Source of the DNA: Actinomycetota bacterium
Lineage (GTDB): Bacteria; Actinomycetota; Actinomycetes; Nanopelagicales; Nanopelagicaceae
Reading direction: 5' to 3'
DNA length: 32,427 nt
Assembly (NCBI GenBank): GCA_009698845.1
Contig: WLPI01000008.1
Location: forward strand, 1 to 32,427
The notes below the pieces were generated by a model. That model saw only the letters and a program-made list of their open reading frames with translations, was not told the origin of the DNA and searched no databases. Numbering within the stretch: position 1 is the first letter of the stretch; the number at the start of each line of letters is the position of its first letter. The translations under genes were made by a program, and so were the position numbers. This document shows, in pieces, positions 1 through 32,427 of the stretch.

Positions 1-5
1 AGTGA

Positions 6-2306
6 TTGCATTTGCCACAGAAGATGCCAATGAAGGCAGATTGGCATTTAAGGAGAAGAGAAAGCCAAACTTCAAGAGGAAATAATTTGAAACTTATTTC
101 TCCGCACTCGAATCACTGGCTTGAAATTGATGCTGAATCAGGATTATTGATTCAGATTGGGAAAACTAATTCTGGGGCGGAACCAGTAAAGAGCGTTTCA
201 ACAAAGATCCGCTTGGTCGTTGGCGGACAGGAAAGACGTGCGGCAACTGGTGGGCTTGAATACTTTGACACGCAGATTCTTTCGAAGGTTGCAATGGTTT
301 CTGAACCAGTATCAGTTTTACACCAGAGCTGGTCTGGATTTAAAGTGCCAGTTGATATTCAAGGTGTCAAGGGATTCTTACTCTATAAATTCAATAATTC
401 AGGCCCAGCAATTTCAATGGCTCTAGAATTACTTCAAGCGAATGTAGTTGTACGAGATACTTTCGCAGAGCTCATATTTGAATTAGAAGATGGCACCTGG
501 AAAGTTAACTTACCGGGAAATGGTCTGCGTGCAGATGTAGAACTTGGCTCACTTACTGAAGAGGTTGGCGTCTCACCACTGGGTGGCCTACGAGGTTCGG
601 CAGCGCTGATTCACATTTCGTCCGTTGCGCAGTCGCTGATTCTCTGGCCAGATAATCAGATAGAAATTCCCGAGCTACTTTTTTCTTCTCAAGGCAAGAA
701 CACTGCCGCACTAAGCATCAGGAGCAAATTTGGTTCTGATCTCTCTTTGGTAGACACGATAGAGATTCCATTACTCAGCTTAGATACAACTTTCCATCGC
801 TTTGCAGAATTCTCAGATGTTTTCGCCACGTGGTTACAGAGCTGGGGGATATCTTCACCGGCAAACCCTCCAGAGTGGGTGGGCGAGGCGATGATATTTG
901 AAGCGCAGATTGGATTTTCAGTCTTCTCAGAGGTCAATCAGTACTCGCCGTATCCCCAGGTGCGCAACCTCATTGACGATCTAGATCGCATTTCACAGTT
1001 GGGCTTCTCATGTATTCAACTGATGCCTAAGCAACCGTATCCAAGTTACAACGTTCATGACTATGCAGATATCGGTATCTCTTATGGCGATGTCGTGGAG
1101 ATCAAAGAGCTAATCCAGAAGGCCCATGCAAAGGGAATCAAAGTTATTTTCGATGTCTTACTTCATGGAGTCCTTGATAAAGAAATTATAAAAATTGCTG
1201 CAGATGCGGTGCGTAGTGGCCCGTACATGGCTCGTTTGAAAGGTGCAACCTCCGACAGTTTCAGCTCGGATGTTAAAGATTGGACCAATTACGAAATTGC
1301 CTGGTCGCGACATATTCTAGATTTCGAACCCTATTGGTATGAGGGAAGTCCAGCTAAAACTGCGCTGGAGTCAGAGCACCCCGATTGGTTCTACCGTGAT
1401 TCAAGCAATGAAATCATTGGGGTGTATACAAAAGCATTTGATGCTCGTAATCCCGAATGGCAAAAGTATTTCACCGACTCAATGTTTCATTTGCTCACAG
1501 AGTTAGATATTGATGGATTCCGCTTTGATGCGCCAACGTATAACGATTTTTACAACTGGGCGCCGTGGGCACGAGCTAGAGCTAGCGCTTCGGCGTTAGC
1601 GTGTACTGAGTTATTCGAGAAGATGCGACCAATTTTTAAAGGGCGAAAGAGAGATTTTCTCTTTTACACCGAACCTTCTGGGCTCTGCCTTCGAAAATCT
1701 ATGGACCTTAATTACAATTATGATGAACAATGGCTAGTAACTTCACTCGGTTCACCCGATAGTCAAAAGAATTGGGGAATTCGCTCAGCAAAAGATTTAG
1801 CTCGATGGGTAAAAGATCGCGATTCGTTATTGCCCGCAGGTTCAATGACGGCGCATCACATAGATTCCCACGATACTTTTTGGTGGCCAAGTTGGGGTAA
1901 GAAATGGCGTCGCGAGCAGTTTGATATCCAAACGGTTCAATTACTGACGTTGATCTTCGCGACATTGCCTGGTCCATTTATGATGTTTATTGGCGGCGAA
2001 AAAGGCATTGAAGAGTTGCTTCCACATCTTGCAAGACTTAAGCACGAGAGAGTGTGGAACGAAGGTATCGCGAATTGGTGGTGTGACGAGAAGACACCTG
2101 CTGATCTATTTGGGTTGACTCGCACACTTGGCAAAGAATCTCTGACTGTACTTGTCAATATGGGCTCCACCGAAATTACAGTAAAGCCCGACTTCAATAC
2201 TGAAAAGATTTCCACCTTATTTACTGTTGGTGAAAGTACTCAGCTTGGCAAAGATATATCGGTACCTGGACGTTCCGGGATAGTGTTTTCACATGGAGGC
2301 GAGTGA
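6..2306 (+). CDS. GH13-family alpha-amylase-like glycosidase with N-terminal beta domain
   Basis: ORF with GH13-like motifs: IKVIFDVLLHG (region I), DIDGFRFDAPTY (nucleophile Asp), FLFYTEPSG (acid Glu), HHIDSHDTFWW (region IV). TGA at 3-5 precedes the frame; start could be TTG at 6 or ATG at 24/30. Confidence 0.85.
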   Translation: MHLPQKMPMKADWHLRRRESQTSRGNNLKLISPHSNHWLEIDAESGLLIQIGKTNSGAEPVKSVSTKIRLVVGGQERRAATGGLEYFDTQILSKVAMVSEPVSVLHQSWSGFKVPVDIQGVKGFLLYKFNNSGPAISMALELLQANVVVRDTFAELIFELEDGTWKVNLPGNGLRADVELGSLTEEVGVSPLGGLRGSAALIHISSVAQSLILWPDNQIEIPELLFSSQGKNTAALSIRSKFGSDLSLVDTIEIPLLSLDTTFHRFAEFSDVFATWLQSWGISSPANPPEWVGEAMIFEAQIGFSVFSEVNQYSPYPQVRNLIDDLDRISQLGFSCIQLMPKQPYPSYNVHDYADIGISYGDVVEIKELIQKAHAKGIKVIFDVLLHGVLDKEIIKIAADAVRSGPYMARLKGATSDSFSSDVKDWTNYEIAWSRHILDFEPYWYEGSPAKTALESEHPDWFYRDSSNEIIGVYTKAFDARNPEWQKYFTDSMFHLLTELDIDGFRFDAPTYNDFYNWAPWARARASASALACTELFEKMRPIFKGRKRDFLFYTEPSGLCLRKSMDLNYNYDEQWLVTSLGSPDSQKNWGIRSAKDLARWVKDRDSLLPAGSMTAHHIDSHDTFWWPSWGKKWRREQFDIQTVQLLTLIFATLPGPFMMFIGGEKGIEELLPHLARLKHERVWNEGIANWWCDEKTPADLFGLTRTLGKESLTVLVNMGSTEITVKPDFNTEKISTLFTVGESTQLGKDISVPGRSGIVFSHGGE

Positions 2307-2309
2307 TAA

Positions 2310-3029
2310 ATGAAGGTAGTAGTGGTAACAGGAGCCCTTGGGGGAATAGGTTTAGAAACCTCGAAGCTATTTAAAGAACGTGGCTATACAGTCATTGGAA
2401 CAGACTTTGCGGACTCCACAGATTCAACTTTTGAGAAATTCTTTCAGGGCAGCATCACTGACGAGACGATGTGGAAAGAGATTCAGGGTTACATTTCACA
2501 GAAGCACGGTCATCTCGATGTATTAGTAAATATTGCAGGTCGTAACTATCTCGATCAGATAGAGAATGCAAAGTTAGCCGAATGGCGAGATATGTTTGAG
2601 GTCAACGTTATTGGCATGGTTACCTCCATTAAGTACGTGTCATCGCTACTTAAGAAATCCAAGCAGGGCGCAATTGTAAATATGAGTTCAATATCTGCCC
2701 AGATTGGTTCAGATGGGTATGCCGCTTACTGCGCAACAAAAGGTGCCGTCGATTCACTGACAAAGTCGCTAGCACTAGAGCTTGCACCTGAAGTTCGCGT
2801 CAATGCTATTGCGCCAGGCTGGATAGAAACACCTTTCACTTTAGATGGTTTGCAGAAATCAAGTGATCCAGTTGCCTATCGCAAGCAGGTTGAATCCATG
2901 CATGCGCTAAACCGTGTTGGTCTTCCGGCAGAGATTGCCAAATCTATCTTCTGGATTTCAAGTGAAGAGTCTTCATTCATGACGGGTTCAGTAGTTGTAG
3001 TAGACGGTGGATACATCGTTAAGAATTAG
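2310..3029 (+). CDS. SDR-family NAD(P)-dependent oxidoreductase
   Basis: TGALGGIG cofactor motif, NIAG, YCATKGAVDSLTKSLALE (YxxxK), C-terminal FMTGSVVVVDGGY. Confidence 0.93.
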   Translation: MKVVVVTGALGGIGLETSKLFKERGYTVIGTDFADSTDSTFEKFFQGSITDETMWKEIQGYISQKHGHLDVLVNIAGRNYLDQIENAKLAEWRDMFEVNVIGMVTSIKYVSSLLKKSKQGAIVNMSSISAQIGSDGYAAYCATKGAVDSLTKSLALELAPEVRVNAIAPGWIETPFTLDGLQKSSDPVAYRKQVESMHALNRVGLPAEIAKSIFWISSEESSFMTGSVVVVDGGYIVKN

Positions 3030-3057
3030 GTCTTAACGAGAGAAAGCAGGTCAGAAA

Positions 3058-4275
3058 ATGGGTCGATCTACAGTAAGGGTTTATCAGGAACGCTGGTTTC
3101 CTTTTGGAAATCTTCCCGCTGCCCTAAATGAGTTTGAAGCAAAGACAGGAATCGCCACTGAGCTTGTGTGGGATTTCGTCGGTGTCGGCACGCTTGAACA
3201 CATGTTTGATCAGATGACCGAGTCTTTTCATTCGCCAGACCCAGCATTTGATTTGATCTGCAATGACGAAGTGATTTTGCAGCAGATGGGCGATCTGAAC
3301 TTAGTAGAGGATTTAGCTCCACGAATGCGTGCGCATAATCTGAATCTAGATGATGTTACCCAAGCGACTCGTCAGGCAGCGATGCAGGGAGAAAAAGTTC
3401 TGGGATTGCCGTGCGTCAACGTAAGTGGATCACTTCTCTATCGCAGAGATCTCTTTGAAAAATATGGATTACAGATTCCGCAAACGTGGGAAGAGTTGAA
3501 GTCAGTTGCCGCTGAACTACAAAGTGCAGTGCGCGCAGATGGACAATCTGATTTTTACGGATTTGAAACTCGCGGAGCAGCAGGCGGTGGCCATTCGGTC
3601 TGGACCATCGGATCATTTCTGGGTTCATTTGGAGCACGATGGATTGATGCAGATGGAAAAGCTTGCTCCCCAGATGAACGACATTTTGCTGCGCTAAATA
3701 CCTATCTAGATATTTTGAATACAGTCTCACCACCAGAACAAGGAATGATGAGTTTTCCAGAGATTCGCCGAGATTTCGCCGCCGGACGAGCAGGAATAAT
3801 TATGGATGTCGGTATGGAATATGCGCATGTATTAGGCACAAATCCAGAACTAGCAGAACGCAGCGGCGTAGCACTTGTTCCTGCTGGCCCTGCAGGTCGC
3901 GCACCAAATCTCTACAGCCCTCTTTGGTCGATACCTTCAACTTCACATCTGAAAGATGAAGCATTTGAATTAGCAATGTTCTTAACATCCAAGGCGCAAT
4001 TACTAGAAGATGGCCTCAAGAGCAACGCTCTGGAGACTTCTTCACTTGAAGTGCTCGGCTCTGCGCAGTTCGATAAACATTTTCGATCTGATGTCCTGGA
4101 AGTGGCGCGCATTAACGCAACAATTGCTCAAGAAGAGCGTCCGATTTCCCGCGCTGGTCTGAAGGCCTGCGAAATAGTAGGCAACACCGTAAACGCTGCA
4201 GTAGAAAAAAGAGTAAGTACCAGTGAAGCGCTCAACGGCATCTACGAAGAGTTAACGCAGCTGCTCAAGAAATAG
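3058..4275 (+). CDS. Extracellular solute-binding-protein family 1 homologue lacking a signal peptide
   Basis: Sugar SBP-like motifs (YRRDLFEKYGLQIPQTWEELKSVAAEL; FAAGRAGIIMDVG). Protein starts at the first beta strand; in-frame TAA at 3034-3036 rules out an upstream signal sequence. Confidence 0.85.
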   Translation: MGRSTVRVYQERWFPFGNLPAALNEFEAKTGIATELVWDFVGVGTLEHMFDQMTESFHSPDPAFDLICNDEVILQQMGDLNLVEDLAPRMRAHNLNLDDVTQATRQAAMQGEKVLGLPCVNVSGSLLYRRDLFEKYGLQIPQTWEELKSVAAELQSAVRADGQSDFYGFETRGAAGGGHSVWTIGSFLGSFGARWIDADGKACSPDERHFAALNTYLDILNTVSPPEQGMMSFPEIRRDFAAGRAGIIMDVGMEYAHVLGTNPELAERSGVALVPAGPAGRAPNLYSPLWSIPSTSHLKDEAFELAMFLTSKAQLLEDGLKSNALETSSLEVLGSAQFDKHFRSDVLEVARINATIAQEERPISRAGLKACEIVGNTVNAAVEKRVSTSEALNGIYEELTQLLKK

Positions 4276-4283
4276 AGTACGTG

Positions 4284-4874
4284 TTACGGTTTTGGCGAGT
4301 ATCCAAGTATTTTGATCTCACCTTGTGGTGTCGCTCGAACGAGTGCGCCTTCACCAGAATCGAGTGAGACTCCAGCCACTGCTTGAAAGTTTACAAAGTG
4401 GCCGACGAAGATGAGCAGACCACGAGTATTTCGGTGGTCCACGATTCGCTTTTTGATGTTGCCAGTTTGTGGGAGATTAACTAAATCTGTTTCCTCAAAG
4501 AGTGAGTCAAGATTCTTATTCAGGCGCACCTTACCGATGTTCAGAAGTTGGGCAGTCTCTTTAGCTCTGCACCATCTACTCGATTCAAGTCGCAGGATCT
4601 TGACCTCTCTACGCTCTAGCCCTTGGCCAATTTCTCGTGCATCCTGACGTCCTTCATCAGAGAGATTTCGTTGTGTAGAGCAATCACCGAGGCGAAAGTT
4701 TTCAGGATCACCAACACCAGGTGCAAGTGCATGTCGCATAAGAAGTACATAGCCTTTGGGATTTGTACCTTGGATTTGATCCCAGATTGCTAACTCGCGC
4801 GCGTGCGCACTGGGGGGAGTAAAGGTGGCGCCCAGAAGGGTTGCGACCAGCAGTGCAATCTTTACTCTAATCAT
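4284..4874 (-). CDS. Exported histidine phosphatase family (phosphoglycerate mutase-like) protein
   Basis: Signal-like N terminus, YVLLMRHALAPG (RHA), SSRWCRAKETAQLL, IFVGHFVNFQ. Confidence 0.85.
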   Translation of the reverse strand: MIRVKIALLVATLLGATFTPPSAHARELAIWDQIQGTNPKGYVLLMRHALAPGVGDPENFRLGDCSTQRNLSDEGRQDAREIGQGLERREVKILRLESSRWCRAKETAQLLNIGKVRLNKNLDSLFEETDLVNLPQTGNIKKRIVDHRNTRGLLIFVGHFVNFQAVAGVSLDSGEGALVRATPQGEIKILGYSPKP

Positions 4875-5992
4875 GAGTTAGATACCGTAATCAACTTTCC
4901 TGAGTCCGTCGTTGCAATCAAGGAACCGTTACTTAACATCTCGAGATCGCGTATGCGATCTCCCACATCTACTTGCACGCTATCTGTCACTGTAAATTTC
5001 TCACTGATTTTCATGAATACAAGAACCTCTTCGCGCAAAGTACCCAACACAAGTGCCCGGCCCCAGTTGCCCCAACCTTGCGCTGGCAATTGCACTAGTT
5101 CTGTCGGTGCAATAGATGGAACCCAATACGTAATTGGTTCAATGTAACCAACGTGAGTACCGGTCTTACTTGGTCGCACATAATCTCCAGATCCATAGGG
5201 CTGTCCGTAAGAAACAAATGGCCAGCCGTAGTCGCCACCTTCTTCAATCACATTGATTTCATCCCCACCTCGTGGTCCATGTTCTGCCGCCATCAAAGTC
5301 TTTTTATCAAACAAGTCCATGCCTTGTGGGTTGCGATGTCCCTGCGAAACTTTTACCGCCGATTTCGCACTTAACTTAAAGATTGACCCTAAATCACCAC
5401 GTTTATCTCGATTATCTATCTCGCTATATCCCAAGTCACCGATAGAGACATAGACAGAGTTCTTATCAATTACCGCAAAGCGCCCGGCGGTATGTTGCAC
5501 AGCAGAGATAGGGACACAGGGTTGTGAGACAAACCAATTAGCCACAAACTTAACTTTTGCTTTTTTGCGATCATAAGCTAACTCATCTACCGCTATCTCA
5601 ACACAGGATCCTGATGCACCTAAGCGGGGATAAGAGATCAATAATTTTGCTGACCCAACGCCTTCAGATAAGACGGCGATGTCGTTAATTGCAAAGCGCG
5701 AATCATTCTCTCGTCGATTTGCTGGGATAAAGGTCCCTAAGCTTCGAAGCGCACTCTTTGCCTTGTTCCAGGTCAGAATCTCGCCACCACTTTTTCCACC
5801 ACCAAGCAAAATGGTGTCATCTTTCATCACTGCAAGTGCCGGACCTCGAGTATTGCCACCTTGTGTAACTGCTTTTGCAATGGATGCCGAAGCGAAAGTG
5901 AGCGAGACAGAGCTATCCTTAAAGTCAGCAGCGCTACTTGCAGGTGCGCTTGTAAATACAAGTGCACATACGATGAGAATTCTTATAACCAC
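4871..5992 (-). CDS. PQQ-dependent soluble sugar (aldose) dehydrogenase-like protein, exported
   Basis: HRNPQGMDLF..AAEHGPRGGDEINVIEEGGDYGWPFVSYGQPYG signature; signal peptide; 4-bp ATGA overlap with the phosphatase gene. Confidence 0.88.
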   Translation of the reverse strand: MVIRILIVCALVFTSAPASSAADFKDSSVSLTFASASIAKAVTQGGNTRGPALAVMKDDTILLGGGKSGGEILTWNKAKSALRSLGTFIPANRRENDSRFAINDIAVLSEGVGSAKLLISYPRLGASGSCVEIAVDELAYDRKKAKVKFVANWFVSQPCVPISAVQHTAGRFAVIDKNSVYVSIGDLGYSEIDNRDKRGDLGSIFKLSAKSAVKVSQGHRNPQGMDLFDKKTLMAAEHGPRGGDEINVIEEGGDYGWPFVSYGQPYGSGDYVRPSKTGTHVGYIEPITYWVPSIAPTELVQLPAQGWGNWGRALVLGTLREEVLVFMKISEKFTVTDSVQVDVGDRIRDLEMLSNGSLIATTDSGKLITVSNS

Positions 5993-6089
5993 ACTAAAAC
6001 TCTATTCTGATCGAAAGTACGGCTATTGCGACAAATGCACCTTTGCGCAAAACCTTTAAATTGGATAGGTATAGCGATTCACAGGACTT

Positions 6090-6599
6090 TCACAAACTGG
6101 AGTCGGATGAAGCGCCGTTCTTCCACTTTCGTCCCTTTTGTGAAGGATCTTTCTTGGTAGCAAAAGAGAAGAATGCAAGACCAGTTACTACCGCACCGGC
6201 ACCAAGTCCGTAGGCAATCACATCGTCTGCGCGATCAGTATCAACAAAAACACCAACAAATATCACCGCAACGATTGCAACGATGACACCGATGAGCTTT
6301 GACTTCAAATCATCGAGATCATGCACTTCCAACCAAGGCGGAACTTCTAGATCATCGTCAATAAAGAGTTCATAGAGGCCATAGCCAATAACTAGAAGTA
6401 CCGTTCCGAGCAGAATGCCATCGACGGCAGTCAAAATTTCCACGGTTGTTAACTTCAATTTGGTTCCATTGAGCACCACATCGATAACAACTCGAACCAT
6501 GTCTATAGACCCTTGGAACATCAAGAGCAACGCACCCAAGATCGATGCGATTGCAGGAATAAGGACGGCGTAACGCGTGGCGGCCAAGATGCGATTCAT
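6090..6599 (-). CDS. YqhA/UPF0114-like membrane protein
   Basis: Hydrophobic segments and characteristic VDGILLGTVLLVIGYGLYELFI and ELEVPPWLEVHDLDDLKSKL-like region (observed DDDLEVPPWLEVHDLDDLKSKLIG). Confidence 0.82.
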   Translation of the reverse strand: MNRILAATRYAVLIPAIASILGALLLMFQGSIDMVRVVIDVVLNGTKLKLTTVEILTAVDGILLGTVLLVIGYGLYELFIDDDLEVPPWLEVHDLDDLKSKLIGVIVAIVAVIFVGVFVDTDRADDVIAYGLGAGAVVTGLAFFSFATKKDPSQKGRKWKNGASSDSSL

Positions 6600-6629
6600 G
6601 GATTAAGGATAGTAGAGAAGACCTGATTT

Positions 6630-6908
6630 TCAGCGGCGCCGGAAAGCTTTTCTGGCAAAGAACTGCAGTCGAACGATGAACTTTGAGGTGAAGGAGACCT
6701 TTGTGCCATCGCTGACGATTGTCTTCTCGATGAATGGCTCTGAATATTTAATCACCTTCTGGAAGTTCTCCATGCTCAGCTCATCTTTAAGAGATTCAGA
6801 TTTTGTATATGAATTGAATTCACTGATCTCGGCACCACCGCAAAATGAGCAGGTGCGACTTTCCGATGGAAGCCGCTGCTGGCATTGAGGGTTCAGGCAA
6901 AGGGCCAC
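6630..6908 (-). CDS. Small zinc-ribbon protein
   Basis: CLNPQCQQRLPSESRTCSFCGGAE: CxxxxC..CxxC at N terminus; GTG start. Confidence 0.65.
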   Translation of the reverse strand: MALCLNPQCQQRLPSESRTCSFCGGAEISEFNSYTKSESLKDELSMENFQKVIKYSEPFIEKTIVSDGTKVSFTSKFIVRLQFFARKAFRRR

Positions 6909-6982
6909 AATCGATTCCTATCCGTGCTTAGTTTGCACTTGAAGACCGGCCAAGAATATCAATCTCTAGAAAAGCCCACCAT

Positions 6983-7027
6983 GATTCTAAACTCAGATTC
7001 GTTGTGAATTTTAAGTGAGTTAGAATC
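6983..7027. promoter_or_regulatory. Inverted repeat in divergent intergenic region, arms carry TAGAAT in both directions
   Basis: GATTCTAAACTCA (6983-6995) vs TGAGTTAGAATC (7016-7027), one-base bulge. Confidence 0.5.
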
Positions 7028-7041
7028 TCGCTCAAGAGAGT

Positions 7042-7407
7042 ATGCGAACTGGGGCACTGATGAGTCAAGTCGTTATTATCTACGATGGACAATGCGAGTT
7101 TTGCAAGAATGCATTGTCATGGGTCGAAAAGAAAGTTGCAGTTAACGCTCTTGATTTCCACACCGCTGACCTATCTATCTATAACTTGACTCAAGAGCAG
7201 TGCTCGCAAGAAGTCTTTGTCATCGATCAACAGAACACCTTAGGTGGGGCAGCAGCGGTCGCCTTCTTGCTTAAAGCACGGGGCAACAGAGTAAGCAGTG
7301 CATTCATTACTGCCTTAGGGCCAATTTCCCGATTCGGGTACCGGTGGGTGGCAAACAATCGCAACTCCGTGCCAGTAAAGATTCTCTCTCGACTACTTTC
7401 GCAATAG
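7042..7407 (+). CDS. Thiol-disulfide oxidoreductase, DCC family (YuxK-like)
   Basis: IIYDGQCEFCKNALSWV motif (DGxCxxC). Alternative start ATG at 7060. Confidence 0.85.
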   Translation: MRTGALMSQVVIIYDGQCEFCKNALSWVEKKVAVNALDFHTADLSIYNLTQEQCSQEVFVIDQQNTLGGAAAVAFLLKARGNRVSSAFITALGPISRFGYRWVANNRNSVPVKILSRLLSQ

Positions 7408-7447
7408 ATCAAAGGTTTTGAACAACCCCGGCAACACACCTGGTACC

Positions 7448-7482
7448 TAATAATTGCCAAAGCTACTTGTGGGCAGTTATTA
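7448..7482. repeat. Stem-loop upstream of secreted putative metallopeptidase gene
   Basis: TAATAATTGCC (7448-7458) / GGCAGTTATTA (7472-7482), 11 pairs with one G-U, 13-nt loop. Confidence 0.5.
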
Positions 7483-7502
7483 AGCGGGTCTAATCTGCAG
7501 GG

Positions 7503-8576
7503 GTGCACCTACCGCTGCGATCAGTAACCATTTCACTGACTCTGCTTGCCCTTGTATCAATTGGCCTGGGCAACACAGCCAACGCCGCAACTCCTAAACC
7601 GGGAGCCACATGCCCCAATGCAGGAAGCTCAGTAATTGAGAACGGTAAGAAATTTACATGTGTTAAATCTGGCAAGAAGCAGATATGGAGTAAGGGCGTA
7701 GCTGTTAACAAACCCGCCACCACGCAGAGTGATCCTTTTGCAATCTATGGAAAAGATGCAGCTCGCTTCAAAGCGGTCGACGAATACGGCGCAAAACTTG
7801 TCAGCACAAGAATCAAAAGTGCACCTTCCCTTAACGTCATTCTGCAATCACCCAGCGATAAAGCGGTCATTCGCATGACCGAAAATGCTCAATATGCCTT
7901 TACTCTCTATGAGCAACTGATGCCATTAGGTTTTGTTCCCAAATGGATTGTCGGTGAAGATGAAGCTTGGATAAAGGACCAGTTGAAAGAAGTTTCCCCA
8001 TGTATGTCTTGGCTTTCTCCTAATCAAGGCGGAGCTAGCTGTCGCATAACAGCAGTCTGGCGCGGAATCAAAATTCGTGATGATGCGGCAATGCGCACCA
8101 CCATGTTGGTGCAAGGTGGCCATGAGCTCTTCCACCTCTACCAACAAGAACTCCAAAAAGAACACTTCGCGAAAATTCCTGACTGGTTTAGAGAGGGTTC
8201 TGCAAGCGTTGGTATGGGAATAGTTCTTACACACTTTGAAGATCGAAAGTCTTTTGCCAATTACGGAGCCGCGCAAAAAGCAGAGTTAAGCGCCAGAGAT
8301 AAGACACAGTGCAAGGCTGCTCTCGACAAATGGGAGAAGAATCTTGCCGCCGAAGGTTTTGGATCCAACAACGGCTGCGAATATGGCCTTGGGCTATTGA
8401 TGAATGAGTATTTGGTCATGAAAGGCCACACCCTCAATGACGTGCTGGAAGTAATCAGATTAATCGGTAATGGCAGTGACTTCCCGACTGCTTTTCAGCA
8501 GATCTATAAGATATCGACTGCAGATTTCTTCACACAGCTACGTACCTACCTCAAGACACTCACTTATGGCTGGTAG
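7503..8576 (+). CDS. Secreted HExxH putative metallopeptidase with N-terminal two-Cys module
   Basis: Signal peptide; HELFH at 8121-8135 followed by WFREGSAS (candidate third ligand Glu at 8193-8195); GTG start. Confidence 0.72.
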   Translation: MHLPLRSVTISLTLLALVSIGLGNTANAATPKPGATCPNAGSSVIENGKKFTCVKSGKKQIWSKGVAVNKPATTQSDPFAIYGKDAARFKAVDEYGAKLVSTRIKSAPSLNVILQSPSDKAVIRMTENAQYAFTLYEQLMPLGFVPKWIVGEDEAWIKDQLKEVSPCMSWLSPNQGGASCRITAVWRGIKIRDDAAMRTTMLVQGGHELFHLYQQELQKEHFAKIPDWFREGSASVGMGIVLTHFEDRKSFANYGAAQKAELSARDKTQCKAALDKWEKNLAAEGFGSNNGCEYGLGLLMNEYLVMKGHTLNDVLEVIRLIGNGSDFPTAFQQIYKISTADFFTQLRTYLKTLTYGW

Positions 8577-8646
8577 TGCGCTCACTCTATTTGCTTAGTT
8601 CATGGGGCCAAAGAGAGATTTCTGCCCCATTGCTACGATTCTGCCC

Positions 8647-10281
8647 ATGAGACGTTTGATTTTTGCGTTAATCGTTCTTCTTACAAGTTCTGCTCTACCT
8701 TCGGTAGCAAGTGAAGAAGACAGCGTTACTTCAGACTCTCTTTCATTTGGTGCTTCATTCCCACTCACTGGTGCAGCAAGTCCTGGAATAAGTTCTTACT
8801 ATTCTGGAATCAGTGCCTACTTCTCATATGTAAACGACAACGGTGGAATCTACGGGAGAAAAATAAACTTTGTTAAAAAAGATGACAGCAATATCGCAGG
8901 ACGAGCTGTCACAAGTAATTCTGAGTTGATTTTGAAAGAAATGGTGCTTGCACTTATTTCAACAGCACCTGGCTGTGCCTCTCAAATGGCTTTGCAATCA
9001 GGTGTTAGCCCAGGTAGGAGAGGCATACCCAATCTTTTTGTAGATTGCTTCGTCGAGAAAAACTCTGACGATTCAGAGCAGTCTCCTGCCTCAACTAATT
9101 ACTACAGTAAAGTAAGTGAACTCAATCAAATAACGATTCTAAAGTCATACGCGGATAAGAATTTTCCGAATCAGAAAATTGCTCTGGTTTATCAAGATGA
9201 TTCATATGGGTTGGCGATATCCAAAATTAAATCGGATCCTAAAATTCATTGCACCCAATCTTTCCCAGCCGGGTCAGCAGGCACAGCCCTAGGTACTCTC
9301 GCATATATGTGTAGTTTGAACGGTGGCCTTAAGGATGGCGACTTGGTTTTCTACTCGGGCAGCGCGAGTGGTCTTGGCTCGATGATCGCAATATTCCAAA
9401 GTAAAAACTTGAATCTAAAGTATTTTGTTAATGATGATGCATTCAATCAAAGCGTATTTGCAGCTATGCGACTCCCAAATACCATAAACCCAGAGATTTA
9501 CACCGTCAGTAGTAACAGCCTTATCTCTGAAACCTCTAACCAGACTGTTGCAACTTTCCTTTCGATTGCTCAGAAATATCGTGGCAGCAGCACGCTAGAT
9601 CAACGCTTCCTAAATGGAATGAATGCTGGTTACATCGTAAGTAATCTCTTAGGAGCCTTAGGTCCTGACGTCACTAGAGAGAGATTAGTGAAAGCAATGG
9701 ATCTCTACGGTGCCCAATTTGATGCACTTGGATTAAGTGAGAGGTCTCAAAACACAGGAACTCGGTTTATGCCGACGGGCGGTGTAGTTGTGAAAAATAC
9801 TGGATTATCCAGTGAAGCAGTTTCGGAGGTTATGTCGGTCGAAAACGGGAGAGTTTCCAGCAACTCAAGGAAGCAGATCGCAATCTCGGCTAAAGGTTTG
9901 CCGGTACTGGTTCAGAAGCTACCTAATTCAGCTCCAGCAACTAAAGCACCCACACCCACACCTGCAGCAACGCCAAGTAAAACTTCTGAGCCAACTCCTT
10001 CGCAAACTGAAGTTTCCGACCTTGATGGCGAAGAGGAACCAACCTTCGGCAAGATCTCTGTGAAAAGAGAGAAGAACAAGTACATGATTTCAATTTCAAG
10101 TAACTTGCCCAATGAGAATCTTCAAGTTCGTGCAACCAAAAGAGGACAGAGAGCTATTTCCTTCAAAGTCGCAACAGACGATGACGGGTCAGCGAAATTC
10201 AACACATCTCGTTCTTTAAGTGGATATCAGGTTGCGCTCTCGCTAGACGGGGAAATCTTGAGCTCGGTCAAGGCTCTCTAG
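8647..10281 (+). CDS. Branched-chain amino acid/LIV-type ABC substrate-binding protein (Peripla_BP_6-like), with Pro/Thr linker and C-terminal extension
   Basis: LSFGASFPLTGAASPGISSYYSGISAYFSYVNDNGGIYGRKINFVKKDD; signal peptide from ATG 8647 (ORF track start 8602 is upstream); linker APATKAPTPTPAATPSKTSEPTPSQTE. Confidence 0.85.
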   Translation: MRRLIFALIVLLTSSALPSVASEEDSVTSDSLSFGASFPLTGAASPGISSYYSGISAYFSYVNDNGGIYGRKINFVKKDDSNIAGRAVTSNSELILKEMVLALISTAPGCASQMALQSGVSPGRRGIPNLFVDCFVEKNSDDSEQSPASTNYYSKVSELNQITILKSYADKNFPNQKIALVYQDDSYGLAISKIKSDPKIHCTQSFPAGSAGTALGTLAYMCSLNGGLKDGDLVFYSGSASGLGSMIAIFQSKNLNLKYFVNDDAFNQSVFAAMRLPNTINPEIYTVSSNSLISETSNQTVATFLSIAQKYRGSSTLDQRFLNGMNAGYIVSNLLGALGPDVTRERLVKAMDLYGAQFDALGLSERSQNTGTRFMPTGGVVVKNTGLSSEAVSEVMSVENGRVSSNSRKQIAISAKGLPVLVQKLPNSAPATKAPTPTPAATPSKTSEPTPSQTEVSDLDGEEEPTFGKISVKREKNKYMISISSNLPNENLQVRATKRGQRAISFKVATDDDGSAKFNTSRSLSGYQVALSLDGEILSSVKAL

Positions 10282-10315
10282 CCGCCAATAGTCAATCGAA
10301 ATAGAAGGCAGCGCC

Positions 10316-10795
10316 TCACATACTTGCAGCGTTTAGCGCGCGATAACCCCAACTCAGCGACGCAGCAACAGCCACCCACAGCTGATATGGCACAACCGCC
10401 AATGCAATCGGAATCGACACCGTAAACAAGATAAAGATCATCGGCAACGTCAGCACCGCAGTTGCCGTAAGTGCAATCGCTGACGCAGTGAAGTTATGCG
10501 GACGATAGAACTGATACGCCCACACCAATGCAGCAACTACTGATGCCGCAAAGAAGACCATGTATGTCACCGACACCGGTTTACTTGCACGCTGTCCTAT
10601 TGCAAAGCCCGCAACTCCCAAAACAAAAAAGTTATACGGCCATATAAGTCCGAATAGATAACTTGGAGGTTGCCACGATGGTCTATTTAGATTGCCATAC
10701 CAACCATCACCTGTATTGACCCAGAGCCCTGATCCGATGGCATAGACAAGAACTATTGCAATGCCGAGGAAGGAGGTCGCGTTACGAAAGGTCAT
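10316..10795 (-). CDS. tspO: TspO/MBR family protein
   Basis: WYGNLNRPSWQPPSYLFGLIWPYNF, multiple TM helices, VPYQLWVAVAASLSWGYRALN. Confidence 0.88.
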   Translation of the reverse strand: MTFRNATSFLGIAIVLVYAIGSGLWVNTGDGWYGNLNRPSWQPPSYLFGLIWPYNFFVLGVAGFAIGQRASKPVSVTYMVFFAASVVAALVWAYQFYRPHNFTASAIALTATAVLTLPMIFILFTVSIPIALAVVPYQLWVAVAASLSWGYRALNAASM

Positions 10796-10818
10796 AGGTA
10801 AAGTTTAGTGATTAAGAG

Positions 10819-11550
10819 CTAACGTCCGAAGACAGTTCCCCCGCTTACTCCAATGATTTGGCCTGTTATATATCCGGCCTCCTTCGAGGCAAGAAAACCG
10901 ACGGTATCTGCAACATCTTCTAAGCTACCGGCTCGCTTCAATAGGGATCTCTCTACGCGCACTTTACGGAAATCTTCATTCATGCGCTCACCAAAAAACT
11001 CGGTATCTGGAATGAACCCGGGATTGACGAGATTTGCAGTCACATCACCTTCCGCTAAGTTCTGAGCTAACCAATAGATCCATCCGTGCATCGCTGCTTT
11101 AGCTGCACCGTACGAACCACCGTAACCACTACCAAGTTGTGCGCCAATAGAACCAATTCCAATGATTCTTCCGCCCGGACGGGAGATATTCTCACGGAGC
11201 GCTTCTACTAGAAGAACAGATGTCATCAGGTTTTGATCTATATCCGCACGCCATTCATAGTCAATCTCATTCAGATCTGTGGGAGTTTTTGCGGCGGTGC
11301 CACCAGCAGCGCAAATAATTACATCAACTTTTGCCGAGCCAATTCTGTCTCGAACGATTTGAGCACCAGAAACATTAGAAAGATCGGCGACAATGAAATT
11401 TGCGTTGGCTCCCATTGTTCCTGCAGCATCTTTAAGCTTCTGCTCTCGACGACCTACGATAAAGACTTCATCGCCTCGAGCAGCAAACCATTGAGCGCAA
11501 GCCTGTCCAATTCCGGATCCACCGCCACTAACTACAATCCTTCTTGTCAC
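10819..11550 (-). CDS. SDR-family oxidoreductase
   Basis: VSGGGSGIGQACAQWFAARG, ICAAGG, YGGSYGAAKAAMHGW, ITGQIIGVSGG; 4-bp overlap with ABC ATPase gene. Confidence 0.9.
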   Translation of the reverse strand: MTRRIVVSGGGSGIGQACAQWFAARGDEVFIVGRREQKLKDAAGTMGANANFIVADLSNVSGAQIVRDRIGSAKVDVIICAAGGTAAKTPTDLNEIDYEWRADIDQNLMTSVLLVEALRENISRPGGRIIGIGSIGAQLGSGYGGSYGAAKAAMHGWIYWLAQNLAEGDVTANLVNPGFIPDTEFFGERMNEDFRKVRVERSLLKRAGSLEDVADTVGFLASKEAGYITGQIIGVSGGTVFGR

Positions 11551-12701
11551 TGGAAGCGGGATCCAGTTTCGAGATTAAACCAGGAAGCATCCTTGAGATT
11601 AAACTCAACGAAACAATGATCTCCAGAATTCAGCGTTGAATCACCGGGAATGCGCATGTAGTGAAGATTACTGGACGCCTTAGTAATTCTTGAATCTTCC
11701 GCCTGTTTTGCAAAATTAAATGCAACTAAGGTTTCCGCGCCCAATCGTTCAACCACCCTCACTACGACAGGGATGCCTTCACCAGATTCAGATTGCTTTA
11801 GCTTTTCCGGACGTACACCAAAGATCACTCGCTTAGAATCGAAGTTTGGTATTGAGTGACCAGTAAGGTCTAAGCGATCCCCGCTAGGTAAATGAATTAT
11901 TTGGCCATCGACTTGTACTTCGAAAAGATTCATGGGAGGCGAACCTATAAATTTTGCAACAAAGACATTGGCTGGCTTGTCATAAATTTCCTTAGGCGTG
12001 CCATGCTGCTGAATTACTCCACCATCGAGCAAGATAATTTGAGTTCCCATTGTCATTGCTTCTACCTGGTCGTGAGTAACATAAACAAAGGTCTTGTGAA
12101 CCTTTTGATACAGATTGGTAATCTCTACGCGCATTTGTGCTCGTAACTTCGCATCAAGATTAGAGAGTGGTTCATCCAATAGGTATATGGATGGGTCTCT
12201 GACTAGCGCACGCGCCAGCGCTACACGCTGACGTTGTCCACCAGAAAGGGTCTTAGGGCGACGATTTAGATAGGAAGTTAGCTCCATAGTTTCAGCAATT
12301 TCAGAAATCTTCTTTTGTATTTCAGGATTGCGAAGATCGGCACGCCTCTTGAAGTGTCCGACAACAGGTATGTGCTGCCACCACCTGAAGTTATCCATAA
12401 GTAGTGGGAAAGCGATGTTTGCCCTTACCGTTAAGTGTGGATATAGCGCATAAGATTGAAAGACAAAAGCAACGCTTCGCTTCTTTGGTTCAAGATCATT
12501 TACAACTAGATCATCGAATTGAATCTGCCCCTCGGTGATGTCAATAAGTCCTGCAATCATTCGTAGCATTGTTGACTTTCCACAACCTGATGGTCCAAGC
12601 AGAACAAGAAATTGCTGATCAGGGATTTCTGCCGAGAAATTCTTTATAACCAGAGTTTCTCCAAATGACTTGGATACATCTTTGAATATTAATTTTGGCA
12701 T
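11547..12701 (-). CDS. Sugar ABC transporter ATP-binding protein (UgpC/MalK type)
   Basis: GPSGCGKSTMLR Walker A, LSGGQRQRVALARAL signature, YLLDEPLSNLDAKLR Walker B, C-terminal MOBE-type region. Confidence 0.95.
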   Translation of the reverse strand: MPKLIFKDVSKSFGETLVIKNFSAEIPDQQFLVLLGPSGCGKSTMLRMIAGLIDITEGQIQFDDLVVNDLEPKKRSVAFVFQSYALYPHLTVRANIAFPLLMDNFRWWQHIPVVGHFKRRADLRNPEIQKKISEIAETMELTSYLNRRPKTLSGGQRQRVALARALVRDPSIYLLDEPLSNLDAKLRAQMRVEITNLYQKVHKTFVYVTHDQVEAMTMGTQIILLDGGVIQQHGTPKEIYDKPANVFVAKFIGSPPMNLFEVQVDGQIIHLPSGDRLDLTGHSIPNFDSKRVIFGVRPEKLKQSESGEGIPVVVRVVERLGAETLVAFNFAKQAEDSRITKASSNLHYMRIPGDSTLNSGDHCFVEFNLKDASWFNLETGSRFQ

Positions 12702-12703
12702 TT

Positions 12704-13534
12704 TTAACCCTTCACCGATCCTGATGTTAGTCCACTAATGATTTGACGCTGCATAATCAGAAAGAAAAGTATTGCGGGTATTGTGAATACCAATGCCGCA
12801 GAAAAGACCGTGGCCAGAGGTGTCACAAATTCACCGAGGAAGGAAGCTAGTCCAACTGTGGCAAGCCATTTTTCAGATGAAGTGATAAATGTGGATGCGA
12901 AAAGAAAATCATTCCATCCATCAAAGAATAGGATCACTGAAGCAGCGGCAATAGATGGCGCCGTTAATGGCATCATTATTTGAGTAAGTACTGCAAGACG
13001 TGGCGTTCCATCTACTCTTGCCGCCTCTTCTATTTCATAGGGAATTCCATCCATTGCGGACTTAATAATCCACACTGCAACGGGCATAACGAAAGCAGTA
13101 TTTGCCAGGACTAGACCTGTGAATCCGTTAAGTAGTCCTAGGCTCATAAACAGTGCGTACATGGGAACAATAAGAAGCGCCTCAGGAAGCATTTGTGTCG
13201 CAAAGAGAGAAAAACCTAAGAGGCCTTTTCCAAAGAAGCGAAATCGGGAGAGCCCGTAAGCTGCCAGAACAGCCATTGCAAGGCTCGAGATCGTGGTACC
13301 AAGAGCGACAACCGCACTATTTCGCAGCCAGCGCCAGATAGGAACCTCTGTAAAGAAGACATTAAATATCTGAAGAGAATCTTTTACTCGAGGGATGAGG
13401 TTTTGTCCTCCGAAAAGTCCTCCTACTGAAGTGAGGGAGGTGTTGTACATCCAGTAGACAGGGAATATTGCAAAAGATGCTAGAACAAAAACGAATATCC
13501 AGCGGAGAATCTTTGTAAGCGAAACTTTTTTCAT
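12704..13534 (-). CDS. Carbohydrate ABC transporter permease (UgpE/MalG type)
   Basis: EAARVDGTPRLAVLTQIMMPLTAPSIAA EAA motif, TM helices. Confidence 0.93.
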   Translation of the reverse strand: MKKVSLTKILRWIFVFVLASFAIFPVYWMYNTSLTSVGGLFGGQNLIPRVKDSLQIFNVFFTEVPIWRWLRNSAVVALGTTISSLAMAVLAAYGLSRFRFFGKGLLGFSLFATQMLPEALLIVPMYALFMSLGLLNGFTGLVLANTAFVMPVAVWIIKSAMDGIPYEIEEAARVDGTPRLAVLTQIMMPLTAPSIAAASVILFFDGWNDFLFASTFITSSEKWLATVGLASFLGEFVTPLATVFSAALVFTIPAILFFLIMQRQIISGLTSGSVKG

Positions 13535-14454
13535 AATGAGTCCCGCTTTGCGTTCTTTCTATCAACAGCAAAATAGACAATGGTGACCGAAAGGGAGAGA
13601 AGTAGACCCAAGATTCCGAGTGCTGCAGCACGTCCCAATTCGGAAGATTCAAATGCTTGTTTATACACATTAATTACAATTGTGTTTGTCGCTCCACTGG
13701 GGCCACCACCGGTTAAGAGATAAATAATCTCGAACCTACGGATTGACCAAATCGTCATGAGCAGTGATGCAACCCGAATAGTTGGCATTAAGTGGGGGAT
13801 TACCACAGTCTTAAATGCACTAAATCGATCGGCACCATCTACCTTAGATGCCTCGCGTAGTTCTTCAGGGACGCTTTGCAGAGCAGCGAGAACAACCAAC
13901 ATAATAAATGGAAATACTTTCCAGATACTTGCAAAAGCTACCGAGAACATACCTAAGGAAGGATCTATCAACCAGCCCTTTTGTCCCATTCCCAGGGCTC
14001 GTACTGCTTGATTGGCGACACCGCTATCGTAGTTATAAATCCAATTATAAATTAAGACTACGGATACGCCCGGGACTGCCCAGGGAACAGTCAGCATCGA
14101 ACGAAAGATTGCTCGACCTGGAAGCTTTTCATTTATTGCGATTGCAGAGATAACTCCAAGAGATACCGCGCCCACGACTACTACGAATGTATAGACGATA
14201 GTTGTCCAGAGTGAAGAGTAAAAGGATTGATCTGTCAGATACCTTCGGTAATTTTCAAACCCTACAAACTTGCCTTCAGTTGGGGCAAGAAGCAGGCTAT
14301 CTGTAAAGCTGAACCAGAAACCGCGTAATAGCGGTATTGAGGTGAAAAGAATTAAGTAAATAGTTGCAGCACCGACAAAAAAGTACGGCATAAGACGACT
14401 CTCGCCAACGTGTTCCGAGTATCTACGAGTCTTCTTCTTAGCCTGTTTGCTCAA
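13531..14454 (-). CDS. Carbohydrate ABC transporter permease (UgpA/MalF type)
   Basis: EASKVDGADRFSAFKTVVIPHLMPTI EAA motif, TM helices; 4-bp overlap with next gene. Confidence 0.93.
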   Translation of the reverse strand: MSKQAKKKTRRYSEHVGESRLMPYFFVGAATIYLILFTSIPLLRGFWFSFTDSLLLAPTEGKFVGFENYRRYLTDQSFYSSLWTTIVYTFVVVVGAVSLGVISAIAINEKLPGRAIFRSMLTVPWAVPGVSVVLIYNWIYNYDSGVANQAVRALGMGQKGWLIDPSLGMFSVAFASIWKVFPFIMLVVLAALQSVPEELREASKVDGADRFSAFKTVVIPHLMPTIRVASLLMTIWSIRRFEIIYLLTGGGPSGATNTIVINVYKQAFESSELGRAAALGILGLLLSLSVTIVYFAVDRKNAKRDSL

Positions 14455-14516
14455 AATTTTGTCCGTTTCTTAAAATGATAACTCATTTGGATGTAACGAC
14501 AATCTCACCTTAAGAG

Positions 14517-14558
14517 AGTTGACCCTGCAAGCCCCCGTGAGAGCTTGCAAGGTCAACT
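14517..14558 (-). terminator. Intercistronic hairpin between SBP gene and permease genes (attenuator/processing or partial terminator)
   Basis: AGTTGACCCTGCAAGC (14517-14532) / GCTTGCAAGGTCAACT (14543-14558), one mismatch in 16, 10-nt loop; no T-tract downstream on the transcribed strand. Confidence 0.65.
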
Positions 14559-14579
14559 TTCTCAGATCTTAAGCGCGTT

Positions 14580-15977
14580 CTAGCTCAGATTATCTTGAGC
14601 CTTTTTAAGCGCTTCAGCAGGTGTCATTTTTCCAAGAAGCACTTGCTCAATTTGAGTGAGTACTTCCTTTCGGATTTCAGAAGTCGATGACTCGAAGCCA
14701 TCAGGCACTGAACTCCTAGTTGATTTACCGTTTTCTTTGTAGGCAGCTGCCCATGGGTTTTCAAGAAGGAAAGCCGCAGGAACGATTGTTTCGGTAGCAA
14801 CTGTTGAGGTATTACCGATCATTTCTGAAATTGCCTGCTGTGTGTCCTTGATGAGGAACCAGTTCAAGAAGTCCTTAGCCAGTGCCTTGTTCTTAGAGTT
14901 GGCATTAATTCCGAAAAGGATTCCAACCTGGCTGGTTGACTTTCCAGGGAATGGCAACTTAGAAGCGCCGACTGACTTTGAAGGAACCTTCTCGCCAATC
15001 ATTGCTGGTAGGGCTCCGGTTGCGTCAATCATCATTCCAACGAGTCCTTGCCCGAACTTGGAACGGAAGGTAGAAGCATCATCACCAACAGAGAACCCAC
15101 CTGAATCATAAACTGCCTTGTAGGCGGTGACTGCAGCGATATTTTGAGGGCTGTCGATGGTGAGTTTCTCTCCATCTGACCAACCACCATTAAATCCGAC
15201 TACCCAGTTGTTGAAGTCAATCCACCATGGAGTTTCTTCAGCTAGACGACTGCGAACCGCGAAACCGGTAACACCTGTCTTCTCCTTAATAGTCTTTGCT
15301 GCCGCAACCAACTCTGCTGCAGTGGTAGGTGGCTTTACGCCAGCCTTTTCTAGAATGTCTTTATTCCAGAAGAATGCGTAAGGGGCAACTTGCCAAGTGA
15401 TTGCTAATTGCTTTCCACGCCATATGCCGCCCTTGTTTGACTCATTCATTGTCTTCTTGGTTGCTTCTGAGAAGACATTATCTAGAGGCTCCAAGAGATT
15501 TGATCGAGCAAGTTCTGGGTAAAAAGTATCTGGAATTGTAAAGAGATCAGGTCCGCCTTTTGCTGACAACTGAATCTTCATTTTTGTTTCGTATACAGCG
15601 CGTACAATTCCCACTGTTTCAATTTTTGCATTTGGGTTGTACTTTTCATAAGACTTAATCACTGCTTGCATTTCGGCACCGTACTTAGGTGCTAGGAAGT
15701 CCCAGTGAGCGATATTTAGAGTTCCACTAGGTTTAACGGCAGCAGCAGCAGGTTTTGCAGCAGCAGCATTCTTGGCCTTCTTCCAGACCAGCTTATTTCC
15801 TACTTTTGTGCATACAAATGCAACATCACCTGCTTGGCCTTTTGCACCAGCTTTACTACACGCAGCATTGAGTTTTGGATCAGCTGCACTTCCCTGAGGT
15901 GCAACTACCACCAGAGACGTCAGTACTAAGGATGTAAGTACCAGGCTCTTAACTAATAAATTCTTCAAGATATTCAT
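14580..15977 (-). CDS. Extracellular sugar-binding protein (family 1) with N-terminal two-Cys module and Ala/Lys/Pro linker
   Basis: SBP motifs (YETKMKIQLSAKGGPDLFTIPDTFYPEL; FFWNKDILEKAGVKPPTTAAELVAAAKTI). Start moved to ATG 15977, preceded by AAGGGGAG and followed by a signal peptide; ORF track start 16034 is upstream. Confidence 0.9.
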   Translation of the reverse strand: MNILKNLLVKSLVLTSLVLTSLVVVAPQGSAADPKLNAACSKAGAKGQAGDVAFVCTKVGNKLVWKKAKNAAAAKPAAAAVKPSGTLNIAHWDFLAPKYGAEMQAVIKSYEKYNPNAKIETVGIVRAVYETKMKIQLSAKGGPDLFTIPDTFYPELARSNLLEPLDNVFSEATKKTMNESNKGGIWRGKQLAITWQVAPYAFFWNKDILEKAGVKPPTTAAELVAAAKTIKEKTGVTGFAVRSRLAEETPWWIDFNNWVVGFNGGWSDGEKLTIDSPQNIAAVTAYKAVYDSGGFSVGDDASTFRSKFGQGLVGMMIDATGALPAMIGEKVPSKSVGASKLPFPGKSTSQVGILFGINANSKNKALAKDFLNWFLIKDTQQAISEMIGNTSTVATETIVPAAFLLENPWAAAYKENGKSTRSSVPDGFESSTSEIRKEVLTQIEQVLLGKMTPAEALKKAQDNLS

Positions 15978-15994
15978 CTCCCCTTCTAGTTGAG

Positions 15995-16014
15995 CGATGG
16001 CGTTGTTTCCATCG
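15995..16014. repeat. Inverted repeat in SBP gene leader
   Basis: CGATGG-N8-CCATCG, perfect. Confidence 0.5.
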
Positions 16015-16021
16015 AGTGGTA

Positions 16022-16039
16022 GGTTCATAGACATGAACC
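16022..16039. repeat. Inverted repeat in SBP gene leader
   Basis: GGTTCAT-AGAC-ATGAACC, perfect 7-bp arms. Confidence 0.55.
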
Positions 16040-16068
16040 ACAGCTCCTAACCATAGAAACACATGATT

Positions 16069-16082
16069 ATTGCTAAAGCAAT
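16069..16082. promoter_or_regulatory. Palindromic putative operator upstream of SBP gene
   Basis: ATTGCT-AA-AGCAAT perfect dyad. Confidence 0.4.
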
Positions 16083-16202
16083 GAAAAATGAGAAGAGTTA
16101 AATTGCAAGAAATGTACAGGCGTAAACAAAGCAGAAGATCTTGAATCAGTTCACATACATGAATACTCATTAATAGCTACTTTTGTTGGTAGATTCAGAA
16201 TC

Positions 16203-16889
16203 ATGAAACGCATACTCTCAACGATTCTCATCTCATGCTTAGCTTTAGGAATTAGTCCTTACGCAGCCAGCGCTGCAATTAAGCCAGGCTCTGCATGTAA
16301 AAAAGAGGGTCAAGTTAGCACCGTGTCAGGTAAGAAATACACGTGTATCAACAAGAGTAAGAAATTGGTCTGGGATAAGGGCGTGAAATCTAATTCCTCA
16401 GACGAAGGAATTTCCGTAGACAAGAATCTGTTCAGCGTTGATGTAACTGTCCCTGCATCTTTCTATGAGGGTACAAAGATAACTCAGGAAGAATTGAGCG
16501 CCGATGCAGCAAAGAAGGGGTATGGAAAGGCAAAGCTAAACGCTGATGGCTCCGTCTCTTTCCGAATGTCGAAATCACAACATAAGGCAGCTTTGGCTGA
16601 CATGAAAAAGTCTGTTGACGATTACATTCAGGAGACAGTAAATGATTCTCCAAAAATTTTCCGCGAAATCACCTACAACAAGAAAATTTCAGAGTTCAGC
16701 GTTTCAGTGAATAAGGCAAACTTTGAAGAAGATCTGGCTGCCGGCATGATTGGTTTCGGAATCGGCATTCTTTCAATGTTCTACCAAATGTTTGATGGTG
16801 CTGGAGAAAATCCCAAGACTGTCATCAAGATTATCGACCAGAGCACGGGTAAAGTTTTTGATACCCAGACTTGGCCAGAAAAAGAATAG
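16203..16889 (+). CDS. Exported hypothetical protein with N-terminal two-Cys module
   Basis: Signal peptide MKRILSTILISCLALGISPYAASA then IKPGSACKKEGQVSTVSGKKYTCINKSKKLVWDKG. Confidence 0.7.
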   Translation: MKRILSTILISCLALGISPYAASAAIKPGSACKKEGQVSTVSGKKYTCINKSKKLVWDKGVKSNSSDEGISVDKNLFSVDVTVPASFYEGTKITQEELSADAAKKGYGKAKLNADGSVSFRMSKSQHKAALADMKKSVDDYIQETVNDSPKIFREITYNKKISEFSVSVNKANFEEDLAAGMIGFGIGILSMFYQMFDGAGENPKTVIKIIDQSTGKVFDTQTWPEKE

Positions 16890-17458
16890 TGATCGTTGGT
16901 TCGCAGGTTTCAAAACTTGCTATTGCTTCATTGGTTGTCCTTCTTTGCTCGGGTTGCTCAGCAGTGGGTGACGGGAAAACAACGATAAAACCGTCACCAT
17001 TGAGCAGTTTTTCAGAAGATGCAGACGCAGAAATGGGGAGCAGAAATAACCCAATTGCACTTGGTAAATCGGTTGTTGTAAATGGCTGGAAAGTTCAAGT
17101 GGAATCAGTAAATAAAGATGCTCTTAAAGTTGTAAGAGCATCAGATCCATATTCGGAGTCTCCCGCTTCAAATGAGCGCTACGTGCTCTTAAAGATTAGA
17201 GCCACTTATATCGGTGAAGAAAGTGGCGAGCCTAGCTCTGACCTAAGATTCAAAATAGTAGGTTCAAAAGGAAATACATTCTCAAAATCTTGCGGGTATT
17301 CCTCAGATACTTTTGATAACAACGGAGAGACTTTTCCAGACGCTACGGTCGAAGGAAGCCTTTGCTTCACAGTCGATGCAAATCAGATTTCAGGCGCGAC
17401 GGTCTCAGTTCAGGGAGACTATTCCACGGAAAATCGGAAGTTCCTCGCAATTGATTGA
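16889..17458 (+). CDS. Putative lipoprotein, DUF4352-like
   Basis: GTG at 16889 (TAGTG overlap with upstream stop) gives a signal ending LLCSGC lipobox; NPIALGKSVVVNGWKVQVESV..NERYVLLKIRATYIGEES. Confidence 0.7.
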   Translation: MIVGSQVSKLAIASLVVLLCSGCSAVGDGKTTIKPSPLSSFSEDADAEMGSRNNPIALGKSVVVNGWKVQVESVNKDALKVVRASDPYSESPASNERYVLLKIRATYIGEESGEPSSDLRFKIVGSKGNTFSKSCGYSSDTFDNNGETFPDATVEGSLCFTVDANQISGATVSVQGDYSTENRKFLAID

Positions 17459-17724
17459 AGCTAGAAAGTAAGCGCCCCGACGAGCTAAAAAATGGATTGT
17501 CAGACCCCACCCGTAACATCCCTTGGATGCTGAACCTTTACCCGAGTAGTTCTCAACTTGATACCCACATCTGGCGACTTGATATTGATCGAAAAAGAAA
17601 CTTTATATACCAAGCCTGCTCATGCGGCTGGAAGAAAAGAGTCCGAGATTTCTACGGGGCTGCCTGCATGTACGACACTACTTATGAATGGATGAATCAT
17701 TTTGACTTCAAATCCGGTGATTAA
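17455..17724 (+). CDS. Hypothetical small protein with Cys cluster
   Basis: ORF starting with TTG overlapping upstream TGA; QACSCGWKKRVRDFYGAAC. True start uncertain (ATG at 17527 possible). Confidence 0.45.
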   Translation: MKLESKRPDELKNGLSDPTRNIPWMLNLYPSSSQLDTHIWRLDIDRKRNFIYQACSCGWKKRVRDFYGAACMYDTTYEWMNHFDFKSGD

Positions 17725-17781
17725 GAGTAAGCCCAGGTGCAGAAGGCTGAGACTTGAGCTGAAGTGATATCAGATGACGGG

Positions 17782-18444
17782 CTAATCTCTATTCTCGCTA
17801 AAAAGATCTATTGAGTTAGAAAGAGTCTTAAAAAGAGCAGTCATCGACGTTGCTCCTGGGTCTACATGGCCGATACTTCTTTCACCCTGATAACTGCCCC
17901 GACCTTTTCTAGCTTCCATTTGCGCCGTTTTTGCACATCCAAGTTCGGCGGCATGGTGCGCCTTAGCAAATGCTGCTTGCAGATCGTCTGAGTTTTTGAC
18001 ACTAGCAATAAGAGAAATTACCGCTGGATTTAGAGCATCAACTAATGTTTTATCACCTGGTTTTGCTCGACCCAGTTCCATAATCCCCTCGAGGGCAGAT
18101 TCAAATGCCTGTGACATGGTGTTCAAACTTGCAGTAGCTCTACTTGCTGCAATATCACTGAGCCGAAGAAACAATGTTCCGTAGATGGCTCCACTTGCAC
18201 CGCCAACTGAATTTATGATTGTCATCCCCACAGATTCAAAAAACTCGCCTAATGATTTAGATTGAGGCCCTTTGAAGGATTCTAGGAGTGCTTGAGCTCC
18301 GTTGGAGAGATTTGAACCGTGTTCACCATCACCGACTGCAGCGTCTAATTCGTTGAGGTAGTCTTCTATCTCTATCACAGCTTTGCAGAACTCAGTCAAC
18401 CAATTTTGTGCCATCGGTATTGTTACATCTGTAGTCATACTCAT
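17782..18444 (-). CDS. Dihydroxyacetone kinase-like ATP-binding subunit (DhaL-like)
   Basis: ELDAAVGDGEHGSNLSNG, GGASGAIYGT, GRGSYQGERSIGHVDPGATSM. Confidence 0.92.
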   Translation of the reverse strand: MSMTTDVTIPMAQNWLTEFCKAVIEIEDYLNELDAAVGDGEHGSNLSNGAQALLESFKGPQSKSLGEFFESVGMTIINSVGGASGAIYGTLFLRLSDIAASRATASLNTMSQAFESALEGIMELGRAKPGDKTLVDALNPAVISLIASVKNSDDLQAAFAKAHHAAELGCAKTAQMEARKGRGSYQGERSIGHVDPGATSMTALFKTLSNSIDLFSENRD

Positions 18445-19439
18445 TTACCCCATCTCAATGCTGGCGTGTCGACAGGTGAATCATAAAGTTCGAGCAATTC
18501 CTCATCCGCAACTAAGAACGTTGCAATCACTCCAAAGGAATCTAATGAAGTGATAAAATTACCAACAAGTGAGCGCACAACCTTTGTTTCAATACTTTCA
18601 AGCTTCTCTTGAATGAGTCCCGACAGGGTATAAAGTTCGATAGGTGGTGTTGAACCTAAGCCACTAAGTAGAAGAATAATCTTCTTGCCGATAGCTAGTT
18701 CAAGCTCCAACGCTGGTTGCTCGATTAAAATCTCGGCAATTTTGTCAGCAGAAACCATTTTTGACCTTGAGTGTCCACGATCACCTCCGATACCAACCCC
18801 GATATCAAATTCATCTTCTGGCATCTCAAAATTTGGATGACCGAGTTTAGGAGTTGTGCATGAGTTGAAGGCAACCCCGAAAGAGCGTGAGTTTGCAACT
18901 ACTTTTTTAGCTATTGAGGTTACTTGAGCTAAGTCATCTCCACGTTCTGCTGCAGCCCCAGCTATTTTTTCAACAAGAATTGTTCCACCGAGCCCACGAC
19001 GCCGATCAAACTGAGAAATTGGGAATGAACAATCATCATTTACAAGGACCTTGGATATTTCAATACCTTTGCGTTTCATGATTTCGGCAGATAGACCAAA
19101 ATTCATGACTTCCCCACCAAAGTTCTTGATTATATAGAGGACGCCCTTTCCACTATCTGCTCTTTCCGTGGCAGCCATGATTTGTGCTGGAACAGGGGAT
19201 GTGAAGATTTCTCCCGGGCACGCTGCGTCGAGACCGCCGAACCCGACATATCCACTATGCATCGGCTCGCAGCCTGAACCCCCACCGGATATCAGTCCAA
19301 CTTTCGGTTGAGTCGGAAGCATTTTTCTCTGGACAATTCGCGCTTCGGAATTGAACTCAATCACCTCAGGGTGAGCGGCCGCTAGGCCACGTAGATACCC
19401 AGTAACCACGGATTCAGGTGAATTCATTATTTTCTTCAT
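18441..19439 (-). CDS. Dihydroxyacetone kinase-like substrate subunit (DhaK-like) with altered active site
   Basis: VGLISGGGSGCEPMHSGYVGFGGLDAACPGEIFTSP, IIKNFGGEVMNF, RRGLGGTILVEKIAGAAAERG; start ATG 19439 preceded by GGAGG. ORF track start 19583 is upstream. Confidence 0.9.
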   Translation of the reverse strand: MKKIMNSPESVVTGYLRGLAAAHPEVIEFNSEARIVQRKMLPTQPKVGLISGGGSGCEPMHSGYVGFGGLDAACPGEIFTSPVPAQIMAATERADSGKGVLYIIKNFGGEVMNFGLSAEIMKRKGIEISKVLVNDDCSFPISQFDRRRGLGGTILVEKIAGAAAERGDDLAQVTSIAKKVVANSRSFGVAFNSCTTPKLGHPNFEMPEDEFDIGVGIGGDRGHSRSKMVSADKIAEILIEQPALELELAIGKKIILLLSGLGSTPPIELYTLSGLIQEKLESIETKVVRSLVGNFITSLDSFGVIATFLVADEELLELYDSPVDTPALRWGK

Positions 19440-19486
19440 CAACTTTCCTCCATAACGCCACGGCCAAAATTTCTCTGCAAACCCCC

Positions 19487-19514
19487 TTGACAGGGCGGGA
19501 TCTTCCCGTAGATT
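19487..19514 (+). promoter_or_regulatory. Putative sigma70-type promoter of the rbs-like importer operon
   Basis: TTGACA (19487-19492), 16-bp spacer, TAGATT (19509-19514), GGAGGAG before the 19573 ATG. Confidence 0.55.
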
Positions 19515-19516
19515 AG

Positions 19517-19530
19517 TGGTCTGAAGACCA
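19517..19530. promoter_or_regulatory. Putative operator in divergent dhaK/rbsA-like intergenic region
   Basis: Perfect palindrome TGGTCT-GA-AGACCA immediately downstream of the -10-like box. Confidence 0.55.
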
Positions 19531-19572
19531 GATGACAATAACTTCTGACCTGTTAAGACTGGAGGAGAAACC

Positions 19573-21177
19573 ATGCAGGACAATGCTTTTGCTGAAGTTT
19601 CCTCCCTAAAAGCGGGCTCTCAGATACTAAAAATGTCGCATATTTCAAAGAGATATCAGGGTGTTCAAGCTCTGGATAAAGTCGAATTGGATGTGCGAAG
19701 CGGCGAAATTCATGCGCTCCTGGGGGGCAACGGCGCTGGAAAGTCGACCCTGCTCAAGATTCTTTCTGGGCTCACTAACCCGGATGAGGGAACCATTTTT
19801 TTTCATGGTCAGCGAGTCGCAATTGAATCACCACGAAGTGCTCAAGAACTGGGTATTTCTATGATCCATCAAGAGCTCTCGATCATCCCCGACTTGAGTG
19901 TTCTTGAGAATATCTTCCTGGGCCAAGAGAGATTGATAACCCAACGTAAAAGCTGGAGTCCGTGGGTTAACCGCCGCGAGATGGCCGAAAAGGTCCGCAG
20001 CGTTGCCACCGAGTTTGGAATCACCGAAGAGGAGCTTTGGCGCCCTGCGGGCGAGTTCGGTGCATTGAAAAAGAGATCTATTGAGATTGTAAAAGCTCTC
20101 GTAGTCCGACCTAAAATCCTTATTCTTGACGAGCCAACGTCTGGTCTAGAAGAGCACGAAAAAGAATTACTTTTCGGACACATGCGAAGCCTTCAGCGCC
20201 TTGGCGTAGCACTCATTTGGGTTACACATCATTTAGATGAAGTATTTGGTCTTGCTGACACAGCAACAATCATGCGTGATGGCAAAAGCGTCGCTCAGAC
20301 TTCAATTGAGGGCATAAATCTTAATGACTTGATTTCGCTCATGTTTGGATCACAAGCAGCTGCTCTCATTGAGCAACCAAAAATTGACAGAACCGCAGGA
20401 AAGGCTGGAAGTAAGGAAAGGTTCAAGACTCTCGAAGTAGTGGGTTTCAAGCGAGAGGGAGTTCTAAAGGATATTTCTTTTGACCTCTGGGATGGTGAAA
20501 TTCTTGGCATTGCTGGATTAGCAGGCGCTGGGCGCACAGAGCTAATGAGAGCACTTATGGGAATAGACAAGCTTGATAGCGGATCAATAAATGTTTTTGG
20601 AAAAATTGGAAAAATTGGCCACCCAGAAAAAGCCTATGAACTCGGAATCGCCATGGTTCCAGAAGATCGAAAAGTTCTTGGCATACTCTCAGAATTCTCC
20701 ATCGAGAAGAGCATCTCAATATCTAAGTTGGTAAATGTATTGAAGAAGGGCTTTTTGAGCGCCAAGAAAGAGAAAGACTTGGCGTCAGAGTTTATCTCTA
20801 AGTTTTCAATCAAGACACCGAATTCTCGTGAGAAGATTCGTAATCTAAGTGGTGGAAACCAGCAAAAAGTAATCATTTCTCGATGTCTAAATACAAATCC
20901 AAGAATTTTGATTTTTGATGAACCCACACAGGGAATTGATATCGCCTCAAAAGTTGAAGTGCACAAGCTCATTCGTGAATTAGCAGCTGCCGGGAAATCA
21001 GTCATCGTAATTGCCTCTGAATTAAATGAATTAATTCGACTGAGTGATCGCATCATTATTCTCCGCGAAGGTTCAATTGTAGGCGAATTGGAATCTGTGC
21101 CTGAGAGAATTCAAATTAATGGGTACGAAGTAGTGGAACAAGACATCCTATATAAGAGTTCAAGAGTTAAAGTATGA
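19573..21177 (+). CDS. Sugar ABC transporter ATP-binding protein, two NBDs (RbsA/XylG/MglA type)
   Basis: NBD1 GGNGAGKSTLLK and ILILDEPTSGL; NBD2 AGLAGAGRTELMRALMG, LSGGNQQKVIISR, ILIFDEPTQGID. Confidence 0.94.
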   Translation: MQDNAFAEVSSLKAGSQILKMSHISKRYQGVQALDKVELDVRSGEIHALLGGNGAGKSTLLKILSGLTNPDEGTIFFHGQRVAIESPRSAQELGISMIHQELSIIPDLSVLENIFLGQERLITQRKSWSPWVNRREMAEKVRSVATEFGITEEELWRPAGEFGALKKRSIEIVKALVVRPKILILDEPTSGLEEHEKELLFGHMRSLQRLGVALIWVTHHLDEVFGLADTATIMRDGKSVAQTSIEGINLNDLISLMFGSQAAALIEQPKIDRTAGKAGSKERFKTLEVVGFKREGVLKDISFDLWDGEILGIAGLAGAGRTELMRALMGIDKLDSGSINVFGKIGKIGHPEKAYELGIAMVPEDRKVLGILSEFSIEKSISISKLVNVLKKGFLSAKKEKDLASEFISKFSIKTPNSREKIRNLSGGNQQKVIISRCLNTNPRILIFDEPTQGIDIASKVEVHKLIRELAAAGKSVIVIASELNELIRLSDRIIILREGSIVGELESVPERIQINGYEVVEQDILYKSSRVKV

Positions 21178-22193
21178 GAAATCAATCGAAGCTCTCTAAG
21201 ATAATTTCAATAGAAGGCGTCGTAATTCTCGCTGCCTTTGTTTTGATGGTCATTTTCTTCTCACTGAATGCTGATTCATTCCTAATTCCTGATTCGATTA
21301 GGTACTACATTAATGAAGCTGTGCCTATTTTTATCATTATTGTTGGATTAACATTTGTCATTATTGCCGGTGGGATTGATTTATCAATTGGATCTGTGCT
21401 CGGATTAAGTGCTGGTACATCATTAATGGTTTCTATGTGGGGATGGCCATTCTGGGTGGCTGTAATTGTTGGCGTGTTCACCGGACTTGCTTTTGGTCTC
21501 TTCAACGCTGTGATTATCACAATTTTCAAGGTCAATGACTTTATAGTTACCTTGGGAACGCTCTACATAGCAGCAGGGGCGCTAACTGTAATCACAGATA
21601 AGATTCAGCTGATTGGAACCAAAGACACTAACTTCCAACGTATTTCTGATATGAGTTTCTTGGGTCTCACAAGCTCTATCTGGTTTGCACTGGTAATTGT
21701 TGTGATATTCGAGTTGATTCTGCTCAAGTCACCTTTCGGTCGCAGAGTTTTTGCTACCGGTATCGGAGAAGTCCCTGCGCTCATTTCTGGAATCAACACC
21801 CAGCGGACTAAATTCGGAGCTTATTTGATATCTGGTGGCTTAGCTGGCTTCGGCGGGGTCCTTTTAGCATCCCACTTAAATTCCGTGCAATCGGGCTTGG
21901 CCGGAGGTTATGAACTCACAGCGATAGCAGGTGCAGTTCTTGGTGGCGTTTCGCTTGCGGGCGGAAGAGGCAGTGTATGGCGAGCAATTGTAGGAGCTCT
22001 ATTCCTGACAACACTAAATCAAGGTCTTCTGCTCATGGGAGTGAATCCACTGATTTTCCAAATTGTCACAGGCCTTTGCATCCTGGTCGGAGTTGTCGTA
22101 GATCGTGGAGTTTACAAATTTGCGCTTACTTTTTCGACTCAAACAAGAGAAGTAAATTCTCAGATTCTTGATCGTAAGAAGGTTTCATTATGA
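21174..22193 (+). CDS. RbsC-type sugar ABC permease
   Basis: IIAGGIDLSIGSVLGLSAG, NAVIITIFKVNDFIVTLGTLYIAAG, ELTAIAGAVLGGVSLAGGRGS; 4-bp overlap with upstream ATPase gene. Confidence 0.93.
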   Translation: MRNQSKLSKIISIEGVVILAAFVLMVIFFSLNADSFLIPDSIRYYINEAVPIFIIIVGLTFVIIAGGIDLSIGSVLGLSAGTSLMVSMWGWPFWVAVIVGVFTGLAFGLFNAVIITIFKVNDFIVTLGTLYIAAGALTVITDKIQLIGTKDTNFQRISDMSFLGLTSSIWFALVIVVIFELILLKSPFGRRVFATGIGEVPALISGINTQRTKFGAYLISGGLAGFGGVLLASHLNSVQSGLAGGYELTAIAGAVLGGVSLAGGRGSVWRAIVGALFLTTLNQGLLLMGVNPLIFQIVTGLCILVGVVVDRGVYKFALTFSTQTREVNSQILDRKKVSL

Positions 22194-23200
22194 AACTCAA
22201 TATCGCAGCAAGCAACTCATCAAAGTCCCTGCGGAATCGTATTTTACAAGATCCTTCATTTGGAATTGTTGCACTTCTTGCCGTGGCAATCCTTGCAATG
22301 ACAGTTCTGGAACCAAGCTTTGCAACAGGTGGAAATGTTACAAATATCATCAACGCCATGATGACTGTGAGCTTCTTGGCTATCGGAATGACAGTTGTAC
22401 TGATTGCAGGTGGTCTTGATCTTTCAGTAGGTTCGACAATGGCAGTAACTGCAGGTGTTGCCGGAAATTTCTTATCTTATGGAATGCCTATGGGTGTCGC
22501 CTTTTTGTGGGCGCTAGCTATCGGGATGGGAATTGGATTAATCAATGGGTTGATCATCACAAAGTTGGGGATCCCTGATTTCATAGCAACTTTGGCCACG
22601 CTAGGAATTGGACAGGGGGTAATTTTACTTTGGACCCAGGGTGTTCCAATTCTGGGATATATGAACGATGCCTATTACTACATCGGAGGACTGAAGAAGA
22701 TTGCTGGTCCGATATCTATTCCAATGATTGTTGTAGTGGTGATTTCTGTAGGGATGGCGATAATTCTGAAGCGGACTAAATTTGGACTTGAATTATACGC
22801 AGTTGGTAGCTCACCGATCTCAGCTCGAAATGCTGGAGTCAACGTAGATGCAATCAAGATTTCTGCCTATGCCATCAGCGGATTACTCGCTGCGATTGCA
22901 GGAATACATATTGCTGGTCGTACGACAACAGTTCCTCCACTAATTGGCAAAGGTTATGAGATAAGTGCGATTGCTGCTGCTGTTATTGGCGGAGCTTCAC
23001 TTCTAGGCGGCAAAGGAAGGGTGATTGGTGCACTACTTGGTGCGCTGACTCTGACTTTAACTCGGAACATTATTAATTTGATTGGAATTGAATCGAGTTG
23101 GCAAGCAATTGTGACTGGTTCAGTTCTGATTGGGGCTGTACTCGCTAATCGAGCGTCAAGTGAGTTTGGGCGCAAAACATTCAGGCGAGGGAAGAGCTGA
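22190..23200 (+). CDS. RbsC-type sugar ABC permease
   Basis: LIAGGLDLSVGSTMAVTAGVAG, GLIITKLGIPDFIATLATLGI, YEISAIAAAVIGGASLLGGKG; 4-bp overlap with first permease gene. Confidence 0.93.
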   Translation: MKLNIAASNSSKSLRNRILQDPSFGIVALLAVAILAMTVLEPSFATGGNVTNIINAMMTVSFLAIGMTVVLIAGGLDLSVGSTMAVTAGVAGNFLSYGMPMGVAFLWALAIGMGIGLINGLIITKLGIPDFIATLATLGIGQGVILLWTQGVPILGYMNDAYYYIGGLKKIAGPISIPMIVVVVISVGMAIILKRTKFGLELYAVGSSPISARNAGVNVDAIKISAYAISGLLAAIAGIHIAGRTTTVPPLIGKGYEISAIAAAVIGGASLLGGKGRVIGALLGALTLTLTRNIINLIGIESSWQAIVTGSVLIGAVLANRASSEFGRKTFRRGKS

Positions 23201-23215
23201 AGAGCAAAACATAGG

Positions 23216-23242
23216 TTTTGTTTAGTTATTTGCTAAACAAAA
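23216..23242 (+). repeat. Intercistronic hairpin between second permease and SBP gene
   Basis: TTTTGTTTAG-TTATTTG-CTAAACAAAA, perfect 10-bp arms, 7-nt loop. Confidence 0.5.
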
Positions 23243-23262
23243 ATCAGAGTAATCAACTGGGG

Positions 23263-23277
23263 TTAATCTGAGATTAA
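23263..23277. repeat. Short dyad upstream of Tat-SBP gene
   Basis: TTAATCT-G-AGATTAA perfect odd palindrome. Confidence 0.35.
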
Positions 23278-23295
23278 GTAGTTGGGGAGTATGGA

Positions 23296-24429
23296 ATGGA
23301 AGAAAAAGTGGGAATAGGGAGAGATACAGATTTCTCTCGTCGCTCAATACTACGTACCTCGGCACTAGCCGGCGCTGGAATTGGAGCAGCACAACTACTG
23401 GGTGCTTCTCCAGCAGTGGCATTAGGTGGAACAGCTAATGCAAAGCTAGATAAGGCAATCAAAGATATGGTTAAAGGACGCACAATAAAGGTTGGCTTCA
23501 CACCTCCTGTATTGTCTGAAAACTTTACACAGATTGAAAGTGCGGCTTGGCGCAAGATGGCTGAGTTTGAGAAGCGCTTTGGAGTCAAATGGGTTTGGGA
23601 ACGCCAAGCACCAGTTGGTGACTTCAACGCCGTTCAGGGAACTTTAGGAATTGTTCAGTCATGGATCAGTCGTCGATTTGATGCTATTGCAGTATGTACT
23701 GGTGCCAACTTCGCGACGGTACAAGATCTGTACAAGACCGCAAATTCAAAGGGACTTAAGGTTTTCCAGTTTAACCAACCTGCAGAGCTGTACCCAGAAT
23801 CTGACCTTGAGACAGTTTCGAATATCGGCTACGACAATCGTTGGCAGTCCGGTTACCTCGCTGGCACATACTTGGCAAAAGCCTTGGGCGGGAAAGGAAA
23901 AATCCTACAAATTTGGGGACCATCTGGTTCAGATTGGACTCGCGGCCGTAGGATTGGATTCGACAAAGCCCTTAAGGAGAACCCTGGTATTAAAGTTGTA
24001 GGGGAAGCCGATGGAGGATACGTTCGTGACAAGGGATTTACTGCAGCACAGGACCTCTTGACAAAGTATCCTGATGTGAACGCAATCTACGGCGAAAATG
24101 AGGAAATGGCACTCGGTGCGTCTCAAGCAATCGATGCAGCTGGCCTCAAGCACTGGAATGGAAAGACCGGTATTTTGACAATTGGCGCTGACGGTCTCAT
24201 TTCTGGATTTAAAAAAATCGCGGAAGGCAAGCTAACTGCCACAGTTGATATTGGCGGAATCGACCAGGGTCAAAATCTGATTGAAACCATTTTTGCAACT
24301 GTTGCACTCGGTCAGACTGTAACTCAAATTGTTAACAACCCAACACAGGTTGTGGATAAGTCAAATTACAAATGGCACCAGGCTTATGCGCAGTGGGCAC
24401 TTGACACACCACGTAAGTATGGCAAGTAA
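23296..24429 (+). CDS. Sugar-binding protein (Peripla_BP_4/RbsB-like) with Tat-type signal
   Basis: SRRSILRTSALAGAGIGAAQLLGASPAVA twin-Arg signal; DAIAVCTGANFATVQDLYKTANSKGLKVFQFNQP; SGYLAGTYLAKALGGKGKILQIWG. Confidence 0.9.
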   Translation: MEEKVGIGRDTDFSRRSILRTSALAGAGIGAAQLLGASPAVALGGTANAKLDKAIKDMVKGRTIKVGFTPPVLSENFTQIESAAWRKMAEFEKRFGVKWVWERQAPVGDFNAVQGTLGIVQSWISRRFDAIAVCTGANFATVQDLYKTANSKGLKVFQFNQPAELYPESDLETVSNIGYDNRWQSGYLAGTYLAKALGGKGKILQIWGPSGSDWTRGRRIGFDKALKENPGIKVVGEADGGYVRDKGFTAAQDLLTKYPDVNAIYGENEEMALGASQAIDAAGLKHWNGKTGILTIGADGLISGFKKIAEGKLTATVDIGGIDQGQNLIETIFATVALGQTVTQIVNNPTQVVDKSNYKWHQAYAQWALDTPRKYGK

Positions 24430-24468
24430 CAGAACTTAACCTAAAAAATCGAATCCAAGGAGGCAAAA

Positions 24469-25212
24469 ATGGCGACAGAAAACAAGGGGGTCATCCCCGT
24501 AAAGCAATTGAAACTTTCTGATGCCGTCGCCGCACAACTTGAAAGCTTGATTCGATCAGGCCACTTTGGTGCCGAGGGTAAATTTCCTTCCGAACGCGAT
24601 TTAGCAGAACAGTTCGGTGTCGGTCGCAGCAGTATGCGAGAAGCGATCAGTAAATTGGAAACCCTCGGCATCATTGTGCGCTCACATGGGGTCGGGACTT
24701 TTGTTCTAGATTCCAGTGAGCAATCTCAGATAAGTATGTCATTGCTGTCTGCAGGAGAAGTTACCGCTCTTGAACTATTCAATGTTCGTTACGCAGTTGA
24801 ACCTGATGGTGCCGCCATGGCCGCAAATCGTCGCACAGCTAAAGATATCCAGGAGCTGAAAGCAATCCTGAAGGAAGCAGCAGCGCCTGATATCTCTGCA
24901 AAGGATTTTGTGAAATTAGACTCTGAATTTCATAGTTTGATTGCCGAAGCAACTAGGAATCGTCTATTCATTCAGATCTATAAGCAGGTCGCCCCCCATC
25001 ACGTGATTTATTCAGAAAAAGTGATTTTAATTCAAAATCGCATGGCCCTTGCTCATCAAGGTCACCTTCGAATCCTGGAAGCCATCATCGCTCAAGATGA
25101 AAAACTTGCCAAGAAGGAAGCTTATGCCCACTTGAAATGGGCTGAAAAAGACCTAGTTAAAGAAATAAACAAGTTAGAAGAAAAGAAGTCAAAAAATAAG
25201 AAAAGCAAGTAA
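24469..25212 (+). CDS. GntR-family transcriptional regulator, FadR/FCD subfamily
   Basis: wHTH KFPSERDLAEQFGVGRSSMREAISKLETLGIIVRSHGVGTFV; FCD-like EFHSLIAEATRNRLFIQIYKQV; AAGGAGG upstream. Confidence 0.93.
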   Translation: MATENKGVIPVKQLKLSDAVAAQLESLIRSGHFGAEGKFPSERDLAEQFGVGRSSMREAISKLETLGIIVRSHGVGTFVLDSSEQSQISMSLLSAGEVTALELFNVRYAVEPDGAAMAANRRTAKDIQELKAILKEAAAPDISAKDFVKLDSEFHSLIAEATRNRLFIQIYKQVAPHHVIYSEKVILIQNRMALAHQGHLRILEAIIAQDEKLAKKEAYAHLKWAEKDLVKEINKLEEKKSKNKKSK

Positions 25213-25239
25213 TCATCTATCACTCAATAAGGAGAAAAA

Positions 25240-25935
25240 ATGTCATCACTAGATTTCACATATAAGAACATCGACAAGTACATCAACCGTTCGAACATGA
25301 TCGTTGACAAAATCGATCCAAAAAAGTCTCTTCTGCTCGTTCTTGATATGCAGCACGCCTGCGTAACACGAGGAGGAGCTATGTACATCCCAAGCATTGG
25401 CGGCGCTCCAGAGGGTGCAGATGTTGTTCAGCCAGTACTTAATGTCTTAAATGCTTGCCGCAAAGTTGGGATTCCAGTGGTCTGGTCAATGTGGGGCTTA
25501 CGTGAAGATGGCAAGGATGCAGGCTATGCAGATAAGAAGTGGGGCGTTGATTTGATGAACTTCCCAGGATCCTGGGGTCACGGTGGAGATGAATTAGATT
25601 CAAACCTTGTTCCGCTTCCAGGTGAGCCAATCATGAAGAAGCACCGCTTCTCATCATTCTACGGAACAGCGCTCAACGAATACATGAAGCGTGCAGGTGC
25701 TGACACACTGATTATCGCAGGTGTATCTACCGCAAATTGCATGCTCACAACTGCAATTGATGGAGCTAACCAAGATATCAAGGTAATTTGCTTGGCAGAT
25801 ACCACAAGTGCGATTCCAGCATCACTTGAGAACCAGCCTGATGGTTATGGACAGCATTGGGAAGCACTTCGAAACATTCAGGCAAATCACGGTGATGTTC
25901 GGCTAAGCACCGAGATTCTTCCACAGCTCGTCTAA
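25240..25935 (+). CDS. Isochorismatase-family cysteine hydrolase
   Basis: LLLVLDMQHACV (Asp), IMKKHRFSSFYGT (Lys), LIIAGVSTANCMLTTAIDG (Cys). Confidence 0.88.
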   Translation: MSSLDFTYKNIDKYINRSNMIVDKIDPKKSLLLVLDMQHACVTRGGAMYIPSIGGAPEGADVVQPVLNVLNACRKVGIPVVWSMWGLREDGKDAGYADKKWGVDLMNFPGSWGHGGDELDSNLVPLPGEPIMKKHRFSSFYGTALNEYMKRAGADTLIIAGVSTANCMLTTAIDGANQDIKVICLADTTSAIPASLENQPDGYGQHWEALRNIQANHGDVRLSTEILPQLV

Positions 25936-25984
25936 TAAGTAGCCAATTCACAACTCACTCAATAACAGTCGAAAGGAACGAAAC

Positions 25985-26509
25985 ATGAGCATTCAAGGCA
26001 AGAGAATTGCGTTGATGATCGAAGACGAATACCAAATCCTAGAAGGTTGGTACCCGTATCTTCGGTTGACCGAAGCAGGAGCAAAGGTGACTGTCATTGG
26101 TAGCGGTACCAAAACTTCATACCTAAGCAAAGAGGAATATCCCATGGATGCAGATGCTTCTGCTTCGGATGTTTCGCCTAATGACTTTGACGGGGTAATT
26201 GTTCCTGGTGGATTTGCGCCAGACAACATGCGCCTTCATAAGCCAATGATCAATTTGGTCAAGGGAATTTATGATCAAGGCAAGATGACCGCCGCCATAT
26301 GCCATGGTGGATGGATTCTGGCTTCCGCCGGTGCGGTGAAAGGTCGAAAAGTAACCGGTTATGCACCGATTGAAGACGACGTTGTTAATGCTGGTGGAAT
26401 TTGGGTATCTGATCAAGCGGCTGTCGTAGATGGAAATGTAATTACATCTAGAACACCACCAGACCTGCCAGCTTTCACAAAAGCAATTATCGGGTACTTC
26501 GAGAAGTAA
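25985..26509 (+). CDS. DJ-1/PfpI family protein
   Basis: RIALMIEDEYQILEGWYPYLRLTEAGAKVTVIG, VIVPGGFAPDNMR, AAICHGGWILASAGAVKGRKVTGY. Confidence 0.9.
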   Translation: MSIQGKRIALMIEDEYQILEGWYPYLRLTEAGAKVTVIGSGTKTSYLSKEEYPMDADASASDVSPNDFDGVIVPGGFAPDNMRLHKPMINLVKGIYDQGKMTAAICHGGWILASAGAVKGRKVTGYAPIEDDVVNAGGIWVSDQAAVVDGNVITSRTPPDLPAFTKAIIGYFEK

Positions 26510-26527
26510 GTCGGAAAGGATTTCAGA

Positions 26528-28198
26528 ATGACACCGAAAATCAAACCAGCACCGGTAGATGTTGTAATCGTTGGCTTAGGTGCAAATGGTGGAACAGCTG
26601 CAAAAGTATTGAGTGAAGCAGGTTTGAAGGTTGTCGGTCTTGAGCGCGGTCCATGGCTCAAGAACGATAAGCATTATTCAGGCGATGAATTGAAGTTTGT
26701 TAACAGAAACTACATGTGGCCTGATTCAAAGCTGACTCCTCGTACTGTCCGTCGCAGCGAGACCGAAGTTGCAGAGCCTTATCCGTTTTCAATGACCCCT
26801 CAGCTCGTTGGAGGCGGAACAAATCACTGGGCGGGTTGGGTACCGCGGCCGCGTGAATCTGACTTCATGCTTCGGTCTTTACATGGCGATATTGATGGAG
26901 CGAGTTTGGTGGATTGGCCATTTCGTTACGATCATCTAGAGCCATATTTAACAAAGGTTGAGTGGGAGTTCGGTGTATCAGGTATTGCTGGTGCAGATAA
27001 GACCGAACCTTTCAGAAGCAAGCCTTATCCAAGCATGCCTTTGCCTCCTACTCGATGGGGCAAGAAATTTTACGATGCGTGTAACAAGATGGGAATTAAT
27101 GCTTTCCCAATCCCACATGCAAGCGTGACTAATGGCCACAAGGGTCGCAATCCGTTTAACCGCACTAGTTTTTGGAATCAATATGGAGATCCAAGTGGTG
27201 CTCGTTCAAACACTGCAACGACCTTTATTCCAGAGGCAATTGCGACAGGTAATTTCGAACTTAGATCAGAAGCTTTCGTCCGCGAAGTCGTAGTTGGCAA
27301 AGATGGTAAGGCTACTGGCGTTATCTACGTTGATGAGGATGGTGCTGAGATTCAGCAAGATGCAAAGGTTGTAATTCTCACTTTGGGAGCTATTGAATCT
27401 GCGCGCCTTATGTTGATGTCTAAGTCTTCAAAATTTCCAGAAGGTATTGCTAACTCATCCGGTCTCGTTGGAAAGAATGCAACATTCCACGAGTACCTGT
27501 TCGCAATCGGATTTTTCGATAAAGATATCGATGATCCTGTATATGGATGGGCCGGAAATTATATTAGTGGCGGAACAATGGACTTCTACGAGACCGACGA
27601 GAGCCGTGGATATATTGGTGGAAGCATCACTGCAGCTTCGCAGACATGTCACCCAATTAACATGGTCTTCCCTGGTCGTCCGCTTTGGGGTCAAGCCCTC
27701 AAGGATTCTGACAGAACTTTCTTTAGCCATGCGATGAAGATTGGTCTCATTCTTCACGACTTACCACAAGAGTCTAATCGTGTTGACCTCGATCCTAATG
27801 TTAAGGATTACATGGGTCTTCCAGTAGCTCGTATTACTCACAAGGCGCATGCAAATGACGTCGCAATGGGTAAGTGGCAAGTTGATAAGAACGTTGAAAT
27901 TCTTGAGATGGCAGGAGCTCGAAAGACAATCCCTGTTTATCTTGATCAAATGACGGGAAATACTTGTCACCAACACGGTACTGCGCGCATGGGATTTGAT
28001 CCTGCGAAGTCAGTACTTAATGAATGGTGCCAGTCCCATGATGTCGAGAATCTCTTTGTTCTAGACGGATCAGGATTCCCAACTGCAACAGGCGTGAATC
28101 CAACTCTAACAATGATGGCTAATGCTTGGAGATGCTCAGATTACATTGCTGACTATTACCTCAAGGGACGCGAAATGCGTCTAGAGCAACCGAAGTAA
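26528..28198 (+). CDS. GMC-family FAD-dependent oxidoreductase (gluconate 2-dehydrogenase large-subunit-like)
   Basis: VVIVGLGANGGTAAKVLSEAGLKVVGLERG; GGGTNHWAGWVPR; HQHGTARMGFDP; GVNPTLTMMANAWR. No signal peptide seen. Confidence 0.92.
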   Translation: MTPKIKPAPVDVVIVGLGANGGTAAKVLSEAGLKVVGLERGPWLKNDKHYSGDELKFVNRNYMWPDSKLTPRTVRRSETEVAEPYPFSMTPQLVGGGTNHWAGWVPRPRESDFMLRSLHGDIDGASLVDWPFRYDHLEPYLTKVEWEFGVSGIAGADKTEPFRSKPYPSMPLPPTRWGKKFYDACNKMGINAFPIPHASVTNGHKGRNPFNRTSFWNQYGDPSGARSNTATTFIPEAIATGNFELRSEAFVREVVVGKDGKATGVIYVDEDGAEIQQDAKVVILTLGAIESARLMLMSKSSKFPEGIANSSGLVGKNATFHEYLFAIGFFDKDIDDPVYGWAGNYISGGTMDFYETDESRGYIGGSITAASQTCHPINMVFPGRPLWGQALKDSDRTFFSHAMKIGLILHDLPQESNRVDLDPNVKDYMGLPVARITHKAHANDVAMGKWQVDKNVEILEMAGARKTIPVYLDQMTGNTCHQHGTARMGFDPAKSVLNEWCQSHDVENLFVLDGSGFPTATGVNPTLTMMANAWRCSDYIADYYLKGREMRLEQPK

Positions 28199-28220
28199 GA
28201 ATCCAAAGAAAGGAAAAATA

Positions 28221-28958
28221 ATGAGTTCAAAAGCAGACTGGAAGACGATTCTCGAACCTGTCAATCCAGATTCAAATGAGCCGCTCTTTTTTACAAAGCA
28301 CGAGTGGGATACAGTCGAAGCTATTGCTGCGCGAATTATCCCTACCGATCATGACCCGGGTGCCAAAGAAGCAAGAGCTGTTGTCTTTATCGATCGCTAC
28401 CTATCGGGCATTAGTTATATTTTTGCATCGGCAGATGGCAGTGGATTCTTGGAAATTGATGGCAAGCACGCACATTCATGGCGCGCTCGTATCAGTGACT
28501 TGCAGAAAGTTTACCGAGAGGGGTTGCTTGTAGTTGACGAAGTCAGCATGAGCACTTATTCAAAGAAGTTTGTTGCTCTCGATAACGAGTCTCAAGACGC
28601 AGTTCTTGTGAAGGTATCGGGTCAGCCAAAACCTGGAGCTGTAAATCTTGGAACTACAGAGCCTGCAACAACATTCTTTCAATTTGTATCAGATGACGGT
28701 CTTCCTTTCTGGCCGGCAATCTGCCTCCATGTTAAGCAAGGTTTTTATGCAGATCCTGTCTACGGCGGAAATAAAAATCATATGGGGTGGAAAGTCATTG
28801 GCTTCGATGGGCCAGAGAACCTAAAGGACACCATGGATGGTACTTACACAACCGCAGATAAATTCACAGGTGATTACAACTGGGGAGAATTGATTCCAGT
28901 ACTAGCTAACCAAAGTGATTTTCCGGTACCAGTGAAGTCTGAAGGCATGTACAACTAA
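28221..28958 (+). CDS. Gluconate 2-dehydrogenase subunit 3 family protein
   Basis: FFTKHEWDTVEAIAARIIPTDHDPGAKEARAVVFIDRYLSG; adjacent to GMC gene; no Tat signal in the N terminus. Confidence 0.82.
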   Translation: MSSKADWKTILEPVNPDSNEPLFFTKHEWDTVEAIAARIIPTDHDPGAKEARAVVFIDRYLSGISYIFASADGSGFLEIDGKHAHSWRARISDLQKVYREGLLVVDEVSMSTYSKKFVALDNESQDAVLVKVSGQPKPGAVNLGTTEPATTFFQFVSDDGLPFWPAICLHVKQGFYADPVYGGNKNHMGWKVIGFDGPENLKDTMDGTYTTADKFTGDYNWGELIPVLANQSDFPVPVKSEGMYN

Positions 28959-29058
28959 TGAGTAATTTTTACGAACCTTTACATTCGATTACGGAATTGA
29001 ATCTGTAGAGCACGCTAGGCCTTGAGGAATTATCAATGATGAATTGGAGAAGTAGAGA

Positions 29059-30189
29059 ATGAAGATCGAAAGCGTCACAGCTTATCCAGTGGGACTGCCT
29101 CTTGAGGAAAACCTTCAATGGGGTGCGATGTCGGTAAGCACAAAAGGCGGCATCGTCGTTGAGGTCAAGACCGACGAAGGATTAATTGGAGTAGGTGAGG
29201 CTGGATTTTCATCTGAATACTTCTCGACAGTTGGACCGCTTATTAATGATCAATTAGGACCACTTATTATCGGTCGTGACCCACAAGATATATCTGCACT
29301 TTGGCATGACATGATGCGATCAACACATATGTGGGGTAGAAGAGGTATTGAAACCTACGCCCTCAGTGGAATAGATATTGCATTATGGGATTTGTTCGGC
29401 AAGATTACTTCACAGCCTGTCCATCGCCTTCTTGGAACAGCACAAAATTCGGTGCGTGCGTATTATGCGCCATCATTTAAGCACCCTGATATGGCGATTA
29501 AGGAAGCAATTCAGGCGACGGAGCTAGGATACACAGCAATCAAATTGCGCGTCGATGGGAATTTGAGGAGCGCCGTCAGCTTAGTCTCGCAAGTGAGAAC
29601 AGCTGTTGGTAATTCAATTGATCTTATGGTTGATGCGAATATGTGTTATGACCGCAGAGGTGCGCTAGCGCTTGCAAAGGAATTTCAAGACCTTGGTGTT
29701 TTTTGGCTGGAAGAGCCGATTATGTCGCGCAGTCTTTCACAGTACATCAATGATCATTCATGGCTAGCCGATCGAGTGGATTTACCGTTAGCTGGTGGTG
29801 AAAGCCTGCTCACTCGCTACGAGTACATCGACCTTATGGCCAAGCTTCCATTTGATTACATCCAACCAGATGCGGCAAGCGTTGGGGGAATTTCGGAGCT
29901 TAAGCGAATTGGTGATATGTCTAGTTCTTGGAACCTCAAGCTGGTTCCACATATTGGCTGTTCTTCAGGAACTGGAATTGGTTTAGCCGCAGCGCTTAAC
30001 GTAATTTTGAGTTGTGACAATGCACCGCTAATCGAAGTTGACGCTTATGGGGGATTGGGTTGGGAAGGATTCCTTACAAATCCACTCAATGTTCAGAATG
30101 GACAATTAATCTCTAACAATCAACCAGGAATTGGCGTAACTCTGGCACCTAGTGGGCGCGAACAGTTCAGTTTGTTACCGCGAGTTTAA
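29059..30189 (+). CDS. Mandelate racemase/muconate lactonizing enzyme (enolase superfamily) dehydratase-like protein
   Basis: GYTAIKLRVDGN, LMVDANMCYDRRGA, FWLEEPI, LAGGESLLTRYEY, IQPDAASVGGISE, LVPHIGCSSGTGIG. Confidence 0.92.
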   Translation: MKIESVTAYPVGLPLEENLQWGAMSVSTKGGIVVEVKTDEGLIGVGEAGFSSEYFSTVGPLINDQLGPLIIGRDPQDISALWHDMMRSTHMWGRRGIETYALSGIDIALWDLFGKITSQPVHRLLGTAQNSVRAYYAPSFKHPDMAIKEAIQATELGYTAIKLRVDGNLRSAVSLVSQVRTAVGNSIDLMVDANMCYDRRGALALAKEFQDLGVFWLEEPIMSRSLSQYINDHSWLADRVDLPLAGGESLLTRYEYIDLMAKLPFDYIQPDAASVGGISELKRIGDMSSSWNLKLVPHIGCSSGTGIGLAAALNVILSCDNAPLIEVDAYGGLGWEGFLTNPLNVQNGQLISNNQPGIGVTLAPSGREQFSLLPRV

Positions 30190-30191
30190 AG

Positions 30192-30851
30192 GTGACTAAT
30201 CTGAGCATGAATAAGCCTGGGAGATCAATGTTCGCCATTGCAAAACAAAAGCTAATGCCGGTCGTCATCATCAATGATGTCAGCCAAGCGGAGCCGCTTA
30301 GGGAGGCACTAAAGCAAGGTGGCATTTTCACTGCAGAAGTAACTCTGCGGACACCTAATGCGCTCAGAATTATTAAGATAATGTCAGAAGATCCAGATTT
30401 TTGTGTTGGTGCAGGGACAGTTTTATCTCCAGGGGATGTCGATAAGGCTCAATCTGCAGGAGCTCAATTTGCAGTTTCTCCGGGTCTGAGTATTGCAGTT
30501 GCCGATGAATGTGATCGCGCTGCTATGCCACACTTCCCTGGAGTTGCCACGCCCACTGAAATTCAGAGAGCGCGCGACCTGGGATTTAATGAGTTGAAAT
30601 TCTTTCCCGCCGAGGCACTGGGGGGTGCGCAATATTTGAAGGCAGTAGTGGCTCCTTTCCATGATATGAAATTCATTCCGACAGGAGGAATTAATCTTTC
30701 AAATGTCGATTCATATCTTGCCGTACCTCAGGTTCTAGCCGTAGGTGGATCGTGGATTGTCAGTGAAAAACTCTTGGCAGCTGGAGATTTTTCAGCAGTT
30801 ACTTCTTTATCTCGCGAAGCACTTGCTCAGATGAATTCGCATTCTAGTTAA
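30192..30851 (+). CDS. 2-keto-3-deoxy-6-phosphogluconate aldolase family (KDPG/KDPGal aldolase-like)
   Basis: FTAEVTLRTPNALRIIK, CVGAGTVLSPGDVDKAQSAGAQFAVSPG, NELKFFPAEALGG, KFIPTGGI. GTG 30192 or ATG 30207 start. Confidence 0.94.
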   Translation: MTNLSMNKPGRSMFAIAKQKLMPVVIINDVSQAEPLREALKQGGIFTAEVTLRTPNALRIIKIMSEDPDFCVGAGTVLSPGDVDKAQSAGAQFAVSPGLSIAVADECDRAAMPHFPGVATPTEIQRARDLGFNELKFFPAEALGGAQYLKAVVAPFHDMKFIPTGGINLSNVDSYLAVPQVLAVGGSWIVSEKLLAAGDFSAVTSLSREALAQMNSHSS

Positions 30852-30853
30852 GT

Positions 30854-31972
30854 TTGGGGCCACACTTGAAGAAAATCTTGGAAATTAAATCTGCTGAGAG
30901 CTGTGAATTTGATGCTCTGGCTTTGGGTGAAGTAATGCTTCGCCTTGACCCCGGAAACACCCGTATTCGCACTACGAGACGATTTGATGCATGGGAAGGC
31001 GGGGGAGAATACAACGTTATTCGTGGGCTCCGAAAAGTTTTTGGATTTAACACTGCAATAGTTACATCTCTAGCGCAGAACGATGTGGGTCTTCTGGTCG
31101 AGGATTTGATACTTCAAGGTGGAGTTGATTCCCGCTTCGTTAAATGGGAGAAGCATGACGGCGTAGGCCGTAAAGTGAGAAACGGTTTGAATTTCACTGA
31201 ACGTGGTTTTGGTGTCAGAGGCGCTCTTGGCGTCTCAGATCGCGGTCACACAGCTGTTTCACAACTAAGAAAAGGCGATGTTGACTGGGAACATATCTTT
31301 GGTGAACTAGGCGTTCGCTGGTTTCACACTGGTGGAATCTTTGCTGCACTTTCGGATTCAACTCCAGATGTAGTAGAAGAAGCGATGATTTCTGCTCGGA
31401 AGCATGGCACGATTATTTCTTACGACCTGAACTTTCGACCAAGCCTTTGGCAGGATATAGGTGGAAAAGCTAAAGCTCAAGAAGTTAACCGAAGGCTAGC
31501 AAAGTATGTAGATGTCATGATTGGGAACGAGGAAGACTTTATTGAGGCACTTGGTTTTTCTGTAAAGGGTATGGATGCCAATTTCACCAATCTCGAAATT
31601 GATGGATTTCAAACAATGATCCTTGATGCAGTAAATGATTTTCCAAATTTTAAGGTAATTGCAACCACCTTACGTTCTGTTAATTCAGCGAGCGATAACG
31701 ATTGGTCAGCAATAGCGTGGTCACGAGAAACTGGTTTAGTTCAATCGAGAAAATGGAAGAGTCTAGAAATCTGGGATCGTGTAGGCGGCGGGGATAGTTT
31801 CGCTTCCGGTTTGGTTTTCGGGTTGATATCCGAGCAAGCCTTGCAAGAATCTGTAAATCTTGGGGCAGCACATGGAGCAATAGCTATGACAACTCCTGGT
31901 GATACGTCAATGGCTAGTCGCAGCGAAGTTGAAAAGCTTGCTAGCGGCGGAAGTGCACGAGTCCAACGATAA
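30854..31972 (+). CDS. PfkB-family sugar kinase, KDG kinase-like
   Basis: ALALGEVMLRLDPG, WEGGGEYNVIRGLRKVFG, IISYDLNFRPSLW, WDRVGGGDSFASGLVFGL. ORF-track start codon is TTG or nearby alternative. Confidence 0.88.
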   Translation: MGPHLKKILEIKSAESCEFDALALGEVMLRLDPGNTRIRTTRRFDAWEGGGEYNVIRGLRKVFGFNTAIVTSLAQNDVGLLVEDLILQGGVDSRFVKWEKHDGVGRKVRNGLNFTERGFGVRGALGVSDRGHTAVSQLRKGDVDWEHIFGELGVRWFHTGGIFAALSDSTPDVVEEAMISARKHGTIISYDLNFRPSLWQDIGGKAKAQEVNRRLAKYVDVMIGNEEDFIEALGFSVKGMDANFTNLEIDGFQTMILDAVNDFPNFKVIATTLRSVNSASDNDWSAIAWSRETGLVQSRKWKSLEIWDRVGGGDSFASGLVFGLISEQALQESVNLGAAHGAIAMTTPGDTSMASRSEVEKLASGGSARVQR

Positions 31973-31992
31973 ATGAGGTAAATGCCCTCTAA

Positions 31993-32427
31993 TTAAGAGT
32001 TATCGGAACCAATTGGCATCAACTCCAACTTCGGCTCAGCACCGATCGCCTCCTTCTCCATCTTCTTAAGCTCGTCAATTACCTTGTCATACCCATGCTC
32101 ATGAGCGGAAGTTGCGGATCCTAAGAAGCGGTTGAATTCGCGGCCGGTGGTGATGGAGAAGCGGACTCCGGAAGTTTTCTTGAGGTTAGAGACGCTGATG
32201 AAGTAATCGGATTCATCATCGGTGGTGGATAGTTGTAAGAGTTTGTCGAAGTTCCATTCGCGAGTGTGGATGGGGCCGGTGAAGATGAGGCGTTCGGTGG
32301 TGAGCATGACGACGCCTTGGTCGCGATCTACTTGAAGTTCAATGCCGGGGATTACTTGGCCTTTCATGGCGCCAACGCGGAAACGAATTCCGCCACCGAC
32401 GGGGATGCTTACACCGGCAGTGCCACC
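31993..32427 (-). CDS. Hypothetical protein (PH-like/unknown), N terminus truncated by window edge
   Basis: Frame stays open beyond the listed Met to the window end (..GTAGVSIPVGGGIRFRVGAMKGQVIPGIELQVDRDQGVVMLTTERLIFTGPIHTREWNFDKLL..). Confidence 0.55.
   Translation of the reverse strand, partial: GGTAGVSIPVGGGIRFRVGAMKGQVIPGIELQVDRDQGVVMLTTERLIFTGPIHTREWNFDKLLQLSTTDDESDYFISVSNLKKTSGVRFSITTGREFNRFLGSATSAHEHGYDKVIDELKKMEKEAIGAEPKLELMPIGSDNS

Follow-up and report, generated by a model that had tools for sequence, protein, structure and literature searches.

Small portable domains carried by many unrelated exported proteins, such as LysM, CWB2, SLH, SH3b and SLAP, are thought to retain these proteins at the bacterial envelope, and the wall-binding part of Lactobacillus S-layer proteins is cationic. 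Lipobox/Lgt and sortase (LPXTG) anchoring also keep an exported protein on the cell, the same end result that we propose for the module described here. CBM5/12 domains are about 40 residues long, form a small beta-sheet and are joined to enzymes by linkers; the Excalibur domain and other two-Cys modules are short and occur on secreted actinobacterial proteins. Our module resembles the wall-binding domains in being small, portable, cationic and carried by unrelated exported proteins, and its working principle may be analogous to that of known non-covalent wall-binding modules. It differs from them in its length of about 38 residues, in its two Cys and in standing nearly always first after the signal peptide, and searches of Pfam, PDB and BFVD revealed no match to any of them in sequence or fold. 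We propose, at a rough probability of 55%, that it is an autonomous, disulfide-stabilised and strongly cationic tag that binds the envelope and so keeps exported proteins at the surface.

Three copies of the module lie in the window, the whole stretch of 32,427 nucleotides (32 kb) that was analysed. The copies, their genes and their neighbours are:

7503 to 7586, plus strand: signal peptide of the metallopeptidase, with GTG start, MHLPLRSVTISLTLLALVSIGLGNTANA; hydrophobic core and AxA-like end read from the sequence
7587 to 7700, plus strand: module copy 1, with two Cys, basic, ending in QIWSKGV; from translation, profile match and predicted fold
7701 to 7730, plus strand: short flexible linker; pLDDT below 50 at mature residues 42-49
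7731 to 8573, plus strand: domain of an exported gluzincin-like zinc metallopeptidase; HELFH at 8121-8135, invariant Glu of REGSA at 8193-8195
11547 to 14454, minus strand: whole block of partner importer genes
11547 to 12701, minus strand: MalK-type ATPase, importer partner of the tagged binding protein
12704 to 13534, minus strand: permease 1, importer partner of the tagged binding protein
13531 to 14454, minus strand: permease 2, importer partner of the tagged binding protein
14580 to 16034, minus strand: gene of the ABC solute-binding protein that carries module copy 2 (SBP_bac_1, 2.4e-33), without a lipobox
15771 to 15884, minus strand: module copy 2, ADPKLNAACSKAGAKGQAGDVAFVCTKVGNKLVWKKAK, directly behind the signal peptide; from translation and profile match
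16203 to 16274, plus strand: signal peptide of an unknown protein, MKRILSTILISCLALGISPYAASA
16275 to 16385, plus strand: module copy 3, AIKPGSACKKEGQVSTVSGKKYTCINKSKKLVWDKGV; from translation and profile match
16386 to 16889, plus strand: remainder of the exported protein behind copy 3 (228 aa in all), without a known family in Pfam or NCBIfam

A sequence-only reading had reported the two-Cys pattern at these three places, and translation together with profile matches confirmed every one of them; its positions were right, and the minus strand of copy 2 went unmentioned there. The 114 bases at 7587-7700 on the plus strand translate exactly as ATPKPGATCPNAGSSVIENGKKFTCVKSGKKQIWSKGV, with the signal peptide immediately upstream, and the gene of copy 2 likely has its true start at an internal Met near 15977. 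Searched against the draft genome (1.21 Mb in 75 contigs, 80% complete), a single-sequence query recovered copy 3 at E=2.7e-7 and copy 2 at E=0.0036, and a family profile built from 25 copies, the window's own among them, matched these at 3e-18 and 1.3e-13, respectively. The likeness of the three copies is therefore far above chance; chance similarity is ruled out by the profile E-values and by the placement of the module behind signal peptides (below). Three of the six significant profile matches of the genome fall in the window, where even placement would give 0.16.

The metallopeptidase domain at 7731-8573 matched no Pfam or NCBIfam family above cut-off. The protein is one of a set of 20 with an invariant HExxH and a downstream Glu, the gluzincin pattern, and a fold search with the full-length peptidase gave nothing better than weak M1-aminopeptidase-like matches, the best of them at E 0.39. 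Its nearest named relatives are encoded by a lake metagenome genome (94% identity) and by strain IMCC26077 (CP015606.1; 77%), an acI-C1 isolate (PMC5301498). A third relative, at 75% identity, comes from a record titled Bifidobacterium breve that we take to be a mislabelled lake metagenome bin. A comparison of window 8576-8650 with L067:3338-4566 of the 94%-identical relative shows a conserved short leader downstream of the metallopeptidase, behind which different genes occupy the same spot, Peripla_BP_6 in the window and another module-bearing protein in the relative.

Of 152 distinct copies, 150 keep the pair Cys10 and Cys26 and 147 keep Trp35, and Gly7, Lys12, Lys28, Gly30, Lys31, Lys32 and Leu33 are strongly conserved. 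The two Cys probably form a disulfide, since they are conserved as a pair. Two Rieske-type carriers depart from the pattern, L128 having lost both Cys and L117 the first Cys only, with the rest of the motif kept. The module has a mean net charge of +8 (lowest +4), compared with -0.1 per 40 residues in the rest of the same proteins. An AlphaFold2 model from 46 sequences predicted a three-stranded sheet (strands 17-20, 23-30 and 33-36) with a pLDDT of 86.5 and a pTM of 0.58. In a model of the whole mature metallopeptidase, whose mean pLDDT was 67, the module scored 80-86 and was followed by a segment under 50, which argues for a separate domain on a linker.

The sequence-only reading had not recognised the module as a named family, and that judgement survived the search for a characterised domain: Pfam, NCBIfam, PHROGs, PDB sequence, PDB fold and BFVD gave no significant match to the module. 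With the module alone and with the 25 members as queries, the best Pfam match was CBM_5_12 (E=0.014, one of the 25 members, below the curated cut-off), NCBIfam gave none, and the best PHROGs match, a family of unknown function, was not significant (E=0.012, 2/25 members). Foldseek with a 43-residue query found nothing for the module at E<=0.001; chitinase C/B binding domains appeared at E 1.5-3 with a TM of about 0.3-0.5. Alignment with hhalign to eight actinobacterial CBM5/12 copies gave a probability of 24% over 17 columns, the hairpin, and hence no support for profile-level homology. CBM5/12, the only repeated lead, falls short of a claim of membership, as Pfam, Foldseek and hhalign were all non-significant. 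What likeness there is lies in the size, the sheet and the linkers, in a G-x-x-x-x-x-x-G-x-x-Y-x-C/A hairpin and in an aromatic end; the module has none of the further conserved aromatic residues of CBM5/12 and also occurs on importer binding proteins. It likewise differs from Excalibur and similar modules, with no Pfam match at E up to 1 and a basic composition that has no acidic calcium-binding motif. Cultured-phage records held no match to the module and plasmid records a single non-significant one. In the literature on acI genomes, secretomes and phages, searched for the most part outside subscription papers, we found no description of it.

The module is constant and its cargo is not: mean column identity is 57% within the module and 10% over the full carrier length. 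Carriers are mostly zinc metallopeptidases and are otherwise unrelated. Pfam searches of the carriers from near-complete genomes and the window identified Rieske (5), reprolysin-type peptidases (5), M23 (4) and SBP_bac_1 (3), with single carriers of Cyt-b5, COX2 (COX2/cupredoxin), Cu2_monooxygenase, M6 and others; across all loci, 109 carriers extend for 150 residues or more behind the module, and 68 of them have HExxH, compared with 0.3% of shuffles. Related carriers are among those counted, so that none of these counts is independent. Behind 67 of 146 copies, Pro/Thr/Ser make up at least 50% of a 30-residue stretch, the usual layout of binding module, linker and enzyme. This layout, together with the weak and non-significant CBM5/12 resemblance, would suit a module that binds an extracellular substrate, such as algal or detrital polysaccharide, chitin or particles, and brings exoenzymes to their food. 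Such a role is unlikely in view of the importer solute-binding, Rieske and cytochrome b5 proteins that carry the module with no evident use for polysaccharide, and of the phages that carry it on exported peptidases.

The excess of HExxH among the carriers makes a peptidase-linked role conceivable, a point against the retention reading; together with the N-terminal position, which is usual for propeptides, it could also mean that the module keeps a metallopeptidase inactive or aids its folding and is later removed. Forty-one of the 109 longer carriers have no HExxH, solute-binding, Rieske and cytochrome b5 proteins included; in the structure prediction the module forms a domain of its own, followed by a disordered linker; and two Cys kept together do not fit a cysteine switch. 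The non-peptidase cargo and the separate predicted domain disfavour a propeptide or inhibitor, and we hold that role to be quite improbable.

The module stands where the sequence-only reading had placed it, behind the signal peptides of otherwise unrelated exported proteins and thus at their mature N termini. From 12 near-complete order-mates we gathered every match with E<=0.01 (65 distinct copies), and by a hydropathy rule, used in place of a trained predictor, a hydrophobic signal-peptide core directly precedes 64 of the 65; random placement in the same proteins would give about six. The first Cys follows the core at a median of 15 residues (interquartile 14-17). An AxA-like cleavage motif precedes it in 63/63 testable copies, a loose motif that proves little alone. 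Carriers from the other class (below) show the same layout, and some Rieske-like proteins among them (L036, L158) have Tat-like twin-arginine signals. Across all loci, the departures from this layout are an internal copy (L126), a copy near the C terminus (L027, whose 5' end is incomplete) and tandem copies at L148 and L037.

So strict a position right behind the cleavage site might indicate an early-mature-region export signal, acting with Sec or a chaperone or as a folding aid and having no role after translocation. Dense positive charge just behind a signal peptide is a hindrance to Sec export and not a help, Tat-like signals precede the module as well, and copies occur internally, near a C terminus and in tandem (L126, L027, L148), all of which make us give an export signal little credence. 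A redox- or metal-active unit, suggested by two near-invariant Cys with a Trp and by some redox-active cargo, is very improbable, given Cys that are 16 positions apart and not CxxC, no conserved His/Asp/Glu partners for a metal, a best zinc-ribbon match of 13.7 bits against a cut-off of 33.2, and a copy (L128) that has lost both Cys and keeps the rest of the motif.

The sequence-only reading had suggested a role in surface attachment, sorting or wall binding, and the results support that suggestion. The retention reading builds on the observed position, conservation, charge, predicted autonomous fold, cargo diversity and distribution of the module, from which a role in surface attachment is inferred. 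After Sec or Tat export and cleavage of the signal peptide, the module would fold on its own, and its basic/aromatic face would bind a component of the envelope of the producing cell itself, one that is constant and probably anionic. Its cargo, be it a peptidase, a solute-binding protein or a redox protein, would then be held at the surface on a linker and not be lost by diffusion. A constant module with changing cargo suggests that the binding partner is probably constant too, and the producing cell, the only thing that all carriers share, is favoured as its source. The net charge of +8 is the one observation that speaks for peptidoglycan, teichoic acid or another envelope polymer as the ligand.

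The importer in the window bears on this reading. It is a complete ABC importer of the MalK type (SBP, two permeases and ATPase), and its binding protein bears copy 2. A Gram-positive ABC binding protein is normally a lipoprotein and has to stay near the membrane, so a tagged binding protein without a lipobox supports retention by the module. Two further module-bearing SBP_bac_1 proteins (L133, L134) adjoin a permease-like gene fragment, unconfirmed by Pfam. Three other binding-protein genes of the window also have no lipobox (3058-4275, 8602-10281 and 23296-24429); one has no evident signal peptide, one a type I signal and one a Tat-like signal. Those at 8602-10281 and 23296-24429 lack the module as well, so other ways must exist beside it.

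The module is not itself a misread lipobox. The pattern [LVI]-x-[AGS]-C at the signal-peptide end is absent, a conserved Gly standing at -3 of the first module Cys, and the Cys that do match a lipobox (13/184) lie inside the hydrophobic core and not at the cleavage site, a position that rules out such a misreading. Lgt is present in 13/13 genomes, so the module does not simply stand in for lipoprotein anchoring that is absent. Within the window, 16871-17458 is a lipoprotein-like gene, which encodes a DUF4352-like protein with a lipobox-like signal-peptide end (LCSGC) and overlaps the end of the third module-bearing gene. Lgt in all genomes and this gene together argue that the module is an additional route and not a substitute. 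Sortase was found in 1/13 genomes and was not seen in the window's own draft genome, which is incomplete; none of the three window proteins ends in a recognisable LPXTG-type sorting signal. The near-absence of sortase supports retention by the module, which would thus act as a non-covalent tag beside lipoprotein anchoring in a lineage mostly without sortase.

The order to which the window belongs is probably the acI freshwater lineage, because a 77%-identical metallopeptidase gene is present in the acI-C1 strain IMCC26077; the lineage is named 'Ca. Nanopelagicales' in the literature (PMC10202952), and acI actinobacteria are the most abundant bacteria in most freshwater lakes (PMC5301498). In our literature search we found no account of how acI keep exoenzymes and binding proteins at their surface in very dilute water. 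A 38-residue module in 255 of the 296 genomes of the order, with at most 15 matches per genome, makes this question of surface retention testable. Outside the order the module is sparse. An even draw across the phylum (397 genomes) found it in the window's own genome and one other only. The latter belongs to a different class, and 27 of the 101 genomes of its family have the module; these 27 measure about 1.2-2.2 Mb and span five genera, and none listed above 2.2 Mb carries it. A class-wide draw with a wider profile added nine genomes from two more families, all of 1.5-2.6 Mb. The genome sizes of the carriers indicate that the module goes with small-genome actinobacteria of at least two classes.

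An IMG/VR scan identified 13 contigs that encode a signal peptide, the module and a metallopeptidase (L098 is cut before the catalytic part); their viral status is the IMG/VR assignment, and 5-10 kb per contig was examined. Several are near-identical, leaving about eight independent viral cases. The hosts would be acI bacteria, judging from the module that these contigs carry. L097, L099, L102, L103, L105, L107, L108 and L109 encode exported zinc metallopeptidases that bear the module and a signal peptide of host type, and at L097, L103, L105 and L107 an endolysin-like gene (CHAP-like by eye) lies within a few kb. The 42 neighbouring proteins tested include four matches to endolysin families, four to the phage HslV-type peptidase family and seven to the 2OG-Fe(II) oxygenase family, with Hsp20 and GroES among the remainder. 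Module-bearing exported metallopeptidases beside endolysin genes point to the infected host's own envelope as the site of binding. On a tentative view, which we consider possible and far from established, the module is a dedicated surface-display system, typical of the lineage, of genome-streamlined freshwater actinobacteria; it would have spread between two small-genome classes and been adopted by phages to place peptidases on the infected cell near lysis. If so, one module and one abundant envelope component would display a changing set of exoenzymes and transport receptors. The module could serve to list part of the surface proteome and as a marker for phage-borne exported peptidases.

Also encoded in these phage regions is a large secreted protein rich in Ala and Thr (L099:1867-3651, L108:1611-3395, L105:1-1365 and L109:44-1147, the last similar by eye only), which has no Pfam match and looks surface-layer-type. 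Several order-mates have a host protein of 630-700 residues with which the L099 copy shares 41-43% identity. This host homologue was considered as the partner of the module and rejected: it was found in 6/18 genomes tested and in 0/5 module-bearing genomes of the other class, a distribution that does not follow that of the module. One short exported protein (about 215-240 residues; L136-L143; L034 = G000:C33:10518-10589), found about once per genome in many near-complete genomes, carries a variant module, KISNGVACKK...YKCAKNPLVKNSKLTWLS-x-D/E-C.
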